Origin: Modicisalibacter xianhensis
GTDB taxonomy: Bacteria; Pseudomonadota; Gammaproteobacteria; Pseudomonadales; Halomonadaceae
DNA length: 64,000 nt
Assembly: GCF_900113605.1 (NCBI RefSeq)
Contig: NZ_FOPY01000001.1
Coordinates: 69,669-133,668, forward strand
Direction: 5' to 3'
The position numbers were made by a program, and so were the translations under genes. Positions 1 to 64,000 of this stretch are shown in pieces; positions within the stretch are counted from its first letter, which is position 1; each line of letters begins with the position of its first letter. Under the pieces are notes generated by a model that saw only the letters and a list, made by a program, of their open reading frames with translations, searched no databases and was not told the origin of the DNA.

Positions 1-1
1 C

Positions 2-139
2 CTTACGCCGGAGCAGGTCGACCGCCTGCGCGACGAGTACGCCATCTACATGGTGCGCTCGGGACGCGCCAACGTGGCCGGCCTGGCCACCGAGAACCTG
101 CCCTACGTGGCCAAGGCGATCGCCGCCGTCGTCAAGTAA
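2..139 (+). CDS. Aromatic amino acid aminotransferase, C-terminal end (partial)
   Basis: Only the last 45 codons are present, since the gene begins upstream of the window. The peptide reads like the C-terminal tail of TyrB/AspC class I PLP-dependent aminotransferases: a segment with the order Y-x-I-Y-M-V-x-S-G-R-x-N-V-A-G-L, followed by a short helix ending [10 protein letters not shown]. In the family the Arg of the SGR-x-N motif binds the substrate alpha-carboxylate, so this piece carries part of the active site. The enzyme would transfer amino groups between aromatic amino acids or aspartate and 2-oxoglutarate in the cytoplasm. AspC and TyrB cannot be told apart from this fragment. A hairpin follows 26 bases after the TAA. 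Confidence 0.85.
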
Positions 140-165
140 GGCTTGCCATGCTTGCCTAGCAGACC

Positions 166-191
166 AGACGCCCGGGCCATCCCGGGCGTCT
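166..191 (+). terminator. Hairpin terminator after the aminotransferase gene
   Basis: A perfect 11-bp stem (agacgcccggg paired with cccgggcgtct) closes a 4-base loop. No strong T-run follows, so this may be a weak or bidirectional terminator. It lies between the aminotransferase and the opposing luxR-type gene. Confidence 0.6.
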
Positions 192-254
192 TGCGTAGAG
201 GCAGGCCTTCGAGGATAACCATGGGGCACTCGCCCCCTTTCGCCTGCCTCACCG

Positions 255-1067
255 CTAGGCCTGAGGCTGAGCATCCTGCCGCGCCTGCCAGAACAGGGCA
301 AACAGCTCCGATTGCGAATTGATGCCCAGCTTGGTGTAGAGGTGCTTCTTGTGGGCACGCACCGTCTCGACGGAAATATTCAGCCGTCGTGCGATTTCCT
401 TGGTCGAACAGCCGCCCAGCATCAACTGGCTCACTTCGCGTTCCCGATCGGTGAGACTGTTCACCGCAGGCGGTGGTGACTGAACCCCCTGCGGATGCCA
501 GGGATGTGGCCCCGAGACTTGTTCGGCCAACGCTTCGAAGTGCATGCGCTGGCGCATCAGCGGCAGCAGCCAAGGCTGGATCAGCAGCAGCGTGCCCATT
601 GCCTCGCTGTCGAAGCGCTGCGACGAGCCTAGCGACAGGCACAGCACCTGCTCGTGGTCCAGGGCGACATTGAACTGGATCTCGTCGGCGACGATATTGC
701 GCCGGAAATAGCGCTGGTAATACTCGGTACTCGTGAAGCATTCGGGCGCCACATCATCGAGACGCAGCAGGCCACTACGCGCACGGGCACACGCTTCGAT
801 GTAGAACGGGTCGAGCAGATAGAGTCCCCGCTGATAATCCTGGAACAGTTGTTCGTCGCTGCCGTCCTCCTCGTCGCTTTCGGCGAAGATCGTCGGCGGC
901 CGATGCGGTGAGAACAGCAGCGCCACCCAGGTGTCGAACGCCACGTGATCGCCTAGCAGACGCGCCACACCAAGCCAGAAATTCGGCGCGTCGAGCTTGT
1001 CGACCAGCAGCCCGAAGCCGCGATGCCATACGAGTCCTTCATGCAGCCTCGAGGCGTTATCCCCCAC
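255..1067 (-). CDS. LuxR-family transcriptional regulator
   Basis: A 270-residue protein with a C-terminal LuxR/GerE helix-turn-helix (about residues 205-262). The signature is clear: LTDREREVSQLMLGG, then STKEIARRLNISVETVRAHKKHLYTKL. The N-terminal 180 residues match no receiver domain or autoinducer-binding domain that I can recognise, although the overall size fits LuxR solos. It is divergent from the nitrilase and PuuP-like genes, with 95 bases between starts, so a role in controlling that pair is likely but inferred. Start ATG at 1067 is the first Met of the open frame. Confidence 0.85.
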   Translation of the reverse strand: MGDNASRLHEGLVWHRGFGLLVDKLDAPNFWLGVARLLGDHVAFDTWVALLFSPHRPPTIFAESDEEDGSDEQLFQDYQRGLYLLDPFYIEACARARSGLLRLDDVAPECFTSTEYYQRYFRRNIVADEIQFNVALDHEQVLCLSLGSSQRFDSEAMGTLLLIQPWLLPLMRQRMHFEALAEQVSGPHPWHPQGVQSPPPAVNSLTDREREVSQLMLGGCSTKEIARRLNISVETVRAHKKHLYTKLGINSQSELFALFWQARQDAQPQA

Positions 1068-1162
1068 TTGCGTTACCCCTCACATGGAATAGGCAGTCGT
1101 GTCGCAATAGGCATACTGAAAGCATCCCCAGCACCCAAGAATAACCCAACAGGAGTGGTCGA

Positions 1163-1978
1163 ATGCAGATCGAACTCGCCCAGTTGTCAGGACGAGAGGG
1201 CGATATCGCCTATAACCTCGACCGAGCCCTGACTCAGATCGAACGCAGTCACGACGACACGCAACTGATCGTGTTTCCCGAAACCCACCTTACCGGCTTT
1301 GCCGAACCAAGCCATGTCGAGGATCGCGCCCTGGCCATCGACGGACCGGAGCTGACTGCCCTCAAGGAAGCCAGCCGGCAACGCGACCTGGCCATCGCCA
1401 TCGGCTTTCTCGAACGTGACGCCCAGCGGGTCTTCAACACCACGGTGCTGATCACACCCGAGGACGGTATCGCCCTGCGCTATCGCAAGACCCACCTGTG
1501 GCCCGACGAGCGCGAGCTGGTCACACCGGGCGATCGCATGGTGTGCGGCGTGTGGCGCGGCCGACGCATCGGCCTGCTGGTCTGCTACGACATCGAGTTT
1601 CCCGAGACTGCCCGGGCCCTGGCGGCGATGGACACCGAACTGATCGTGATCACCAACGGCAACATGGATCCGTACGGTCCGGTGCACCGCAGCACAGCCA
1701 TCGCTCGCGCGCTGGAGAACCAGGCCTTCGTGGCCATGACCAACCGCGCCGGCAACGGCGTCGACATGACCTTTGCCGGCGAGAGCGCCATTGTCGATCC
1801 ACTTGGCCAACTGGTGACCGAGCTTGGCCGCGATGAGGGGGTGGCACGCGCGACGCTCGACTTCTCGCGTCGCGATGTGGCAAGGCGCGATTACCACTAT
1901 CTCGACGACCGACGCATCCCGTTGTTCGGCCGGCTCGATGAACTGCCCGACGGCCAGCGCCACTGGTTGCTGAACTGA
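1163..1978 (+). CDS. Carbon-nitrogen hydrolase (nitrilase superfamily amidase)
   Basis: A 271-residue protein with the full Glu-Lys-Cys triad of the nitrilase superfamily: E40 in VFPETHLTG, K109 in RYRKTHLW and C141 in LLVCYDIEFPE. Family members hydrolyse non-peptide C-N bonds in amides, carbamoyl compounds or nitriles, and length and spacing are typical of the amidase branches. The substrate cannot be fixed from sequence. It is followed after 47 bases by a PuuP-like polyamine/amino acid importer, so a polyamine- or amino-acid-derived amide is a reasonable guess; N-carbamoylputrescine amidase or omega-amidase activity are options. Start chosen for AGGAG at 1151-1155, 7 bases before the ATG. 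Confidence 0.88.
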   Translation: MQIELAQLSGREGDIAYNLDRALTQIERSHDDTQLIVFPETHLTGFAEPSHVEDRALAIDGPELTALKEASRQRDLAIAIGFLERDAQRVFNTTVLITPEDGIALRYRKTHLWPDERELVTPGDRMVCGVWRGRRIGLLVCYDIEFPETARALAAMDTELIVITNGNMDPYGPVHRSTAIARALENQAFVAMTNRAGNGVDMTFAGESAIVDPLGQLVTELGRDEGVARATLDFSRRDVARRDYHYLDDRRIPLFGRLDELPDGQRHWLLN

Positions 1979-2025
1979 CAACCCATTCCCCACTCCACCA
2001 CAACAACGACAGCAAGGAGCCGACC

Positions 2026-3351
2026 ATGTCGGAACTCAAGAAAACCCTGTCTCTCAGTCAGGTCGTCCTGTTCGGCCTGGCCTACATGACCCCCATCATT
2101 GTGCTGGGCACCTTCGGGGTGCTTGCCGTGGTTTCCGAAGGCGCCGTGTCCGGGACCTATCTCATTGCGCTATTGGCCATGCTGTTCACCGCGCACAGCT
2201 ATGGGCGCATGGCTAGTGCCTATCCCGTGGCCGGCTCGGCCTATGCCTACGTGCGTCATGCCATCGATGACCGGCTGGGTTTTCTGGCCGGCTGGGCGAT
2301 TCTGCTGGACTACCTGTTCCTGCCCATGGTGATCTGGCTGATCGGCGCTGCCTACCTGTCCTCCGCCTTTCCCGCCATTCCTCAGGCCGTCTGGCTGCTG
2401 GCCTTCATTGCGGTAACCACGCTCATCAATATCCTTGGCCTCAAGCTCGCCAGTGTCGTCAACAGCGTAATGATGCTGGTTCAGGTCCTGGTACTGGTCG
2501 CCTTCGTGGGCCTGAGCATGCACTACATCCTCGGCGACCCGACGCAGCCGTTCTGGAGTCTGGCACCGTTCCTCGGCGCCGAGTCCTCGGCCTCGCTGTC
2601 GACGCTGATGGCCGGGGCGGCCGTGGCCTGTTACTCCTTCCTGGGCTTCGATGCCGTGACTACCCTGACCGAGGAAACCAAGGACCCGAAGCGCACCCTG
2701 CCGCGCGCAATCCTGTTGATTACCCTGATCGGCGGCCTGATCTTCATCATCGTGTCCTACTTCGTGCAGCTCGCCGCCCCCAGTACCGATTTCGCCAATC
2801 CAGATGCTGCCGCCTATGGCATTGCGCGCAACATCGGCGGTGACATCTTCGTCTCGATCTTTCTGATCGGCCTGATCGTCGGCCAGTTCGCCTCGGGCAT
2901 CGCCGCCCAGGCCAGTGGCGCCCGCCTGCTCTACGCCATGGGCCGTGACGACGTGCTGCCCAAGCGCCTGCTGGGTCGGCTGGGAAAGTTCGGTACGCCG
3001 GTTGGCGGACTCTGCCTGAGTGCGGCGGTGGCCCTGCTGGCACTGACCATGGACGTGCTTTCCGCGGCCTCGTTCATCAACTTCGGCGCCTTTTTGGCTT
3101 TTGCCCTGGTCAATACGGCAGTCATCTTCCATTACTACCTCAAGGAACGCCGTCGTGGCGGTCTCGATACCCTGTGGTTCCTGATCTGTCCGTTGATAGG
3201 GTTAGGGGCCATCCTGTGGCTGATGGCGAGTCTTGATCACTTGGCCATCACGCTTGGAAGTCTCTGGCTGGCCTGCGGACTGGCCTGGCTGGTCTGGCTG
3301 ACCCGCGGCTTCCGCCAGCCGCCGCCGGCGCTACACTTCGACGAAGGGTGA
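2026..3351 (+). CDS. APC-superfamily importer, PuuP-like
   Basis: A 441-residue integral membrane protein with about 12 hydrophobic segments. By recall it resembles E. coli putrescine importer PuuP along its length: the start (LSLSQVVLFGLAYMTPIIV), LLDYLFLPM, CYSFLGFDAVTTLTEET and ASG-x-A-x-QAS-x-x-RLLYAMGRD all match family positions. It would import a polyamine or amino acid through the inner membrane by proton symport. It sits 47 bases after the nitrilase-family gene with its own AAGGAG site, so the two probably form one uptake-and-hydrolysis operon. An exact substrate cannot be given. Confidence 0.88.
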   Translation: MSELKKTLSLSQVVLFGLAYMTPIIVLGTFGVLAVVSEGAVSGTYLIALLAMLFTAHSYGRMASAYPVAGSAYAYVRHAIDDRLGFLAGWAILLDYLFLPMVIWLIGAAYLSSAFPAIPQAVWLLAFIAVTTLINILGLKLASVVNSVMMLVQVLVLVAFVGLSMHYILGDPTQPFWSLAPFLGAESSASLSTLMAGAAVACYSFLGFDAVTTLTEETKDPKRTLPRAILLITLIGGLIFIIVSYFVQLAAPSTDFANPDAAAYGIARNIGGDIFVSIFLIGLIVGQFASGIAAQASGARLLYAMGRDDVLPKRLLGRLGKFGTPVGGLCLSAAVALLALTMDVLSAASFINFGAFLAFALVNTAVIFHYYLKERRRGGLDTLWFLICPLIGLGAILWLMASLDHLAITLGSLWLACGLAWLVWLTRGFRQPPPALHFDEG

Positions 3352-3366
3352 CCAGTCACCCTGACA

Positions 3367-3403
3367 CGAAAACACCCACCACGGTTTGTGGTGGGTGTTT
3401 TCG
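3367..3403. terminator. Bidirectional rho-independent terminator
   Basis: A 16-bp perfect stem (cgaaaacacccaccac with its complement) and 5-base loop ggttt. The A-run on one side and T-run on the other let it end both the importer (+) and the opposing bTHX gene (-). Confidence 0.9.
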
Positions 3404-3450
3404 TTTACCGCAAATCATTACACGGCGTGGCTACCGTCACGCCTCGCCAG

Positions 3451-3564
3451 CTAGAAGCCACGCTCCTTGAGCCGGTTCTTCTGACGCTGGGTGTTCGGGC
3501 GCCGGCGGCCGTGGCTGCCACGAGTGATCTTGCCACGCTTGCTACGATGATCGCCTTTGGCCAT
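3451..3564 (-). CDS. 30S ribosomal protein bTHX (37 residues)
   Basis: A 37-residue, extremely basic protein beginning MAKGDHRSKRGKITRGSHG. It matches the bTHX/Thx pattern M-x-K-G-D-x-x-(S/T)-(K/R)-R-G-K-I-x-R-G-(S/T)-x-G, which in Thermus fits into the head of the 30S subunit. After the core it has a longer Arg/Lys/Gln-rich tail (about residues 22-37). Start is decided by a perfect AGGAGG 8 bases upstream of the ATG. It is monocistronic and lies between deaD and a bidirectional terminator. The gene is short enough to be missed by automatic gene callers. bTHX is absent from E. coli. Confidence 0.9.
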   Translation of the reverse strand: MAKGDHRSKRGKITRGSHGRRRPNTQRQKNRLKERGF

Positions 3565-3700
3565 GGAAAAGCCTCCTTGCGGTAAAAATGAGCGAATAGC
3601 GAAGAATCAATGACCGGGTTACCGGCTATCCCCAGTGTTGGAGGTGATACCCCTCATCGTCAAGGACATCCCCGAAGCATTCGTAAACCTCCAACACGAA

Positions 3701-3728
3701 AAAGGCCGGAGCATTCGCTCCGGCCTTT
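3701..3728 (-). terminator. Terminator of deaD
   Basis: A 12-bp stem (gctccggccttt with its complement) with a 4-base loop. Read on the minus strand it is followed by a T-run (plus-strand A-run at 3699-3703). It starts 22 bases past the deaD stop. Confidence 0.85.
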
Positions 3729-3750
3729 GAGGGGCAGATCCGTTTGGCAA

Positions 3751-5460
3751 TCAGGCGCGCGAGCTGCGGCGGATCGGCGCGTCACCATCGCTGGTGCGGC
3801 GACGCGGTGCACGTTCCGGCGCGCCACGGTCCTCAGCGATTTCCAGGGAGCGACCGGCCACCCGCGCCCGAGCCATCTTGGCCAGGATGCTGGCCGGCAG
3901 ACTGCTGGGCAGTTCGACGACCGAGAAGGCGTTGCGGATGTCGATACGACCGATCCGCGAACCTTCGATGCCACCTTCGTTGGCCAGCGCCCCAACCAGT
4001 TGGCCGGGTTTGACGCCATCCTTGTGACCGACGGAAACCCGGTAACGGGTCATGCCCTCAGACGGACCGCTGTCGCGGCGACGCGGCGGCTTGCCGTCAC
4101 GCGGGGCACGCTCGCGATCGTTGCGTGCGCCCGGCTTGGGCAGACGACCGATCGGCGCTTCATCGGCTCGCGCCATGGCAGCAAAGGCACAGGCCAGCTC
4201 GACCGGATCGTGACCTTCCTCGACCAGGCGCTCGACCAGCGCGCGCTGCTCTTCTGCCCCGGCAGTCAGTGCACCGACGACCCGCTCACGGAAGCGCTCG
4301 TCGCGATGGGCACGAATTGCTGTCTCGTCAGGCAGTTCGGTATCGGCCATGGTCTGGCCGGTCGCCTGCTCGAGCCAACGTACCTTGCGGGTCTCACGGA
4401 AGCCGGCGAAGGTGATCGCCACGCCGGAGCGACCGGCACGACCGGTACGACCGATACGGTGCGTATACGCTTCGGAATCTTGCGGCAGATCATAGTTGAC
4501 CACGTGCGTGATACGCGGCACGTCGAGACCGCGCGCGGCCACATCGGTCGCGATCAGTACATCGATCTTGCCTTTCTTGAGGCGTGCCACGGTACGCTCA
4601 CGCAGGCTCTGGTCCAGATCACCGGACAACGCAGCGGCATTGATGCCGCGGGCGGTCAACTGCTCGACCAGGGTGGTGCAGGCAGCACGCGTACGTACGA
4701 AGACGATCGCCGCATCCACCGGCTCCACCTCGAGGATGCGCGACAGCGCCTCCAGCTTGGCGGCACCGTCGACACGCACCAGGCGCTGGTCGATGCTGGC
4801 TGCCGTATCGGCCTTGGACTCGATGGCCACCTTGACCGGATCGACCAGGTAACGGTTGACGATACGCTCGATCTCGGCCGGCAACGTGGCAGAGAAGAAT
4901 ACGCGCTGCGCCGTCGTCGGGGTATCGGAGACGACACGCTTGACGTCGTCGATGAAGCCCATGCGCAGCATCTCGTCGGCTTCGTCGAGCACCAGTGCCG
5001 ACAGGCCGGTGAGCTTGAGGCTGCCACGGTCGAGGTGGTCGATCACACGGCCGGGCGTACCGACGATCACCTGGGCGCCACGACGCAGGGCGCTGAGCTG
5101 GTCACGATATTCCTGACCGCCGCACAGGCTGGCGACTTCCAGCCCGGGCAGATTCTGGCCGTACTTGCCGAACGACACGGCCACCTGCTGGGCCAGTTCG
5201 CGGGTCGGCGCCAGCACCAGTACCTGGGGCTCGCGGCGGTTGAGTTCGAGTTTGCTCAGCAGCGGCAGCGCAAAGGCAGCCGTCTTGCCGGTGCCGGTCT
5301 GGGCCTGGCCCAGCATATCGCGACCTTCCAGCAGGGCCGGAATGGTCTGTGCCTGGATCGGCGAGGGCGTTTCGTAGCCCAGGGTGTCCAGTGCAGAGAG
5401 TACAGCAGGCAACAGTGCCAGGTCACCGAAGCTCGGTGAGGCAACAGAAGTCGAGGTCAT
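3751..5460 (-). CDS. deaD: DEAD-box ATP-dependent RNA helicase DeaD/CsdA
   Basis: A 569-residue helicase. In order: Q motif (F11, Q36), Walker A AQTGTGKT (53-60), VLDEADEML, FFSATLP, and motif VI HRIGRTGRAG. The C-terminal region carries a DbpA/CsdA RNA-binding domain near residues 470-545 (MTRYRVSVGHKDGV onwards), which separates DeaD/CsdA from RhlB/RhlE types. It unwinds RNA duplexes in ribosome assembly and mRNA decay, especially in the cold. The open frame extends 30 codons upstream, but ATG at 5460 is chosen: AAGGTG lies 5 bases before it and the protein then starts just before the Q motif. E. coli CsdA is 629 residues, so this is a normal to slightly short form. Confidence 0.93.
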   Translation of the reverse strand: MTSTSVASPSFGDLALLPAVLSALDTLGYETPSPIQAQTIPALLEGRDMLGQAQTGTGKTAAFALPLLSKLELNRREPQVLVLAPTRELAQQVAVSFGKYGQNLPGLEVASLCGGQEYRDQLSALRRGAQVIVGTPGRVIDHLDRGSLKLTGLSALVLDEADEMLRMGFIDDVKRVVSDTPTTAQRVFFSATLPAEIERIVNRYLVDPVKVAIESKADTAASIDQRLVRVDGAAKLEALSRILEVEPVDAAIVFVRTRAACTTLVEQLTARGINAAALSGDLDQSLRERTVARLKKGKIDVLIATDVAARGLDVPRITHVVNYDLPQDSEAYTHRIGRTGRAGRSGVAITFAGFRETRKVRWLEQATGQTMADTELPDETAIRAHRDERFRERVVGALTAGAEEQRALVERLVEEGHDPVELACAFAAMARADEAPIGRLPKPGARNDRERAPRDGKPPRRRDSGPSEGMTRYRVSVGHKDGVKPGQLVGALANEGGIEGSRIGRIDIRNAFSVVELPSSLPASILAKMARARVAGRSLEIAEDRGAPERAPRRRTSDGDAPIRRSSRA

Positions 5461-5880
5461 ATCACACCTTGAATCACCGGTGTCGTTCACCGGTCGATGA
5501 ATGTCGTGGTGCCCTGTCGCTTCCGGTTGCCGTTCACTTGAACGTGGCAACGAGACATGGCACCGGGTCGCACCTGCGTCCTGTCCGTTTCATGACCGTC
5601 ACCGCGGTATGCAGTGAAAGACGAACAGTGTGGCGACCTTTACGCCGGCCCGAACAGGCCCTCTTGGCGTTCCATCTTGCACCGGGCGCTCACTCTTCGG
5701 CTCGACAGGAGCCTTACAACGCGCCATGGAGAGAAACGTCCCCTGCCGCTTGGCAAGTCATGGGGGCGAATCGATATAGGATGGTGGGGGTCAACACATG
5801 CGAGGAAGTGTCATACTACACCTTCGTGAGACTTTTTTCTACATTTTCTTCACCTGCGAATTATTTGGAGCCTTTGATCG
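5461..5880. other. 420-bp divergent leader region between deaD and yaiI-like gene
   Basis: No coding potential was found on either strand. On the deaD side there are two inverted repeats, accggtg/caccggt near 5477-5495 and an imperfect gttgccgttca/tgaacgtggcaac near 5525-5550. They would fold in a deaD 5' leader. Long structured leaders are known for E. coli csdA, so cold-responsive post-transcriptional control is possible but inferred. Confidence 0.4.
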
Positions 5881-6333
5881 ATGCCCACCCTCTGGGTCGA
5901 TGCCGACGCTTGCCCGCGCGTCGCGCGAGACATCTTGATACGCGCTGCCGAGCGCACCGAAACGCCGACCTGGATGGTGTCCAATCATGCCCTACCCCTG
6001 CCGCCTTCGCGCTGGGTCAAGCCGTTGTCCGTGTCCAGTGGCTTCGATGCTGCCGACAATGAAATCGTCAGCCGCCTCTCTGCGGGGGACCTGCTGGTCA
6101 CGGCCGACCTGCCGCTGGCCATGGAAGCATTGGACAAGGGCGCGCAGGTGATGACCAACCGCGGCGAGGCACTGACACCGGACAATATCCGCGCCCGGGT
6201 ACAGATGCGCGACTTCATGGAGACCCTGCGTGCCAGCGGCGAACATACCGGCGGGCCCAAGGGCTACTCGGACGCCGACCGGCGTGAATTCGCCAATGCC
6301 CTGGATCGCTGGCTGGCGAAGCAAAGAAACTGA
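5881..6333 (+). CDS. YaiI/YqxD family protein (DUF188, UPF0178)
   Basis: A 150-residue protein with the DUF188 N-terminus LWVDADACPRVARDIL and conserved VVTADLPLA-like (LLVTADLPLA) and NRGEALTPDNI segments. The two acidic clusters (D7, D9 and D85) look like a PIN-like metal site, as proposed for this family. A nuclease activity is plausible but not established. GGAG lies about 9 bases upstream of the ATG. It is monocistronic, with no functional clue from neighbours. Confidence 0.88.
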   Translation: MPTLWVDADACPRVARDILIRAAERTETPTWMVSNHALPLPPSRWVKPLSVSSGFDAADNEIVSRLSAGDLLVTADLPLAMEALDKGAQVMTNRGEALTPDNIRARVQMRDFMETLRASGEHTGGPKGYSDADRREFANALDRWLAKQRN

Positions 6334-6449
6334 TCCGAGAATGGCCCCGCCAGCACGGCAGTACGTTCTGCACCTCACAAAGCGAATCCTGGCGACATGC
6401 TTGCGGCTTGTGCGAACCGGATAGGAACAAGGTCCCTCTTGCCTATCAT

Positions 6450-6470
6450 TGATCGACATTCTGTCGATCA
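6450..6470. repeat. Short inverted repeat between convergent genes
   Basis: Tgatcgaca and tgtcgatca pair as a perfect 9-bp stem with loop ttc. There is no T-run. It may be a weak terminator between the DUF188 gene and yqjG. Confidence 0.4.
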
Positions 6471-6553
6471 TCGCTAGCCGCTTCACAGTCGCCAGCGCTT
6501 TGCTGACGGTGCATCGCGTACTGCGGTGCTTGTATGCCCCACTCGAACCAGGC

Positions 6554-7558
6554 TTAGCCTTTCTCGCGAATCCCTCGTCCCGTCAACCGTTCACGGTCAT
6601 GAGGCCGCTCCAGACCCAGCAAGGGTCCCTTCGGCACGATACGGGTCGGATTGATCGTATCGTGGCTGTAATAATAGTGGCGCTTGATATGCTCGAAATC
6701 GACCGTCTCCTTGATCCCCGGCCACTGATACAACTCGCGCAGGTAATTCGAGAGGTTGGGGTAATCCTCGATGCGTCGCAGGTTGCACTTGAAGTGCCCA
6801 TGGTAGACGGCATCGAAGCGCACCAAGGTGGTAAAGAGTCGGATATCCGCCTCGGTCAGCCACTCGCCAGCCAGGTAACGTTGCCCGTCGAGACGAGCCT
6901 CCATACGGTCCAGCGCCTCGAAGAGTGCCGTGACATGTTTCTCGTAGACGCCCTGCTCGGTGGCAAAGCCCGACTTGTAGACCCCATTGTTGATGTGATC
7001 GTAAACATCGGCATTGATCGCATCGATGGTGTCGCGCAGATCGGCCGGATAGAAATCCAGACGATTGCCGGTAATGTCGTCGAAGGCCTCGTTGAAGATA
7101 CGCACCAGTTCGGCTGACTCGTTGTTGACGATGCGCTTGCCGAGCTTGTCCCACAGCGCCGGCACCGTGACACGTCCGGTATAGTCGTGCTGTGTCAGGG
7201 TATAGAGCTGGTGATGGTAATCGACGCCATTGAGCGGATCGCCACTCGCCCCTTCGCTGACACGATAGTTCCAGCCTTGGTCCAACATCAGTGGACTGGT
7301 ATGCGACACGCCGATCAGGCGCTCCAGCCCCTTGAGCTTGCGCATGATCAGGGTGCGGTGCGCCCATGGGCAAGCCAGCGAGACATAAAGGTGGTAACGA
7401 TCCGCCTCGGCCGGCAACGCCTCCTGCCCTTGCGGCCCCGGCGCACCATCGGCGGTAATCCATTTGCGCAACTTGGCCGATTCACGCACGAACTCACCGC
7501 CGTGTTTCTTGGTGTCGTACCACTGGTCGTGCCACTGACCATCGATCAACAAACCCAT
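6554..7558 (-). CDS. yqjG: Glutathionyl-hydroquinone reductase
   Basis: A 334-residue Xi-class glutathione transferase (YqjG/PcpF type; E. coli YqjG is 328 residues). The thioredoxin-like domain holds the catalytic CPWAH motif, where the Cys attacks the glutathionyl-quinol thioether. The C-terminal all-helical domain contains LDRMEARLDGQRYLAGE and ADIRLFTTLVRFD, diagnostic of the family, and the HxxYYxSH-like HYYYSHDTINP near the end. It acts in the cytoplasm, repairing glutathionylated hydroquinones formed under redox stress. Start ATG at 7558 with GGGAGAG ahead is preferred over an upstream in-frame Met 30 codons earlier. It lies next to a LysR gene on the same strand and a divergent pirin. 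Confidence 0.93.
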   Translation of the reverse strand: MGLLIDGQWHDQWYDTKKHGGEFVRESAKLRKWITADGAPGPQGQEALPAEADRYHLYVSLACPWAHRTLIMRKLKGLERLIGVSHTSPLMLDQGWNYRVSEGASGDPLNGVDYHHQLYTLTQHDYTGRVTVPALWDKLGKRIVNNESAELVRIFNEAFDDITGNRLDFYPADLRDTIDAINADVYDHINNGVYKSGFATEQGVYEKHVTALFEALDRMEARLDGQRYLAGEWLTEADIRLFTTLVRFDAVYHGHFKCNLRRIEDYPNLSNYLRELYQWPGIKETVDFEHIKRHYYYSHDTINPTRIVPKGPLLGLERPHDRERLTGRGIREKG

Positions 7559-7666
7559 AATTTTCTCTCCCGCTTCCACTGATACGCTATCGCTGGCAGA
7601 CAGGGTAAGCCGGAATGAAATGGCATGCCGTGCAACTTTTTCCGCCAACCATTCGACGGAATCGAA

Positions 7667-8566
7667 TCATTCCGCCACCAGACAGCAGCTAGCAACGGCA
7701 TCAGCCAAGGCGTGAGCCATGGCATGCGTGGCGGGGCCCGCCCGGTCCCGGTCGCTGAAAATCAACTGCATAGGCACTTCTCGGATACCGCCCGCACTCA
7801 GCGGCAACGGCTTGAGCCTCCCGCAGTCGAGTTCCTCGCGGATACGCGTCTCGGGGAACCAGGCAAACCCCAGGCCACGCATGAGCATGTCCTTCGAGGT
7901 GGCAAGGTGGCTGACCGTCCAGCGCTGCTCGGCCTTTAGCCAGCCGGCATCCATGGCCTGGCGTAATGCCGAGTCGCGCACGACCAGTTGGCGATGCTGA
8001 ACCAGATCGCGCAGATCGAGCGTCCGACCCAACCCGTGCAGAGGATGGTCGGGATGCGCCACGGCGATGAAACGCAGCGAGGCCAGCGGCTCACCTAAAA
8101 ACCCCTGCGCCGCCAGGCCAGAGACGACGATATCCGCACGGCCGTCGTAGAGCATCTCGATTCCGCCGTTGAGCACCGTTTCGTGCAGTTGGACACGTAC
8201 GTGCGGGTAATGTCGGGAAAACGTTTCCAGGGCATGGGCCAGGGCATCGGCGGGAAAGATCTGATCCACGGCCAGCACCACCTCGGTCTCCAGCCCTGCC
8301 GACAGACTGGCCGCGACCTCTTCAAGGGCCGAGGCATTCTCGATCAGTTGCCTGGCCCGGCGCAGCAGCATTTCCCCGGCTTCGGTCAAGCGCACCTGGC
8401 GGCCGACCGGCTCGAGAAGCTGCACGCCGAGCTGATCTTCCATCTTGTGGACGGCATGATTGAGTGTGGACGCACTCTTGTGAATGGCGTCGGCCGCCCG
8501 TGCGAAGCCGCCATGATCCACAACAGCGGCAAGCATTTGCCATTGTGCCAATGTTACCCGCGACAT
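7667..8566 (-). CDS. LysR-family transcriptional regulator
   Basis: A 299-residue LTTR. An N-terminal winged helix (residues 1-60, including FARAADAIHKSASTLNHAVHKME) is followed by a substrate-binding domain (about 90-295). It is divergent from the pirin gene with 96 bases between starts, and upstream of yqjG on its own strand. LTTRs usually control the divergent gene, so pirin and perhaps yqjG are the likely targets (inferred). An inverted pair cttcg/cgaag in the shared spacer (about 8609-8636) is a possible operator. The effector is unknown. Confidence 0.88.
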   Translation of the reverse strand: MSRVTLAQWQMLAAVVDHGGFARAADAIHKSASTLNHAVHKMEDQLGVQLLEPVGRQVRLTEAGEMLLRRARQLIENASALEEVAASLSAGLETEVVLAVDQIFPADALAHALETFSRHYPHVRVQLHETVLNGGIEMLYDGRADIVVSGLAAQGFLGEPLASLRFIAVAHPDHPLHGLGRTLDLRDLVQHRQLVVRDSALRQAMDAGWLKAEQRWTVSHLATSKDMLMRGLGFAWFPETRIREELDCGRLKPLPLSAGGIREVPMQLIFSDRDRAGPATHAMAHALADAVASCCLVAE

Positions 8567-8662
8567 TTCGTTTTCCTCGAATGATTCAAGCTAAATTATG
8601 CGCTTAATCTTCGAAAAATACGGACTAGAATGCGAAGCATATCAACGTATCCGGAGGTAACC

Positions 8663-9496
8663 ATGGCCCTTCGCCCTGTTGAACGCCTGATTCGCAGCCA
8701 CCCCAGCCAGGATGGCGATGGCGTCAAGATTTCCCGCATTCACGACTTCGGCGGCGGTCTCGACCCCTTCCTGATGCTCGATGAATTGGGATCGGATCGC
8801 GCCGACGATTACATCGGCGGCTTCCCTCCGCATCCACATCGCGGCATCGAAACGCTGACCTACGTCGTGCATGGCGGCCTGTCGCATGAAGATCACCTGG
8901 GGCATGCCAGTACCATCGGGGCCGGCGACGCCCAGTGGATGCATACCGGGCAGGGCATCATCCATTCTGAAATGCCACTGACCGATAGCCAGGGGCTGCA
9001 CGCTTTCCAGCTATGGATCAATCTGCCGGCCAGAGACAAGCTCAGCCCTGCAACCTATCGCGACGTGCGTGCCGCCGAGATGCCACACCTTACCGCCGAA
9101 AAGGCGGAACTGGTCGCGCTGGGCGGTCAGTGGCACAGCGGGGAGCAGCGTATCGATGGCCCGCTGGATACGCTAGCCGGTCAGGCTGCCATTGCCCATG
9201 CCAGACTTCAGCCTGACGGCGAGATGATGCTGAACCAGACCTCGCCGACCCTGCTGGTCTATGCCTTCGAGGGGACGCTCGTCGTCGGCGAGACTCCGGT
9301 CCCCCAAGGTCAACTGGCCAGGTTGGGCCCGGGGGATCAGGTTCGTCTGACGAGTGAGCGCGGCGCTCAGGCCTTGCTGCTGGCCGGTACGCCCCACGAG
9401 GAGCCGATCGCGCATTACGGTCCATTTGTGATGAACACGCGAGCCGAACTCGAACAGGCACTCAGTGATTATCGCGATGGCACATTGACCGGATAG
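8663..9496 (+). CDS. Pirin family protein
   Basis: A 277-residue bicupin. The N-terminal metal site is complete: H57 and H59 in PPHPHRGIE, and H101 and E103 in GIIHSEMP, matching the pirin 2-His/His-Glu site. Bacterial pirins include quercetinase-like dioxygenases and redox-linked regulators; the substrate here is unknown. ATG at 8663 is chosen because GGAGG sits 6 bases before it; an in-frame Met 11 codons upstream lacks a ribosome site. It is divergent from the LysR gene, which may control it. A strong hairpin follows. Confidence 0.9.
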   Translation: MALRPVERLIRSHPSQDGDGVKISRIHDFGGGLDPFLMLDELGSDRADDYIGGFPPHPHRGIETLTYVVHGGLSHEDHLGHASTIGAGDAQWMHTGQGIIHSEMPLTDSQGLHAFQLWINLPARDKLSPATYRDVRAAEMPHLTAEKAELVALGGQWHSGEQRIDGPLDTLAGQAAIAHARLQPDGEMMLNQTSPTLLVYAFEGTLVVGETPVPQGQLARLGPGDQVRLTSERGAQALLLAGTPHEEPIAHYGPFVMNTRAELEQALSDYRDGTLTG

Positions 9497-9514
9497 GCTC
9501 GGCCCGATAGGCTT

Positions 9515-9544
9515 ATTGGCCCCGGTAATCAAACCGGGGCCAAT
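9515..9544 (+). terminator. Hairpin terminator after pirin
   Basis: A 12-bp perfect stem (attggccccggt with its complement) and 6-base loop, 18 bases after the pirin stop, followed by an AT-rich stretch. Confidence 0.7.
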
Positions 9545-9693
9545 CATGTAATAAAATGATAGGCTTGGTAATTTCTTGTAGCCGTTGGCTATGAGTTTAA
9601 TAGCTGTAGTTATTTACAGCTAGGCATGACGTGTCTCGATAGGTTAAGGTTCCTTCGCCTTTTTCTATTCACTTGACACGTTACCAGGCCATC

Positions 9694-11427
9694 ATGTTGC
9701 GAATACTCCATTCGCTACCCCGCACACATAAGTTACTTATTTTACCTGTAGCCACCATGGTTACAGTGCTGGGTACGCACAAGATCATTTCGGCTTTCGA
9801 CACTAGCGGCACTCACTCGCCGTCCCTCGTCGCGGTCAATCTTCCCAGCGTTACCCTGCCTGCCGACCTTCAGGCGCATGCCAGTACAGCATCGTCGGTA
9901 ACGACGCCCCCTGCCGACACCGGAAAGGATACCGCCAGCGATACATCGTCGGGCGGCGACGTTACGGGACAGACTATCCCACTGGCCAGTCTCAAGGCGC
10001 ACGACATCGTCGACGTCAGCTTCCTGGCCAAATCGGATGCCACCGATGCCGAGATCGTCACCCCGCTCAAGCCGGCGCCGGTCGCTACCGATACTACAGC
10101 GCCTTCCGTCAAGGAAGCCGCCAAGGTAGACGCCCAGGCCCTGCATCTCGCCATGCAACTGCCTTGGAACGCACCGGAGGCGGCCGAATACGAGGATATC
10201 GGCGGTACCTCCTATGAAGACCTTTCCGCCGACCCGCTGATCCTCAGCGATGGCGATATCGAGCTTGAAGAAGAGCTGGCGGCCAATGAAGTCTTCGTCC
10301 CGAGCTGGGAGACCTACACCATTCAGCCGGGCGACACTTTCGCCGTGATGGCTGAACGCACGCTGGGTCTCGGCTACAGCGAAGTGTTGAAGCTGCTCGA
10401 CGAAATGCCGGAAAAGAAAGCCCTCACGCGCTGGCGTGTCGGCGATAGCTTCGACTTCAAACTCAACGAAACTGGCGACCTGTTGGCTCTGCGCGTCATG
10501 AAGAACGCTCGCACCGGCTACCTGATCGAGCGTAACGTCGAAGAAAAGAGCTTCGAGGTCACCAGCTTCGAGAAGACTGCCCAGGCCACCGAACGTCTGT
10601 TTGCCGGTACCGTCAGCGGCAGCTTTGCCCAGTCCGCCAGCGCCACCGGCCTCTCCTATGCCGAAGTCGCGGAACTTTCCGTGCTGCTCTCCAAGAAACT
10701 CAACTTCCGTCGCGATACGCGCCGTGGCGACAAGTTCGAGGTCCTGGTCGAGACCGACATGATCGAGGGCAAGGCCACCGACTCGCGCATCCTCGCGGCG
10801 CATTACGAAGGTGCCCGGATGGACCTGACCGTCGTCCGCAACTCTGCGGACGATCGTTTTTATACACCCGACGGCCACAGCCTCGACCCGGCCTTCAGCC
10901 GTCATCCGTTCAATGGCAGCTACCGGATCAGTTCATCGTTCAACCTGCGTCGCAAGCACCCGATTACCGGCCGCATCAGCCCGCATCGCGGTACCGATTT
11001 TGCCATGCGTACCGGTTCACCGGTCACCTCACCCGCCGAGGGGCGTGTCGTCAAGGCGGCGTTCCAGAAAAACGGCGCCGGCAATTACCTGGTGATCCGC
11101 CACGACAACGGCTACAAGACACGCTACATGCACCTGTCAAAGCGTCTGGTGTCCGAAGGCGACCGCGTCAGCATGGGCCAGAAGATCGCGCTGTCCGGCA
11201 ATACCGGCCGCAGCACCGGACCGCACCTGCACTACGAAGTGATGGTCAACAACAGCCAGGTCGACCCCATGCGCGTCAAGTTGCCCGAAAGCAAGAACCT
11301 GACCGGCCAAGCCTTGGCGGCATTCAAGAAGGAGTCCCAGCAGCTCCTGGCCAAGATGGACAACGACAACGACGGTACAGTGGTCGCCAGTCGCTCGGCC
11401 TCCTCGAATCGCCCCGACGGTTCATGA
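9694..11427 (+). CDS. M23 peptidoglycan DD-metalloendopeptidase (MepM-like)
   Basis: A 577-residue protein. It has an N-terminal membrane anchor or uncleaved signal (about 14-32), a low-complexity Ser/Thr/Asp linker, an OapA/LysM-like domain (YTIQPGDTFAVMAERTLG), and a C-terminal LytM/M23 domain. The zinc site is intact: H431 and D435 in HRGTDFAM, plus H511 and H513 in PHLHYEV. MepM enzymes cut peptidoglycan cross-links in the periplasm to allow wall growth. ATG at 9694 is chosen over an in-frame TTG seven codons earlier because neither has a good ribosome site and the later start gives a cleaner N-terminus. It is monocistronic with a strong terminator. Confidence 0.9.
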   Translation: MLRILHSLPRTHKLLILPVATMVTVLGTHKIISAFDTSGTHSPSLVAVNLPSVTLPADLQAHASTASSVTTPPADTGKDTASDTSSGGDVTGQTIPLASLKAHDIVDVSFLAKSDATDAEIVTPLKPAPVATDTTAPSVKEAAKVDAQALHLAMQLPWNAPEAAEYEDIGGTSYEDLSADPLILSDGDIELEEELAANEVFVPSWETYTIQPGDTFAVMAERTLGLGYSEVLKLLDEMPEKKALTRWRVGDSFDFKLNETGDLLALRVMKNARTGYLIERNVEEKSFEVTSFEKTAQATERLFAGTVSGSFAQSASATGLSYAEVAELSVLLSKKLNFRRDTRRGDKFEVLVETDMIEGKATDSRILAAHYEGARMDLTVVRNSADDRFYTPDGHSLDPAFSRHPFNGSYRISSSFNLRRKHPITGRISPHRGTDFAMRTGSPVTSPAEGRVVKAAFQKNGAGNYLVIRHDNGYKTRYMHLSKRLVSEGDRVSMGQKIALSGNTGRSTGPHLHYEVMVNNSQVDPMRVKLPESKNLTGQALAAFKKESQQLLAKMDNDNDGTVVASRSASSNRPDGS

Positions 11428-11456
11428 GCGAGAGCCCCTCCTGCGCTCCTAACGAC

Positions 11457-11484
11457 ACGGCCCGCCTCATGGCGGGCCGTTTCA
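11457..11484 (+). terminator. Rho-independent terminator of the M23 gene
   Basis: A 10-bp stem acggcccgcc/ggcgggccgt with loop tcat, followed by ttcattt. Confidence 0.85.
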
Positions 11485-11512
11485 TTTGCCTCTCGTCCGG
11501 TATCAAGCCTAT

Positions 11513-12736
11513 TCAGGGGCCGTAGTGACGCCCATCGAGAAAGCGATCCGCCATCATTACGATGTCGCCACGGTCGCCCGCCAGGCGCCAAGCGGCGTCA
11601 TGCGCCCCTTCGGCTTTGCTGTCGACCAACGGTACGGAAATACCCAGGTCGGCGGCGGCCTGCCGATACAGATCGGGACGCACGCAGCGCTCGACGACAC
11701 CCTGCAGGTCGATATTCTTGTCCAGGTGCCCCCAGCGTTGCATCTGTCGGGCATACCACAGCGTCTGCGAGTGCCAGGGGAAGTTGGCAGCATGCCGGTG
11801 GAACAGGGTCGCTCCTGCCAGCCCGCCCTCCTCCCGGCTCGACGAGGCCTGTTGAGGATCGCGCAGTCCTGACTCGACGACTGCCGGAGACACGTCCAGA
11901 TACCCGCCCAGGCAAAGCAGCCTGGCTGCCTGCTCCCGGTTGCCAGGTTCGTCGAGCCATCGGCACGCACGCAGCAGGGCCCGCAGCAGAGCCCGATGCG
12001 TATTCGGGTATTGCTGCGCCCACGCCTCACGTACGCCGAACACTTTTTCCTGACTGCCACCCCAGATATCGAAACTTCCGCACAGCATACGCCCCTGGCC
12101 GCGGCTCGCCGCCAGCCGGTTCCAGGGCTCGCCGACACAATAGCCGTCGAGCCGCCCGGACTCGAGCTGTGACGCCATCAACGTTGGCGGCACCACACGC
12201 AACTCCAGATCGTTTTCCGGGTCGATCCCCCCGGCCGCCAACCAGTAGCGCAATAGGTAGCGATGCGAGGAGAACGCGTACACATTGGCAAAGCGAAGCT
12301 TCGACTCGCCGGTCTCACGTCTCGTCTCGATCACCTGTGCCAGCGCCTTCGCCTGAGCCACCGGCGAGCGCATCGCATCAGGATCCAGCGCGATCATGTG
12401 CGCGTGAACCGCCTGCGAGACCGTAATGGCATTACCGCCCAGGTTCAGCGTCATCGCCGAGATCAGTGGAATGGCGCGGCCATCCAGACCCAGCGTAGAC
12501 GCCAGAGGCATCAGCGCCAGCATCTGGGCCCCATCAAGCATGCCCAACTGCATGCCGTCTCGCAGACCTGCCCACGAGGCCTCGACGCTTAACGACACAT
12601 CCAGTCCTTCATCGGCAAAAAACCCTTTTTCCAGGGCGACGATGAGCGGCGCGGCATCGTTGAGCGGCAACATTCCCAGCGTCAGGCGCTGCAGCTCAGG
12701 CTTTGGATTATTCCCGTCAGCCAGGGTCGAGTTCAT
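11513..12736 (-). CDS. nasS: NasS nitrate/nitrite sensor (NrtA-like, cytoplasmic)
   Basis: A 407-residue protein related to the NrtA/CmpA periplasmic binding proteins (LRFANVYAFSSHRYLLRYWLA, GRLDGYCVGEPWN, FHRHAANFPWHSQTLWYARQM). It has no signal peptide or lipobox, which is the hallmark of NasS. In Azotobacter and Paracoccus, NasS holds NasT inactive until nitrate or nitrite binds. The gene starts 9 bases after the nasT stop, so the two are co-transcribed and probably made in balanced amounts. Their likely targets are the narK, nasA and nasB-nirBD leaders in this window. Confidence 0.92.
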   Translation of the reverse strand: MNSTLADGNNPKPELQRLTLGMLPLNDAAPLIVALEKGFFADEGLDVSLSVEASWAGLRDGMQLGMLDGAQMLALMPLASTLGLDGRAIPLISAMTLNLGGNAITVSQAVHAHMIALDPDAMRSPVAQAKALAQVIETRRETGESKLRFANVYAFSSHRYLLRYWLAAGGIDPENDLELRVVPPTLMASQLESGRLDGYCVGEPWNRLAASRGQGRMLCGSFDIWGGSQEKVFGVREAWAQQYPNTHRALLRALLRACRWLDEPGNREQAARLLCLGGYLDVSPAVVESGLRDPQQASSSREEGGLAGATLFHRHAANFPWHSQTLWYARQMQRWGHLDKNIDLQGVVERCVRPDLYRQAAADLGISVPLVDSKAEGAHDAAWRLAGDRGDIVMMADRFLDGRHYGP

Positions 12737-12745
12737 GCACTTCTC

Positions 12746-13327
12746 CTACTTTGCTTTCTTGCCCGTGGCGGACAGCAGTTCCTGGGCCAACTCATGGATC
12801 GTCATGCGTCGGTTCATGGCCGTCTTGCGCATGTATTGGTATGCCGCATCTTCGCCAAGGCCTCGCATCTCCATGATGGCGGCCTTGGCGCGATCGATCG
12901 CGCGGCGCTGTGCCAGGCTCTCCTGGGTACGGCTCAATTCTCCCTTGAGCGCACGATAGGACTCGAAGCTGGAAATCGATACGTTGAGCATAGACCGCAC
13001 CAATGCCGGGTTGATGCTGTCGACGACATAGGCGCTCACGCCGGCCTGGGTGGCCTGCTGCGTCAGATCCGGCGTTTCTTCCTCGGCCAGCATGATCATC
13101 GGCTTGGGATAGCGTCGCCCCAGCTGCCCCAGGTGCTCCAGCGTATCGCGGCTGGGCAGTGCCGCATCAACGATCACGGCGTCCGGCTGCAGCGCCTCCA
13201 TGGTGATGTAGAGGTCGTCCTGCTCGTCCACGGTCGAGACAACGTCGAAACCGGCCTCGACGAGTGCTTCCTCCAGTGCCCGGGAGCGCTCGTCCTTGGT
13301 GTCCACGATCAGCACCCTGATAGCCAT
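12746..13327 (-). CDS. nasT: NasT ANTAR-domain antiterminator
   Basis: A 193-residue protein with a receiver-like domain (1-120; VLIVDTKDERSRALEEAL at the start and D51-type acidic position in DAVIVDAAL) and an ANTAR RNA-binding domain (about 130-190; RRAIDRAKAAIMEMRGLGEDAAYQYMRKTAM). ANTAR proteins bind paired stem-loops with six-base loops and prevent terminator formation. NasT is released from NasS when nitrate or nitrite is present. First gene of nasT-nasS, behind a candidate sigma-54 promoter. GGGGAG precedes the ATG. Confidence 0.93.
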   Translation of the reverse strand: MAIRVLIVDTKDERSRALEEALVEAGFDVVSTVDEQDDLYITMEALQPDAVIVDAALPSRDTLEHLGQLGRRYPKPMIMLAEEETPDLTQQATQAGVSAYVVDSINPALVRSMLNVSISSFESYRALKGELSRTQESLAQRRAIDRAKAAIMEMRGLGEDAAYQYMRKTAMNRRMTIHELAQELLSATGKKAK

Positions 13328-13435
13328 CCGTACTCCCCATGCTGATGGATGCTTTGTCTGGCCTGCCTGCTCGAATCGCTCCCCGCTGATTCGTGTGCGT
13401 GCAATTGGGCAGACCTTGTTTTGCCCTTTGTTCTA

Positions 13436-13450
13436 GCAGGTTTCGTGCCA
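13436..13450 (-). promoter_or_regulatory. Candidate sigma-54 promoter of nasTS
   Basis: Minus-strand TGGCACGAAACCTGC has GG and GC exactly 10 bases apart and nearly matches the sigma-54 consensus TGGCACG-N4-TTGC. Predicted start near 13424, about 97 bases ahead of nasT. Confidence 0.75.
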
Positions 13451-13613
13451 TACCCACATGCACCTGCCACGGGTCGTTGCACGCGATAGGAACGGTAAAC
13501 ACGCACCAGGCAGAGGCAGGGGCCGACACGTTGCACCAGAAGAATGCGCTGCGAAAAACAAGGAGGGAGCCGTCAAGACCATTTGCAACGGCGGGGAAGT
13601 TTCGACACGACCA

Positions 13614-13630
13614 TGCATTGCCATTGTGCA
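13614..13630. promoter_or_regulatory. Candidate NtrC-type enhancer site
   Basis: TGCATTGCCATTGTGCA has the 17-base spacing of the NtrC palindrome TGCACC-N5-GGTGCA, with 9 of 12 arm positions matching. It lies about 130 bases upstream of the predicted narK start and about 190 from the nasT start, between the two divergent promoters. Confidence 0.5.
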
Positions 13631-13735
13631 AAGCGGCACGAGGATGCGCCAACGCTGGGCCGCATCCACGATAGACCAGCGTCATCTTCTTATTCCATGA
13701 ACACAAGCTTCTGAAAGATAATTTATTTTTATATT

Positions 13736-13752
13736 TGGCATGCAAGGTGCTT
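13736..13752 (+). promoter_or_regulatory. Candidate sigma-54 promoter of narK
   Basis: TGGCATGCAAGGTGCTT carries GG (13737-13738) and GC (13749-13750) with 10 bases between. It follows an AT-rich stretch that could serve an IHF-type bend. Predicted start near 13762. Confidence 0.75.
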
Positions 13753-13778
13753 GTTGAAAAACACAGGACGTGGACCAG

Positions 13779-13830
13779 GCTTGCGCGACCAAGTACGAGT
13801 GCGTCGAACCCGGACCTTCAATGCCGAAGG
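13779..13830 (+). promoter_or_regulatory. Candidate NasT-binding leader stem-loops before narK
   Basis: Two hairpins lie in the predicted leader. First, GCTTG/CAAGT with loop CGCGAC (13779-13794). Second, CCTTC/GAAGG with loop AATGCC (13815-13830). The second loop has A at position 1 and G at position 4, as ANTAR targets do; the first has G4 but C1. I do not see a T-run terminator between the second hairpin and the narK start, so the mode of action is uncertain. Confidence 0.5.
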
Positions 13831-13873
13831 CCCATGAATCCGTGTTCGATAGCGACTCGACGAGGACCGTCCC

Positions 13874-15226
13874 ATGGACATTCGCAACAAAGCCAACAGG
13901 ATACGACTGTTCAATTTCAGCACACCGCAGATGCAGGCCTTTCACTTCTCCTGGTTCGCCTTCCACATCTGCTTCTTCGGCTGGTTCGGCATTGCACCGC
14001 TCATGGCGGTGGTACGTGACGATCTCGGCCTGACCAAGACCCAGATCGGCAACACCATCATTGCCTCGGTGGCAATCACCGTTATCGTCCGTCTGGCGAT
14101 CGGCGTGCTGTGCGACAAGATCGGCCCGCGCAAGGCCTATACCTGGCTGCTGTGCCTGGGCTCCCTGCCGGTGATGATGATCGGCTTCGCCGACAGCTTC
14201 GAGAGCTTCTTCCTGGCGCGCCTGGCCATCGGCGCGATCGGCGCATCCTTCGTCATCACGCAATATCACACGTCGGTCATGTTCGGCCCCAATGTAGTGG
14301 GTACTGCCAATGCGACCACCGCCGGCTGGGGCAACCTCGGTGGCGGAACGACCCAGATTCTCATGCCGCTGATCTTCGCCGGCATCCTGATGCTGGGTGT
14401 CGAGGAAACCCTTGGCTGGCGCCTGGCCATGGTGGTGCCCGGCATCGTGCTGTTTTTGACCGGCCTGGCCTATTATTTCTTCACTCAGGATGCACCCAAC
14501 GGCAACTTCGACGAACTGCGCGAGCGCGGCGAACTGCCCAAGGCGGAAAAAGAGTACAGCATGGCCAGTACCTTCGGTGCCGCTGCCAAGGACATTCGCG
14601 TGTGGGCGCTGTTCGTGGTCTACGCCGCCTGCTTCGGTGTCGAGCTGACCATCAACAACATCGCCGCCATCTACTTCTTCGATACCTTCGACCTCGACCT
14701 GGCTACTGCCGGCATGATCGCCGGCCTGTTCGGCCTGATGAACCTGTTCGCGCGTACCTTAGGCGGCGTGTTCTCTGACCTGTTCGCCAAAAGCGGCGGT
14801 CTCAAGGGCCGTGTGCGCTGGCTGTTCATCGCCATGCTGTGCGAAGGGGTAGCATTGATGTTCTTCTCGCAGATGCATGTACTGACGTTGGCCATCGGCA
14901 TCATGCTGGTGTTCAGCCTGTTCACCCAGATGGCCGAAGGCGCCACCTTCGGTGTAGTGCCCTTCGTCAATCGCAAGGCCTTGGGTGCCGTGGCCGGCAT
15001 CGTCGGTGCAGGCGGCAACGCTGGCGCCGTGGCGGCCGGGTTCCTGTTCCGTTCCGAATCGCTGACCTACCAGCAGGGCCTGTTCTACCTCGGCATTGCC
15101 GTATCGATTGCCGCCTTCGCTACCATGCTGGTGCGTTTCTCGCCCCAGGTGCTGGCCGAGGAGGATGCGGCCTATCGCGAGGCAGCCGGTGGCAGTGCCG
15201 CTCCGGCCGAACTGTCGCTGCGCTGA
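13874..15226 (+). CDS. narK: NarK-family nitrate/nitrite transporter (MFS)
   Basis: A 450-residue major facilitator with 12 predicted membrane segments and the nitrate-transporter signatures: the N-terminal F-x-x-CFFGWFGIAPLM, GTANATTAGWGNLGGG (first nitrate signature) and VAGIVGAGGNAGAVAAG (second). It brings nitrate through the inner membrane by proton symport or nitrite exchange. It is divergent from nasTS and preceded by a sigma-54 promoter and leader hairpins, which supports assimilatory rather than respiratory use. GAGG lies about 9 bases before the ATG. A strong terminator follows, so it is monocistronic. Confidence 0.94.
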   Translation: MDIRNKANRIRLFNFSTPQMQAFHFSWFAFHICFFGWFGIAPLMAVVRDDLGLTKTQIGNTIIASVAITVIVRLAIGVLCDKIGPRKAYTWLLCLGSLPVMMIGFADSFESFFLARLAIGAIGASFVITQYHTSVMFGPNVVGTANATTAGWGNLGGGTTQILMPLIFAGILMLGVEETLGWRLAMVVPGIVLFLTGLAYYFFTQDAPNGNFDELRERGELPKAEKEYSMASTFGAAAKDIRVWALFVVYAACFGVELTINNIAAIYFFDTFDLDLATAGMIAGLFGLMNLFARTLGGVFSDLFAKSGGLKGRVRWLFIAMLCEGVALMFFSQMHVLTLAIGIMLVFSLFTQMAEGATFGVVPFVNRKALGAVAGIVGAGGNAGAVAAGFLFRSESLTYQQGLFYLGIAVSIAAFATMLVRFSPQVLAEEDAAYREAAGGSAAPAELSLR

Positions 15227-15251
15227 GCTTTACCGGCTTGCTCCGCGACAC

Positions 15252-15278
15252 ACCGCCGCCCTTCGGGGCGGCGGTTTT
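15252..15278 (+). terminator. Rho-independent terminator of narK
   Basis: A 10-bp stem accgccgccc/gggcggcggt with loop ttcg followed by TTTT. Confidence 0.92.
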
Positions 15279-15301
15279 CGTTTGCCGGGTCATGCTAGGC
15301 T

Positions 15302-17188
15302 ATGGCGTTTGTCGCCGAATCGGATGGTCGTGTGCCGCGTCTCTCACAGCCCCCAGCCAAGTCCCGGCATCTCCTGCCCGGATTCTTCAGCGTCTTCCGC
15401 TATAGCCGCCGTGCACTGGCCCTGGTCTGGAGCACCTCTCGCGGCCTGACCATCGGCTTGGCCATTTGCACGCTGGTCGCCGGTATCTTACCTGCCGTGG
15501 CGGCCTACCTCGGGCAACTGATCGTCGATGCAGTGGTAGCAGCCATGGAACAGCATGCCCAGCAGCCCGGCCTCGACTGGCAGTCCCTGCTCTGGCCACC
15601 CATGCGCTACGTGCTGATGGAGATGGGCGTGATTGCTCTGATCGCCCTCGCCCAACGCGGGCTATCGGTCCAGCAATCGCTGCTGCGTGCTCTGCTCGGC
15701 CAGCGCGTCAATGTGATGATTCTCGAGAAGGCTGGCACCCTGTCGCTGTCGCAGTTCGAGGATTCCGAGCTCTACGACAAGCTGACCCGCGCCCGTCGCG
15801 AAGCCTCGTCACGCCCTCTGGCACTGGTCAATAAGACCTTCAGCCTGATCCAGAACGCCATTTCGCTGGGTAGCTTCGCGCTGCTGCTGTGGCAGTTCTC
15901 GCCCTGGGCACTGCTGATCCTGGTCATTGGCGCCCTGCCGGTATTCGTCTCCGAGGCCAAGTTCTCGGGCGATGCGTTCCGCCTGTTCCGCTGGCGTTCG
16001 CCTCAGACTCGCATGCAGTCCTACCTGGAAACGGTGCTGGCCCGTGAGGACAGCATCAAGGAGGTCAAGCTGTTTGGCCTCGAGTCACTGTTTCTGGGAC
16101 GCTATCGCGATATCTTCCGCACCCTGTATGCCGAGGACCGGCGCCTGACGATCCGCAGAGATGCCTGGGGTTTCCTGCTCGGCCTGCTGGGCACCCTGTC
16201 GTTCTATGCTGCCTATGCCTGGGTGGTCGTGGATACCATCCTCGGTCGCCTGACGCTGGGCCAGATGACCATGTACCTGAGCGTGTTCAAGCAGGGCCAG
16301 TCCGCCCTATCGGCCAGCTTGACCGCGATCAGCGGCATGTACGAAGACAACCTCTACCTGTCGAACCTCTACGAGTACCTGGAGCATCCGGTGGCGACCG
16401 ACAGCGGCCACCTGACCGCAGGCATCCGACCCGGCGACGGTATCCGCTTCGAGGGCGTGAGCTTCACCTACCCCGGCGGCGAACGGCCGGTATTGCAGGA
16501 TATCGACCTTCACCTGCAGCCCGGCGAGAGCCTGGCGCTGGTCGGCGAGAACGGCTCCGGAAAGACCACCCTGATCAAGCTGCTGACCCGGCTCTACGAA
16601 CCCTCTCGAGGGCGTATCCTGCTCGACGGCAGCGACCTGCTCGATTGGGATATTGGCATGCTGCGCCGGCGTGTCGGTGTCATCTTTCAGGATTTCGTGC
16701 GTTATCAGCTACCGGTCGGTGAGAACCTGGGGGTCGGCGATGTCGAGGCGTTTACCGACACGGCACGCTGGGAACGTGCGGCAAGACAGGGCATGGCCGA
16801 CGACTTCATCGCACGCATGGAGAACGGCTACCATACCCAGCTCGGCCGCTGGTTCCAGCGCGGCCAGGAACTTTCCGGCGGGCAATGGCAGAAGATCGCC
16901 CTCTCTAGGGCCTACATGCGCGAAGACGCGGACATCCTCGTGCTTGACGAGCCCACCGCGGCCATGGACGCCGCTGCCGAAGCCCAGGTCTTCGAGCAGT
17001 TTCGTCGCCATGCCCAAGGCCGTATGACCCTGCTGATCTCGCACCGCTTTTCCACGGTGCGCGCCGCGGACCAGATCGTGGTCATCGACAACGGTCGCAT
17101 CATCGAGCGCGGCAATCATTCTGCCCTGCTCGCCCGCAATGGACGGTATGCCCAGCTGTTCCGCCTGCAGGCAGCGGGGTATCAATGA
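15302..17188 (+). CDS. ABC exporter, fused permease and ATPase
   Basis: A 628-residue half-transporter. Six predicted membrane segments (about 50-340) are followed by a nucleotide-binding domain (about 385-620) with Walker A GENGSGKTT, Q-loop FQDF, signature LSGGQ, Walker B ILVLDEP and the switch histidine in LLISHRFSTVR. It would work as a dimer in the inner membrane exporting a lipid, peptide or drug-like compound. No substrate gene is linked. The ribosome site before the ATG is poor, so the start could be a few codons downstream. Confidence 0.88.
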   Translation: MAFVAESDGRVPRLSQPPAKSRHLLPGFFSVFRYSRRALALVWSTSRGLTIGLAICTLVAGILPAVAAYLGQLIVDAVVAAMEQHAQQPGLDWQSLLWPPMRYVLMEMGVIALIALAQRGLSVQQSLLRALLGQRVNVMILEKAGTLSLSQFEDSELYDKLTRARREASSRPLALVNKTFSLIQNAISLGSFALLLWQFSPWALLILVIGALPVFVSEAKFSGDAFRLFRWRSPQTRMQSYLETVLAREDSIKEVKLFGLESLFLGRYRDIFRTLYAEDRRLTIRRDAWGFLLGLLGTLSFYAAYAWVVVDTILGRLTLGQMTMYLSVFKQGQSALSASLTAISGMYEDNLYLSNLYEYLEHPVATDSGHLTAGIRPGDGIRFEGVSFTYPGGERPVLQDIDLHLQPGESLALVGENGSGKTTLIKLLTRLYEPSRGRILLDGSDLLDWDIGMLRRRVGVIFQDFVRYQLPVGENLGVGDVEAFTDTARWERAARQGMADDFIARMENGYHTQLGRWFQRGQELSGGQWQKIALSRAYMREDADILVLDEPTAAMDAAAEAQVFEQFRRHAQGRMTLLISHRFSTVRAADQIVVIDNGRIIERGNHSALLARNGRYAQLFRLQAAGYQ

Positions 17189-17192
17189 GCCA

Positions 17193-17226
17193 GTCAAGCC
17201 TTGCCCCGGGCGGAGCAAGGCTTGAC
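17193..17226. terminator. Convergent terminator hairpin
   Basis: A 12-bp perfect stem gtcaagccttgc with its complement and a 10-base loop, between the ABC exporter (+) and the aldo/keto reductase (-). Confidence 0.7.
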
Positions 17227-17228
17227 GT

Positions 17229-18293
17229 TTACAACCCCATTGTCTTGCGGAACCCTTTCATGAACGGCTCATCGGCCGGCTCCGGACGATCAGTCCCGTT
17301 CATGGCCCGGTGCCAGTACGGGTAGATGGGTACCGGCCGAGTCACTTCCTCGATGCGATTGATCTCCTCTTCGCTGAGCTTGAGCTCCATGCTCGCCAGG
17401 TTGTCCTCGAGGTGATCTTCGTTGCGGGCACCGACGATCAGCGAGGTTACGCCAGGCCGGTCATTCAACCAGGCCAGAGCCACACGCGCGGCAGAGACAC
17501 CCTGGCCGTCACCAATCTCGACCAGGGTATCGATGATGTCGTAGGCACGCTGCCAATCATGCACGTAGGGTTCGGGCCAGTCGGTTCCCTGTCGATGATC
17601 GGAAGAAACCTGCTTATCACGACGCACCTGACCGGAGAGCAACCCTTCGCCCAGCGGGCTCCAGACCAGCGTCCCCAGGCCCTGGTCGCGGCCGACCGGC
17701 AGAATCTCGTACTCGGCCTCGCGAGACTCGGGCGTATAGTAGATCTGCTGGCTTATCGGCCGGACCAGCGCATGCTCACGCGCCGCCGCCATGGCTTTCA
17801 TCATCTGCCAGCCGTTGTAGTTCGAGGTGCCGACATAACGCACCTTGCCGGACTGCACCAGGTGGTCGAGCGCCGCCAGGCTCTCCTCGATCGGCGTTTC
17901 GCCATCCCACTGGTGCAACTGGTAGAGATCCAGATGATCGGTATTCAGCCGGCGCAGGCTGTTCTCGCATTCACGGATGATGTGGTAGCGCGAGGCCCCG
18001 CCATCGTTGGGCCCTTCACCCATTGGCGTGCGCACCTTGGACGCCAGCAATATCTCGTCGCGCTTGCCCTGCAGGGCCTTGCCAAGCACTTCCTCGGCCA
18101 GTCCCATGGAATACATGTTGGCCGTATCGACCAGGTTGACGCCATGGTCAAGGGCGATATCGAGCATACGCCGCGCTTGCGTCGCATCGATATTGCCGGC
18201 CTGCTCGAAGCCTGCCCGACCACCGAGTGTCAGCGTCCCCATGACCAGCTTGGAGACCTTCAGACCGGAGTGACCCAATTGCCGATATTCCAT
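17229..18293 (-). CDS. Aldo/keto reductase
   Basis: A 354-residue (beta/alpha)8 oxidoreductase with the family tetrad: D56 and Y61 (DTANMYSMG), K86 (LLASKVRTP) and H127 (LYQLHQWD). The NADPH site includes LIVGARNEDHLEDNL near the C-terminus. The subgroup resembles YajO/YakC-type reductases with broad carbonyl substrates. Cytoplasmic. Monocistronic and convergent with the ABC exporter; the divergent neighbour is a peroxiredoxin, which fits a redox or aldehyde detoxification setting, though no shared operon exists. Confidence 0.9.
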   Translation of the reverse strand: MEYRQLGHSGLKVSKLVMGTLTLGGRAGFEQAGNIDATQARRMLDIALDHGVNLVDTANMYSMGLAEEVLGKALQGKRDEILLASKVRTPMGEGPNDGGASRYHIIRECENSLRRLNTDHLDLYQLHQWDGETPIEESLAALDHLVQSGKVRYVGTSNYNGWQMMKAMAAAREHALVRPISQQIYYTPESREAEYEILPVGRDQGLGTLVWSPLGEGLLSGQVRRDKQVSSDHRQGTDWPEPYVHDWQRAYDIIDTLVEIGDGQGVSAARVALAWLNDRPGVTSLIVGARNEDHLEDNLASMELKLSEEEINRIEEVTRPVPIYPYWHRAMNGTDRPEPADEPFMKGFRKTMGL

Positions 18294-18469
18294 ACCTTCC
18301 TCCCTGAATGGATCGTTAGCAGAACACCTTTCGACTTTAGTCGGGTCTCGCCCGGGGGCAAGTCATGTCGGGTAAGCGCTTGTAGCCCGGCTTGCGCAAC
18401 CAACGGCTTCCGGCCTGCCAAGCCTCTTGCTACAGTGAATTTCACCCAATCGATGAAGAAGGACACCGC

Positions 18470-18946
18470 ATGACCATTTCCACCGGCGACAAGATTCCTG
18501 ACGTAACAATCAAGACCAATGGCGCCAGCGGCCCCGAGGACATCTCGACCGGCGAGCTGTTCGCCGGCAAGCGCGTGGTGCTGTTCGGCGTGCCCGGCGC
18601 CTTCACGCCCGGCTGCTCGAATACCCATATGCCCGGCTTCGTGATCAAGGCCGACGAGATCCGTGACAAGGGGGTGGACACCATCGCCTGCATGGCGGTC
18701 AACGATGCCTTCGTGATGGGCGCCTGGCAGGAAAACCAGAACGCCCAGGCATTCACCATGCTCGCCGACGGCAATGTCGAGTTCACGCATGCCCTTGGCC
18801 TGGAAATGGACGCCAGTGGCGCCGGCATGGGAACACGCTGCAAGCGCTTTGCGCTGATTGCCAACGACGGCGTGGTGGAATACATCGGCGTGGATGCCAA
18901 GGGAGTTCACGAAAGCAGCGCCGAGGCGGTCCTCGACAAGCTTTGA
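18470..18946 (+). CDS. Peroxiredoxin, PRX5/AhpE-like redoxin
   Basis: A 158-residue thioredoxin-fold peroxidase with peroxidatic C49 in VPGAFTPGCSNTHMPG, the PRX5 version of the PxxxTxxC motif. It reduces hydrogen peroxide or organic peroxides in the cytoplasm, using glutathione/glutaredoxin or thioredoxin as donor. Further Cys residues at about 73 and in TRCKRFA could resolve the sulfenic acid. ATG at 18470 has AAGGA 5 bases upstream and yields the normal family length; an upstream in-frame Met would add 26 unrelated residues. Confidence 0.92.
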   Translation: MTISTGDKIPDVTIKTNGASGPEDISTGELFAGKRVVLFGVPGAFTPGCSNTHMPGFVIKADEIRDKGVDTIACMAVNDAFVMGAWQENQNAQAFTMLADGNVEFTHALGLEMDASGAGMGTRCKRFALIANDGVVEYIGVDAKGVHESSAEAVLDKL

Positions 18947-18958
18947 TGCCTGTGGCTT

Positions 18959-18983
18959 CCTGCGGGCTGCAACGGCCCGCAGG
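18959..18983 (+). terminator. Hairpin after peroxiredoxin
   Basis: A 9-bp stem cctgcgggc/gcccgcagg with a 7-base loop, 12 bases after the stop. There is no T-run. Confidence 0.55.
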
Positions 18984-19022
18984 ACATGCTAGAACGAGGC
19001 TTTGATGCTATCGAGCCTCACC

Positions 19023-19400
19023 ATGACCCGCACACGTCACACTACGCCTCGCTTCCAGTTACGCCTCGTCGCAGCCAAGGACGTCGTGCTCGGTCCCGGC
19101 AAGGCCGACCTGCTGGAAGCCATCGAGCATACCGGCTCGATTTCCTCGGCCAGTCGCGAACTCGGCATGAGTTACAAGAAAGGCTGGCAGCTCATCGACA
19201 CCATGAATCGCCACTTGCCGGCGCCGGTCGTCGAGACCCGTACTGGCGGGAGTGAACGCGGCGGCGCCTACCTGACACCGTTGGGTGAGGAAGTGCTGAT
19301 GCGTTACCGTGCCCTGCAGCAACGACTGGATCCACAGACCTGCCGCGAGGCTCGGGAATTGCTGGCCTTGCTGGAAACGACACCGGAGACTCCCTCCTGA
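19023..19400 (+). CDS. modE: ModE-like molybdate regulator, DNA-binding domain only
   Basis: A 125-residue protein matching the N-terminal winged helix of ModE (LLEAIEHTGSISSASRELGM then SYKKGWQLIDTMN, the ModE/LysR-type HTH). It ends where ModE normally continues into two MOP/TOBE molybdate-binding domains (E. coli ModE is 262 residues), so it cannot sense molybdate by the usual route. Single-domain ModE proteins are known in other bacteria. It is 87 bases upstream of modA on the same strand, so modABC is the obvious target. Start is uncertain: ATG at 19023 or 19005. Confidence 0.87.
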   Translation: MTRTRHTTPRFQLRLVAAKDVVLGPGKADLLEAIEHTGSISSASRELGMSYKKGWQLIDTMNRHLPAPVVETRTGGSERGGAYLTPLGEEVLMRYRALQQRLDPQTCREARELLALLETTPETPS

Positions 19401-19421
19401 CACAGATGGCGTCTCCTCGGC

Positions 19422-19479
19422 TGGCGCACGAAAAACCGAGACGCTATAGTTGCCCCGTTATTTCCTTTCATACATAGCG
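19422..19479 (+). promoter_or_regulatory. Candidate modABC promoter and ModE operator
   Basis: A -10-like TATAGT (19445-19450) lies 17 bases after TGGCGC (19422-19427). Inverted repeats CGCTAT (19442-19447) and ATAGCG (19474-19479) flank the predicted start. They resemble the CG(T/C)TAT arms of ModE operators, but the spacing is wider than in E. coli. Confidence 0.4.
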
Positions 19480-19487
19480 AGAACGTC

Positions 19488-20285
19488 ATGCTACCCTGCA
19501 ACGCCTTGTGCCACCGTCTCGCCCGACTTTCCCTGATCACGCTCGCCATGCTGGCCCTGCCGGTAAATGCCGCGTCATCCGTTCACGTCTACGCCGCCGC
19601 TTCGCTCACCGATGCCCTGGATGCCGCTGCCGCACGCTACGAACAGAGCCACGATGTCGATATCGTGCCGGTGTATGCCTCGTCATCCACCGCTGCCCGC
19701 CAGGTCGCCAATGGCGCGCCGGCCGACCTGTACATTTCCGCCAACGAGCGCTGGATGGACTGGTTGGCCGAGCAGGGTATCTCGCTACAGGCACGCACCG
19801 AGCTGTTGCAGAATCGCCTGGTGCTGATTGCTTCGCCCCAAACTGATATTGAACCGTTCTCGCCCGGTGAGGGCGCGTCTCTGGCAGAACGCCTGGAGGA
19901 CAGACAGCGGCTTTCGGTGGGCGATCCGGCCCATGTTCCCGCCGGCATCTACGCCAGGCAGGCCCTGAAATCAATCGGTGAATGGAACGCTCTCGAGCCG
20001 CGACTGGCCCGCGCCGACAACGTGCGTGCCGCCCTGGCACTGGTCGAGCGCGGCGAGACACCGCTGGGCATCGTCTATCGCACCGACGCCCTGGCCAGCG
20101 ACAAGGTACGTCAACTGGGACAATTTTCGAGCGACAGTCATGCACCGATCACCTATCCCGCCGCGCTGATCGGCAAAGCACCTGACGCGGCGGCCCAGGC
20201 CTTCCTGAACTGGTTGAAAGGCGACGAGGCCATGTCGGTCTTCAGCGGCTTCGGCTTCCTGCCTGCTGACACCGGCGCTCATTGA
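19488..20285 (+). CDS. modA: Molybdate ABC transporter, periplasmic binding protein
   Basis: A 265-residue protein with a signal peptide (hydrophobic core RLSLITLAMLALPVNA, cleavage near residue 28). The ModA fold follows, with molybdate-contact segments VYAAASLTDAL, VYASSSTAARQVANGAPADLY, and VGDPAHVPAGIYARQAL. It captures molybdate in the periplasm and hands it to ModBC. First structural gene of modABC, with modB starting 14 bases after its stop. The molybdenum is needed for the NasA cofactor encoded 18 kb away. Confidence 0.94.
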   Translation: MLPCNALCHRLARLSLITLAMLALPVNAASSVHVYAAASLTDALDAAAARYEQSHDVDIVPVYASSSTAARQVANGAPADLYISANERWMDWLAEQGISLQARTELLQNRLVLIASPQTDIEPFSPGEGASLAERLEDRQRLSVGDPAHVPAGIYARQALKSIGEWNALEPRLARADNVRAALALVERGETPLGIVYRTDALASDKVRQLGQFSSDSHAPITYPAALIGKAPDAAAQAFLNWLKGDEAMSVFSGFGFLPADTGAH

Positions 20286-20299
20286 CCTCGGATACAACG

Positions 20300-21001
20300 A
20301 TGCTCACCGAGGCCGAATGGCAAGCCATCCTCATCAGTCTACGCGTGGCCGGTACCGCGGTCGGGGGTATTCTCGTGCCCGGGGTGGCACTGGCCTGGCT
20401 GATGGCCCGCCACGAATTTCGCGGCAAGGCGCTGCTCGACGGCATCGTGCACCTGCCGTTGGTGCTGCCACCGGTGGTCGTGGGCTATCTACTGCTGATC
20501 TCGCTGGGCCGCCAGGGCTGGCTGGGGCAATGGCTGGATGCCTGGTTCGGCGTAACGCTGCCCTTCACCTGGCAAGGCGCGGCGGTCGCCGCCGGTGTGA
20601 TGGCCTTTCCATTGCTGGTGCGCGCCGTGCGCCTTTCCCTGGAAGCCGTGGACGTCAAGCTGGAAGCCGCGGCCAGTACCCTGGGTGCCAACCGCTGGCG
20701 GGTATTCTTCACCATCACGTTGCCGCTGGCGTTGCCGGGCCTGCTTACCGGTACGGTACTGGCCTTTGCCCGGGCCCTGTCGGAGTTCGGCGCGACCATC
20801 ACCTTCGCCTCCAATATCCCCGGCGAGACACGCACCCTGCCCCTGGCGCTCTACACGCTGATCCAGACGCCAGGCGCGGAAGCCGCCGCCGCACGCTTGT
20901 GCGTGCTTTCAATCATCATTGCCATGCTGTCGCTGCTGGTTTCGGAGTGGCTGGCCCGCCTGGCCCGCCGCCGGCTGCGCGAACGCGACAGTCAGCGCTG
21001 A
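20300..21001 (+). CDS. modB: Molybdate ABC transporter permease
   Basis: A 233-residue inner-membrane protein with 5 to 6 membrane helices and the ABC permease EAA loop (LEAAASTLGANRWRVFFTI). It resembles E. coli ModB closely in EWQAILISL, LPLVLPPVVVGYLLL and TFASNIPGETRTLPLA. ATG at 20300 is chosen because the protein then starts MLTEAEWQ like E. coli ModB; an in-frame TTG at 20282 overlaps the modA stop and is less likely. Confidence 0.94.
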   Translation: MLTEAEWQAILISLRVAGTAVGGILVPGVALAWLMARHEFRGKALLDGIVHLPLVLPPVVVGYLLLISLGRQGWLGQWLDAWFGVTLPFTWQGAAVAAGVMAFPLLVRAVRLSLEAVDVKLEAAASTLGANRWRVFFTITLPLALPGLLTGTVLAFARALSEFGATITFASNIPGETRTLPLALYTLIQTPGAEAAAARLCVLSIIIAMLSLLVSEWLARLARRRLRERDSQR

Positions 21002-21016
21002 CTTCGGCCAACACTC

Positions 21017-22138
21017 ATGCCCGACGCGACTTCCGTCACCCATTTCCATGCTAACAACGGCACGGCCCTGAGCCTGGACGTGGAGCGACGCCAGGGCGAG
21101 TTCCACCTGCAAGCTAGCTTGACCTTGCCCGGCAAGGGCGTCACGGCATTGTTCGGCGCCTCGGGCAGCGGCAAGACCAGCCTGCTGCGCATGATTGCCG
21201 GGCTCGATCGCCCCGACAGCGGCACCATTCGGCTCGGTGAGAAGACATTGACCGACACCCGTCGCGGCATTCAGGTACCGCCGCATCGCCGCCGCCTGGG
21301 CGTGGTCTTTCAGGAAGCCCGACTATTTCCCCATTACCGGGTACGCGGCAATCTCGCCTATGGCCTGCACCCTTCGATGCGCTCACGCGTCGATGCTATT
21401 GTCGAGCTGCTCGGCATCGGCCACCTGTTGCAGCGTTTACCGGCCACGCTTTCCGGTGGTGAGGCACGCCGCGTCGCCATCGGTCGGGCCCTGCTTACCG
21501 CACCCCGCCTGCTGTTAATGGACGAGCCCCTGACCGGCCTCGACGGTGCCCGCAAGCAGGAATTGCTGCACTATATCGATCAACTGGCGAGAGATATCGA
21601 TATCCCTATCGTCTACGTCAGCCACGACCCGCACGAACTCACCGCCATCGCCGACCACCTGGTCCTGCTCGACCAGGGCCAGGTACGCGCCGAGGGCCGC
21701 CTGGACGTCCTGCTCAACCGCTTCGATCTCACCGAGCACCTAGGCGGATTCGATGCAGCCTCGGTCATCGCCGCCCGTGTGGAGATGCACGATATTCACT
21801 ACGCCCTGACTCGGCTGACGCTCGAGGATGGACAGACACTGAGCGTCCCCAGGCTCGATGCCAGCCCCGGTCAACGCTTGCGCCTGCGTATTCCGGTGCG
21901 TGACGTGGCGCTTGCCCTGACCGAGCCAAGAGACATCAGCTATCGCAACCGACTCCATGCAGTTATCCAACGCATCGAGCCTCTGGACGGCTCCCGCGCC
22001 AGCGTCGAGTTGGGCCTGAGCGTGAGTGGCCAGGCACTGCGCGCCCGGCTGACACGCCATGCCCTCGACGAAATGGGGCTCGACGTGGGCATGCCGGTGG
22101 TAGCGTTGATACGCAGCGTGGCATTCGAGACACGTTGA
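21017..22138 (+). CDS. modC: Molybdate ABC transporter ATP-binding protein
   Basis: A 373-residue ATPase: Walker A GASGSGKTS, signature LSGGEARRVAIGRALL, Walker B LLLMDEPLTGLD and H-loop VSHDPHE. A C-terminal MOP/TOBE domain (about 300-370; RLHAVIQRIEPLDGSRASVELG) binds oxyanions and can inhibit transport. It powers molybdate import with ModAB. It starts 15 bases after modB with a weak ribosome site, so translational coupling is likely. Confidence 0.94.
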   Translation: MPDATSVTHFHANNGTALSLDVERRQGEFHLQASLTLPGKGVTALFGASGSGKTSLLRMIAGLDRPDSGTIRLGEKTLTDTRRGIQVPPHRRRLGVVFQEARLFPHYRVRGNLAYGLHPSMRSRVDAIVELLGIGHLLQRLPATLSGGEARRVAIGRALLTAPRLLLMDEPLTGLDGARKQELLHYIDQLARDIDIPIVYVSHDPHELTAIADHLVLLDQGQVRAEGRLDVLLNRFDLTEHLGGFDAASVIAARVEMHDIHYALTRLTLEDGQTLSVPRLDASPGQRLRLRIPVRDVALALTEPRDISYRNRLHAVIQRIEPLDGSRASVELGLSVSGQALRARLTRHALDEMGLDVGMPVVALIRSVAFETR

Positions 22139-22246
22139 TGGGTAACATACTGAAACAAGCGTTCGTCACACTGCGTACGCTGAAGAATAACGATAACGGG
22201 ATATCGCCGATCACATGGGGTGACGGCACGAAAGACAGGCCATGCC

Positions 22247-23968
22247 ATGGAACTCAATACGCAGGAACGGCCACGCCAGGTCGAGATTACCGACGCCGCG
22301 CATATCGCCGATGTCGTCGATAGCCTGGGCAACGCGACCCACTCGCTCACTGTCACTCTCGACAACGCCCCTACCGCCTTTCCGGTGCGGCTTTCCGTCG
22401 TCGATCCCGAGCGGCGCCAGCTTACCCTGACGCTGACCGACGCCCAGAGTCTCAACGCCGCGGAAATTGGCGAGCAGGCCCTGACACTGAGAGCGGAAAG
22501 CCTCTCCGACACGCTGCACTTCAAAAATTTGGCTCCGCTCGACGTCTGTCGCGATGGCGATTGCCTGACAATCGAGTGCCGCCTGCCACGCGCCCTCTAC
22601 ACGACCTCGAAACGCCGCAGCCTGCGTATCCCCTTCATCCAGGGCATGCACACCAGGGCCTACGCCGCCGTGTTGCCCACGCAGCCCCCGGTAGCCGGGG
22701 AGTTACGCAACCTGTCGGCAGGCGGCTGCCTGATGGAAGTCCCCTTCGCCGACAGTCCCTTCTTCAAGGTCGGCGATACCCTGCCCACGGTGGGCTTCGA
22801 ATTCCCCAACGGCGAGAAATTCATTGCCTCGGGCACCGTCCGTCATGTCGGACCGGCCGGACGCACTCACAACGCGGCGGTGGGCATCGCATTTCACAAC
22901 CTGTCCCCCGAGCGCCAGAACCGCCTGGTGCATTATGTCAACGAGGCCGAACACGAAGCCGCCTACCGCAGTGGCCACGGTGGACGCCTTGCCCGACCAT
23001 CGCCGCTCTTCCAAACGCCGCTGCGCAGCCGTCGCCAGGCCCAGCGGCAACGCGACCTGACCGAAAGTACGCCACTGGTGCGCACCCTACGCGAAGTCGC
23101 ACGTCAATTGCACATCACCCTGCTTGCCCTGAAGAACGACCAGCCGATATCGAGCGATGCCATGCTCGGCTGTGCCGATACGCTGCTGCGTCTACTGACA
23201 CAACGCCGCCAGCAGTGCCTCTATGCGCTGGCGTGTCTGGGCAGCGAGCCACAATGGATCCAGCATTCCATCAACGTGGCAGCCAAGCTCGGCGACCTGA
23301 TGCTGGCCGAGCCGGAGTACGCCTCACGCGCCCGAGCCGCCGTCGCCGCCGCCCTGCTGCATGACATGGGCAAGGTCCTGCTGCTGGACGAGTCGTTGCA
23401 CAGCCTGGAAGGGGCGCTGGATGACGCGCAGCGCGAACGCCTGCGCGAGCATGTCGTGCTATTGCTGGATCGTCTGGCGCCGCTGGAGGGGATCGACACC
23501 TCCCTGCGTCACAACATCATCGGCTGCATCAATGAACGCCTCGACGGATCGGGCTACCCCCACGGCTATCGTGCCGAGTCGCTATCGGCCATCGCCCGCA
23601 TGGCGGCGGTCGTCGACGTACTCGATGCGATGACGCGCCCACGTGGCGACCGTCCGGCCAAGACCGCGATCGAAGCCTACCGGTATCTCTACAACCGCCC
23701 CGACCGTTTCGACAAGCACTGGGTGACCCGCTACGTGCAGCGCCACGGTTTCTACCCCATCGGCAGCCTGGTCAGGTTCAGCCATGGCTACCTGGCCTGG
23801 GTCATGGAGCTCGACGAGTCCGGCCAGCCCTGCCGCGTCCGCGTGGTCAGGAACACGTCACGCAGCGAACTTGCCATGAATCACATCCTGTCCAGAGTCG
23901 ATTTCGGCCAACTGGGGCAAGTCAATAAATTGGTCAGGCCCGAAGCCTATCGATTGGCCCCCTTCTAA
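22247..23968 (+). CDS. PilZ and HD-GYP domain c-di-GMP protein
   Basis: A 573-residue cytoplasmic protein. An N-terminal YcgR-like beta domain (about 1-110) leads to a PilZ domain (about 120-235) with the c-di-GMP-binding KRRSLR and NLSAGG motifs, the equivalents of RxxxR and (D/N)xSxxG. The C-terminal HD-GYP domain (about 300-500) has LLHDMGK and ERLDGSGYPHG, so it looks catalytically able to hydrolyse c-di-GMP, although a normal HHE is here HNIIGCINE. Pairing a c-di-GMP sensor with a phosphodiesterase suggests a self-tuned enzyme. It lies between modC and the large chemotaxis-type kinase with its own promoter region; ATG at 22247 follows an AGACAGG ribosome site. Confidence 0.85.
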   Translation: MELNTQERPRQVEITDAAHIADVVDSLGNATHSLTVTLDNAPTAFPVRLSVVDPERRQLTLTLTDAQSLNAAEIGEQALTLRAESLSDTLHFKNLAPLDVCRDGDCLTIECRLPRALYTTSKRRSLRIPFIQGMHTRAYAAVLPTQPPVAGELRNLSAGGCLMEVPFADSPFFKVGDTLPTVGFEFPNGEKFIASGTVRHVGPAGRTHNAAVGIAFHNLSPERQNRLVHYVNEAEHEAAYRSGHGGRLARPSPLFQTPLRSRRQAQRQRDLTESTPLVRTLREVARQLHITLLALKNDQPISSDAMLGCADTLLRLLTQRRQQCLYALACLGSEPQWIQHSINVAAKLGDLMLAEPEYASRARAAVAAALLHDMGKVLLLDESLHSLEGALDDAQRERLREHVVLLLDRLAPLEGIDTSLRHNIIGCINERLDGSGYPHGYRAESLSAIARMAAVVDVLDAMTRPRGDRPAKTAIEAYRYLYNRPDRFDKHWVTRYVQRHGFYPIGSLVRFSHGYLAWVMELDESGQPCRVRVVRNTSRSELAMNHILSRVDFGQLGQVNKLVRPEAYRLAPF

Positions 23969-24098
23969 CCGTCATTCAACCCAACGGCAACCTCAGGTTG
24001 GCCCAAGACCTCTGTCTTCGGTCCCTAGTATTTCCTTTACCGATGGCTGATTATGGAGCGTTCAGTGCTTACCCGGTCAGACCAAGGAAAGACGAACC

Positions 24099-27000
24099 AT
24101 GAAAGATGACAATCCCACCAGTGCCAGGCCGACCGGGAAGTCTCAGGGCGAATCGAGAGTCGTGCAGATCGGTACCAATCACGGTGAAAAGCCGACAACT
24201 GTGGTCGGCATCGGCGCCTCCGCGGGGGGACTGGCCGCGCTAAAACGATTTTTCGAACGCGTCCCCGCACATTCCGGCCTGTCCTTCGTCGTGGTCATGC
24301 ACTTGTCGCCGGAGTACAAGAGCCATCTGGCCGATTTATTGCAGCCGTCGACCAGCATGCCAGTACAGCAGGTGACCGACACCGTGCCTCTGCTGGCAGA
24401 TCATGTGTATGTGATCCCTCCGGGCCGCAACCTCAATACCATCGATACTCATCTGCGGTTAACTGAACTAGAAGAGAAACGTCGCGATCGCGCCCCCATC
24501 GACCATTTTCTCCGCACGTTAGCCGAGACCCACGATGGCGACTCCATCGGCGTGATTCTCACCGGGACCGGATCCGACGGTACGCTGGGCATCAAGGAGA
24601 TCAAGGGCCGCGGCGGTCTGACGATCGTGCAGGATCCCAACGAGGCGGAATTCGATGGTATGCCACAAAGCGCCATCTCTACCCGTATAATAGACAAGGT
24701 ACTGCCCATCGACGAAATCCCCGGCGAGATCCTGCGTTATGCCCATACCCGCCCGCGTATTCAGGTGCCGCAGGACGGTGAGGAACTGGACGAGGTGCAA
24801 CGGCATGCATTGCAGAAAATCTTCGTACAGATCCGTGCCCGTACCGGCCGAGACTTCAGCCGCTATAAACGCTCCACGGTCATGCGCCGCATCCAGCGGC
24901 GCATGCAACTGCACCATGTTGAAGAACTGAGCCACTATCTCGACTTGCTGCGTGAAAACCCGGAGGAAACCCGGGCGCTGTCCGATGAGTTCCTGATCAC
25001 GGTCACCAATTTCTTTCGGGACAATGAAGCCTTTGACACACTCGAAAGCGACGTGCTCCCCCAAATATTCCAAGGCAAGGGGCCAGAGGATCAGGTGCGT
25101 GTCTGGTCAGTGGGCTGCGCCACTGGTGAAGAAGCCTATTCACTGGCGATCTTGTTGCTGGAAGCGGCCGCCAACCACGACGCGCCGCCACAGTTGCAGG
25201 TTTTCGCCTCGGACCTGCACGAGCACTCCCTGCAGACGGCTCGTGAAGGCCTGTATACCGGTGATATAGAAATCGATATCTCGGAAGGCCGGCTGCGGCG
25301 CTATTTCACTCAGGAAAGCGGAGGCTACCGGATCCGCAAGGAAGTCCGGGAAATCGTGGTTTTTGCACCGCACAATTTGTTGGGCGACCCTCCCTTTTCC
25401 AAGCTCGACTTGATCACCTGTCGCAATGTCATGATCTACCTGCAGCGCGACATTCAGCAGGATGTCATCGAGGTCTTTCACTACGCGCTTAAACCGGACG
25501 GCCACTTGCTGCTCGGCACCTCGGAAACCGCCGACCGCTCCGACCTCTTCTATACTGAGAACAAGCAGTTCTGCTTGTATCGCAAGCGTAACGTGCCCAC
25601 GCATGCCTTGCACTTGCCGGTGTTTCCCCGCCCCCAGAGCCACCAGCGCCCCCCCCCCGACAGCAATCAGGCTCCCGTACAGGTACAACGCTCCTATGGC
25701 GAGTTGCACCAGAAGATGGTCGAGCGCTATGCGCCTCCCAGTATCCTGATCAACCCCGAACACAAGGTCGTGCATTTTTCCGAGCATGCCGGGCGCTTCC
25801 TCGTGCACCCCGGTGGTGAGCCTACATCACAAGTCTTCAAGCTGGTCCGTGAAGAACTGCGCCTGGAACTTCGTGCCGCCATCGTGGCTGTCGACAGGGA
25901 TACCCTACCTGTGCGCTCGAAGCCGATTCCGCTCATGCTGGAGGGTGAATGGCGCCACGTGATCATGCATGTCCGGCCTGCGGAGAGGCAGGAGGATCAG
26001 GGGCTGATACTGATCCTTTTCGAGGAGCGCAAGGAAACGGTGCGCGAAGGCGGACCACCGGCGGAAGACAATATCGAACACTCATCGAGGGAGCTCGAAG
26101 CCGAACTGGATCTCAACAAGCAGCGGCTGCAATCGGTGGTTGAAGAATACGAGACCAGTCAGGAGGAAATGAAGGCAGCCAACGAGGAACTGCAGTCCGC
26201 CAACGAAGAGTTGCGCTCGACCATGGAGGAACTCGAGACCTCCAAGGAAGAACTGCAGTCGATGAATGAGGAACTGGCCACGGTCAATCAGGAAAACCGC
26301 CACAAGGTTGAGGAACTCAGCCGTCTCTCCAATGATCTGCAGAACCTGTTGTCCGCCACCGACATCGCGACGATTTTCCTGGACCGTGAGTTGCGTATCC
26401 AGCGTTTTACTCCCCAGGTCGGCTCGCTCTTCAACATCCGCGTGGCCGACCGCGGCCGGCCGCTCTCCGACCTGACGCACCGGCTCGGCTATGCCTCGCT
26501 GACCAACGATGCCCAGCATGTTCTGCACGAACTCGCCCCGCTCAGCCGCGAGATCCAGGACGACTTGGGACGCTGGTATCTGACACGCATCCGCCCCTAT
26601 CGCAGTTCCGACGATTATATCAGCGGCGTGGTCATTACCTTCATCGATATCACCGACCGCAAACGGTTTGAGGAGGATCTGCGAGCCAGTGAGGAGCGCT
26701 TTCGTGTGCTCGTGGACACCTCGGCCCAGATCATCTGGACTACCGAGGCCGATGGTTCGGTGAGTGAAGATTCGCCTTCCTGGCGTGTTTACACGGGCCA
26801 GACCCACGAGCAATTCAAAGGCTGGGGCTGGCTTCAGGCCGTCAAGGCCGATGATCGCCAGCGAGCACAAGCAAAATGGCAAAAATCCGTCAAAGCAGGC
26901 AAGCCACTACATATAGAATTCCGCCTTTTTCATGCTCCCAGCGGCCAGTATCGCTGGACCGAGGTTCGGGCTAGCCCACTGCGCAACCCGGACCGCATGA

Positions 27001-27776
27001 TTCGCGGCTGGGTCGGCATGAATATCGACATTAATGAGCAGAAGCTTGCCGAGCAAAAGCTGAAGAATCTCAACGAAACCCTGGAAACGCGTATCAATGA
27101 ACGCACCCAGGAAGTCCGTGACCTGGCCTCGAAGCTGACCATGGCCGAGCAGGAAGAGCGCCGCCGGGTCTCGCAAGTCCTTCATGATGATCTGCAACAG
27201 TTGCTCTATGGGCTGCAAATGAAGATGCGCCTGGTTCAAGAGCAACTAGGCGCTTCCGGCCCCGAGAAATCGAAAGAGACACTCGCCTCGACCTTGGCCT
27301 GGATCGGTGAAGCCATCGAGACGACCCGTCAGCTTACCGTGGACCTGAGCCCCCCCATCCTCAAGCAGGAGGGACTGGCCGAGGCGCTCGAATGGCTGCA
27401 GCGCCAGATGAAGCAGCTTCATGATCTCGATGTCGAACTGCAAACGCGGACGCCGCCCTATACGCCTGACGAAGACCTGCGCGTGTTGCTCTTCCAAGTC
27501 GTACGGGAGTTGCTGTTCAACGCCAAGAAGCATGCCGGGGTAAACCGGGTTCGTGTCGAACTGGATCATTCGGAAGACTACATCTGCATCCGCGTCAGCG
27601 ACTCGGGGCACGGCTTCGACCTGGCCGCCATGGAAGCGAAGCAGCACGAGCAACCCGGCTTCGGGCTCATCAGTATTCGCGAGCGGCTTGGTTTACTGGG
27701 GGGCAGCATGAAAATAGACAGCACTCCCGGCGACGGGACTTCTATACTCGTGAAGGTACCTGCACGGAAAGCATGA
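24099..27776 (+). CDS. CheB-CheR-PAS hybrid sensor histidine kinase
   Basis: A 1225-residue protein. In order: CheB methylesterase domain (about 33-215; triad S41, H68, D160), CheR N-terminal and methyltransferase domains (about 230-500; SAM motif VWSVGCATGEEAYS, NVMIYL), a first PAS (about 545-640), a long Glu-rich coiled coil (about 665-760; EELQSANEEL-type repeats), two more PAS domains (about 755-990), a HisKA_3 domain with HDDLQQ near residue 1028, and an HATPase (about 1120-1225; ELLFNAKKHA, GHGFDL). No membrane segments are seen, so it is cytoplasmic. The following gene encodes a lone receiver, the likely phosphoacceptor. Such fused proteins occur in many bacteria, but their inputs are mostly unknown. 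Confidence 0.9.
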   Translation: MKDDNPTSARPTGKSQGESRVVQIGTNHGEKPTTVVGIGASAGGLAALKRFFERVPAHSGLSFVVVMHLSPEYKSHLADLLQPSTSMPVQQVTDTVPLLADHVYVIPPGRNLNTIDTHLRLTELEEKRRDRAPIDHFLRTLAETHDGDSIGVILTGTGSDGTLGIKEIKGRGGLTIVQDPNEAEFDGMPQSAISTRIIDKVLPIDEIPGEILRYAHTRPRIQVPQDGEELDEVQRHALQKIFVQIRARTGRDFSRYKRSTVMRRIQRRMQLHHVEELSHYLDLLRENPEETRALSDEFLITVTNFFRDNEAFDTLESDVLPQIFQGKGPEDQVRVWSVGCATGEEAYSLAILLLEAAANHDAPPQLQVFASDLHEHSLQTAREGLYTGDIEIDISEGRLRRYFTQESGGYRIRKEVREIVVFAPHNLLGDPPFSKLDLITCRNVMIYLQRDIQQDVIEVFHYALKPDGHLLLGTSETADRSDLFYTENKQFCLYRKRNVPTHALHLPVFPRPQSHQRPPPDSNQAPVQVQRSYGELHQKMVERYAPPSILINPEHKVVHFSEHAGRFLVHPGGEPTSQVFKLVREELRLELRAAIVAVDRDTLPVRSKPIPLMLEGEWRHVIMHVRPAERQEDQGLILILFEERKETVREGGPPAEDNIEHSSRELEAELDLNKQRLQSVVEEYETSQEEMKAANEELQSANEELRSTMEELETSKEELQSMNEELATVNQENRHKVEELSRLSNDLQNLLSATDIATIFLDRELRIQRFTPQVGSLFNIRVADRGRPLSDLTHRLGYASLTNDAQHVLHELAPLSREIQDDLGRWYLTRIRPYRSSDDYISGVVITFIDITDRKRFEEDLRASEERFRVLVDTSAQIIWTTEADGSVSEDSPSWRVYTGQTHEQFKGWGWLQAVKADDRQRAQAKWQKSVKAGKPLHIEFRLFHAPSGQYRWTEVRASPLRNPDRMIRGWVGMNIDINEQKLAEQKLKNLNETLETRINERTQEVRDLASKLTMAEQEERRRVSQVLHDDLQQLLYGLQMKMRLVQEQLGASGPEKSKETLASTLAWIGEAIETTRQLTVDLSPPILKQEGLAEALEWLQRQMKQLHDLDVELQTRTPPYTPDEDLRVLLFQVVRELLFNAKKHAGVNRVRVELDHSEDYICIRVSDSGHGFDLAAMEAKQHEQPGFGLISIRERLGLLGGSMKIDSTPGDGTSILVKVPARKA

Positions 27777-27824
27777 AGCGTCCGAACGAGTAACGAATAT
27801 GTCAATTATCAAGGACGATATTGC

Positions 27825-28232
27825 ATGAACATGGACACACCGGCACGCATCTTCGTTGTCGAAGATCATGCCTACATGAAAGAGATGTTGCGCGAATTCC
27901 TTTCACTGGAAGAGGACATGGAAGTCTGCGATACCGCCGACTCGGGCGAGGATGCGTTGCAGCACCTTGACGAGGCATCGCCGGATTTCGTTCTCGTGGA
28001 TTTGTCCCTGCCCGGCGTGAGCGGTCTCGATTTCATTGCCACGCTGAGAGCCAGCCGCCCCGAGCTACCGTGCGCCATTCTTTCGGGCCATGGCGAACGC
28101 CGCTATGCCGAGCAGGCGTTGGCCGCGGGCGCGCGTGGCTACGTCCTCAAGGGTGACCCGGACGAGCTGCCTAACGCCATCCGCCAGATGCTGCGTGGTG
28201 AGCGCTACCTCAGCCAGGCATTGCAGTATTGA
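27825..28232 (+). CDS. Single-domain response regulator
   Basis: A 135-residue CheY-like receiver with acidic pocket VVEDH, phosphoacceptor Asp in FVLVDLSLPGVSG, Ser/Thr in ILSGHG and Lys in GYVLKGD. The pattern is that of NarL-type receivers, which fits the HisKA_3 kinase upstream (49 bases away), but no output HTH follows the receiver. It must act by protein contact or as a phosphate sink. AAGGACG precedes the ATG. Confidence 0.9.
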   Translation: MNMDTPARIFVVEDHAYMKEMLREFLSLEEDMEVCDTADSGEDALQHLDEASPDFVLVDLSLPGVSGLDFIATLRASRPELPCAILSGHGERRYAEQALAAGARGYVLKGDPDELPNAIRQMLRGERYLSQALQY

Positions 28233-28333
28233 TGGCTGCACACACCGGAAGATGAAGTTTCGCTGCCGTTGGCGCTCAAGATGACCTGCTGTGGCATCAT
28301 GCCGAGAAGGCCCTGCGACAACTGGCGTTGCCC

Positions 28334-29741
28334 ATGACTCACGATTCGTACAACAACTTCTGGTTATCCTCGCTTGCCGAGCGCCTTGCGCCACGCCCAC
28401 GTCTCGAAGGCCGGGTAGAGGCTGACGTCGTCATCGTCGGTGCCGGGTTCACCGGTCTATGGACGGCCTACTACTTGAAGACCCTCGCGCCGAGCCTCGA
28501 CATTGCCGTGCTCGAGGCCGAGCGTGTCGGCCATGGGGCCTCCGGTCGCAACGGCGGCTGGGTCATCGGCAACCTCGCCGGCCTGGAGCGTCATCTCGGC
28601 ACCCTGCCGCTGGAAGCGCGGCGCGCCTGTTGCCGGCTGCTGGCCGACAACGTCGATGCACTTGGTGACGTGCTGGCCCGCGAGGGCATAGCAGCGGATT
28701 TCCACAAGGGCGGGGCCGTCTATGCCGCCGCCCGCTACCGCGACCAGATCGCCATTCAACGTGACTATCTGCACCATCTTCACGAACTCGGCCATGACGA
28801 GGACGCCTGCCAATGGCTGGACGCCGATCAACTGTCGGAAAAGGTGCGTTTTCGCGAGGCCTACGGCGGTATCTTCCATCGCCACGTGGCTACCGTGAAT
28901 CCCGCCAAGTTGGTCCATGGACTGGCCGAGACGCTCGAGCGACTGGGCGTGACGATTCATGAGCATAGCCGGGCCATTGCCATCGACCACCACACCGTTA
29001 CCACCGCGCATGGCATGATCGAGGCGCCGATGACCGTCTGTGCCAACGAGGGCTACGCCCAACGTTTCCATGATTTCAGGAAGCACGTCATCCCAGTCCA
29101 GAGCATGGTGATCGCCACCGAGCCTTTACCCGACGCTGTCTGGCAGGAAATCGGCATGGCCGGCCGCCCCGCCTTTGCCGACGCCAGCCGCATCATCACC
29201 TACGGCCACCGCTCCGCCGACGGTCGGCTGGTTTTCGGCGCACGCGGCACCTACCGCCTGGGCGCCCGCCCCAAGCACGACCAGGCGATCACCGAGGCGG
29301 AAATTCGCATGCGTCATGCCTTGCTGAGCGACTTCTTTCCGATCCTGAAAGAGGTGAAGATCACGCATGGCTGGGGTGGTTCGCTGGGGCTGTCGCGCAA
29401 CTTCCGCCCCCATGCCATCGTCGACCGTCAGGCCGGTATCGCCACGGCGGGAGGCTACGCCGGTGAAGGCGTGGCGGGCTCGCACCTGTTCGGCCGCACG
29501 CTGGCCGATCTGATCCTCGAGCGTGAGACCGAATTCACCGCCAAACCGTGGGCCTATGCCAATGCCAGCCACCGGCGGATCATCAAGCGTTGGGAGCCTG
29601 AACCGCTGCGCTGGCTGGCTGCGCTGGCCATTACCGGCAGCTACGGCGGAAGAGGCGTTGATGAAGCGGGAAACGCCGGTACCCTTGATCAAGCCTGCAC
29701 TGACCAAGATCAACGATGTCTTTGCTTCGGTGATCGAGTAG
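28334..29741 (+). pseudogene. FAD-dependent oxidoreductase (DadA/PuuB-like), frameshifted near the end
   Basis: About 465 residues of an amine or amino acid oxidase-like flavoprotein: FAD-binding VVIVGAGFTGLWTAYYL, then GHGASGRNGGW, and a C-terminal GYAGEGVAGSHLFGRTLADL. Family members such as PuuB (gamma-glutamylputrescine oxidase) and DadA deaminate amines using FAD. Near 29645 the reading frame breaks. The open frame runs on as unrelated sequence to 29803, while the next frame continues AEEALMKRETPVPLIKPAL and stops at 29741, which reads like a genuine family C-terminus. One extra G around 29645-29646 explains it. The catalytic body is intact, so activity may survive. It could also be a sequencing error. 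Confidence 0.75.
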
Positions 29742-30100
29742 GCAAGGCCACTACCGGTCCTGCCCCAGGTTGCCGTTTCAGCAGGTTGCCCTTGCCGCAT
29801 TGATCGCACTGACGCCGGCCACGACCGTGGCCTAGGCCATGCTGCTGTTCGACGAGCGCGCAGGGAAGTGTCGGTGTGCTGTTTGGTTTACTCGGCGCGG
29901 GGATGGCCCTCGCTCGTTGGCCGACGCAGAAGCGCCGAGAGATGTCCGTCTCACTCTCTTTACAAACTCAGATTTCAATTTCACCACATCGACTCCCCGA
30001 CCTTGCAGTCAATGTCATGGTCACCCTCGACGAGCCAATATTCCTGCCGACTTTGTACCCTTGTGAGGAGCCCTTGTGCTTGAGATTCATGACCACACTA
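29742..30100. other. Non-coding or degenerate stretch left of the IS element
   Basis: No convincing gene. At 29775-29840 one frame reads like a signal peptide (VALAALIALTPATTVA) followed by an in-frame stop, and another frame at 29876 gives GLLGAGMALARWP with no domain. This looks like gene debris near the insertion sequence. Confidence 0.35.
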
Positions 30101-30195
30101 GAGCGGTTTTATTTTAACTGACTCGTTGGCAGTACCTGGAACAGGCTACCAAAATGACACAAGGCACATGAGGTAGCGCTCAGGGAGGAGGCTCT

Positions 30196-30576
30196 ATGGG
30201 ATGGCGACGGGGGCAGGCCTACGGGCAGGATCTACGTGACCGGGTCATGGTGGCCAGCGGTTCCCTGCGTGAAGTGGCCACACGCTTTTCCGTAAGCGAA
30301 TCCTATGTGGCCCGGGTACGGTCACGGCAGCGACGGGGCCTGCTTGCCGCGGGCCCCCAGTGCAGCCATGTTCCCTTCCGGCTCCGTGGTCTCGAAACCG
30401 CCCTAGCCGAACGGGTGGCGGCGACACCTGACCAGACACTGGCCCAGTTATGCCAGTGGGTCGAGGATGAGCATGGCCGCCGGGTATGTCTGGCAACAAT
30501 GTGGAAGACCTTGCGCCGGCTGGGGCTCACCTTGAAAAAAACAGTTCACGCGGCCGAACAACACGTCCTGATGTAA
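30196..30576 (+). CDS. IS630 transposase, upstream frame (DNA-binding part)
   Basis: A 126-residue frame with helix-turn-helix features for end binding ([21 protein letters not shown], then [18 protein letters not shown]). It ends shortly after a run of seven A at 30535-30541, where the second transposase frame takes over. The start ATG has AGGAGG about 7 bases upstream. Confidence 0.85.
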
Positions 30577-31142
30577 CCCAGGCAAGGCACGCCTGGGCGG
30601 CTGAGCTGCCTTATCTCGATACGCGGCGGCTGGTCTTTCTCGATGAGACCTGGGCCAGTACCCACATAACTCCTCGCCGGGGTCGCTCGCCTCGCGGCCA
30701 ACGTTGCCTCGGCTACGTCCCCTACGGCCACTGGAAGACCACCACCTTTCTCTGTGCGCTTCGTACCCAGGGACTGGTCACCCCGCTGGTTCTCGATGGA
30801 CCCATCAACGGACGAGCCTTCCGCGCCTGGGTTGAACAGGCATTGGCCCCGACGCTGGGTGATGGCGATATCGTCGTCATGGATAACCTGGGCTCGCATA
30901 AGGTCGCTGGCGTGCGGGACGCGATCGAAGCGCGGGGCGCCGAGTTGCGCTACCTCCCCCCTTACAGCCCCGATTACAACCCTATCGAGCAGGTCTTTGC
31001 GAAGCTGAAGACACTGCTGCGCAACGCCGCTGCCCGGACCGTCGATACGCTCTGGTCGACGGTTGGCTCACAACTCGATCGGTTTACCGTCAGCGAATGC
31101 GAGCGCTATATCCTTCATTGCGGTTATGGCCGGTCAGGATGA
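30486..31142 (+). CDS. IS630 transposase, downstream frame (DDE catalytic part)
   Basis: Contains the whole DDE catalytic core: first Asp in [11 protein letters not shown], second Asp in [11 protein letters not shown] and Glu in [12 protein letters not shown]. It has no clear start of its own and lies in the -1 frame relative to the first part. Expression probably needs slippage on the A-run at 30535-30541, giving a fused transposase. A simple inactivating frameshift is the alternative. Confidence 0.82.
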
Positions 31143-31152
31143 AAGCGCTCTA

Positions 31153-31489
31153 ACGGTGCTGTGGCCCCGCAGAGGATTGCCGTAGCTTGCCAATAAATCC
31201 CTGAAATTAGCTAAAAAAGCTATTCCGCACGCATTATTACTCCAGTTCAGCCGCCCCAGACTCATCAACGTAGGTTCGTCTGTTTTGCAATAAGACTTTG
31301 AAACATCTCTTAACTAGGTATAGGCTTGAAATGCATGCCCTTATTGGTAGAGGAGACTGGCATTTAATCGCAAACTTTTTCACTAGAAGACTAGTCACTA
31401 CAACTGTCATTACCTTTTTATTCAAGGAACGAAAAAGTAATTCATGGAGGCGCAACCCTTCTTCATGCACTGTTAGAGGAGGATTTACT
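31153..31489. other. AT-rich stretch right of the IS element
   Basis: Markedly more AT-rich than the rest of the window. A short hairpin tagct-aaaaa-agcta lies near 31208-31222. No convincing gene was found before the TTG start at 31490; longer frames through here look accidental. Confidence 0.4.
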
Positions 31490-31696
31490 TTGCAAACAGA
31501 ACCATACAATTCAAGTGAGACAAGCATGGAAAGACGTCTTTTCAGATGTCGCTTTTGTAAAATAATTGTATACGCTAAAAAAGAACATTCTTTACCGGCA
31601 TGCCCTCAATGCCATCGTCGCGACTATCACCTTTTAGCCATACCACCCTCTTCTAATTATTGTGCATCCAAGTGGTTAGAAACATGTGTCTTTTAG
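31490..31696 (+). CDS. Small zinc-ribbon protein
   Basis: A 68-residue protein with two Cys pairs, CRFC and CPQC, 17 residues apart, plus His and extra Cys near the end: a zinc-ribbon pattern. Start is decided by AGAGGAGG (31475-31482) 7 bases before an in-frame TTG; an internal ATG at 31526 would give 56 residues. Codon use is AT-rich, like its neighbours up to 32.8 kb and unlike the rest of the window. No function is known; zinc ribbons of this size often bind nucleic acid or proteins. Confidence 0.6.
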   Translation: MQTEPYNSSETSMERRLFRCRFCKIIVYAKKEHSLPACPQCHRRDYHLLAIPPSSNYCASKWLETCVF

Positions 31697-31776
31697 CTAT
31701 TTATCACAAAAACGAATAACCTTAAATTAATTTCACCTGACATGCCTGTAACACAAGGGGCTAGAGGAATTTTAAC

Positions 31777-32469
31777 ATGCGATTAACACAAGCCCCTCCC
31801 TCAAAACAGGATACGTTACCTTTCCTAACCGAATTTCCGGACTTTGATGCGCTCCTCGATGATTACAGCACGCTCCCTGCTCTTAGGCGAAAGAAAATAC
31901 TTGTTAAGCAAAACGAACGTTTCCATGGATTATATGTCGTGCGATGCGGGATGCTGAAACAAAGTTACCGGGACGTGGGCTTAGGGGAACAAGTCACACA
32001 CTTCTTCCTCCCTGGTAATGTTATCGGGCTGGATGCAATCGAGAGCAGAAGGTATTCGGGTAAGGTAACAGCCCTAGAGACTGCCGGTATCATTCATATC
32101 CCTTTTTCTCGACTCGAGGAATTTCCTGGAGCGCGAGAGAATTTTTTGAGATTGTTATGTTACCTGAGCCGAGCCATGCAGCATGAACGTAACCATATGC
32201 GGTACGTGCTGATGCATTCCTCGGACGTTCGTCTGGCTCGCTTTTTCTTGACCATGTCGTCGAGTTTTCGGTCGCAGGGTTTTTCTGCCTATAATTTCAG
32301 GCTTCCCATGACACGCTGTGAGATTGCTAATTATCTGTGCATGGCCTTTGAAACTGCCAGTCGGCTGGTTAGCCGCTTTCAATATAAAAAAATATTGATG
32401 GCGCGTGGCCATGAATACTCTATAACCGATTTCGAAAAACTGGTTGAAATTGCTGAGTCTGAGCGATGA
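31777..32469 (+). CDS. Crp/FNR-family regulator lacking the iron-sulfur cysteines
   Basis: A 230-residue protein. A cupin-like sensory domain (about 30-145; FFLPGNVIGLDAIES matches the FNR body), a dimerisation helix, and a C-terminal HTH (about 175-225) with CEIANYLCMAFETASRLVSRF. The E-x-x-S-R pattern (ETASR) is that of FNR/Anr, so recognition of TTGAT-N4-ATCAA-like sites is expected. The four-Cys cluster needed for oxygen sensing is missing: the N-terminal 50 residues contain no Cys. It therefore likely senses something else, such as NO via haem (Dnr-like), or is constitutive. It lies in an AT-rich island. Confidence 0.85.
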   Translation: MRLTQAPPSKQDTLPFLTEFPDFDALLDDYSTLPALRRKKILVKQNERFHGLYVVRCGMLKQSYRDVGLGEQVTHFFLPGNVIGLDAIESRRYSGKVTALETAGIIHIPFSRLEEFPGARENFLRLLCYLSRAMQHERNHMRYVLMHSSDVRLARFFLTMSSSFRSQGFSAYNFRLPMTRCEIANYLCMAFETASRLVSRFQYKKILMARGHEYSITDFEKLVEIAESER

Positions 32470-32536
32470 GCGCAACTCCAACAACAGACCACTGCAGAAG
32501 CGCCATGGTGAGCGGGGAAAAAGAGGCAAGAATAAA

Positions 32537-32809
32537 ATGAAGACTTTGCTCGTATGCTATAATCTGAAAATGCATGACGATTATGCCGTTTTTTACGAAA
32601 CCCTGGAATCTTATGATCACTGCTGGGCAATGGACCAGCACTGCCTGATAAAGACAAACAATAGAGCGGAAACAGTGAGAAACAGACTCATCCCCTGCAT
32701 TGGGCGCAACGACTCCGTAATGATTTGCTGTTTCAATACCGACTGGTCTGGGATAGATTACGAAGCCGAAACCTGGCTTAGGTCAACAAATATCACTAAA
32801 AAAATTTAA
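32537..32809 (+). CDS. Small Cas2/SinR-like protein
   Basis: A 90-residue protein beginning MKTLLVCYNLKMHDDY. The layout (initial strand MKTLLVxYNL, then LESYDHCWAMDQHCLIKT, then DSVMICCFNTDWSG, then WL near the end) matches by recall the small family often annotated SinR-like, which has a Cas2-like ferredoxin fold. There is no CRISPR array or cas1 nearby, so it is not an adaptation gene here. The family role is not established; it may be an RNase or toxin relative. It starts 67 bases after the FNR-like gene on the same strand and is equally AT-rich. Confidence 0.6.
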   Translation: MKTLLVCYNLKMHDDYAVFYETLESYDHCWAMDQHCLIKTNNRAETVRNRLIPCIGRNDSVMICCFNTDWSGIDYEAETWLRSTNITKKI

Positions 32810-33119
32810 TGCGCACGAAGCAATATATTGATAACCGCTGCTTAATAAACATAAAAAAACCACCAACCCCAAATGTCTATTTACAACAACCCCGTTTAAC
32901 AAAACTGGCCTTTTTATTGCCTTCTTCGATATAACTTGGAGGCGCCTGTATTGAGCGCCGTAATCCACCACGCCAAGAACTGAGTCCTTCTGAGGGCGTA
33001 TTTCCAAGCTTTGTCGCCAGCCGATACGGCTATGCTAGAGCCTTGAAAATCGGTCTTCACCGAAAGTATCGGCAGGTATCGCCGTTACTTTAGTAAATCG
33101 CAGCCACTCGGGGCCCCGC
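32810..33119. other. Intergenic region upstream of motA
   Basis: The first 150 bases are AT-rich island sequence; GC content then returns to normal. A TTGAAA (about 33041) and TATCGG 18 bases on could form a weak sigma-70 promoter for motA. A GCCGATAC at about 33016 resembles a sigma-28 -10 element but lacks its -35 partner. Confidence 0.3.
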
Positions 33120-33953
33120 ATGAATCCTTCCACCCTCATCGGTATCGTCGCCAGTAGCCTCATGCTGGCCAGTGTCTTGCTGCTCAGCGCGGAGTCGTCG
33201 ATGAGTTTCGTCAACCTGCCCGGGCTGGCGATCGTCGTTACCGGTACGCTTGCGGCTACCTTCATCAGCTACCCGCTTCGCGAGGTGCTGCGCGTGGTAC
33301 GCCTGGTGGGCATCGTCTTCCGCCGCGAAGACAGCTATGTCAATGACGACATCAAGGAATTGGTCGACATGTCGCGGCTGTGGTTCAAGGGCAACGTAAG
33401 GGCCGTGGAGAAGGCGCTGCAGGGGACTCGCAATCCCTTCCTGCGCACTGGCGTGCAACTGGTAATCGACCATACCAAGGAAGAGGAGATCATCGACCTG
33501 CTGCGCTGGCGCATCGCCCGCCTCAAGGCCCGCGAACTGGCCGAAGCGCATATCTTTCGCACCATGGCCAGCTATGCGCCGGCCTTCGGCATGCTGGGCA
33601 CGCTGGTGGGGCTGGTCAACATGCTGGAAATCATGAACACCAGCAACCTGGCCGAGATCGGACCGCGCATGGCCGTTGCCCTGCTGACCACCTTCTACGG
33701 CATCCTGCTGGCCAACCTGGTCTTCAAGCCGATTGCGGTGAAGCTGGAGCGCCGCACCGAGGAGCGCCTGATCGCCATGAACATGGTACTCGAGGGCATC
33801 GCGCTGATGTCCAAGCGCCGCCTGCCCTCCTTTATCGAAGAAACGCTGAATTCGTTCATGGCCAATTATCATGACGAGATTCGCGAGGTATCGCCGGACA
33901 AGTCCCTGGGCAACAAGACGCCCGGTGGCAATGGGGCGATGACCCATGCTTGA
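33120..33953 (+). CDS. motA: Flagellar stator protein MotA/PomA
   Basis: A 277-residue membrane protein with four predicted helices and the conserved proline motif YAPAFGMLGTLVGLVNML, plus the cytoplasmic charged loop between helices 2 and 3 that contacts FliG. It forms the ion channel of the flagellar motor with MotB. Overlap with motB by 8 bases supports co-translation. No other flagellar gene is in the window. Proton or sodium use cannot be decided with certainty. Confidence 0.93.
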   Translation: MNPSTLIGIVASSLMLASVLLLSAESSMSFVNLPGLAIVVTGTLAATFISYPLREVLRVVRLVGIVFRREDSYVNDDIKELVDMSRLWFKGNVRAVEKALQGTRNPFLRTGVQLVIDHTKEEEIIDLLRWRIARLKARELAEAHIFRTMASYAPAFGMLGTLVGLVNMLEIMNTSNLAEIGPRMAVALLTTFYGILLANLVFKPIAVKLERRTEERLIAMNMVLEGIALMSKRRLPSFIEETLNSFMANYHDEIREVSPDKSLGNKTPGGNGAMTHA

Positions 33954-34860
33954 TCGGCACGCCTCCGGACATCGTCACGATGCCCTGCTGGCCATTCATC
34001 CCGAAGAACGCGACAGCGATGGGTGGATGGTCAGCTACCTGGACATCATGACCCTGCTGGTCGCCTTGTTCGTGCTGTTGCTGACAGTCTCGGGCCAGGC
34101 GAGCGGACTGGTCGATCTGCTGCGCCCTCCAGCCACCGTGAACGCCACCGAAACGGCAGCCAGCGTGCCACCCGCACCGGCGCTCGCCGACGAGGCCGTG
34201 CAGGCCGCAATCGACTCGGTCGCACTCGCCGAAGCCCCACCCTTGGTCAACGAAGCGGCCATCGCCGCAGCAGTCGATGTCGTCAGGGTGGCTGAAGTCA
34301 CTGCCGAAGCACAGGCAGCCGCCATTGCCGTGGTGACACTGCCAACGATCAGCGAGACTGCCGTGGACGCCGCACTGGCCGTAGCCAGGCCGCTCGTCGA
34401 TCCCCTGGCGGTAGCGGCAGCCGTCGCTATCGACCAGGCCGTCCAGGAAGCCAACACGTTGCCGACAATCGAGGGGGTGGAGGTGTCGCGCATCAAGCAG
34501 GGCATCACCCTGCGTATCCAGGATCACCTGCTGTTCGACTCCGCCGACTCGGCCCTGACGGAAGAAGGACGCCAGGTTATCCAGCGTCTGGTGACGATGC
34601 TCAACGACCTGGAGGGCACGATCTCGGTGGAAGGTCATTCCGATAGCCGTCCGATCAACACGCCACGCTTCCCGTCGAACTGGGAATTGTCGAGCATGCG
34701 CGCGACTTCGATCCTGCGCTACCTGAGCGAAGCCGGCATCGACGCCTCGCGGATGCGCGCCATCGGGTATGCCGACACTCAGCCGATTGCCAGCAACGAC
34801 ACTGTGGCAGGACGCGCAGCCAATCGCCGCGTGGAAGTGATCATTCACGAGACTCGGTGA
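33946..34860 (+). CDS. motB: Flagellar stator protein MotB
   Basis: A 304-residue protein. One membrane helix (about 29-50) carries the ion-binding D33 in SYLDIMTLLVALFVLLL. The C-terminal OmpA-like peptidoglycan-binding domain (about 185-304) has GHSDSRPINTPRFPSNWELS and ANRRVEVII. Between them, about residues 55-175, is an unusually long Ala/Val-rich linker with repeated (E/D)-A-A-x-A-A type segments. It anchors the stator to the wall. Confidence 0.93.
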   Translation: MLDRHASGHRHDALLAIHPEERDSDGWMVSYLDIMTLLVALFVLLLTVSGQASGLVDLLRPPATVNATETAASVPPAPALADEAVQAAIDSVALAEAPPLVNEAAIAAAVDVVRVAEVTAEAQAAAIAVVTLPTISETAVDAALAVARPLVDPLAVAAAVAIDQAVQEANTLPTIEGVEVSRIKQGITLRIQDHLLFDSADSALTEEGRQVIQRLVTMLNDLEGTISVEGHSDSRPINTPRFPSNWELSSMRATSILRYLSEAGIDASRMRAIGYADTQPIASNDTVAGRAANRRVEVIIHETR

Positions 34861-34911
34861 GGTTGCTCTCCTGGCTTCGGTGAACAGCAAGAGCCACGTT
34901 ACGGGGCTGGC

Positions 34912-35853
34912 TCATCCTCGCAGACCATGCCCGGAATGACCCGGGCATGGCTCCACCTCGAAAGTGACATGCACGAGCTGAGGCAGTCGTTGTTGCAGCC
35001 TGGTTCGATAAACGTGAGGTGGGGCCGGATCATTGGAAACCAGGGCGATAACACCTGCGTAGATACCCGGCCCGATCGACCAGAGATGTAAATCGCTGAT
35101 CCGGTCGCTGGCATGAGTTTCGATGACGCTTCGCACCTCATCATCGAGTTCATGCGCTTGGCGATCGAGTAACACCTGGCTGGTATCTCGCAGCAACCCC
35201 CAGGACCAGCGGGTGATGAGGACTGTGCCGACGATCCCCATCATCGGGTCCATCCATTGCCATCCCAGATATTTTGCCGCCAACAGGGCGAAGATCGCCA
35301 GCAAGGACGTCAAGGCATCAGCCAGCACATGGAAGTAGGCAGAGCGACGGTTGTGGTCATGGTGGTGATGCTCATGTCCATGCTCGTGAGCATGATCATG
35401 CGCACCGAGTATCCAGGCTGACAGGCCATTCACGATCAGCCCGACCAGGGCCACCAGAATGGCCTTGTCGAATACGATGGCGACCGGGTTGAAGAAACGG
35501 TTGACGCTCTCGATGCCCATGTAAACGGCAAAGCCAACCAACAGCACTGCCCCGGTGAACCCTCCCAGTGCATTGACCTTGCCAGTACCAAAGCTGAAGC
35601 GACGATCCCTGGCATGGCGGCGAGCATAGGCATAGGCGAACGCTGCGATACCCAGCGCCGTGGCATGCGAGCCCATGTGCAGGCCATCGGCCAGCAATGC
35701 CATCGAGCCATACACCACCCCGGCGACTATCTCGATGAACATCGTCACCAAGGTCAGGAACACCACGATCAAGGTCCGTCGCTCCCCCGAGTGGAACTTG
35801 TCCTGATCGAAAGTGTGGTCGTGCCTCCAAGCGTTTACGTCATGTGTATGCAT
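34912..35853 (-). CDS. Cation diffusion facilitator, DmeF-like
   Basis: A 313-residue exporter with six membrane segments and metal-site motifs ADGLHMGSH in helix 2 and HVLADALTS in helix 5. A His-rich loop (HDHAHEHGHEHHHHDHN) lies between helices 4 and 5, and the N-terminus MHTHDVNAWRHDHTF is typical of DmeF, which exports cobalt and nickel. It likely lowers cytoplasmic divalent metal by proton antiport. No DmeR/RcnR-type repressor gene is adjacent. Convergent with motB. Confidence 0.9.
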   Translation of the reverse strand: MHTHDVNAWRHDHTFDQDKFHSGERRTLIVVFLTLVTMFIEIVAGVVYGSMALLADGLHMGSHATALGIAAFAYAYARRHARDRRFSFGTGKVNALGGFTGAVLLVGFAVYMGIESVNRFFNPVAIVFDKAILVALVGLIVNGLSAWILGAHDHAHEHGHEHHHHDHNRRSAYFHVLADALTSLLAIFALLAAKYLGWQWMDPMMGIVGTVLITRWSWGLLRDTSQVLLDRQAHELDDEVRSVIETHASDRISDLHLWSIGPGIYAGVIALVSNDPAPPHVYRTRLQQRLPQLVHVTFEVEPCPGHSGHGLRG

Positions 35854-36072
35854 GGCCCTTCCGTTATTACGCAGCGTGATACGTCCTGTCTAGGCAGCAT
35901 AGTGCAACACGGATAGCGACTCGCCGAATGGCTTAGCGCGACACGATGGATTGACCTCTCGCGACGATCCGCCGGATGTTGTGCGGTAGCGTGTTTTGCA
36001 GGAGGAGTCCCTTTCTGCTACGCCAGAATGATGCTTATTCACCAGCATGTGTTCCGCACAGGGAGGTGGTCC

Positions 36073-37068
36073 ATGACCGATCCAGTGGAAAAAGGCGATA
36101 TCTATTTTTTCTATCGTCCCAAGGTCAATGTCGAGAAGATCGACAGCCTCGATGATATCCAGCGCCTGCACGTGGTGCTGGTGCCTGACGATACGCAGAA
36201 CGCCCGGCTCTTTCTGGTAGGCAAGAAGCGCATGCCGGACATCGTCAAGGGCAAGTCCCGATCCACCCAGCGCGAGTGGATGATGAACGACATGACAGGC
36301 AAGCCGCAGGATATTGGCGAGGCGCTGGCTCCGATGGAATACGAGACCAAGACCCGGGGCGAGCAGGAACAGGGCGAGGCCATTCCTGCCGGCGAGGGTC
36401 GCTATGTGATCTTAGAGCGTGATAATAGCTCGCGCCTGGCCTACCGGCTTTTCAGCCCGGAAAAGCCCGGCAAGGCGCAGCAGGAGTTGAGGATTCCGGC
36501 CGAGGCCAGCTATATAATCTCGGTACGCAACCCCGCTATCGATGTGCCCGGATTCCCTGATTCCAAGCCGAACTATCCCAAACGGTTACAGGATAAGTTT
36601 GCTGACAAGCGCTGGATCGATATCGATGACGGCAAACTGCTCGATTACGAGAGCGCACAGTTTCTCATGATTGGCGCACATGCAGAGCTGAGCGAGGAAG
36701 GTGTCACGATTACCGGCAAACCGAACCTGTTCAAGACGCTGGGCCTGAAGAAGCGGGAATGGCCAACCGACGCCCTGGAGTCCGGCAAACTTGCGGAACC
36801 GCACATGCAGCCCGAGATCACCGAACCCAAGGGCGATCGCAGCAAGGGCGGTGAACGCGGCGGCAAGGCAGCCAGCGCCACGGCCTCGGCAGCCGGCATC
36901 ACCAAGGCCCTCAAGGGCACGGGCTTTCCCTGCTCGAAAGCCGACCTGATCAAGCAGGCCAAGGCCAACCAGGCTGCGAAAGAAGTCATCGAGGTGCTGA
37001 ATGAACTTCCTGGTCGACGTTACGAGACGATGGCCGACGTACAGAAAGCGCTTGGGGAGATACGCTGA
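36073..37068 (+). CDS. DUF2795-domain protein
   Basis: A 331-residue soluble protein. The last 50 or so residues (GFPCSKADLIKQAKANQA, then VIEVLNELPGRRYETMADVQ) form a DUF2795 domain, a small helical domain in many stress-related proteins. The first 210 residues (DIYFFYRPKVNVEKIDSLDDI onward; AEASYIISVRNPAIDVPGFP) resemble a conserved protein of unknown function. A Gly/Ala/Lys-rich linker (about 245-280) joins them. GGAGG lies 6 bases before the ATG at 36073. No operon partner. I cannot assign a function. Confidence 0.7.
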   Translation: MTDPVEKGDIYFFYRPKVNVEKIDSLDDIQRLHVVLVPDDTQNARLFLVGKKRMPDIVKGKSRSTQREWMMNDMTGKPQDIGEALAPMEYETKTRGEQEQGEAIPAGEGRYVILERDNSSRLAYRLFSPEKPGKAQQELRIPAEASYIISVRNPAIDVPGFPDSKPNYPKRLQDKFADKRWIDIDDGKLLDYESAQFLMIGAHAELSEEGVTITGKPNLFKTLGLKKREWPTDALESGKLAEPHMQPEITEPKGDRSKGGERGGKAASATASAAGITKALKGTGFPCSKADLIKQAKANQAAKEVIEVLNELPGRRYETMADVQKALGEIR

Positions 37069-37142
37069 TGGCACAACTTAGCGACCGACCTGCCACCGCA
37101 AGGCCGGAGCCCCCAGAAACGGGACAGGTAAGCTGAGACGCT

Positions 37143-38054
37143 TCATGCCCGTTGTGTCTTCGCCTCGTGCTGCCGTGCCTCTTCAGCCATCCGAACCACG
37201 CTACCCACCACGATCAGGCACGGCGATGGCAGCGGATTTTCGGCAAGCGTCTGTGGCATGTCTGCCAGCGTCCCGATCAGGGTCTGTTGTTCCGGCAGGC
37301 TGGCATTGGCGATGAGCAACATCGGCCAGTCGTCGGGCAGTCCTGCGCCACGCAGGCCACGGCTGATCGCTTCGACCTTGGACAGCCCCATGTAGAACAC
37401 CAACGTCTCATCGGTGCGCGCCAGTGCTTGCCAGTCAGGTGTACCGTCGACCCGGCATTGCTGGGCAGTAATGAAACGCACCTGCTGGGCGTGGGCACGA
37501 TCGGTCAGCGCCATGCCCATCGCGGCGGCAGCTCCCGAGGCGGCGGTGATGCCAGGAACGATCTCGGACTCCACATTAGCGGCGTACAACGCGCCGAGCT
37601 CCTCGCCCATGCGGCCGAAAATGCCAGGGTCCCCTCCTTTCAGGCGCACCACCGACTTGCCCTGCTGCGCCAATTTGACCAGCATCGCGCCGATCTCGGC
37701 CTGCGGCACGCTGTGGTGCCCGGCGGCCTTGCCGACATAGTAGCGCTCGTGACCGGTGGGAATCATCGCCAGGATGTCATCACCGACCAGGCGGTCGTAG
37801 ACGACGGCATCGGCCTGGGCCAGCAGGCGTGCGGCACGCAGTGTCAGCAAGTCAGCGTTGCCCGGCCCGGCCCCTACCAGGTAGACCTTGCCCTGCCGGC
37901 ACTCGCCTCGTGTGGTCAGGGTGATGTCCAGGTCATTCCGCTTCAGGTCATTCGTGACCGAAAGGGCCCGCGAGCCGCCTACCAGGCGGGGCAGGAAACC
38001 CAGGAAGTCAGGCAGTTTCGGCTTCCACTGCTTGAGTAGCGTGATCATGGGCAT
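37143..38054 (-). CDS. cobA: Uroporphyrinogen-III C-methyltransferase (SUMT)
   Basis: A 303-residue protein with SAM-dependent methylase motifs VYLVGAGPGNADLLTLRAARL and VVRLKGGDPGIFGRMGEE, as in CobA/CysG-A. It methylates uroporphyrinogen III to precorrin-2, the first step to siroheme, which NirB encoded nearby needs. The first 50 residues are an extension not typical of SUMT, so the true start could be downstream. It overlaps the nasA 3' end by about 47 bases on the same strand, so nasA-cobA is one operon. The oxidation and iron-insertion step (CysG-B) is not in the window. Confidence 0.92.
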   Translation of the reverse strand: MPMITLLKQWKPKLPDFLGFLPRLVGGSRALSVTNDLKRNDLDITLTTRGECRQGKVYLVGAGPGNADLLTLRAARLLAQADAVVYDRLVGDDILAMIPTGHERYYVGKAAGHHSVPQAEIGAMLVKLAQQGKSVVRLKGGDPGIFGRMGEELGALYAANVESEIVPGITAASGAAAAMGMALTDRAHAQQVRFITAQQCRVDGTPDWQALARTDETLVFYMGLSKVEAISRGLRGAGLPDDWPMLLIANASLPEQQTLIGTLADMPQTLAENPLPSPCLIVVGSVVRMAEEARQHEAKTQRA

Positions 38055-40761
38055 GTTCCTCTTCGATCAATGATTTCAATTCCGGAATGCAGGAGCCACA
38101 TTGGGTGCCACAGGCCAGCCGTGCACCCAGGGCCTCGACACTGGTATCGCCATGACGGATGGCCTCGACGATGGCCTTGCGACCGACCTGATGGCAGCTG
38201 CACACGGTCGGGCCGGCATCGGCCTCACCGGCATCGCAGCCAGCCAACAGGCGGCGGCGCAGGTCACTGGGCAGCGGTGTGTCGAGTGCCGCCTCGGCAA
38301 AGCGTGCATCCAGCCAGTTGAGGGCGGGCAGCTCGGCAGGCGAACCGACCATCAGCCACCAGCTCAGCCGGCCGTTTTCGAAGCCGGCGGCACGCAGCCT
38401 CCCACTGCCGGCATCCTCGGCCCACAGTGCCGGCTCGCCAGGGAGGTAGGCTTTCGCCCAGGCGAGCCAGTCGCGCTGCACTTTATCCACCCCGCCGCAG
38501 GCGCTTCCTGACTCCCCGCCGGCCAGTTGCCAGCGTCGGCAATTTTCCAACGGGATATAGGCCCAATAGGTACTGTCGTCGCACCAGGCCGGGGCGCAGT
38601 CGCTTTCGGCGGCGAGAACCAGCGTGGCCTCCCAGCCGATGTTCAGCGGCGCCAGCCCGACGGCGCCATGCTTGGACTCGGGCTGACCGGAGACCGGGTC
38701 GAGATAGGCGGCAAGCAACCCGCCCATGCGTGCCTTGCCACTGAAGCTGTCGTTCCAGTGCATGGGCACGAAGACCTCGCCGCGGCGCATGGCATGCGAG
38801 ACACGCACGCGACCAATGTAGTCACCGCCCGCCCCGTCCAGGCGAGCCAGTTGCTGATCGTTCAGGTCAAGGCTTGCCGCATCCTCGGGATGCACCTCGA
38901 TGAACGGCTCGGCGCGATGGTTCATCAGCCGCGGAGCGCGGGCAGTGCGTGTCATGGTGTGCCACTGGTCACGCACGCGGCCGGTATTGAGGCGTAATGG
39001 ACGAGACTCACTCAAGGCCTGTTCAGGGCCACGCGGGCGAACAGGGATCAACCTGGCGCGGCCATCCGGGGTGGCAAAGTGCCCATCGGTGAACAGCCTT
39101 GCCGTGCCCTCAGGCGCCGTGGCATTGACCGGCCACTGGATCGGCGCGAGCGCATCATAAGCGGCGCGATCGAGCCCGGCCAGTCCGGAAATATCGAATG
39201 GTCGGGTGCTATCGCCTGCGTTTTCGAATCCGGAAAGCCGCGCATGCTCGTCGAATATATCGCCGGGATGCGTGTAATCGAACGCTTCGCCGAAACCCAT
39301 GCGGGTCGCTATCTGAGAAATGATCCACCAGTCGTGGCGTGCCTCGCCCGGCGGCGGCAGCATGCCGCGTTGACGCGAGATACGCCGCTCGGAGTTGGTA
39401 ACGGTGCCATCCTTCTCGGACCAGCTCGAGGCCGGCAGCACGATATCGGCGTATTGAAGAATGTCGGCATTGGCCATGCAGTCGGAAACGATCACCAACG
39501 GGCAGGCCGCCAGGATGCGACGCATGCGATTGGCGTCGGGCAAGCTGACACCGGGATTGGTCGCCATGATCCAGACGGCCCGGATCTCACCGCGCTCGAT
39601 GGCCTCGAACAACTCGACCGCCTTGTACCCCGGCTCCTCGGGCAGACTCGGCGCCAGCGAGCCGGTCGCCCAGAAACGCGTGACACGATCGATGGCACCG
39701 GGGGTATGGTAGTCCATGTGGGCCGCAAGCTGGTTGGCCAATCCCCCCACCTCGCGCCCGCCCATGGCGTTGGGCTGGCCGGTGATCGAGAACGGTCCGG
39801 CGCCGGGCAGGCCGATCTTGCCGCCCGCTAGATGGCAGTTGATGATCGCGTTGCACTTGTCGGTGCCGCTGCTCGATTGATTGATGCCCTGGGAATACAA
39901 CGTCACCACGTGAAGCTGTGTGGCGAACCAGTAGAAGAACGTTTCCAGGCGTTCGGGATCGACATCGCAGTCGCTGGCAATGGCATCGATGCGACAATCT
40001 TCCTGATGGGCGGCAGCGAGTGCCTCGTCGATGCCCTGGGTATGGCGCTCCAGGTAGATACGGTCGAGTCGCCGTTTGGCGTCCATCCAGGCCAGCAGGC
40101 CATTGAACAGCCGCGCATCGCTACCGGGCCGAATCCCCAGATACAGATCGGCGATCTCGCAGGTATCGGTAACGCGTGGATCGATCACCACCACGCGCAT
40201 CAGCGGGTTGCGCTGCTTGGCAGTACGCAGGCGCTGGAACAGCACCGGGTGGTTCCAGGCCAGGTTGGAGCCGACCAGCACCACTAGCTCGGCCTCTTCC
40301 AAGTCCTCGTAGTTGCAGGGCACGGCGTCGGCGCCCAGCGAGCGCTTGTAGGCGGCCACGGCCGAGGCCATGCACAGCCGAGAATTGGTATCCAGATGCG
40401 GCGTACCGAGAAACCCTTTGAACAGCTTGTTAGCGACGTAATAGTCCTCGGTCAGCAACTGGCCGGACAGATACGCCGCTACGGATTGGTGGCCATGCTT
40501 GCGCTGGATATCGGCCAGGCGTGTCGCGACCGTATCCAGAGCGGTATCCCAATCCACTTCGCCACCATCGACCCGGGGCCGGGTCAGGCGCCCATGATTG
40601 CCCAGCGTTTCATGCAGTGCCGAACCCTTGACGCAAAGACGCCCGTAATTGGCAGGGTGGTCACGGTCGCCTTCGACACTCATCACGGTACAGCCGTCAT
40701 GCGTGGCAATCACGCCACAGCCGACCCCACAGTACGGACACGTCGTGGAAGCCTGATTCAT
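38008..40761 (-). CDS. nasA: Assimilatory nitrate reductase catalytic subunit
   Basis: A 917-residue molybdoenzyme. The N-terminal [4Fe-4S] site is C8, C11, C15 and C43, followed by Mo-bis-MGD oxidoreductase domains (YSQGINQSSSGTDKCNAIINCH, TGQPNAMGGREVGG) and a molybdopterin dinucleotide-binding domain (LNTGRVRDQWHTMTRT). The C-terminal BFD-like [2Fe-2S] domain (TVCSCHQVGRKAI, ACGTQCGSCIPEL) is found in many NasA proteins. It has no Tat signal, so it is cytoplasmic. It reduces nitrate to nitrite using electrons from NasB or ferredoxin. AGGAGG before the ATG at 40761 decides the start. Divergent from nasB-nirBD. Confidence 0.94.
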   Translation of the reverse strand: MNQASTTCPYCGVGCGVIATHDGCTVMSVEGDRDHPANYGRLCVKGSALHETLGNHGRLTRPRVDGGEVDWDTALDTVATRLADIQRKHGHQSVAAYLSGQLLTEDYYVANKLFKGFLGTPHLDTNSRLCMASAVAAYKRSLGADAVPCNYEDLEEAELVVLVGSNLAWNHPVLFQRLRTAKQRNPLMRVVVIDPRVTDTCEIADLYLGIRPGSDARLFNGLLAWMDAKRRLDRIYLERHTQGIDEALAAAHQEDCRIDAIASDCDVDPERLETFFYWFATQLHVVTLYSQGINQSSSGTDKCNAIINCHLAGGKIGLPGAGPFSITGQPNAMGGREVGGLANQLAAHMDYHTPGAIDRVTRFWATGSLAPSLPEEPGYKAVELFEAIERGEIRAVWIMATNPGVSLPDANRMRRILAACPLVIVSDCMANADILQYADIVLPASSWSEKDGTVTNSERRISRQRGMLPPPGEARHDWWIISQIATRMGFGEAFDYTHPGDIFDEHARLSGFENAGDSTRPFDISGLAGLDRAAYDALAPIQWPVNATAPEGTARLFTDGHFATPDGRARLIPVRPRGPEQALSESRPLRLNTGRVRDQWHTMTRTARAPRLMNHRAEPFIEVHPEDAASLDLNDQQLARLDGAGGDYIGRVRVSHAMRRGEVFVPMHWNDSFSGKARMGGLLAAYLDPVSGQPESKHGAVGLAPLNIGWEATLVLAAESDCAPAWCDDSTYWAYIPLENCRRWQLAGGESGSACGGVDKVQRDWLAWAKAYLPGEPALWAEDAGSGRLRAAGFENGRLSWWLMVGSPAELPALNWLDARFAEAALDTPLPSDLRRRLLAGCDAGEADAGPTVCSCHQVGRKAIVEAIRHGDTSVEALGARLACGTQCGSCIPELKSLIEEEHAHDHATQAVEAETA

Positions 40762-40777
40762 GTCGCCTCCTGTCAAC

Positions 40778-40820
40778 GCAAAGGGGCCCGACCCGCCATT
40801 GGCGGATCGGGCCCCTTTGC
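40778..40820 (-). promoter_or_regulatory. Strong leader hairpin ahead of nasA
   Basis: A 14-bp perfect stem (gcaaaggggcccga with its complement), extended by 5 more pairs after one mismatch, ending 6 bases before the nasA ribosome site. It looks like an attenuator, but no T-run follows, so termination may be weak or rho-linked. Confidence 0.6.
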
Positions 40821-40852
40821 CCGGAATCATTGGTTCACCTGTCGTTCCCTCA

Positions 40853-40886
40853 AGACTGCTGTCTAGCGATGTGCCGCCGTTGGCAC
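40853..40886 (-). promoter_or_regulatory. Candidate NasT-binding stem-loops before nasA
   Basis: Minus strand: GTGCC/GGCAC around hexaloop AACGGC (A at position 1, G at position 4; 40871-40886), then AGAC/GTCT around a 4-base loop (40853-40864). Both lie between the predicted start at 40915 and the large hairpin at 40778-40820. Confidence 0.55.
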
Positions 40887-40925
40887 AGCACCGGGAACAC
40901 GGCGCGAAAATCTAGACCTTACTGC

Positions 40926-40941
40926 AGCAACAACCGAGCCT
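40926..40941 (-). promoter_or_regulatory. Candidate sigma-54 promoter of nasA-cobA
   Basis: Minus-strand AGGCTCGGTTGTTGCT has GG and GC exactly 10 bases apart with TTGC at -12. Predicted start near 40915, giving a 154-base leader. Confidence 0.65.
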
Positions 40942-41028
40942 GGTAAACGACAATCCTTACAAAACAGACATTTGCGTAAAACCACTTCCTTTGTTTATCG
41001 CTGTGCCCGTGGAAAGCGCTCAGTTCAT

Positions 41029-41045
41029 CGCGCCACACTGGTGCA
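41029..41045. promoter_or_regulatory. Candidate NtrC-type enhancer between nasA and nasB
   Basis: CGCGCCACACTGGTGCA has a perfect GGTGCA half and 4 of 6 matches in the other arm, at NtrC spacing. It lies about 120-145 bases upstream of both predicted divergent starts. A nearby palindrome TGCAC-N5-GTGCA (41060-41074) has a spacer two bases short. Confidence 0.45.
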
Positions 41046-41153
41046 GCAGCAGCCGATTTTGCACAGCCAGTGCACGCCAAGCGACTACCCAACGCTTTCG
41101 TCTTGTTAAACAGAACACGGCAATCCATTGAAGATAATGGATAAACTTCGTCC

Positions 41154-41169
41154 TGGCACACCCTTCGCT
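41154..41169 (+). promoter_or_regulatory. Candidate sigma-54 promoter of nasB-nirBD
   Basis: TGGCACACCCTTCGCT: GG at 41155-41156 and GC at 41167-41168, 10 bases apart, with the TGGCAC -24 box intact. Predicted start near 41180. Confidence 0.75.
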
Positions 41170-41187
41170 AATTCCTGAGCAAGGATA

Positions 41188-41205
41188 GGGATCACTGTCG
41201 ATCCC
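41188..41205 (+). promoter_or_regulatory. Candidate NasT-binding hairpin in the nasB leader
   Basis: A perfect 6-bp stem GGGATC/GATCCC closing hexaloop ACTGTC, with A at position 1 and G at position 4. It lies about 8 bases into the predicted transcript. A second hexaloop hairpin, AAGAC/GTCTT with ACTGCA, sits at 41306-41321 inside the terminator. Confidence 0.65.
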
Positions 41206-41286
41206 GGGCGATCAGCCACGCTGCGCTCGATATCCAGCAGCCCTTGACAGGGCTGCCATCACAACGCAAGTGAGACCGAATTAGGC

Positions 41287-41341
41287 AAAGGCGCCTGACG
41301 GAGCGAAGACACTGCAGTCTTTCCGCCGTCAGGCGCTTTTT
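41287..41341 (+). terminator. Attenuator terminator in the nasB-nirBD leader
   Basis: An 11-bp perfect stem gcgcctgacgg/ccgtcaggcgc followed by TTTTT at 41337-41341, only 21 bases before the nasB start and downstream of a strong promoter. Its apex holds an inner hairpin AAGAC-ACTGCA-GTCTT with A1/G4 in the loop. A terminator here makes sense only if it is relieved under some condition, as NasT-type antitermination does. Confidence 0.85.
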
Positions 41342-41362
41342 CGTTGATGGGAGACACGCAAC

Positions 41363-42646
41363 ATGCGAACCCACGAAACGCAACCCGGCATCCAGGCTTG
41401 CCTGGACGAGCATCTGGTTATCGTCGGCAACGGCATGGCCGGGCATCGCCTGCTCGAGGCGCTGCTCAAGCATCAGCGCCGGCCACAACGCATCACCGTG
41501 ATCGGCGAGGAGCGCGCGCCGGCCTACAACCGGATTCTGCTCTCGCCCTGGCTGGCCGGTGAAACCGAGCGTGAGGCCCTGACCCTGCGCGACACCGGCT
41601 GGTATGCCGACCAGGGTGTCGACCTGATCCTTGGCGAACGGGTCATCGATGTGGACCGTGCGCAGCGTCATGTAATGACCGATAGCGGTCGCGTGCTTGC
41701 CTATGACCGTCTGGTTCTCGCTACCGGCTCGCGTCCGGCCATGCCCGACGTGCCGGGCATCGACCTGGCCGGTATCCATGGCTTTCGCGATCTCGACGAT
41801 GCCGCCGCACTGACCCACGCTGCCGAAACCGCCACACCCGACGGCAACCGCGCGGTTGTCGTGGGCGGCGGTCTGCTCGGCCTGGAAGCCGCCGAAGGGC
41901 TGCGCAAGCGTGGCATGCAGGTCACCGTACTGCAGCGCAGCCAGCAATTGATGAACCGCCAGCTCGATATTACCGCTGCCACGCTGCTGCAGGATGAGCT
42001 TGAACGTCGCGGTCTGGAGGTTATCACTGGCGCGCAATTGAGCGGTTTCGATGGCGACGCCGAGGGCAACGTACGCGCCGTGCAACTCGCCGATGGTCGC
42101 CGCCTGGCGGCAGATTGCGTGGTGGTGGCCGCCGGCATTACCCCCAATGCGGAACTCGGCACCTGGATGGGCCTGACCATGGCACGTGGCATCGTCGTGG
42201 ACGCCTGGCTGACGTCCAGCGATCCCGCTATCCATGCGTTGGGCGAGTGCTGCGAATTCGAAGGCCGCACCTATGGCCTGGTCGAGCCCATCTGGCGTCA
42301 GGTCGAGGTGCTGGCGGCCCGCCTGTGTCACGACAGCGTCGAGGGCTATGTCGAGGCGCCCACCGCCACCAAGCTCAAGGTCAGCGGTGTCTCGCTGTAT
42401 GCCTTTGGCCCCATCGAGCCCGATGCCGGTCACGAAGTGCTCACCTATCACGACCCGCAGCATGGCGACTATCGCCGACTGCTGCTGCGCAACAACCGTC
42501 TCGAAGGCGCCGTGCTTTACGGGGACACCGCCTTCGGCCCCTGGTATTTCGAACAATCCCTTGCCGGGCGCGATCTCGGCGCCTGTCGTCAGGCCCTGCT
42601 GTTTGGCGCCGGCGATGCCAAACCGCTTCTTGAGGAGGCCGCATAA
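41363..42646 (+). CDS. nasB: FAD-dependent NADH:nitrate reductase electron-transfer subunit
   Basis: A 427-residue pyridine nucleotide-disulphide oxidoreductase: FAD motif LVIVGNGMAGHRLLEALL, NAD motif VVVGGGLLGLEAAEGLRKRG and FAD motif IHALGECCEFEGR. It resembles the N-terminal half of NirB but lacks its [2Fe-2S] and sirohaem parts, as do Bacillus NasB and Klebsiella NasC N-terminal regions that pass electrons from NADH to NasA. First gene of nasB-nirB-nirD, preceded by an attenuator leader; nirB starts 2 bases after its stop. GGGAG is the ribosome site. Confidence 0.87.
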   Translation: MRTHETQPGIQACLDEHLVIVGNGMAGHRLLEALLKHQRRPQRITVIGEERAPAYNRILLSPWLAGETEREALTLRDTGWYADQGVDLILGERVIDVDRAQRHVMTDSGRVLAYDRLVLATGSRPAMPDVPGIDLAGIHGFRDLDDAAALTHAAETATPDGNRAVVVGGGLLGLEAAEGLRKRGMQVTVLQRSQQLMNRQLDITAATLLQDELERRGLEVITGAQLSGFDGDAEGNVRAVQLADGRRLAADCVVVAAGITPNAELGTWMGLTMARGIVVDAWLTSSDPAIHALGECCEFEGRTYGLVEPIWRQVEVLAARLCHDSVEGYVEAPTATKLKVSGVSLYAFGPIEPDAGHEVLTYHDPQHGDYRRLLLRNNRLEGAVLYGDTAFGPWYFEQSLAGRDLGACRQALLFGAGDAKPLLEEAA

Positions 42647-42648
42647 CC

Positions 42649-45153
42649 ATGAGCAAGCAACGTCTGATCATCATCGGCAACGGCATGGTCGGCCACCATC
42701 TGGTCGAGCAACTCATCGAACGCAATGCCACCGAACGCTACGACATCGTGGTATTCGGCGAAGAGCGCCATCGCGCCTACGACCGCGTCCACCTTTCCGA
42801 GTACTTCGGCGGTCGCGATGCCCAGTCGCTGGCCATGTGCGACGCTGATTTCTATGCCGCCAACGGTATCGAGCTGCGCCTGGACGAGTGCGTGACACGC
42901 ATCGACCGCGATGACAGCCGGATCGTCACGCCGCAGGGTGAATACGCTTACGACAGCCTGGTCCTGGCGACCGGCTCCTACCCCTTCGTGCCGCCGATTG
43001 CCGGCGCCGAAGAAGGCCAGCCCAACCGTCTCGTCTATCGCACCCTGGACGATCTCGACCAGATCCGTGACGCTGCCGACGGCGCCAAGCGCGGCGTGGT
43101 GGTCGGCGGCGGCCTGCTCGGCCTCGAAGCGGCGAATGCGCTGAAGTCGCTGGGCCTCGAGGCCCATGTGGTCGAGTTCGCGCTCCGCTTGATGCCGGTA
43201 CAGCTCGACGACCAGGGCGGTGAGGCACTGCGCACCAAGATCGAGGAACTGGGCGTGGGCGTGCATCTCAACCGCGCCACCACCGAGATCGTGGCAGGCG
43301 AGACATTCCGTTACCGCATGAACTTCAAGGACGGCGAACACCTCGAGACCGACCTGATCGTCTTCTCGGCCGGTATTCGTCCTCAGGATGCGCTGGCTCG
43401 CGAGTGCAAGCTGGAGATTGGCGAACGGGGCGGGGTCGTCGTCGATGACCAGTGTCGTACCTCCGACCCGGAGATCTTTGCCATTGGCGAATGCGCCCTA
43501 TGGAGCAACCGCATCTTCGGTCTGGTCGCCCCCGGGTACACCATGGCGCGCAACGTGGCCGACTCCCTGTGCTGCAACGAGGGTGACGAAGAGCCGAGCT
43601 TCAGCGGCGCCGACATGTCGACCAAGCTCAAGCTGCTCGGGGTTGACGTCGGCTCGATCGGCGATGCCCATGCTGCCACCGAGGGTGCCAAGAGCTATCG
43701 CTACAGTGACGAGTCCGAAGGCGTCTATCGCCGCCTGGTAGTGTCCAAGGACGGCAAGAAAGCCATCGGCGCCGTGCTGGTCGGCGACAACAGTCTCTAC
43801 GACACCTTGTTGCAGTATGCCCAGAACGGCATCGACCTGCCGGCCGACCCGGCATCGCTGATCCTGCCGAGTGTGGAAGGCGCGCCGACCCTGGGTGCCG
43901 ACGCCCTGCCCGATTCGGCCTCGATCTGCTCGTGCCACAACGTCACCAAGGTGGCGATCTGTGCCGCCATCGACGCCGGCGCCAGCGACCTGGCGTCGGT
44001 CAAGGGCGATACCAAGGCGAGCACCGGCTGCGGTGGCTGCGCGGCCCTGCTCAAGAGCGTGGTCGATAGCGAGCTCGAAGCTCGGGGGGTGGAAGTCGAC
44101 CAGTCGATCTGCGAGCACTTTGCCCATACGCGCCAGGAGCTTTACTCCATCGTGCGTGTCGAGGGCATCAAGACCTTCAGCGAACTGATCGCCAAGCATG
44201 GGCATGGCCTGGGTTGCGATATCTGCAAGCCGACAGTCGCATCGATCCTCGCCTCGTGCTTCAACGAACCCATCACCGATGCCGCCCATGTGCCGCTGCA
44301 GGACACCAACGACACCTTCATGGCCAACATGCAGAAGAACGGTACCTATTCCGTGGTACCGCGCGTGCCCGGTGGCGAGATCACCCCGGACAAACTGCTG
44401 GTGCTCGGCCAGGTGGCCCAGAAATACAATCTTTATACCAAGGTCACCGGAGGCCAGCGCATCGACCTGTTTGGCGCGCATCTCGAGGATCTGCCGAATA
44501 TCTGGGGCGAGTTGCTCGAGGCTGGCTTCGAGACCGGTCACGCCTACGCCAAGTCGCTGCGCACGGTGAAGTCCTGCGTCGGCAGCACCTGGTGCCGCTA
44601 CGGCGTGCAGGACAGCGTGGGCATGGCGATCCAGCTGGAAAACCGCTACAAGGGCCTGCGCTCACCGCACAAGCTCAAGCTCGCCGTGTCCGGCTGTACC
44701 CGCGAATGCGCCGAGGCACAGAGCAAGGATGTCGGCGTGATCGCCACCGAGAACGGCTGGAACCTCTACGTCTGCGGCAACGGTGGCATGCGCCCGCGCC
44801 ATGCCGAGCTGCTGGCCACCGACCTCGACGACGAGACGCTGATCCGCTACATCGACCGCTTCCTGATGTTCTACGTGCGCACCGCGGATCGCCTGCAGCG
44901 CACCTCGGTGTGGCGCGAAAACCTCGAGGGCGGTCTCGATTACATCAAGGACGTGGTCTGTAACGATAGCCTGGGCCTGGGCGAAGAGCTCGAACAGCAG
45001 ATGCAGACGGTCATCGACAACTACGAGTGCGAGTGGGCCAATGCCATCAGCGACCCCGAGAAGCTCAAGCGATTCCGCAGCTTCGTCAACGACGCGCGCC
45101 CAGACCCGGACATCATCATGACGAGCGAGCGTGGCCAATTGCGTCCGGCTTAA
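42649..45153 (+). CDS. nirB: NADH-dependent assimilatory nitrite reductase large subunit
   Basis: An 834-residue protein: FAD/NAD module (1-410; IIGNGMVGHHLVEQL, VVGGGLLGLEAANALKSLG), BFD-like [2Fe-2S] domain (SICSCHNVTKVAICAAI, TGCGGCAALL), a second Cys pair region (GLGCDICKPTV), then the ferredoxin-like and sirohaem/[4Fe-4S] domains with ligands C643, C649, C683 and C687. It reduces nitrite to ammonium with six electrons from NADH, in the cytoplasm with NirD. It needs sirohaem, whose first committed step is made by CobA across the divergent region. Confidence 0.95.
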   Translation: MSKQRLIIIGNGMVGHHLVEQLIERNATERYDIVVFGEERHRAYDRVHLSEYFGGRDAQSLAMCDADFYAANGIELRLDECVTRIDRDDSRIVTPQGEYAYDSLVLATGSYPFVPPIAGAEEGQPNRLVYRTLDDLDQIRDAADGAKRGVVVGGGLLGLEAANALKSLGLEAHVVEFALRLMPVQLDDQGGEALRTKIEELGVGVHLNRATTEIVAGETFRYRMNFKDGEHLETDLIVFSAGIRPQDALARECKLEIGERGGVVVDDQCRTSDPEIFAIGECALWSNRIFGLVAPGYTMARNVADSLCCNEGDEEPSFSGADMSTKLKLLGVDVGSIGDAHAATEGAKSYRYSDESEGVYRRLVVSKDGKKAIGAVLVGDNSLYDTLLQYAQNGIDLPADPASLILPSVEGAPTLGADALPDSASICSCHNVTKVAICAAIDAGASDLASVKGDTKASTGCGGCAALLKSVVDSELEARGVEVDQSICEHFAHTRQELYSIVRVEGIKTFSELIAKHGHGLGCDICKPTVASILASCFNEPITDAAHVPLQDTNDTFMANMQKNGTYSVVPRVPGGEITPDKLLVLGQVAQKYNLYTKVTGGQRIDLFGAHLEDLPNIWGELLEAGFETGHAYAKSLRTVKSCVGSTWCRYGVQDSVGMAIQLENRYKGLRSPHKLKLAVSGCTRECAEAQSKDVGVIATENGWNLYVCGNGGMRPRHAELLATDLDDETLIRYIDRFLMFYVRTADRLQRTSVWRENLEGGLDYIKDVVCNDSLGLGEELEQQMQTVIDNYECEWANAISDPEKLKRFRSFVNDARPDPDIIMTSERGQLRPA

Positions 45154-45169
45154 TTCGAGGAGAACCATC

Positions 45170-45538
45170 ATGAGCACTGCAACGGCATTGAAGAATGAAG
45201 TTACCTGGCAACCCCTCTGCTCCAAGGCGGATCTGGTCGCATTTTCCGGCGTGGCGGCGTGGTTGGAGACGACCGGCGGTCCCGCCCAGGTGGCGCTGTT
45301 CTATATCCCGGGTCACGAGACGGAGCTGTTCGCCGTGGACAACCACGACCCGCTGGGCAACGCCAACGTGATCGCCCGCGGCATCATTGGCGATGTGAAG
45401 GGAGAACCAGTCGTCGCCTCACCGCTTTACAAACAGCACTATCGGTTGCGCGACGGGGCATGCCTGGAAGAACCAGGCGTTAGCCTGCGTACCTGGCCGG
45501 TGAAGTTCGAGGGCGACAGGGTCATGGTCGCCGCCTGA
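45170..45538 (+). CDS. nirD: Nitrite reductase small subunit
   Basis: A 122-residue Rieske-fold protein (LFYIPGHETELFAVDNHDPLGNANVIARGIIGD) lacking the Cys-His ligand pairs of true Rieske proteins, as is normal for NirD. It pairs with NirB. GAGGAG lies 8 bases before the ATG at 45170, 16 bases after nirB. A hairpin follows the stop. Confidence 0.95.
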   Translation: MSTATALKNEVTWQPLCSKADLVAFSGVAAWLETTGGPAQVALFYIPGHETELFAVDNHDPLGNANVIARGIIGDVKGEPVVASPLYKQHYRLRDGACLEEPGVSLRTWPVKFEGDRVMVAA

Positions 45539-45559
45539 CTGCGGTGACACGCCCTCGGT

Positions 45560-45579
45560 CAAAGCCGGGGGCGGCTTTG
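45560..45579 (+). terminator. Hairpin after nirD
   Basis: An 8-bp stem caaagccg/cggctttg with loop gggg, 21 bases after the nirD stop. It lacks a T-run. Confidence 0.6.
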
Positions 45580-45594
45580 TGAGCCAGCCAGCGC

Positions 45595-45693
45595 CTATTC
45601 AGCACCCTCGACTCGATTGCGCCCGCCCTGCTTGGCCCGATAGAGGCGACGATCGGCCTCGACATGGGTTCCCTCATTGAGCGGGAGTGAGTC
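45595..45693 (-). pseudogene. C-terminal remnant of a GGDEF diguanylate cyclase
   Basis: The last 32 codons of this minus frame read HVEADRRLYRAKQGGRNRVE before a stop, the characteristic C-terminal helix of GGDEF domains (ADRALYxAKxxGRNRV). Upstream, no GGDEF motif or other cyclase sequence is present, so this is a short leftover of a deleted gene. Confidence 0.7.
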
Positions 45694-45802
45694 GACAATA
45701 CACGGCGACAAGCGACAGGGGTAATTGCCGAATAAGCATCGCAGTATGGGGTATTCAACGCTATGCTGAATTGTGCAGCGCATCATAGCGCCCGGAGATC
45801 CC

Positions 45803-46819
45803 ATGCCACACACCAAGGCCATCGACCTTGCGCTACAGGGCGGCGGCGCCCATGGCGCTTTTACCTGGGGGGTACTCGACTACCTGCTGGAGTCGCCCCA
45901 GGTGCGTATCGAGGCCATCAGCGGCACTAGCGCCGGAGCCATGAATGGCGTGGTCATGGCGGACGCCCTGACCCGCGGCGGCGAGCCGGCCGCCCGCGAG
46001 GCGCTACGCGGGTTCTGGCAGGCCGTGAGTCGGGCCGCCATGCTCAGCCCCATTCGGCGCACACCGCTGGATATCTGGATGGGCAACTGGAGCCTCGACT
46101 ATTCCCCCGGTTATCTGGCGCTCGACTTCATGAGCCGCGTGGTGTCGCCCTACCAGTTCAACCCGCTGAACGTTGATCCCCTGCGCGAGATCGTCACCGA
46201 CCTGGTGGATTTCGAGCGTGTGCGCCAGTGCGAATACTTGAACCTGTACGTCTGCGCGACCAATGTGCGTACGGGCAAGCAACGCATCTTCTCGCGCGAG
46301 GAAATGACCTGCGATGCTCTCATGGCCTCGGCCTGCCTGCCTTTCCTGCATCAGGCGGTGGAAATCGACGACGAGGCCTACTGGGATGGCGGCTACATGG
46401 GCAATCCCGCGCTGTTTCCGCTGATGGAGGAATGCCGGGCGCGGGATATCGTCATCGTCCAGATCAACCCCATCCAGCGCGACAAGATCCCGCATACCGC
46501 AGCCGAGATACTCAACCGTCTCAACGAGATCACCTTCAACGCGTCGCTGATCAAGGAAATCCGTACCGTCGCCATGCTCAAGCGTCTAATTCATGAGAAC
46601 GAGGTAGATATCGCCTGCTATCGCGACGCCCTTTTTCATCGCATCAACGCTGATACCACCCTGGAAGGCCTGTCGGTGTCTAGCAAGCTCAATGCCGAAT
46701 GGGCTTTTCTGTGTCGCCTGCGCGATGCCGGCAGGCAGGCGGCCCGCGCGTGGCTCGAGGCCAGTTACGACGCGCTCGGTGAGCATTCGACGCTGGATAT
46801 CGATGAGGTCTACATGTAA
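45803..46819 (+). CDS. Patatin-like phospholipase
   Basis: A 338-residue protein with the patatin/RssA fold: oxyanion hole LALQGGGAHGAFTWG, nucleophile Ser in GTSAGAMNG and catalytic Asp in WDGGYMGNPAL. It has no signal peptide. These enzymes hydrolyse acyl esters of phospholipids; bacterial members are often of unknown role. ATG at 45803 with GGAG 7 bases upstream is preferred over an in-frame Met 10 codons earlier. Monocistronic. Confidence 0.9.
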   Translation: MPHTKAIDLALQGGGAHGAFTWGVLDYLLESPQVRIEAISGTSAGAMNGVVMADALTRGGEPAAREALRGFWQAVSRAAMLSPIRRTPLDIWMGNWSLDYSPGYLALDFMSRVVSPYQFNPLNVDPLREIVTDLVDFERVRQCEYLNLYVCATNVRTGKQRIFSREEMTCDALMASACLPFLHQAVEIDDEAYWDGGYMGNPALFPLMEECRARDIVIVQINPIQRDKIPHTAAEILNRLNEITFNASLIKEIRTVAMLKRLIHENEVDIACYRDALFHRINADTTLEGLSVSSKLNAEWAFLCRLRDAGRQAARAWLEASYDALGEHSTLDIDEVYM

Positions 46820-47026
46820 CGCCGTGTCGCTAGCGTGGAAAGAATTCATTGGCGAAGCGCGCCCGGACACTGCATCTTGAAAGCAAGACCGACATGAGGA
46901 GGAGTGCCCGACAGGAAACACCGACGTCAGGAGACGATGCTGGCAGTTGGCCGTGCCCGGTCATCCGGAAGTCATCTTGGCCTGTCAGCGTCGACATTGC
47001 CGTTACTTCAAGGAGTGCTTGCGCCG

Positions 47027-48433
47027 ATGGTCCGAATCGACAAGAAAGCGAACCGCCTCTATGTACTCGACACCAACGTCCTGATCCACGATCCTGCCGC
47101 CCTGTACCAGTTCGAGGAACATGACGTAGTCATTCCAATGACCGTGCTCGAGGAACTCGACAAACACAAGAACGGCATCCGTGAAATTGCCCGTACTGCA
47201 CGTCAGATCAGCCGCACCCTTTCCGAACTCACTTCCGAAGTCTCATTCGACGAAATCCAGCGTGGCATCCCCTTGCCCGGAACGGGACAGACGGGCCGCC
47301 TGCGCTTTCTATGCTACAACGATCTCCGTCCGCTGGATCATCTGGACGATACGCCCGACAACCGACTCCTGGCGGAAACCTGCCGCCTGCGCGACGAGCG
47401 CCCCGATGCCTCAGTCATTCTCGTCTCCAAGGACATCAACCTGCGCGTCAAGGCCGCCGCCCTCAACGTGCCGGTCGAGGACTACTTGAACGATCGCGTC
47501 TTCAGCGACAGCGATGCGATGATCGATGGGGTCAAGGTCTACACACCGACGCGAGACGGCAAGAGCCTGTGGGAGGCGCTCAATGTCGAGGTCCAGGTCG
47601 AACGTGTCGATCATCACACCTTCTACGAGCTCAGCGGCGACATGCCCGAGGACTGGCACGTTGGCATGCTGGTCTCGGACAGCGACAACGGCGCGGATTT
47701 CGAGGCCATCGTTCGCGAGCTGACCCCACGCAGCGCGCGCCTGCAGCTGTTGACCAACTACCGTCACCACGCGGGCGTGTGGGGGGTCCATGCCCATGAC
47801 AGCCGCCAGAACTTCACGCTCAACCTGCTCATGGACCCGGAAATCGACCTGGTGACCATTGCCGGCAATGCCGGCACCGGCAAGACGTTCATGACCCTGG
47901 CCACGGCCTTCCAGCAAACACTCGATAGCAAGGTTTTCGAGCGCATCGTGTTCACTCGCGCACCGATCCCCATGGGCGAGGACATCGGGTTTCTGCCCGG
48001 CACCGAGGAGGAAAAGATGTCGCCCTGGATGGGCGCGTTTCACGACAACATGGACAACCTGCTGCGCGACGAGAAGGACGGCACCTCGAGCTGGAGTGAA
48101 GGTGCCACACGGCAACTGATCGGCTCGCGGGTACAGATCCGCTCGCCCACGTTCATGCGCGGCCGCACCCTGAACGACACTTTCCTGATCATCGACGAGG
48201 CGCAGAATTTCACGCCCAAACAGCTCAAGTCACTGATCTCGCGGGCGGGACGCAACACCAAGATCGTCTGCCTGGGCAACGTCGGCCAGATCGACACGCC
48301 CTATCTGACCGCCAACACCTGCGGCATGGCAGCCGTGGTCGAACGTTTCCGCGACTGGGCGCATGCCGGACACGTCACGCTCAAGAGCGTCGAACGTTCA
48401 CGCCTGGCCCTGGCGGCAGAAGACCTCCTCTAA
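47027..48433 (+). CDS. PhoH-family ATPase with N-terminal PIN domain
   Basis: A 468-residue protein. The PIN nuclease-like domain (about 8-150; LYVLDTNVLIHDP, TVLEELDKHK, and acidic residues later) is joined to a PhoH P-loop ATPase (about 240-450; Walker A GNAGTGKTFM, Walker B FLIIDEAQNF, LGNVGQID). This is the YlaK/PhoH2 type, proposed to be an RNA helicase/RNase. An upstream extension to 46904 is open but lacks domain content; AGGAG 11 bases before the ATG at 47027 supports the shorter form. Confidence 0.9.
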   Translation: MVRIDKKANRLYVLDTNVLIHDPAALYQFEEHDVVIPMTVLEELDKHKNGIREIARTARQISRTLSELTSEVSFDEIQRGIPLPGTGQTGRLRFLCYNDLRPLDHLDDTPDNRLLAETCRLRDERPDASVILVSKDINLRVKAAALNVPVEDYLNDRVFSDSDAMIDGVKVYTPTRDGKSLWEALNVEVQVERVDHHTFYELSGDMPEDWHVGMLVSDSDNGADFEAIVRELTPRSARLQLLTNYRHHAGVWGVHAHDSRQNFTLNLLMDPEIDLVTIAGNAGTGKTFMTLATAFQQTLDSKVFERIVFTRAPIPMGEDIGFLPGTEEEKMSPWMGAFHDNMDNLLRDEKDGTSSWSEGATRQLIGSRVQIRSPTFMRGRTLNDTFLIIDEAQNFTPKQLKSLISRAGRNTKIVCLGNVGQIDTPYLTANTCGMAAVVERFRDWAHAGHVTLKSVERSRLALAAEDLL

Positions 48434-48452
48434 CACCATCATGCGTCAGTAG

Positions 48453-48489
48453 AACGCAGCCAGCCCGCTTCATGCGGGCTGGCTGCGTT
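48453..48489. terminator. Bidirectional terminator
   Basis: A 14-bp perfect core stem cgcagccagcccgc with its complement and loop ttcat, between phoH-like (+) and the zinc-ribbon gene (-). Confidence 0.85.
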
Positions 48490-48509
48490 GCATTATTCGT
48501 GGTTTGCCG

Positions 48510-48755
48510 TCAGGAGTGTTTCGGTGGCAGTTCGCGCTCGTCCTTGTTGGTCGCTTTCTCGATCATTTCCTCCGACTGGCTCTTGGGATCATTGTCGAGA
48601 CGATCCTCGGCTTCTCGATAGAGACAGACGTAGGTGTTGCAGGATGAACAGAACACCTTGTCATCCGGGTTCCGCGCCTGGGAGACGCGCATGCGATGAC
48701 TGCCGCAGTTGGGACAGCCCTTGGGCAGACGGAACTCCGTGGAAAAATCGCTCAT
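48510..48755 (-). CDS. Small zinc-ribbon protein
   Basis: An 81-residue protein with CPNC and CSSC pairs 19 residues apart (GCPNCGSHRMRVSQ and VFCSSCNTYVCLYRE), giving a zinc-ribbon knuckle, followed by an acidic/charged tail. AGGAGG lies 6 bases before the ATG. No known function; probably conserved in relatives. It is unrelated in detail to the ribbon at 31490. Confidence 0.8.
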   Translation of the reverse strand: MSDFSTEFRLPKGCPNCGSHRMRVSQARNPDDKVFCSSCNTYVCLYREAEDRLDNDPKSQSEEMIEKATNKDERELPPKHS

Positions 48756-48837
48756 GAAGCCTCCTTTCGTGGTCTGGCGTGTTGGGCACGCGTACCGGAT
48801 ATCCTTAACTACAGTCTTTGGGTCAGCAGGCGATTAA

Positions 48838-49473
48838 TCAAGCACTTCCGCGTCGGCGGCGCATCACCACACTGAGATTGTTGGCCGGCATCTCGACGAT
48901 ACGCTCCAGTACCAGGCCGTGGCTCTCTCCTTGCGCCTTCACCTCTTCCAAGTGACGGATGCCCCATTGTGGGTCGCGACGGCGAAGGTCGGCATCGAAA
49001 GTGGCATTGCTCGGCGCCAGTGGCTGGTCACGTCGCTGGAACGGTCCGTACAGGTACAGTACACCATCGACAGGCAGGTGCATGCCGGCTTCGGCAAACA
49101 GGGCCTGGGTCGCTTGCCAAGGCGAGATATGCAGCATGTTGATGCATACCAGCGCGTCAAAGTCCTGGCATGGCCAGGGACGTTCGGTGACGTCCAGGCG
49201 AATCGGCTCAAGGAGATTGCCAAGGGCCTCAGTGTGGCGCCAGGCGGCGATCGAGGCCAATGCCTGTTCGCTGGGATCGCTCGGCTGCCAGCGCAATGAG
49301 GCTAGATGATGCGCGAAATGCAGCGCGTGTTCGCCACTGCCACTGGCAATTTCCAGCACCTTGCCATGTTCGGGCAGCACCTCGCGCAGCACAGCCAGAA
49401 TCGGCTCGCGATTGCGTGCCACGGCCGGGCTGGAAAGGCGTTGCTGACCTTGTATCGAGTCCATGCTATGCAT
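48838..49473 (-). CDS. DUF938 SAM-dependent methyltransferase-like protein
   Basis: A 211-residue class I methyltransferase-like protein: SAM motif I VLEIASGSGEHALHFA, acidic post-II position in WQPSDPSEQ, and LVCINMLHISPW as motif IV. This is DUF938, found widely in gammaproteobacteria and eukaryotes (METTL26 relatives) with no proven substrate. An internal Met at codon 4 is an alternative start. Monocistronic; an upstream ORF-free stretch holds the eda terminator. Confidence 0.9.
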   Translation of the reverse strand: MHSMDSIQGQQRLSSPAVARNREPILAVLREVLPEHGKVLEIASGSGEHALHFAHHLASLRWQPSDPSEQALASIAAWRHTEALGNLLEPIRLDVTERPWPCQDFDALVCINMLHISPWQATQALFAEAGMHLPVDGVLYLYGPFQRRDQPLAPSNATFDADLRRRDPQWGIRHLEEVKAQGESHGLVLERIVEMPANNLSVVMRRRRGSA

Positions 49474-49588
49474 TGCTTGTACTCTCGTCGAAGATTGACT
49501 TCAGGCTACGTCATTGGCCTGCCAGGCGCATGTATCGCTTGCTTCTCGGCCATGTCAGGGATGGCTTACCGGCAAAGTGCAATGAACC

Positions 49589-49613
49589 AAAAAAAGACCC
49601 GCACAAGGCGGGC
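49589..49613 (-). terminator. Rho-independent terminator of zwf-pgl-eda
   Basis: On the minus strand, stem GCCCGC/GCGGGT with a 5-base loop followed by TCTTTTTTT, 52 bases after the eda stop. Confidence 0.9.
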
Positions 49614-49664
49614 CGAAACAACAGCTCAGGCTGTCGAGAGAGAGGCAAGCATCGTGAAAGCGTT

Positions 49665-50324
49665 TCAGCCAAAGCGCGCGACCGCTTCGCGAGCCAGCTG
49701 GCGAATACCGTCCCAGTCGCCGGCATCGATCAGCTTCTTGGGGGTGATCCAGGAGCCCCCTACGCAAAGGACATTGGGCAGCTTGAGGTAGTCCGCCGCG
49801 TTGTCCGGGGTGATTCCCCCCGTGGGGCAGAACTTCGCTTCGGGAATCGGCCCGGCGAACGATTTGAGCGCAGCAGCGCCACCGCTCGACTCGGCCGGGA
49901 AGAACTTGAACCGCCGGTAGCCGTACTGCCAGCCATTCATCAATTCGGAAATGGTCGCCACCCCCGGCAGCATCGGCACCGGGCTGCTCACACCGTAACG
50001 GTACAGCGCATCGGTCGCCCCCGGGGTAACGACGAAATCGACCTCGGCCTGCTCGGCAAGACGATACTGAGCGGTGGTCAGGATGGTACCGGCACCGATG
50101 CTGGCCTTGGGCAAGGCCTCGCGCATGCGGCGGATGGCGTCCAGCGCGCAATCGGTACGCAGGGTCACCTCGAGTACCGGCAGCCCGCCCTCGAGCAGGG
50201 CGCGACCTAGCGGCACGGCATCTTCCAGGCGCTCGATGGTCAGCACGGGAATGATCTCCGCCTTGGAACAGATGCTGTCCAGTTCGGAAGTACGGGTCGA
50301 CGGCAGTTGCTTTTCAATGGTCAT
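49665..50324 (-). CDS. eda: KDPG aldolase (Entner-Doudoroff)
   Basis: A 219-residue class I aldolase: catalytic E52 and R56 in LEVTLRTDCAL and Schiff-base K140 in FKFFPAES. It splits 2-keto-3-deoxy-6-phosphogluconate into pyruvate and glyceraldehyde-3-phosphate. Last gene of zwf-pgl-eda, 20 bases after pgl. The dehydratase gene edd is not in the window, so the pathway completes elsewhere. Likely repressed by HexR. Confidence 0.96.
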   Translation of the reverse strand: MTIEKQLPSTRTSELDSICSKAEIIPVLTIERLEDAVPLGRALLEGGLPVLEVTLRTDCALDAIRRMREALPKASIGAGTILTTAQYRLAEQAEVDFVVTPGATDALYRYGVSSPVPMLPGVATISELMNGWQYGYRRFKFFPAESSGGAAALKSFAGPIPEAKFCPTGGITPDNAADYLKLPNVLCVGGSWITPKKLIDAGDWDGIRQLAREAVARFG

Positions 50325-50344
50325 GTCTGGCTCCGGAAAACGGT

Positions 50345-51037
50345 TCAGGGCGCCCAGTAAACGGCAAGCGGACAGGCGAGGAAGGCACGGATGGGCAATT
50401 CCCGGACGTCGTCGCCGGCCATTGCCCTGGCCAGCACGGCCCGCTTGTCGTCACCGGCAATGTGCAGTACGTGGCGACGCGCCTGATGCAGCAGCCCGGC
50501 ACTCAAGGTAATGCGCGGCTGGGGTACGCTTGGTGCCCGAACCGCAACCGTGGCCTCGTCGGTGCTCAAGGCCAACCCCAGTTCGCCACTGTCGGGAAAC
50601 AGCGAAGCGGTATGGCCATCACTTCCCATTCCCAGTATGACCATGCTGGCGGGCCATGGCAGGCAGGCAATACGCTTGGCGACTTCTGGTGCACCAATCT
50701 CTGGCGTACCGTCCGCTGTTGTCAGCGAATGAAAGGTTGCCGCTGCCGCCGGCCCCTGGAGCAGGTTCTCGTGGACCAGGCGCGCGTTGCTGTCCTTGGC
50801 GTCCTCGGCGACCCAGCGCTCATCGGCAAGGGTCACGTCGACCCGCTGCCAGGGCAGGTCCATGGCAGCAAGGCGGTGAAAGAACGGCACCGGCGTAGAG
50901 CCGCCGGAGACCACCAGCAGCGCGCGCTCCTGGGTCGCCAGGTCGGCGCTCAGGGCAGCGGCGACAGACTCGGCGAGCTGTGCCGCCAACTGATCGCGGG
51001 GCGCCTCGGACACGGCACAAGAAGTGCTGTCGTTCAT
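50345..51037 (-). CDS. pgl: 6-phosphogluconolactonase
   Basis: A 230-residue DevB-type lactonase: LLVVSGGSTPVPFFHRL, DERWV and the His of GMGSDGHTASLFPDS. It converts 6-phosphogluconolactone to 6-phosphogluconate between Zwf and Edd or Gnd. It starts 1 base after the zwf stop, so translation is coupled. Confidence 0.95.
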   Translation of the reverse strand: MNDSTSCAVSEAPRDQLAAQLAESVAAALSADLATQERALLVVSGGSTPVPFFHRLAAMDLPWQRVDVTLADERWVAEDAKDSNARLVHENLLQGPAAAATFHSLTTADGTPEIGAPEVAKRIACLPWPASMVILGMGSDGHTASLFPDSGELGLALSTDEATVAVRAPSVPQPRITLSAGLLHQARRHVLHIAGDDKRAVLARAMAGDDVRELPIRAFLACPLAVYWAP

Positions 51038-51038
51038 G

Positions 51039-52514
51039 TCAGTAATCCTCGTACCAGGACCGGCCGTCCTGGGTGATCATGGCGATCGAGGCCACTGGCC
51101 CCCAGGAGCCGGAGGGATAGCGGCGCGGCGGACGGTCGAGCTGCTCCCAGGCTTCCACCAGTTGATCAGCCCAGCGCCAGGCGTATTCGACCTCATCGCG
51201 GCGCACGAACAGATACTGGTTGCCCTTCATGACTTCGAGCAGCAGACGTTCGTAGGCATCTGGAATCCGTGCCTTGGGAAAGGCGCTGTTGAAATCCAGG
51301 TGCAGCGGCCCGGGCCGCAGGCGCATGCCCTTGTCGAGACCGCCGTCCTTGGTCAGCACCTCGAGAGCGATGCCCTCTTCCGGCTGCAGGCGAATGATCA
51401 ACTTGTTGGCAGCCAGGTTGCGCTGGTCCGGATCGAAAATGTAGTGCGGCTGCTGCCGGAAGTGGATGACGATCTGCGACAATTTCTCGGGCATGCGTTT
51501 GCCGGTCCGCAGATAGAAGGGCACGCCCGCCCAGCGCCAGTTGGAGACCTCGGTGCGCATGGCGACGAAGGTTTCGGTATGACTGTCGGTGTTGGCGCCT
51601 TCCTCGTCGAGGTAGCCGGGAACACTGGTCCCGTTGATTGAGCCGGCGATGTATTGCCCACGCACGACATCACGGCCGACATTCTCGCGATTGAATCGCT
51701 TGAGCGCCTTGAGTACCTTGACCTTCTCGTCGCGAATCGCGTCGGCATCCAGGTTGGACGGGGGGTCCATGGCAATCAGGCACAACAACTGCAGAAGATG
51801 ATTCTGCACCATGTCACGCAACTGCCCCGCCTTGTCGAAATAGCCCCAGCGTCCTTCGATACCCACCTGCTCGGCTACCGTGATTTCCACGTGAGAAATG
51901 TGGTTCTGGTTCCACTGGGTGCCGAACAGCGGATTGGCGAAGCGCAGGGCGATCAGGTTCTGGACGGTTTCCTTGCCCAGGTAATGGTCGATGCGATAGA
52001 CCCGCGTTTCGGGAAACACGACCCCGATGGCATCGTTAATTTCCTGGGACGATTCCAGGTCATAGCCGATCGGCTTTTCGACCACGACCCGCGACTCGTC
52101 ATCAAGGCTGCCGCTGGCCTGCAGATTGCTGCAGATCGCGCCATAGATGCTGGCCGGCACGGCCAGGTAGACGGTCATCGGCCGCCCGGAGCCTTCGTGC
52201 CATTCACGAATGGCCTTGTAGCCCTCGACATCGGTAAAGTCGAGCTTGATGTAATCGAGTCGGTCCAGAAAACGCTTGATGCAGGTCGACTCGAGTTCCG
52301 CCGCCTTCACGTACTTCTTGAGCGTTTCCTGAACCTTCTTGCGGAATGCCTCGGCGTCGATATCCTGACGCGCCAGCCCCATGATCCGCGTATCATCGGC
52401 AAGCAGGCCATCCCGGTCGAGGTGATACAAGGCCGGATAGAGCTTGCGCAGGGCCAAGTCGCCCATGGCGCCGAACAACGCCAGATCGATGTCAGGCGTG
52501 GTGTCTTGAATCAT
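51039..52514 (-). CDS. zwf: Glucose-6-phosphate 1-dehydrogenase
   Basis: A 491-residue enzyme with dinucleotide-binding [15 protein letters not shown] and the catalytic signature RIDHYLGKE. The adjacent EKPIGYD holds another conserved Lys. It oxidises glucose-6-phosphate to the lactone, supplying NADPH. First gene of zwf-pgl-eda and divergent from hexR, with two palindromes between them that resemble HexR operators. Confidence 0.97.
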
Positions 52515-52583
52515 GCCGCGGACCCCTTCAATCTGGTTAAATTACCGATAAAATATGCCAAATACTGATAAAAATGCAAATAT

Positions 52584-52604
52584 TTTGGTAACTTTACTAC
52601 CAAA
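52584..52604. promoter_or_regulatory. Candidate HexR operator near zwf
   Basis: TTTGGTA and TACCAAA form 7-base arms around ACTTTAC, about 70 bases ahead of the zwf start. It is a poorer match to the TGTAnT...ATnACA-type HexR box than the downstream site. Confidence 0.5.
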
Positions 52605-52666
52605 GCATGCATAACCTTTCTCGACTATGGCAGCCATAAGTGGCTCGCGCTACGATTTAGCCACAA

Positions 52667-52684
52667 TGTAGTTTAATAACTACA
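52667..52684. promoter_or_regulatory. HexR operator
   Basis: TGTAGTTTAATAACTACA: perfect 7-base arms TGTAGTT/AACTACA around TAAT, matching the HexR consensus. It lies 23 bases before the hexR ATG, fitting autoregulation and control of zwf. Confidence 0.8.
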
Positions 52685-52707
52685 TCATGACTTGCACGGA
52701 GTAACCC

Positions 52708-53571
52708 ATGGCCAGCCATGATCTTCTCGAACGCATCCGCGAGCGCCTGGACGAGCTCAATCGCTCCGAACGCAAGGTGGCTGACGTCATATTGCAGGAC
52801 CCGGCGACGGCCACGGGTCTGAGTATAGCGACGCTGGCCCAGGCCGCATCGGTCAGCGAACCGACAGTCAACCGGTTTTGTCGCACCTTCAATGCCAAGG
52901 GCTACCCGGACTTCAAGATAAAGCTTGCCCAGAGTCTGGCAGGCGGGACGCTCTACGTCAGTCGCAACGTGGAACGCGACGATGACGCCGCCAGCTATGG
53001 CGACAAGATTTTCAGCGCGACAATCGCTGCGCTCGATGAGGCCCGGCGCGCCCTGGACGCCCGCCTGGTCGAGCGCGCCGTCGACTATCTGATCCAGGCC
53101 AAGCAGATCAGCTTCTTCGGCCTGGGCGCCTCGGGCCCGGTCGCTCAAGACGCACAGCACAAGTTCTTCCGCTTCAATCTGCCGGTCATCGCCTACGAGG
53201 ACGTGCTGATGCAGCGCATGGTGGCCGCAGCCAGCCACACCGGCGATGTCATCGTCATCATTTCCTATACCGGCCGCACCCGCGAGCTGGTGGAGATTGC
53301 CAGGCTGGCCCGCGAGAATGGCGCCGTGGTGCTGGGCATCACTGCCCCCGGCTCGCCGCTGGCCGCAGAGTGCACCGAAACGCTCAACGTGGTGACCCCG
53401 GAGGATACCGACGTCTACATGCCGATGACCTCACGCATGATTCATCTGGCCCTGATCGACGTGCTGGCCACTGGCGTGACACTGCGCCGTGGCGAGGATT
53501 TCCTGCCACACCTCAAGAAGATCAAGGACAGTCTGAAGGCCACGCGCTTTCCGCTGGGCGAAACGGAGTGA
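52708..53571 (+). CDS. hexR: HexR, RpiR-family repressor
   Basis: A 287-residue protein. An N-terminal HTH_6 (1-77; [21 protein letters not shown]) is followed by a SIS sugar-phosphate domain (about 120-260; [26 protein letters not shown]). HexR represses zwf, edd and other central carbon genes and is released by KDPG. It is divergent from zwf-pgl-eda with a palindromic operator between them. Confidence 0.95.
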
Positions 53572-53688
53572 TACCCTGTCGCCAAAAAAGCCGGTGCAGA
53601 CTTACCCGCACACGGCCAGACGCGTAGGGTTTCCCGTTACGCTCATGGGTCGCCTCGTACACCGAGACGACCGGAAACGGAACGCTTG

Positions 53689-54378
53689 ATGACGACAGCC
53701 TCGATTACCCTTCAGGATTGGCGCGCCTGGCAACCGGGTCGTGCCGTGCACGCCGACTCCCGCCTGTCGGTAGAGCCTCGCCCGAGTGGCGCTTCGGTGC
53801 CCGCCATGCTGCGCCGACGCCTCAATCCGTCCGGGCGTGCCGTCTGCGACATGCTCGCCGCACTGGACCCCGAGGCACAGCGCATCCTGCTCTATGCCTC
53901 GCGGCATGGCGATGGCGAACGCACGCTGGACATGCTCTATGCCCTGACCGAGCAGGAGCCGCTATCGCCGGCTCGGTTCGGCATGTCGGTGCATAACGCC
54001 ACGCTAGGCGTCCACTCTATCGCCAGCGGCAATCGCCGCTCCCTGCAGGCGATCGCTGCCTCGGGGGCCGAGGTCGCCGCGCTGTTCAGTGAAGCGCGCG
54101 GCTATCTTGCCGAAGACGAGCGTGACGTCATTGCCGTGTTCAGCGATGCGCCGGTTCCCGAGCGCTTTGCCGCTCATGTGGCGGAGCCGACCGAACTGGC
54201 TGCCGTGGTCCTGCATCTGTCGATCCGTGGCGGGCGCAGCATAGACACCCACACCTGCGCCCTTTCTCAGGCCGGACACGTCCGCGCGCCCCAGCCCGCC
54301 GACGTTATCGCCTGGCTACTGGGTGAAGCACCGCTGGTCTGTCCTTCCCGACAACTGGCCTGGACCTTGTCGCCCTGA
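53689..54378 (+). CDS. Beta-ketoacyl synthase chain-length factor (aryl-polyene type)
   Basis: A 229-residue protein with a KS-like N-terminal domain (PSGRAVCDMLAALD, LLYASRHGDGERTLDML, PARFGMSVHNATLGVHSIA) and no active-site Cys in KS context. This is the small KS-family 'chain length factor' that opens many aryl polyene and dialkylresorcinol clusters. It would pair with a catalytic KS encoded beyond the window. First gene of the cluster; ATG at 53689 is preferred to the TTG just before it. Confidence 0.85.
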   Translation: MTTASITLQDWRAWQPGRAVHADSRLSVEPRPSGASVPAMLRRRLNPSGRAVCDMLAALDPEAQRILLYASRHGDGERTLDMLYALTEQEPLSPARFGMSVHNATLGVHSIASGNRRSLQAIAASGAEVAALFSEARGYLAEDERDVIAVFSDAPVPERFAAHVAEPTELAAVVLHLSIRGGRSIDTHTCALSQAGHVRAPQPADVIAWLLGEAPLVCPSRQLAWTLSP

Positions 54379-54392
54379 GACCGGACGCAATC

Positions 54393-55193
54393 ATGGTATT
54401 AACGCTGACGGCCGGCATCGACCGCGGCTGGCGCTGTTTCGCGACCGCCCTGGGCTTTTCACTGTTTGCCCTGTGCGCACTGGCGGTCGGGCTAGCCATC
54501 GCCCCTCTGGCCCGACTGTGCAGCACCAATCGAGCCTCATCCCAGCGCCGAGTCAGGCGCAGCGTCAAGGCAACGTGCCGAGGTTTCATCGCCTTGCTCA
54601 AGGGGCTGCGTCTGATCGACTACCGCTTTGCCCACGCAGAGCGGTTGCAGCAGCCTGGCAGTCTGGTGCTGGCCAACCATCCAACATTGCTGGATGCATT
54701 GTTCCTGCTCGCCAGCGTTCCCGATGCCGTCTGTGTGGCCAAGGGGGGCCTGGCCAACCACCCGGTGACGCGCAGCGTCATTCGCGCGGCGGGCTTCATC
54801 GCCGACCCGAATCCACGTCGCGTGATTGCAGCCGTCGGCGAAGCGCTGGAAAATGGCCAGTCCGTCATCCTGTTCCCCGAGGGCACCCGGTCGACCCCGG
54901 GGCAACCGGTCCGACTGCGACGCAACGGTGCCATGATCGCCGTCATGCGCCGTGCGCTGGTCATCCCGGTACGCATTCGCTGCGAGCCGCCGACCCTGCT
55001 CAAGGGCAGCCCCTGGTACCATGTGCCCGCGCAGCGTCCGCGTTTCACCTTCGAGGTGGGAGCTGCCATACAGGAAGACACCGAGACCCCGTCGATGCCG
55101 GCAATCATTGAACTCAATCGCCGGCTCGAGACTCTTTTCAACCATGATGCCCCTAAGGATGATATCGCCCATGACGAACGCGCTGGAACTTGA
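54393..55193 (+). CDS. Lysophospholipid acyltransferase-like protein
   Basis: A 266-residue PlsC-family protein with one N-terminal membrane segment (about 15-42), the catalytic H96-x4-D101 in ANHPTLLD and the PEGTRS motif. In aryl polyene clusters this enzyme is thought to move the polyene or fatty acyl chain to a glycerolipid-type acceptor at the inner membrane. It starts 14 bases after the previous gene and overlaps the ACP gene. Confidence 0.9.
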   Translation: MVLTLTAGIDRGWRCFATALGFSLFALCALAVGLAIAPLARLCSTNRASSQRRVRRSVKATCRGFIALLKGLRLIDYRFAHAERLQQPGSLVLANHPTLLDALFLLASVPDAVCVAKGGLANHPVTRSVIRAAGFIADPNPRRVIAAVGEALENGQSVILFPEGTRSTPGQPVRLRRNGAMIAVMRRALVIPVRIRCEPPTLLKGSPWYHVPAQRPRFTFEVGAAIQEDTETPSMPAIIELNRRLETLFNHDAPKDDIAHDERAGT

Positions 55194-55434
55194 GCTCAAG
55201 CAGCTGATCATCGATACCCTGGAACTCGAGGACGTGACGCCTGAGGATATCGACCCGGATGAGCCGCTGTTCGTCGAGGGACTAGGGCTCGACTCCATCG
55301 ACGCCCTGGAACTGGGCCTGGCATTGCAGAAGACTTACGGCATCAAGCTCGAAGCCGACAGCGAGGAGACCCGCCGGCATTTCGCCAACCTGAGAAGCCT
55401 CGCGGCGCTAGTGGAAGCGCGGCGCGTCAAGTAA
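55171..55434 (+). CDS. Acyl carrier protein
   Basis: An 87-residue ACP with phosphopantetheine attachment S42 in GLGLDSIDALELG. It carries the growing polyene chain. It overlaps the acyltransferase by 23 bases. Aryl polyene clusters usually hold two ACPs; only one is present here before the membrane protein, though another could lie past the window. Confidence 0.92.
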   Translation: MTNALELELKQLIIDTLELEDVTPEDIDPDEPLFVEGLGLDSIDALELGLALQKTYGIKLEADSEETRRHFANLRSLAALVEARRVK

Positions 55435-55459
55435 CCCCCACCAAGCCAGCGTGGCCTTT

Positions 55460-56017
55460 ATGCCTTCCCTGCATCGCCCTCCATCACTGCCTCCCGGCCA
55501 GCTCCTGCTCGGCGTGCTGGGCCTGGCCTGGCCGGTGCTGGCGCTTATTCTGGTGCCCAGCCTTGGACCTTGGCCCTTACTGGCCGCAGCAGTCGCGCTG
55601 GCGTACTGGCGATTGCCGCATAGGCACAAGCCGTGGGGCGCGGTGCTGGCAATGGCAGCCTCGATGGCAGTGCTGTTCGGTCATGCAGAGTTGGGGGTGC
55701 GGGCCTGGCCAGTCATTGTCAACGCGACATTGCTGGTCATCTTCGCGGCCAGCCTGCGCCAGGAGCAAAGCGTGATCGAGCGCCTGGCACGTCGCCAGGA
55801 ACCTGACCTGCCTCCCCGCGGCGTAGCTTATACACGTCGGGTCACCCAGGTCTGGTGCGTGTTCTTCCTGTGCAATGGAGCCGTGGCGCTATGGACCGCA
55901 CTCTATGCCGACTTGAGGACCTGGTCGCTGTATAACGGCGGTATTGCCTATGGGCTGTGCGGCCTGCTGTTCGCCGGCGAATGGTGTGTTCGACAACGAG
56001 TAAGGAAGCGCTCTTGA
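55460..56017 (+). CDS. COG4648-like membrane protein
   Basis: A 185-residue hydrophobic protein with about 5 membrane segments and a conserved YTRRVTQVWCVFFLCNGA stretch. This small membrane protein occurs between ACP and ligase genes in aryl polyene clusters, function unknown. The start is unsure: ATG at 55460, or GTG at 55451. The last 4 bases overlap the ligase start. Confidence 0.8.
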   Translation: MPSLHRPPSLPPGQLLLGVLGLAWPVLALILVPSLGPWPLLAAAVALAYWRLPHRHKPWGAVLAMAASMAVLFGHAELGVRAWPVIVNATLLVIFAASLRQEQSVIERLARRQEPDLPPRGVAYTRRVTQVWCVFFLCNGAVALWTALYADLRTWSLYNGGIAYGLCGLLFAGEWCVRQRVRKRS

Positions 56018-57771
56018 CGCGGCAGATGCAATTGCTTGGCGCCCCCTGGCGACAGGCACCTTCTCACGACATCGTGGCCTGGGACGCCGATCGCGGCGCT
56101 CCCGCCCTCGATCAGGCCGGGTTTCACCAATCCATCGGCGCCTGGCAGTACCGGCTGGACGAGCTGGCTCCAACGGGGCAGAGCTGGCTGCTGTACCATC
56201 GTGACCCCGTGGCGTTCGCTGCCGCCCTGATCGCCTTGTGGGAACGTGGCGATAGCGCCGTGCTGCCGGCCGACGACCGGCCAGAAACGCTCGACGCCCT
56301 GTCGTCTCTGGTCACAGGCCGGCTGGGTGATGTCGCCCAGGGCCACCAGGCCGGTGCGCCACAGGCGCCCCGTTGGGGTCACCTTTGTGCCGACCGAGTG
56401 GCCGTGACACTGTTCACCTCGGGCTCGACCGGCGCACCCAAGCAGCTCGACAAGACCTTCGCGCAACTCGACGCCGAGCTATCGGTTCACCGGACCCTGT
56501 GGCCACTGGATGGCAGGCTGGTCATCAGCCAGGTCAGCCATCAGCACATCTACGGTTTGCTGTTCGCCATACTCCGACCGCTTTGCGAAGGTGCGCCGAT
56601 GGCTTCCCGCACGTGCCGCTATCCGGAAACGCTAAGCGCCTGGCTGCAGCACCTTTGCCCCTCCCGTGAGGCCAGCTCGCAGACGCCACGCAGCGCCGTA
56701 CTGATCAGCGCCCCGCCGCCTCTCGAACGCCTGCCCATTGAGCTCGACTGGCAACGGGCCAGCGAGCGGCTGGCCCGCATCCATTCGTCCGGCGCCCCGC
56801 TGAGCGCCGCCGCCAGCGCTCATGCACGAGCCGTGCTGGGTGTCGGTGTCAGCGAGATCTACGGCAGCTCGGAAACCGGAGGTATCGCCTGGCGCGACCA
56901 GCAGGTCAGCGATCACTGGACGCCCCTGCCCGGCATCGAGGTGCGCGACGATGCCGAAGGTCGATTGTGGCTACGTTCGCCGTTCCTGCCCGACCCAGGC
57001 GCCTGGGAATGCCAGGCCGATCGCATCGCCCCGGTGTCCGGCGGGTTTCGCCTGCTCGGTCGTCGCGACCGGATTGCCAAGGTGGGCGGCAAGCGCTTGT
57101 CGTTGTCCGCCATGGACCATGCCCTGCAAACCTGCCACGGCGTGCTGCAGGCGCGTGCCCTGCCCTTGGCTGCTCGCGACAACCGGCTCGGCGCCATCAT
57201 CCAGCTCAGGGCTGAGTGCGTACCGTACGATCATGCGGCTCGCCGCGACTTGATCCAGGCCCTGCGCAACCGCCTGTTGTCTGCCTTCGAACCGACGGTC
57301 ATTCCGCGTTATTGGCGCTTCGTCGAGGCCTGGCCGACCAATACCCAAGGCAAGCTGTCGACAGAGATCGTCGCGCAGCTGTTTGCCGACCTGAAGGACC
57401 GTCGCCTGCCGCGTTGGCTGGGCTCAGAAGCCGATGACGCCCAAGCATGCCGGATCATCCTCGAAGTGCCTGAGCGGCTTGTCTACTGCCAGGGGCACTT
57501 CCCCGAGCAGCCGGTGGTTCCCGGCGTGGTCATGCTGCAGTGGGCCATTGATCTGGCACGCCGGCATCTGGGAGTGGACGGGACGTTCCAGCGCCTGGAG
57601 CGGGTCAAGTTTCCGCAATTGCTCCTGCCCGGCGACCGCGTCAGCTTGAGCCTGACCTGGCATCCAGACAGTGAAGGCGGTCGCTTGGCATTCGACCTGT
57701 CGGGACGGCGCGGTTGCCACGCCTACGGCAGGATGCGTTTCGCCATGACGGAGGTCAGCCATGCCTCATGA
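56014..57771 (+). CDS. AMP-dependent ligase fused to a FabZ-like hotdog domain
   Basis: A 585-residue protein. The adenylation domain (about 1-440) has P-loop TLFTSGSTGAPKQLDK, YGSSETGGIAWR and the late GRRDRIAKVGGKRLS. After residue 470 comes a hotdog domain with GHFPEQPVVPGVVMLQWAI, the FabA/FabZ motif. The first would activate an aromatic or fatty acid starter; the second would dehydrate or hydrolyse chain intermediates. In E. coli-type clusters these are separate (ApeH and ApeI types), so this is a fusion. A TTG start at 56014 overlapping the previous stop and preceded by AAGGAA fits best; ATG at 56026 is the alternative. Confidence 0.83.
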   Translation: MTRQMQLLGAPWRQAPSHDIVAWDADRGAPALDQAGFHQSIGAWQYRLDELAPTGQSWLLYHRDPVAFAAALIALWERGDSAVLPADDRPETLDALSSLVTGRLGDVAQGHQAGAPQAPRWGHLCADRVAVTLFTSGSTGAPKQLDKTFAQLDAELSVHRTLWPLDGRLVISQVSHQHIYGLLFAILRPLCEGAPMASRTCRYPETLSAWLQHLCPSREASSQTPRSAVLISAPPPLERLPIELDWQRASERLARIHSSGAPLSAAASAHARAVLGVGVSEIYGSSETGGIAWRDQQVSDHWTPLPGIEVRDDAEGRLWLRSPFLPDPGAWECQADRIAPVSGGFRLLGRRDRIAKVGGKRLSLSAMDHALQTCHGVLQARALPLAARDNRLGAIIQLRAECVPYDHAARRDLIQALRNRLLSAFEPTVIPRYWRFVEAWPTNTQGKLSTEIVAQLFADLKDRRLPRWLGSEADDAQACRIILEVPERLVYCQGHFPEQPVVPGVVMLQWAIDLARRHLGVDGTFQRLERVKFPQLLLPGDRVSLSLTWHPDSEGGRLAFDLSGRRGCHAYGRMRFAMTEVSHAS

Positions 57772-58516
57772 TGCGCCGGCCAGGCCCTGCGTCCTCATTC
57801 CGGTCTACAACCATGCTGCCGCCATCCAGCGCACCTGCGAGGGGGCGCGCCGTCTGGGCGTGCCGATGCTGCTCGTCGATGACGGCAGCGACCGAGAATG
57901 CGCAGCCGTACTCGATGCCTTGGCCGAGGCAGAGGATATCACCCTGGTTCGCCTGCCGACCAATCGTGGCAAGGGCGCCGCTGTCAAGGCGGGCCTGCAC
58001 GAAGCCGAGCACCTGGGCTTTACCCACGCCCTGCAGGTGGATGCCGACGGCCAGCATGCGCCTGAGGACTTTCCGCCATTCCTGGCGGGCCTGACCGCCA
58101 CGAGCCGGGAGTTGCGTATCGGTTACCCGCGTTTCGACGACAGTGTGCCCCGGCATCGCTTCTATGCCCGTTACGCTACGCACTTGCTGGTCTGGCTCAA
58201 CACGCTGTCGTTCGCATTGCGCGACACCATGTGCGGCGTCAAGCTCTATCCGGTTGCCGAGGTCAATCGCCTGACACGTCGCCATGGCTGCGGCAACCGC
58301 ATGCAGTTTGACACCGAATTGCCGGTCCGTTGGCTGTGGGCCGGGCTGCCCACCTGCAACCTGCCGGTACGCGTGCATTATCCGCTGGATGGCATCTCTC
58401 ACTTCGCCCTATGGCGCGACAACGTTCAGCTGGCGGCAATGCATGTCCGGCTATTCTTCGGCATGCTCCGGCGGCTGCCCCGCCTGCTAGCAAAACGCGG
58501 TTCATCAAGGAAATGA
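57761..58516 (+). CDS. Glycosyltransferase family 2
   Basis: A 251-residue GT-A enzyme: CVLIPVYNH at the start, VDDGS, the metal-binding VDADGQH and GNRMQFDTELPVRW. It has no membrane helices, so is cytoplasmic or peripheral. In aryl polyene clusters this family may glycosylate or transfer the lipid head. Overlaps the ligase by 11 bases. In some genomes it is fused to the next gene's acyltransferase. Confidence 0.9.
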   Translation: MPHDAPARPCVLIPVYNHAAAIQRTCEGARRLGVPMLLVDDGSDRECAAVLDALAEAEDITLVRLPTNRGKGAAVKAGLHEAEHLGFTHALQVDADGQHAPEDFPPFLAGLTATSRELRIGYPRFDDSVPRHRFYARYATHLLVWLNTLSFALRDTMCGVKLYPVAEVNRLTRRHGCGNRMQFDTELPVRWLWAGLPTCNLPVRVHYPLDGISHFALWRDNVQLAAMHVRLFFGMLRRLPRLLAKRGSSRK

Positions 58517-58518
58517 CA

Positions 58519-59472
58519 ATGACCACCCATAGCGACCAGCCCCAGCATTGGGCGCGTATCCAGGAATCGGGCACGGTCGCCGGCATGCGCGCCATGGTAT
58601 GGATTCGCCGCCGGCTCGGACGCCTGCCGTTTCGCCTGATGCTGGGTCTGGTGATCGCTTATTATTATGTGGGCCGTGCCCTGCCACGCCGGGCATCGCG
58701 GCGTTATCTCGAGCGCATCTGGCCGCTGCATGCCGGACGTCCCCTGCGTGGCGGCTGGCTGCTCGGCCTGCGCCACTTCATGGCCTTTGGCCAGTCGCTG
58801 ATGGACAAGGTCGACGCCTGGAGCGGGGTGCCACTCGACGTACGCTTCACCCCCGAGGATCGCGCCTGCCTGGACCAGGCCATCCGCAGCGGGCGCGGCG
58901 GACTGATGCTGGTCTCGCACATCGGCAATCTGGAGATCTGTAGCGCAATGAGTGATACCCGCGACGATTTCCACGTCACCCAGCTGATGCATACCCGCAA
59001 TTCGCGCAAGTTCAATCAGTTGCTGGATCGCTCCACCCTGCGCCGCGGCCCGGAGATCGTCGAGGTCAGCGAGATCACGCCTGCCACGGCCATGCGCCTG
59101 GCCGAGCGAATCAACGCCGGCGGCTTCGTGGTGATTGCCGCCGACCGCGTTCCGGTCAACGATAATGGTCGCGTACGTCATCTCGACTTTCTGGGTTCGC
59201 CTGCGACGTTTCCCGAGGGTCCTTTCTGGCTGGCTGCCCTGCTGCGCTGCCCCATCTATACGCTGAGCTGCCTGCGCGAGGAAGAGTCCCATCGTGTCGA
59301 GTTTCGCCCCTTCGACGACACGACCCACCTGCGCCGCGCCGAGCGTGACGCCTGGCGCGAGGACGCCATGCGCCGTTACGTGGCGTGGCTGACCGACCAG
59401 TGTCGGCGCTATCCGCTGCAATGGTTCAACTTCTTTCCCTACTGGCTGACCGATGATCGACACGCAGGCTGA
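58519..59472 (+). CDS. LpxL/LpxM-type acyltransferase
   Basis: A 317-residue member of the lipid A acyltransferase superfamily (COG4261). It has a short hydrophobic stretch (about 36-52), the catalytic H-x4-E in SHIGNLE and PEGPFWLAALL. It likely acylates an inner-membrane acceptor in polyene assembly. The start follows CAAGGAAATGACA; ATG at 58519 has better spacing from the ribosome site than 58513. Confidence 0.87.
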   Translation: MTTHSDQPQHWARIQESGTVAGMRAMVWIRRRLGRLPFRLMLGLVIAYYYVGRALPRRASRRYLERIWPLHAGRPLRGGWLLGLRHFMAFGQSLMDKVDAWSGVPLDVRFTPEDRACLDQAIRSGRGGLMLVSHIGNLEICSAMSDTRDDFHVTQLMHTRNSRKFNQLLDRSTLRRGPEIVEVSEITPATAMRLAERINAGGFVVIAADRVPVNDNGRVRHLDFLGSPATFPEGPFWLAALLRCPIYTLSCLREEESHRVEFRPFDDTTHLRRAERDAWREDAMRRYVAWLTDQCRRYPLQWFNFFPYWLTDDRHAG

Positions 59473-61012
59473 TCGCCTCCCCCCGCTGATTCTCGATGGC
59501 GCCCCCGTCTCCCTGGACGCGGTAGGCGCTGTCGCCCGGCGCGAGCGCCACGTCATGCTTTCCGGTGACAGGGCATTTCGTGAGCGCATCGAGGCCGGCC
59601 CGGCCTTTCTCGACCGCCTGCTCGACGAGGAAGGCGTCGTGTATGGCGTCACTACCGGCTACGGCGATGCCTGCACGCGCAGCGTACCCGCCGAGCAGCT
59701 TGCCGATTTGCCGCGCCACCTGTACACCTTTCACGGCTGCGGATTGGGCGACGTGCTCGATGTCGAGGCCAGCCGTGCCGTGGTGCTGGTCCGCCTGGTA
59801 TCGCTGTGCCGGGGTGTGTCGGGTGTCAGCCTGGAATTGCTCGAGCGCCTGGTGTGGTTGCTCGAGCACGACGTGGTGCCGGTCATTCCCTCGGAGGGCT
59901 CGGTAGGTGCCAGTGGCGATCTCACGCCGCTTTCCTACCTGGCTGCCGTGCTGTGCGGCGAGCGCGAGGTCTTCGATGCCGGGCGTCGCCGGCCTGCCTT
60001 GGATGCCTTTGCCGAACGTGGCCTGACGCCTTATCGGCTGCGCCCCAAGGAAGGCCTGGCCCTGATGAACGGCACGGCGGTCATGACTGCCCTGGCCTGC
60101 CTGGCCTGGGAACGTGCCGAGCGTCTCTCGCACCTTGCCACGCGGATCACCGCCATGAACGTCTGGGCGCTGGACGGCAATCCGTACCACTTCGATGCAG
60201 ACCTGTTCGCCGCCAAGCCGCATGCCGGCCAGCAGCGCGTGGCCGAACGCCTGCGCCGGGACCTGGCGCAGGGCGACGCCGGCAATGCGCCACGCAATTC
60301 GCCGCGCCTGCAGGACCGTTACTCCACGCGCTGCGCCCCACACGTGATCGGCGTGCTGGAGGACAGCCTGCCCTGGCTGCGCAGCTTCATCGAGAACGAA
60401 CTCAACAGCGCCAACGACAATCCACTGATCGACCCGGTGGCCGGCAAGGTCATGCATGGTGGCCATTTCTATGGCGGGCACATCGCCTTCGCCATGGATT
60501 CACTAAAACCGCTGGCGGCCAATGTTGCCGATCTGCTGGATCGCCAGCTCGCGCTGCTGGTGGATACTCGCTACAACCATGGGCTGCCCGCCAACCTGAG
60601 TGGCGCATCGACGGCGCGTGCATCGCTCAATCACGGCTACAAGGCGGTACAGATCGGTGTCTCGGCCTGGACCGCCGAGGCGCTCAAGCAGACCCTGCCG
60701 GCCAGCGTGTTCTCGCGCTCCACCGAGTGCCACAATCAGGACAAGGTCAGCATGGGGACCATCGCCGCGCGCGATGCGTTACGGGTACTGACGTTGTGCG
60801 AGCAGGTCATTGCCGGTGTACTGCATGCCGCCTGCCAGGCCGTGGAATTGCGCCAGCGAACGGGTGCCTCGCCGCCGGTCGCCATTGGCCGCTTCCTGGC
60901 GCAGTGCCGGGAACATGTCGCCGGAGTCGAGGAGGACCGTGCACTCGAGGCCGATCTGCGTCACCTGTGCCGACACCAGGCCACGCTCGCCGCAGCGCTT
61001 TACCACACCTGA
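59453..61012 (+). CDS. Aromatic amino acid ammonia-lyase (HAL/PAL/TAL family)
   Basis: A 519-residue lyase with the MIO-forming A153-S154-G155 in VGASGDLTPL. Also present: GVTTGYGD with the catalytic Tyr loop, SRSTECHNQDKVSMG and NSANDNPL. It would deaminate Phe, Tyr or His without oxidation; in an aryl polyene cluster the product would be the aromatic starter (coumarate- or cinnamate-like). The substrate-selectivity pair, as aligned with Rhodobacter TAL (H89-L90), is F93-H94, neither classical TAL nor HAL. Overlaps the acyltransferase gene by 20 bases. Confidence 0.9.
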   Translation: MIDTQADRLPPLILDGAPVSLDAVGAVARRERHVMLSGDRAFRERIEAGPAFLDRLLDEEGVVYGVTTGYGDACTRSVPAEQLADLPRHLYTFHGCGLGDVLDVEASRAVVLVRLVSLCRGVSGVSLELLERLVWLLEHDVVPVIPSEGSVGASGDLTPLSYLAAVLCGEREVFDAGRRRPALDAFAERGLTPYRLRPKEGLALMNGTAVMTALACLAWERAERLSHLATRITAMNVWALDGNPYHFDADLFAAKPHAGQQRVAERLRRDLAQGDAGNAPRNSPRLQDRYSTRCAPHVIGVLEDSLPWLRSFIENELNSANDNPLIDPVAGKVMHGGHFYGGHIAFAMDSLKPLAANVADLLDRQLALLVDTRYNHGLPANLSGASTARASLNHGYKAVQIGVSAWTAEALKQTLPASVFSRSTECHNQDKVSMGTIAARDALRVLTLCEQVIAGVLHAACQAVELRQRTGASPPVAIGRFLAQCREHVAGVEEDRALEADLRHLCRHQATLAAALYHT

Positions 61013-61042
61013 CGCTCATCACGGCAACACGAGGCAATACCG

Positions 61043-61609
61043 ATGATTCGTACGCTACTGCTGCTGTTGATAGGGTTGCCGGCCAGCGCCCTGGCTTTCA
61101 CCCTCGATGACCTCCAGGCCCGTCTGAACCAGACCGACGCGTTGGCGGGTCGTTTCGAGCAACAGCGTCACTTGGCCGACCTGGACACGCAACTGACCAG
61201 TCGTGGCCACTTTCGCTACCAGCGCGACGAGCGCATCGTCTGGGTCTTGGAGTCGCCCATCGAGGATCGCCTCGAATTTACGCCCGACTCGGCCGCGAAC
61301 ATCGATGACTCGCTGGGCGGTAACCAGCGCGGGCGCGATCAGGTAGCTGCGCTGCTGCTCGATCTGCTGGGCGGCGACTGGCAAGCGTTACAGACCCACT
61401 TCCGGATCGAGCTGAGTGGCGATGCCCGGGATTGGCAGGTCGACCTGACCCCCTTGAGCGACGCCCTGCGCGACCGGCTGTCCGAGATACGGATCGAGGG
61501 CGGCGAATACTTGGATGACCTGACGCTGCACGCCGCCAACGGCGATCGACTGCACGTGCGGTTCTTCGATCAGCAGCCAGCGATGAAGGACAAGGATGTC
61601 ACGCCGTAA
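61043..61609 (+). CDS. LolA-like periplasmic carrier
   Basis: A 188-residue protein with a signal peptide (about 1-18, LLLLLIGLPASALA) and a LolA-like beta fold (LAGRFEQQRHLADLDTQL, GHFRYQRDERIVW). Cluster-linked LolA relatives are thought to carry the aryl polyene lipid across the periplasm from the MMPL exporter to the outer membrane. It overlaps the next gene by 14 bases. Confidence 0.87.
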   Translation: MIRTLLLLLIGLPASALAFTLDDLQARLNQTDALAGRFEQQRHLADLDTQLTSRGHFRYQRDERIVWVLESPIEDRLEFTPDSAANIDDSLGGNQRGRDQVAALLLDLLGGDWQALQTHFRIELSGDARDWQVDLTPLSDALRDRLSEIRIEGGEYLDDLTLHAANGDRLHVRFFDQQPAMKDKDVTP

Positions 61610-63956
61610 GCCGGCGTTGACGTGGCCAAGGGTGGCAGCCTGGCTGTGGGGCGCCGTGCTGCTGGCCTGCGCACTGGGCCTGGCCGCACTGCTGCGCGAC
61701 GGCCTGCCCGCCGATACGCGCCTGACGGCCATGCTGCCCGAAGACCGGCAATCGCCGCTGATCGAGCGCGCCGACGCCCAACTCGGCCAGTCCTTCGAGG
61801 ATCGCTTCGTCCTCCTGCTCAGCTCATCCACTCTGAATGCCGACACCCATGTGCTGGCCCAGGCCCTGACCGCAGCCAATGGCAACACGAATCCCCCCTG
61901 GCTGGCACGGCTCGATTGGCGCGACACCGATCTGGCCGACCAGGATCCGCGCGATGACCTGGGCCAGTACCGCTACCGCCTGCTCACGCCCGCGCTACGC
62001 CAGGCAATCGCCGCTGACGGCGGCCAGTCATTGGTCGAGCCGGCCCTGCGCGAGCTGTTTTCACCGACCGGCCAACCCCAGCCGGTCACCGATCCCTTCG
62101 GGTTGCTCGACCACTGGCTGACATTTCTGGATGCCGTTCTGGCGGAGAGCACCGTGCGGCCGCGCGATGGGCTACTGACGCTGCAGGACGATGAGCGTAC
62201 CTATGCACTGCTGATCGGCCAACTGGCCCGCTCACCCTATGACCTGACGGCCCAGCAGGCACTGACGTCTACCATCGCCGAGTTCGAGCGCGAACATCCC
62301 GAGGTTTCGCTGCTGCGCTCGGGGCTGGTCTTTCACGCTGCCACCGGGGCGCGCCAGGCGCGCCAGGAGATCACCACCATCGGCCTGGGGGCGCTGATCG
62401 GCCTGGTGGCCGTGCTGTGCTTCGTATTCCGCTCGCCTCGCGTACTTGGCCATATGCTGCTGCCGCTGGTCGGCGGTGTGCTGTTCGCGCTGCCGATCAC
62501 GCTGCTGCTGTTCGGCCGGCTACACCTGCTGACACTGGCCTTCGGCGCCAGCCTGATCGGTATTGCCATCGACTATGCCCTGCACGTGCAATGTCATCGC
62601 GCCGTGCAGGGTACGGCTTTTCGCTTGCGTCCGCTGTTGCCGGGACTGACGTTGGGGCTGGTGTCCAGCCTACTCGCCTATCTTGCCCAGGCATTGACAC
62701 CGATGCCGGGACTGCGTCAGATGGCCGTATTTGCCGCTCTCGGCCTGCTGGGTGCGTGGCTGACCGTGGTGCTCTGGCTGCCACGCCTGACCTCGCCCGC
62801 TCACCCATTCACGGATCGCCTGTCCCGGCGCCTGTGGCAGCTCACCATGCCGCGCCGGCGGCTGCCTCCCCGTCTGGCTACGCTCTTCGCCATTCTACTT
62901 GTCAGTCTGGTCGCCTGGCAGCTCGAGGCCGACGATAGCCTGCGCCTGCTCAATCCCTCGCCGGCATCGCTGCTCGAGCAGGAGCAGCAAGTGCAACGCC
63001 TGATGGGCAGCAATACCGGCAATCGCTACTATCTAGTCACGGCTCCCAGCGAGGCCGAGGTACTGTCCCGCCTGGTAGCGCTCGGTGCCACCCTGAGTCG
63101 TTGGCAGCAGGACGGGGTCAGCCTGCGCTACACCAACCTGGCCGATAGCGTGCCGCCGCCTGAGGTGCAGCAGGCCAACCTGGCCCGGGTACGCCAGCTC
63201 TACGGCGAGCCGTTGACCACATTGCTCGAACGCGCCGGGCTGCCTACCCGACTGGCCGAGCAGGCCCGCCAGACGCTACACGACGCCCCTGTACTCGACG
63301 TATCATCCTGGCTGGCAACATCGGCTGGCCAAGGCCAGGCCCGCCTGTGGCTCGGCGCTACCGACACACGTGACGCCAGCGAAAAGGAGCCCCGTTTTGC
63401 CGCCATGCTGCCGCTCACCGATGTGGATGCTTCCCTAGTGCCACGTCTCGAACGACTGGCGCAAACCCGCGAGGGCGTGAGCTACGTCGATCGCGTCGAG
63501 CGGCTTTCCGGCCTGCTGGGTCAGCTACGCCAGCACATCGCCTGGTGGGTAGCCGCCGCGGTAGCCGGGCTGGCCCTGCTGCTGGCCTGGCGTTATCGTC
63601 GCTGGACATGGCGAGTGCTGGCACCGCCGCTTGGCGCCATTCTCGGTGTGCTCGGCATCCTTGCCGTGGCCGGCATTCCACTTAACGTCTTCAGCCAATT
63701 GGGGCTGCTGCTGGTGCTCGGGATCGGGCTCGATGCGGGGATCTTCAGTGTCGAACATGCCAGGCGCGCCGAGACCTGGCTGGCCATCAGCCTGTCGACA
63801 CTGACCAGCCTGCTGGCCTTTGGGCTACTGGCCTTCAGCGCCACGCCTGCCCTGCATTACCTGGGGCTATCCTGCCTGATCGGCCTGGCCCTGGTATGGT
63901 TGCTGGTGCCGTGGGTGAGGCCCCCTGATGGGGCCAACGTCAAGGAGCCAAGATGA
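61596..63956 (+). CDS. MMPL-family RND exporter
   Basis: A 786-residue inner-membrane protein with two halves, each of about six membrane segments and a large periplasmic loop. The first half has GARQARQEITTIGLGALIG and TLAFGASLIGIAIDYALH, where the last Asp is the family's proton-relay position; the second has VLGIGLDAGIFSVEHARR. It likely exports the polyene lipid to the LolA-like carrier. Confidence 0.88.
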   Translation: MSRRKPALTWPRVAAWLWGAVLLACALGLAALLRDGLPADTRLTAMLPEDRQSPLIERADAQLGQSFEDRFVLLLSSSTLNADTHVLAQALTAANGNTNPPWLARLDWRDTDLADQDPRDDLGQYRYRLLTPALRQAIAADGGQSLVEPALRELFSPTGQPQPVTDPFGLLDHWLTFLDAVLAESTVRPRDGLLTLQDDERTYALLIGQLARSPYDLTAQQALTSTIAEFEREHPEVSLLRSGLVFHAATGARQARQEITTIGLGALIGLVAVLCFVFRSPRVLGHMLLPLVGGVLFALPITLLLFGRLHLLTLAFGASLIGIAIDYALHVQCHRAVQGTAFRLRPLLPGLTLGLVSSLLAYLAQALTPMPGLRQMAVFAALGLLGAWLTVVLWLPRLTSPAHPFTDRLSRRLWQLTMPRRRLPPRLATLFAILLVSLVAWQLEADDSLRLLNPSPASLLEQEQQVQRLMGSNTGNRYYLVTAPSEAEVLSRLVALGATLSRWQQDGVSLRYTNLADSVPPPEVQQANLARVRQLYGEPLTTLLERAGLPTRLAEQARQTLHDAPVLDVSSWLATSAGQGQARLWLGATDTRDASEKEPRFAAMLPLTDVDASLVPRLERLAQTREGVSYVDRVERLSGLLGQLRQHIAWWVAAAVAGLALLLAWRYRRWTWRVLAPPLGAILGVLGILAVAGIPLNVFSQLGLLLVLGIGLDAGIFSVEHARRAETWLAISLSTLTSLLAFGLLAFSATPALHYLGLSCLIGLALVWLLVPWVRPPDGANVKEPR

Positions 63957-64000
63957 CACATGACATTGGTGTCGATACCGACGTGGCGATCATCGGCGCC
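63953..64000 (+). CDS. FAD-dependent oxidoreductase, N-terminal start (partial)
   Basis: Sixteen codons, MTHDIGVDTDVAIIGA, the beginning of a flavoprotein FAD-binding (DVAIIGAG) fold. It overlaps the MMPL stop (ATGA). In aryl polyene clusters a tryptophan-halogenase-like or geranylgeranyl-reductase-like FAD protein follows the exporter, but the subfamily cannot be read from this fragment. Confidence 0.7.
   Translation, partial: MTHDIGVDTDVAIIGA

Follow-up and report, generated by a model that had tools for sequence, protein, structure and literature searches.

A predicted NasT-dependent dual-hexaloop leader ahead of the nasB-nirBD operon of Modicisalibacter xianhensis

The nasB-nirBD locus

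The window described here is the whole 64,000-nucleotide stretch of Modicisalibacter xianhensis DNA that was analyzed. It carries nasB-nirBD on the plus strand, nasA divergent from it, and the regulatory genes nasT and nasS.

41363-42646, plus strand: nasB, FAD/NAD reductase (named by context), first gene of the operon
42649-45153, plus strand: nirB (TIGR02374, NF011565)
45131-45538, plus strand: nirD (TIGR02378)
38008-40761, minus strand: nasA, molybdopterin nitrate reductase (start codon inferred)
12746-13327, minus strand: nasT, with a receiver and an ANTAR domain
11513-12736, minus strand: nasS, NMT1-like protein (named by context), adjoining nasT

The start of nasA is probably ATG 40761 rather than the longer open reading frame start at 40830, because that frame would run through the leader of nasA. 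An initial annotation of the window, made from sequence alone, had placed a nasT gene in it. The gene is indeed there, and with a cutoff of E 0.001 its product is the sole ANTAR match of the genome. This protein aligns to the solved ANTAR proteins 1s8n, 6wsh/6ww6, 4akk, and 1qo0. The following elements lie in the DNA ahead of nasB.

41030-41044, plus strand: NtrC-like site 1, GCGCCACACTGGTGC, a sequence match kept in the genus
41060-41076, plus strand: NtrC-like site 2, TGCACAGCCAGTGCACG, with a TGCACA half-site
41154-41169, plus strand: sigma-54 promoter, TGGCACACCCTTCGCT, called from sequence and genus comparison
41188-41205, plus strand: P1 hairpin GGGATC-ACTGTC-GATCCC, an ANTAR hexaloop with A at position 1 (A1) and G at position 4 (G4), called from sequence and from genus and family comparison
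41206-41280, plus strand: P1-P2 linker, folded (41206-41278, -28.2 kcal/mol)
41281-41298, plus strand: P2 antiterminator hairpin TTAGGC-AAAGGC-GCCTGA (A1, G4), called from sequence and from genus and family comparison
41288-41341, plus strand: intrinsic terminator with an 11-bp core (GCGCCTGACGG/CCGTCAGGCGC), an apex hairpin, and a run of five T (T5), called from sequence and folding
41306-41321, plus strand: apex hairpin AAGAC-ACTGCA-GTCTT (A1/G4), called from sequence and not conserved

Two sets of genomes were compared with the window. A NasB orthologue (at least 77% identity) is found in 7 of 14 genomes of the genus, five of which have the leader. In the family, NasB is encoded in 118 of 201 genomes (E up to 1e-150), each of which was analyzed for the DNA upstream of the gene.

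Promoter and upstream sites

A scan of the window with the sigma-54 consensus alone gives two matches where 0.84 are expected, and the NtrC-like site alone gives one where 0.96 are expected; neither is beyond chance. The calls are based instead on conservation at near-constant spacing. In all seven NasB-bearing genomes of the genus a sigma-54 box is found, the first NtrC-like site starts 121-125 bp ahead of it, and the TGCACA half-site of site 2 lies 30 bp after site 1. Site 1 is named by what we take to be the NtrC consensus. The sigma-54 promoter proposed in the initial annotation is thus present at 41154-41169 and kept at this spacing, and transcription of the leader would start at about 41180.

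Two conserved hexaloop hairpins

The upstream hairpin, P1, lies where it had first been proposed and folds alone at -8.6 kcal/mol. It is kept in all five leader-bearing genomes of the genus with the loops ACTGTC, AACGAT, AAAGAT, AAAGAC, and AGCGTC, in which A1 and G4 are constant while the other bases vary. Family leaders were searched for P1 over the 150 nt that precede P2 by a rule that asks for a six-base loop and at least five Watson-Crick pairs and does not presuppose A1/G4. An A1/G4 hairpin is found in 104 of 116 leaders, and any other combination at positions 1 and 4 in at most 12 of 116. P1 exceeds chance expectation in the family leaders. Position 2 of the window loop is C, and it is A in 100 of 105. 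A candidate P1 nearer to P2, TCAC-AACGCA(A)-GTGA (41259-41273), was dropped; by eye it is missing from the other four leaders of the genus.

The downstream hairpin, P2, had been overlooked. It is canonical, lies at the published P2 position, and folds alone at -6.7 kcal/mol. Its 3' arm, GCCTGA, is also the lower part of the 5' arm of the terminator, and P2 and the full terminator are therefore mutually exclusive. All five leader-bearing genomes of the genus contain AGGC-AAAGGC-GCCT within P2. In the family, P2 is found in 116 of the 118 NasB-bearing genomes, 111 times by rule and five times by motif. The rule (GRC-N6-GYC over the 5' arm of the terminator) has pairing built in, so that the pairing is not itself evidence. 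All 111 rule-found loops have G at position 4; at position 1, 88 have A and 23 have G (nine ties were assigned to the upstream candidate). The five further leaders carry GACAACGACGTC, a motif that contains A1/G4 and hence gives no independent evidence. Taken together, G4 is present in all 116 loops, A1 in 93, and G1 in 23. The G1 loops (GAAGAC or GAAGGC) occur in all five leaders of g12, two of g21, one of g23, and 15 of 36 in g20. A G appears to be tolerated at position 1 of P2.

Two earlier counts of P2 were discarded. The first (92 A1/G4) counted some P1 hairpins as P2 in leaders whose terminator had been extended too far (seen in L073, L084, L123). Under a stricter rule 43 of 118 leaders dropped out, 41 of them in addition to the two leaderless cases, and others were placed in the wrong register, 10 of them with C1/G4.

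All papers are cited here from excerpts. The definition of ANTAR dual-hexaloop leaders, as excerpted (PMC3369931), calls for a P1 with a six-nucleotide loop carrying A1 and G4 on a stem of 3 bp or more, which the window has, and for a P2, which the window also has and which in the family is A1/G4 in 93 and G1/G4 in 23 of 116. It further calls for an intrinsic terminator whose 5' arm is overlapped by the 3' arm of P2, as is seen in the window, and for an ANTAR protein, here the one NasT-like protein of the genome. A pattern search for P2 plus terminator in the genome gives nine matches, as against three for a reversed-pattern control, and these include the leaders of nasA and nasB. The covariance models of Rfam 15 gave no match to the nasB leader at the gathering score, only chance-level ones above it. 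Among the literature matches listed, judged by title and start of abstract, none appears to describe dual-hexaloop leaders in Halomonadaceae.

The terminator and its apex

The terminator is present as first described, with its 11-bp stem and T5. The hairpin (41288-41340) folds at -34.1 kcal/mol, the T5 occupies 41337-41341, and 21 nt separate the end of the T-run from the nasB ATG (41363). A simple terminator scan listed none in the leader region, which we attribute to the interrupted apex.

This apex holds the A1/G4 hexaloop of the initial annotation, which folds alone at -5.1 kcal/mol. It had been proposed that NasT binds there and relieves the terminator directly, with no need of a separate competing hairpin. 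The hexaloop does exist at 41306-41321, and a second one is found in the genus (L003, ATAGCA). It can also form alongside P2 and could thus be a third site in this lineage. Its proposed significance is not supported. Within the genus two of five leaders have it, and an A1/G4 apex loop with at least four pairs occurs in 7 of 116 family leaders. This is no excess over other loops, of which C1/C4 (18), C1/T4 (11), G1/G4 (10), and T1/C4 (9) are commoner. Binding at the apex would presumably stabilize the terminator rather than melt it, and the conserved P2 already provides a competing hairpin. We consider direct relief through the apex extremely unlikely; its A1/G4 loop may be due to chance or be a lineage-specific extra. 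A conserved pair of A1/G4 hexaloops does exist, as P1 with P2 (allowing for G1 in 23 of 116 P2 loops), and not as P1 with the apex.

The P2 loop and the terminator

The P2 3' arm doubles as terminator, and NasT might instead act on P1 only, with the P2-like sequence a by-product of an A-tract and a palindromic terminator base. Excerpted work shows that EutV binds single hexaloops (PMC8934654) and that the downstream hairpin HII of Paracoccus tolerated mutation (PMC5424462). P1 is also distant from P2 in leaders with long linkers. Loop bases 2 to 6 of P2 lie in or beside the terminator stem, and their constancy could therefore stem from the terminator. Among the 97 terminators with a located partner, A1 and A2 face U in 77 and 90, respectively, and their constancy may be due in part to the terminator A-tract. 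The constancy of G4 is not explained by terminator pairing, since the base stays G whether the terminator partner is U (51 of 97) or C (46 of 97).

The size of the loop also argues against control through P1 only. When terminators were located without reference to P2 and at least four Watson-Crick pairs were required, 84 of 116 leaders had a competing hairpin with a 6-nt loop over the terminator 5' arm. Loops of 8 nt were found in 36 leaders (some of them identical stems in which the uppermost pair is open), loops of 10 nt in 22, of 4 nt in 19, and of each remaining size in at most 17. The 5' arm of P2 (GRC) lies outside the terminator and is complementary to the 3' arm (GGC/GCC or GAC/GTC), a match that the rule demands. 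The P2 stem and its terminator partner read GGC/GCC/GGC in 63 leaders, GAC/GTC/GGC in 20, GAC/GTC/GAC in 10, and otherwise in four, with the partner not located in 19 (n = 116); the partner was sought by pairing, and the agreement is a matter of consistency, not proof. Control by a single hexaloop is, on this evidence, very unlikely.

The linker between P1 and P2

The linker of the window is 78 nt when measured from P1 to the 3-bp core of P2. Across 115 family leaders (L064 has no P1 and is left out, six P1 were chosen by hand, and some weak stems of 3-4 bp were kept), it ranges from 7 to 214 nt; it is at most 14 nt in 42, at most 25 nt in 71, and at least 45 nt in 28. In the excerpted literature, the linkers of eut leaders are 5-12 nt long and one of 14 nt drastically lowers induction (PMC3369931). 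The dual-hexaloop definition in the same excerpt leaves the linker variable (PMC3369931), and a curation of actinobacterial ANTAR RNAs, as excerpted, used linkers of 2-25 nt (PMC8164766). The window leader, at 78 nt, is outside the eut-type spacing and is not classed with the eut leaders. A search designed around short linkers would probably overlook leaders of this kind.

The long linkers are steadier than their shuffled counterparts (z below -1 in 24 of 28, median -2.07), and those of the genus of the window have a median z of only -0.57. The idea that folding restores the proximity of P1 and P2 was given up as unsupported: real linkers bring the two no closer, with 14.5 unpaired nt compared to 11.75 in shuffled ones.

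The longest linker, 214 nt in L136 (G054), holds a stretch of about 100 nt, GCGCAAGGCGCACGGAGC...GTATAGGTGAGGATT, that by eye also follows the terminator in L055 (G162). This dispersed stretch looks like a mobile or repeat element.

Leaders of this kind are also found outside the family. An order-level survey read 30 of 91 NirB loci, 25 of them outside the family, by a rule that presupposes A or G at position 1 plus G4. P1, P2, and terminator were found in three of the 25 (linkers of 40, 70, and 33 nt) and P2 only in four, counts that stand without a shuffle control. Long-linker leaders are thus not peculiar to this genome.

Co-occurrence with NasT and NasS

An ANTAR match is found in 149 of the 201 family genomes. 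Leader and ANTAR protein are both present in 116 of the 118 NasB-bearing genomes and both absent from the other two (Fisher p 1.4e-4). These two, G004 and G013, belong to one genus, and the joint absence may go back to a single loss event. NasS (E up to 1e-40) is found in the five leader-bearing genomes of the genus and in neither G004 nor G013. Both of the latter retain the pair of NtrC-like sites, spaced by 30 bp, and their sigma-54 box lies 124-125 bp from the point where the first site begins. The nitrate half of the control would thus have been lost and the nitrogen half kept, as the model of a NasT-dependent leader predicts.

The terminator might instead be constitutive, trimming the 5' RNA or giving a separate small RNA, with incidental hexaloops. 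A terminator so near a gene could leak. The hexaloop pair is conserved across genera, and it is absent jointly with NasT and NasS, and we regard a constitutive terminator as having next to no likelihood. The initial reading of a sigma-54 leader under NasT, with P1 as the ANTAR hairpin and a terminator that must be relieved, is supported by the comparison.

Most open frames with an ANTAR match in the family fall into two size classes, roughly 195-330 aa (NasT-like) and roughly 400-500 aa (possibly NasR-like), and similar leaders occur with both. In G003 the NasS match (C2:350249-351464) consists of two overlapping pieces, the first with two internal stop codons. The nasS gene may be broken there, and NasT would then be expected to be free.

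The nasA and narK leaders

A mirror leader, absent from the initial annotation, precedes the divergent nasA.

40926-40941, minus strand: sigma-54-like box, AGGCTCGGTTGTTGCT, read by eye
40870-40887, minus strand: nasA P1 hairpin TGTGCC-AACGGC-GGCACA, from genus comparison
40808-40823, minus strand: nasA P2 hairpin CGGGC-AAAGGG-GCCCG, overlapping a terminator-like hairpin at its base, from genus comparison and a genome-wide pattern
40780-40816, minus strand: terminator-like hairpin with a weak U-tract of three U

By eye, GG-N10-GC is found in all five nasA sequences of the genus; a pattern search reported none. The P1 core GCC-AAYGGC-GGC (only 3 bp in some) and the P2 sequence GGGC-AAAGGG-GCYC over a terminator-like hairpin are each present in all five leader-bearing genomes, with linkers of about 43-51 nt as counted from their positions. 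The two genomes of the genus that have NasB but no ANTAR match showed no hairpins of the nasA type on the minus strand.

The narK gene (13874, plus strand) has a sigma-54-like box of its own at 13736-13751. It is preceded by an RNA motif that was recognized by comparison.

13763-13830, plus strand: conserved narK leader RNA motif, GRCGTRGACCAGGC-helix-YACGAGTGCGTC

Of 143 genomes with narK, 50 narK leaders were read. An almost invariant core is found in 39 of these (motif loci L154-L159, L240-L263, L294-L313, and L316). In a comparison of 23 of the 36 distinct cores, its inner helix has two-sided changes in three of five pairs. The number of two-sided cells, 21, was reached by none of 500 shuffles, and the number of such pairs by 165 of 500. 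An A1/G4 hexaloop hairpin follows within 60 nt of the core in 29 of the 39, as CCTTC-AANGNN-GAAGG or CCTC-AANGAC-GAGG, and a 30th is of another type; it is missing in the seven g2 genomes read and in two of g16. In the ANTAR-less G013 the core is kept and the hexaloop stem is shortened. No terminator was seen in the narK leader of the window. Seven of the 11 coreless leaders have, by eye, a canonical P1-P2-terminator arrangement, and four have neither, all in genomes with no ANTAR match.

A model of the narK core has one match in its own genome (60.2 bits) and matches in 4 of 369 genomes of the class, two of which belong to the family. One match in another family (48.1 bits) lies, by eye, before a narK-like gene that adjoins a nasT-like one; near a weak match (29.6 bits) no narK was seen. 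Seven of the motif loci were tried against Rfam 15 and gave no match at the gathering score. The canonical dual-hexaloop terminator leader replaces the motif in 7 of 50 leaders, which suggests that the motif provides the same control by another mechanism or is a riboswitch-like element.

Comparison with known ANTAR systems

The Rfam family RF00625, named "Pseudomonas sRNA P11", is presumably NalA, the leader of Pseudomonas nirBD. At E up to 10 it matches nothing in 40900-41500, and its covariance model has no match at the gathering score anywhere in the window.

The excerpted literature offers precedents for paired hexaloops in which P2 overlaps the terminator base (PMC3369931; PMC8934654; PMC3369936). 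In Pseudomonas, NasT binds the NalA leader of nirBD and prevents the terminator, NasS restrains NasT in the absence of nitrate, and the promoter depends on sigma-54 and NtrC (PMC12830290, as excerpted). The sigma-54 boxes and terminator of NalA are described in a genome paper (PMC3973561, likewise an excerpt). The present leader resembles NalA in operon function, in its sigma-54/NtrC promoter, in a terminator before nirB, and in the presence of NasT and NasS (PMC12830290; PMC3973561). It differs in that nasB precedes nirBD and nasA is divergent with a leader of its own.

The leader shares with nasF of Klebsiella the nitrate control predicted here, the A1/G4 hexaloop of P1, and a P2 over the terminator base, but the excerpt describes NasR there as a single protein with a nitrate-sensing domain, whereas a NasS/NasT pair is found here (PMC3369936). 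With the eut leaders bound by EutV in Enterococcus it shares the order of P1, linker, P2, and terminator and the hexaloop rule; unlike their short linkers, its linker is long and folded (PMC3369931, in excerpt). The nasA leader of Paracoccus is controlled by NasS and NasT, as is predicted for the present one, and has two hairpins, HI and HII, though its gene order is different and HII tolerated a three-base change (PMC5424462, an excerpt). There, HI is required for nitrate induction and a change in it cripples expression, while changing HII made little difference with nitrate and caused a twofold rise in the low activity seen with ammonium (PMC5424462). The HII result fits a terminator and gives no support for a needed P2 in Paracoccus.

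Predicted mechanism and significance

The leader of nasB is best read as an ANTAR (NasT) dual-hexaloop antiterminator of a known kind, behind what appears to be a promoter of the sigma-54/NtrC type, and it very probably serves as a NasT-dependent transcription attenuator of nasB-nirBD. The two hairpins, their placement on the terminator, their conservation, and their joint absence with NasT and NasS can be read from the genomes compared; the nitrate signal, the binding of NasT, and the order of events are modeled on published NasT, NasR, and EutV systems. Under nitrogen limitation, NtrC would cause the sigma-54 promoter to fire, and RNA polymerase would reach the intrinsic terminator 21 nt ahead of nasB. 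When nitrate is absent, NasS would hold NasT and the terminator would form. In the presence of nitrate or nitrite, free NasT would bind first the P1 hexaloop and next the P2 hexaloop. P2 would capture a strand of the bottom of the terminator stem, leaving a short apex hairpin off the U-tract, and transcription would continue. The minimum free energy favors the terminator by 14.5 kcal/mol (-78.1 kcal/mol free as against -63.6 with P2 forced), and P2 must therefore win in time and with protein. The G1 found in 23 of 116 P2 loops runs against the prediction from EutV mutants.

It is possible, though on balance doubtful, that the 5-12 nt rule of EutV is not general; this would follow if leaders with linkers of 7-214 nt, which are often folded and in one genome hold the dispersed stretch, work. 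Such spacing would favor recruitment of NasT at P1 with a hand-over to P2 over one dimer that grips both. The range of linkers bears on an open question in the ANTAR field, that of one dimer using two hexaloops (PMC8934654, as excerpted), and it offers a natural series for testing P1-P2 spacing. G004 and G013, which have neither NasT, NasS, nor either leader and retain the promoter, offer a natural control. What began as a guess about one hairpin becomes a switch that can be tested across the family, and nasA and nasB-nirBD are nitrate assimilation operons of a halophile that are predicted to answer to NasT.
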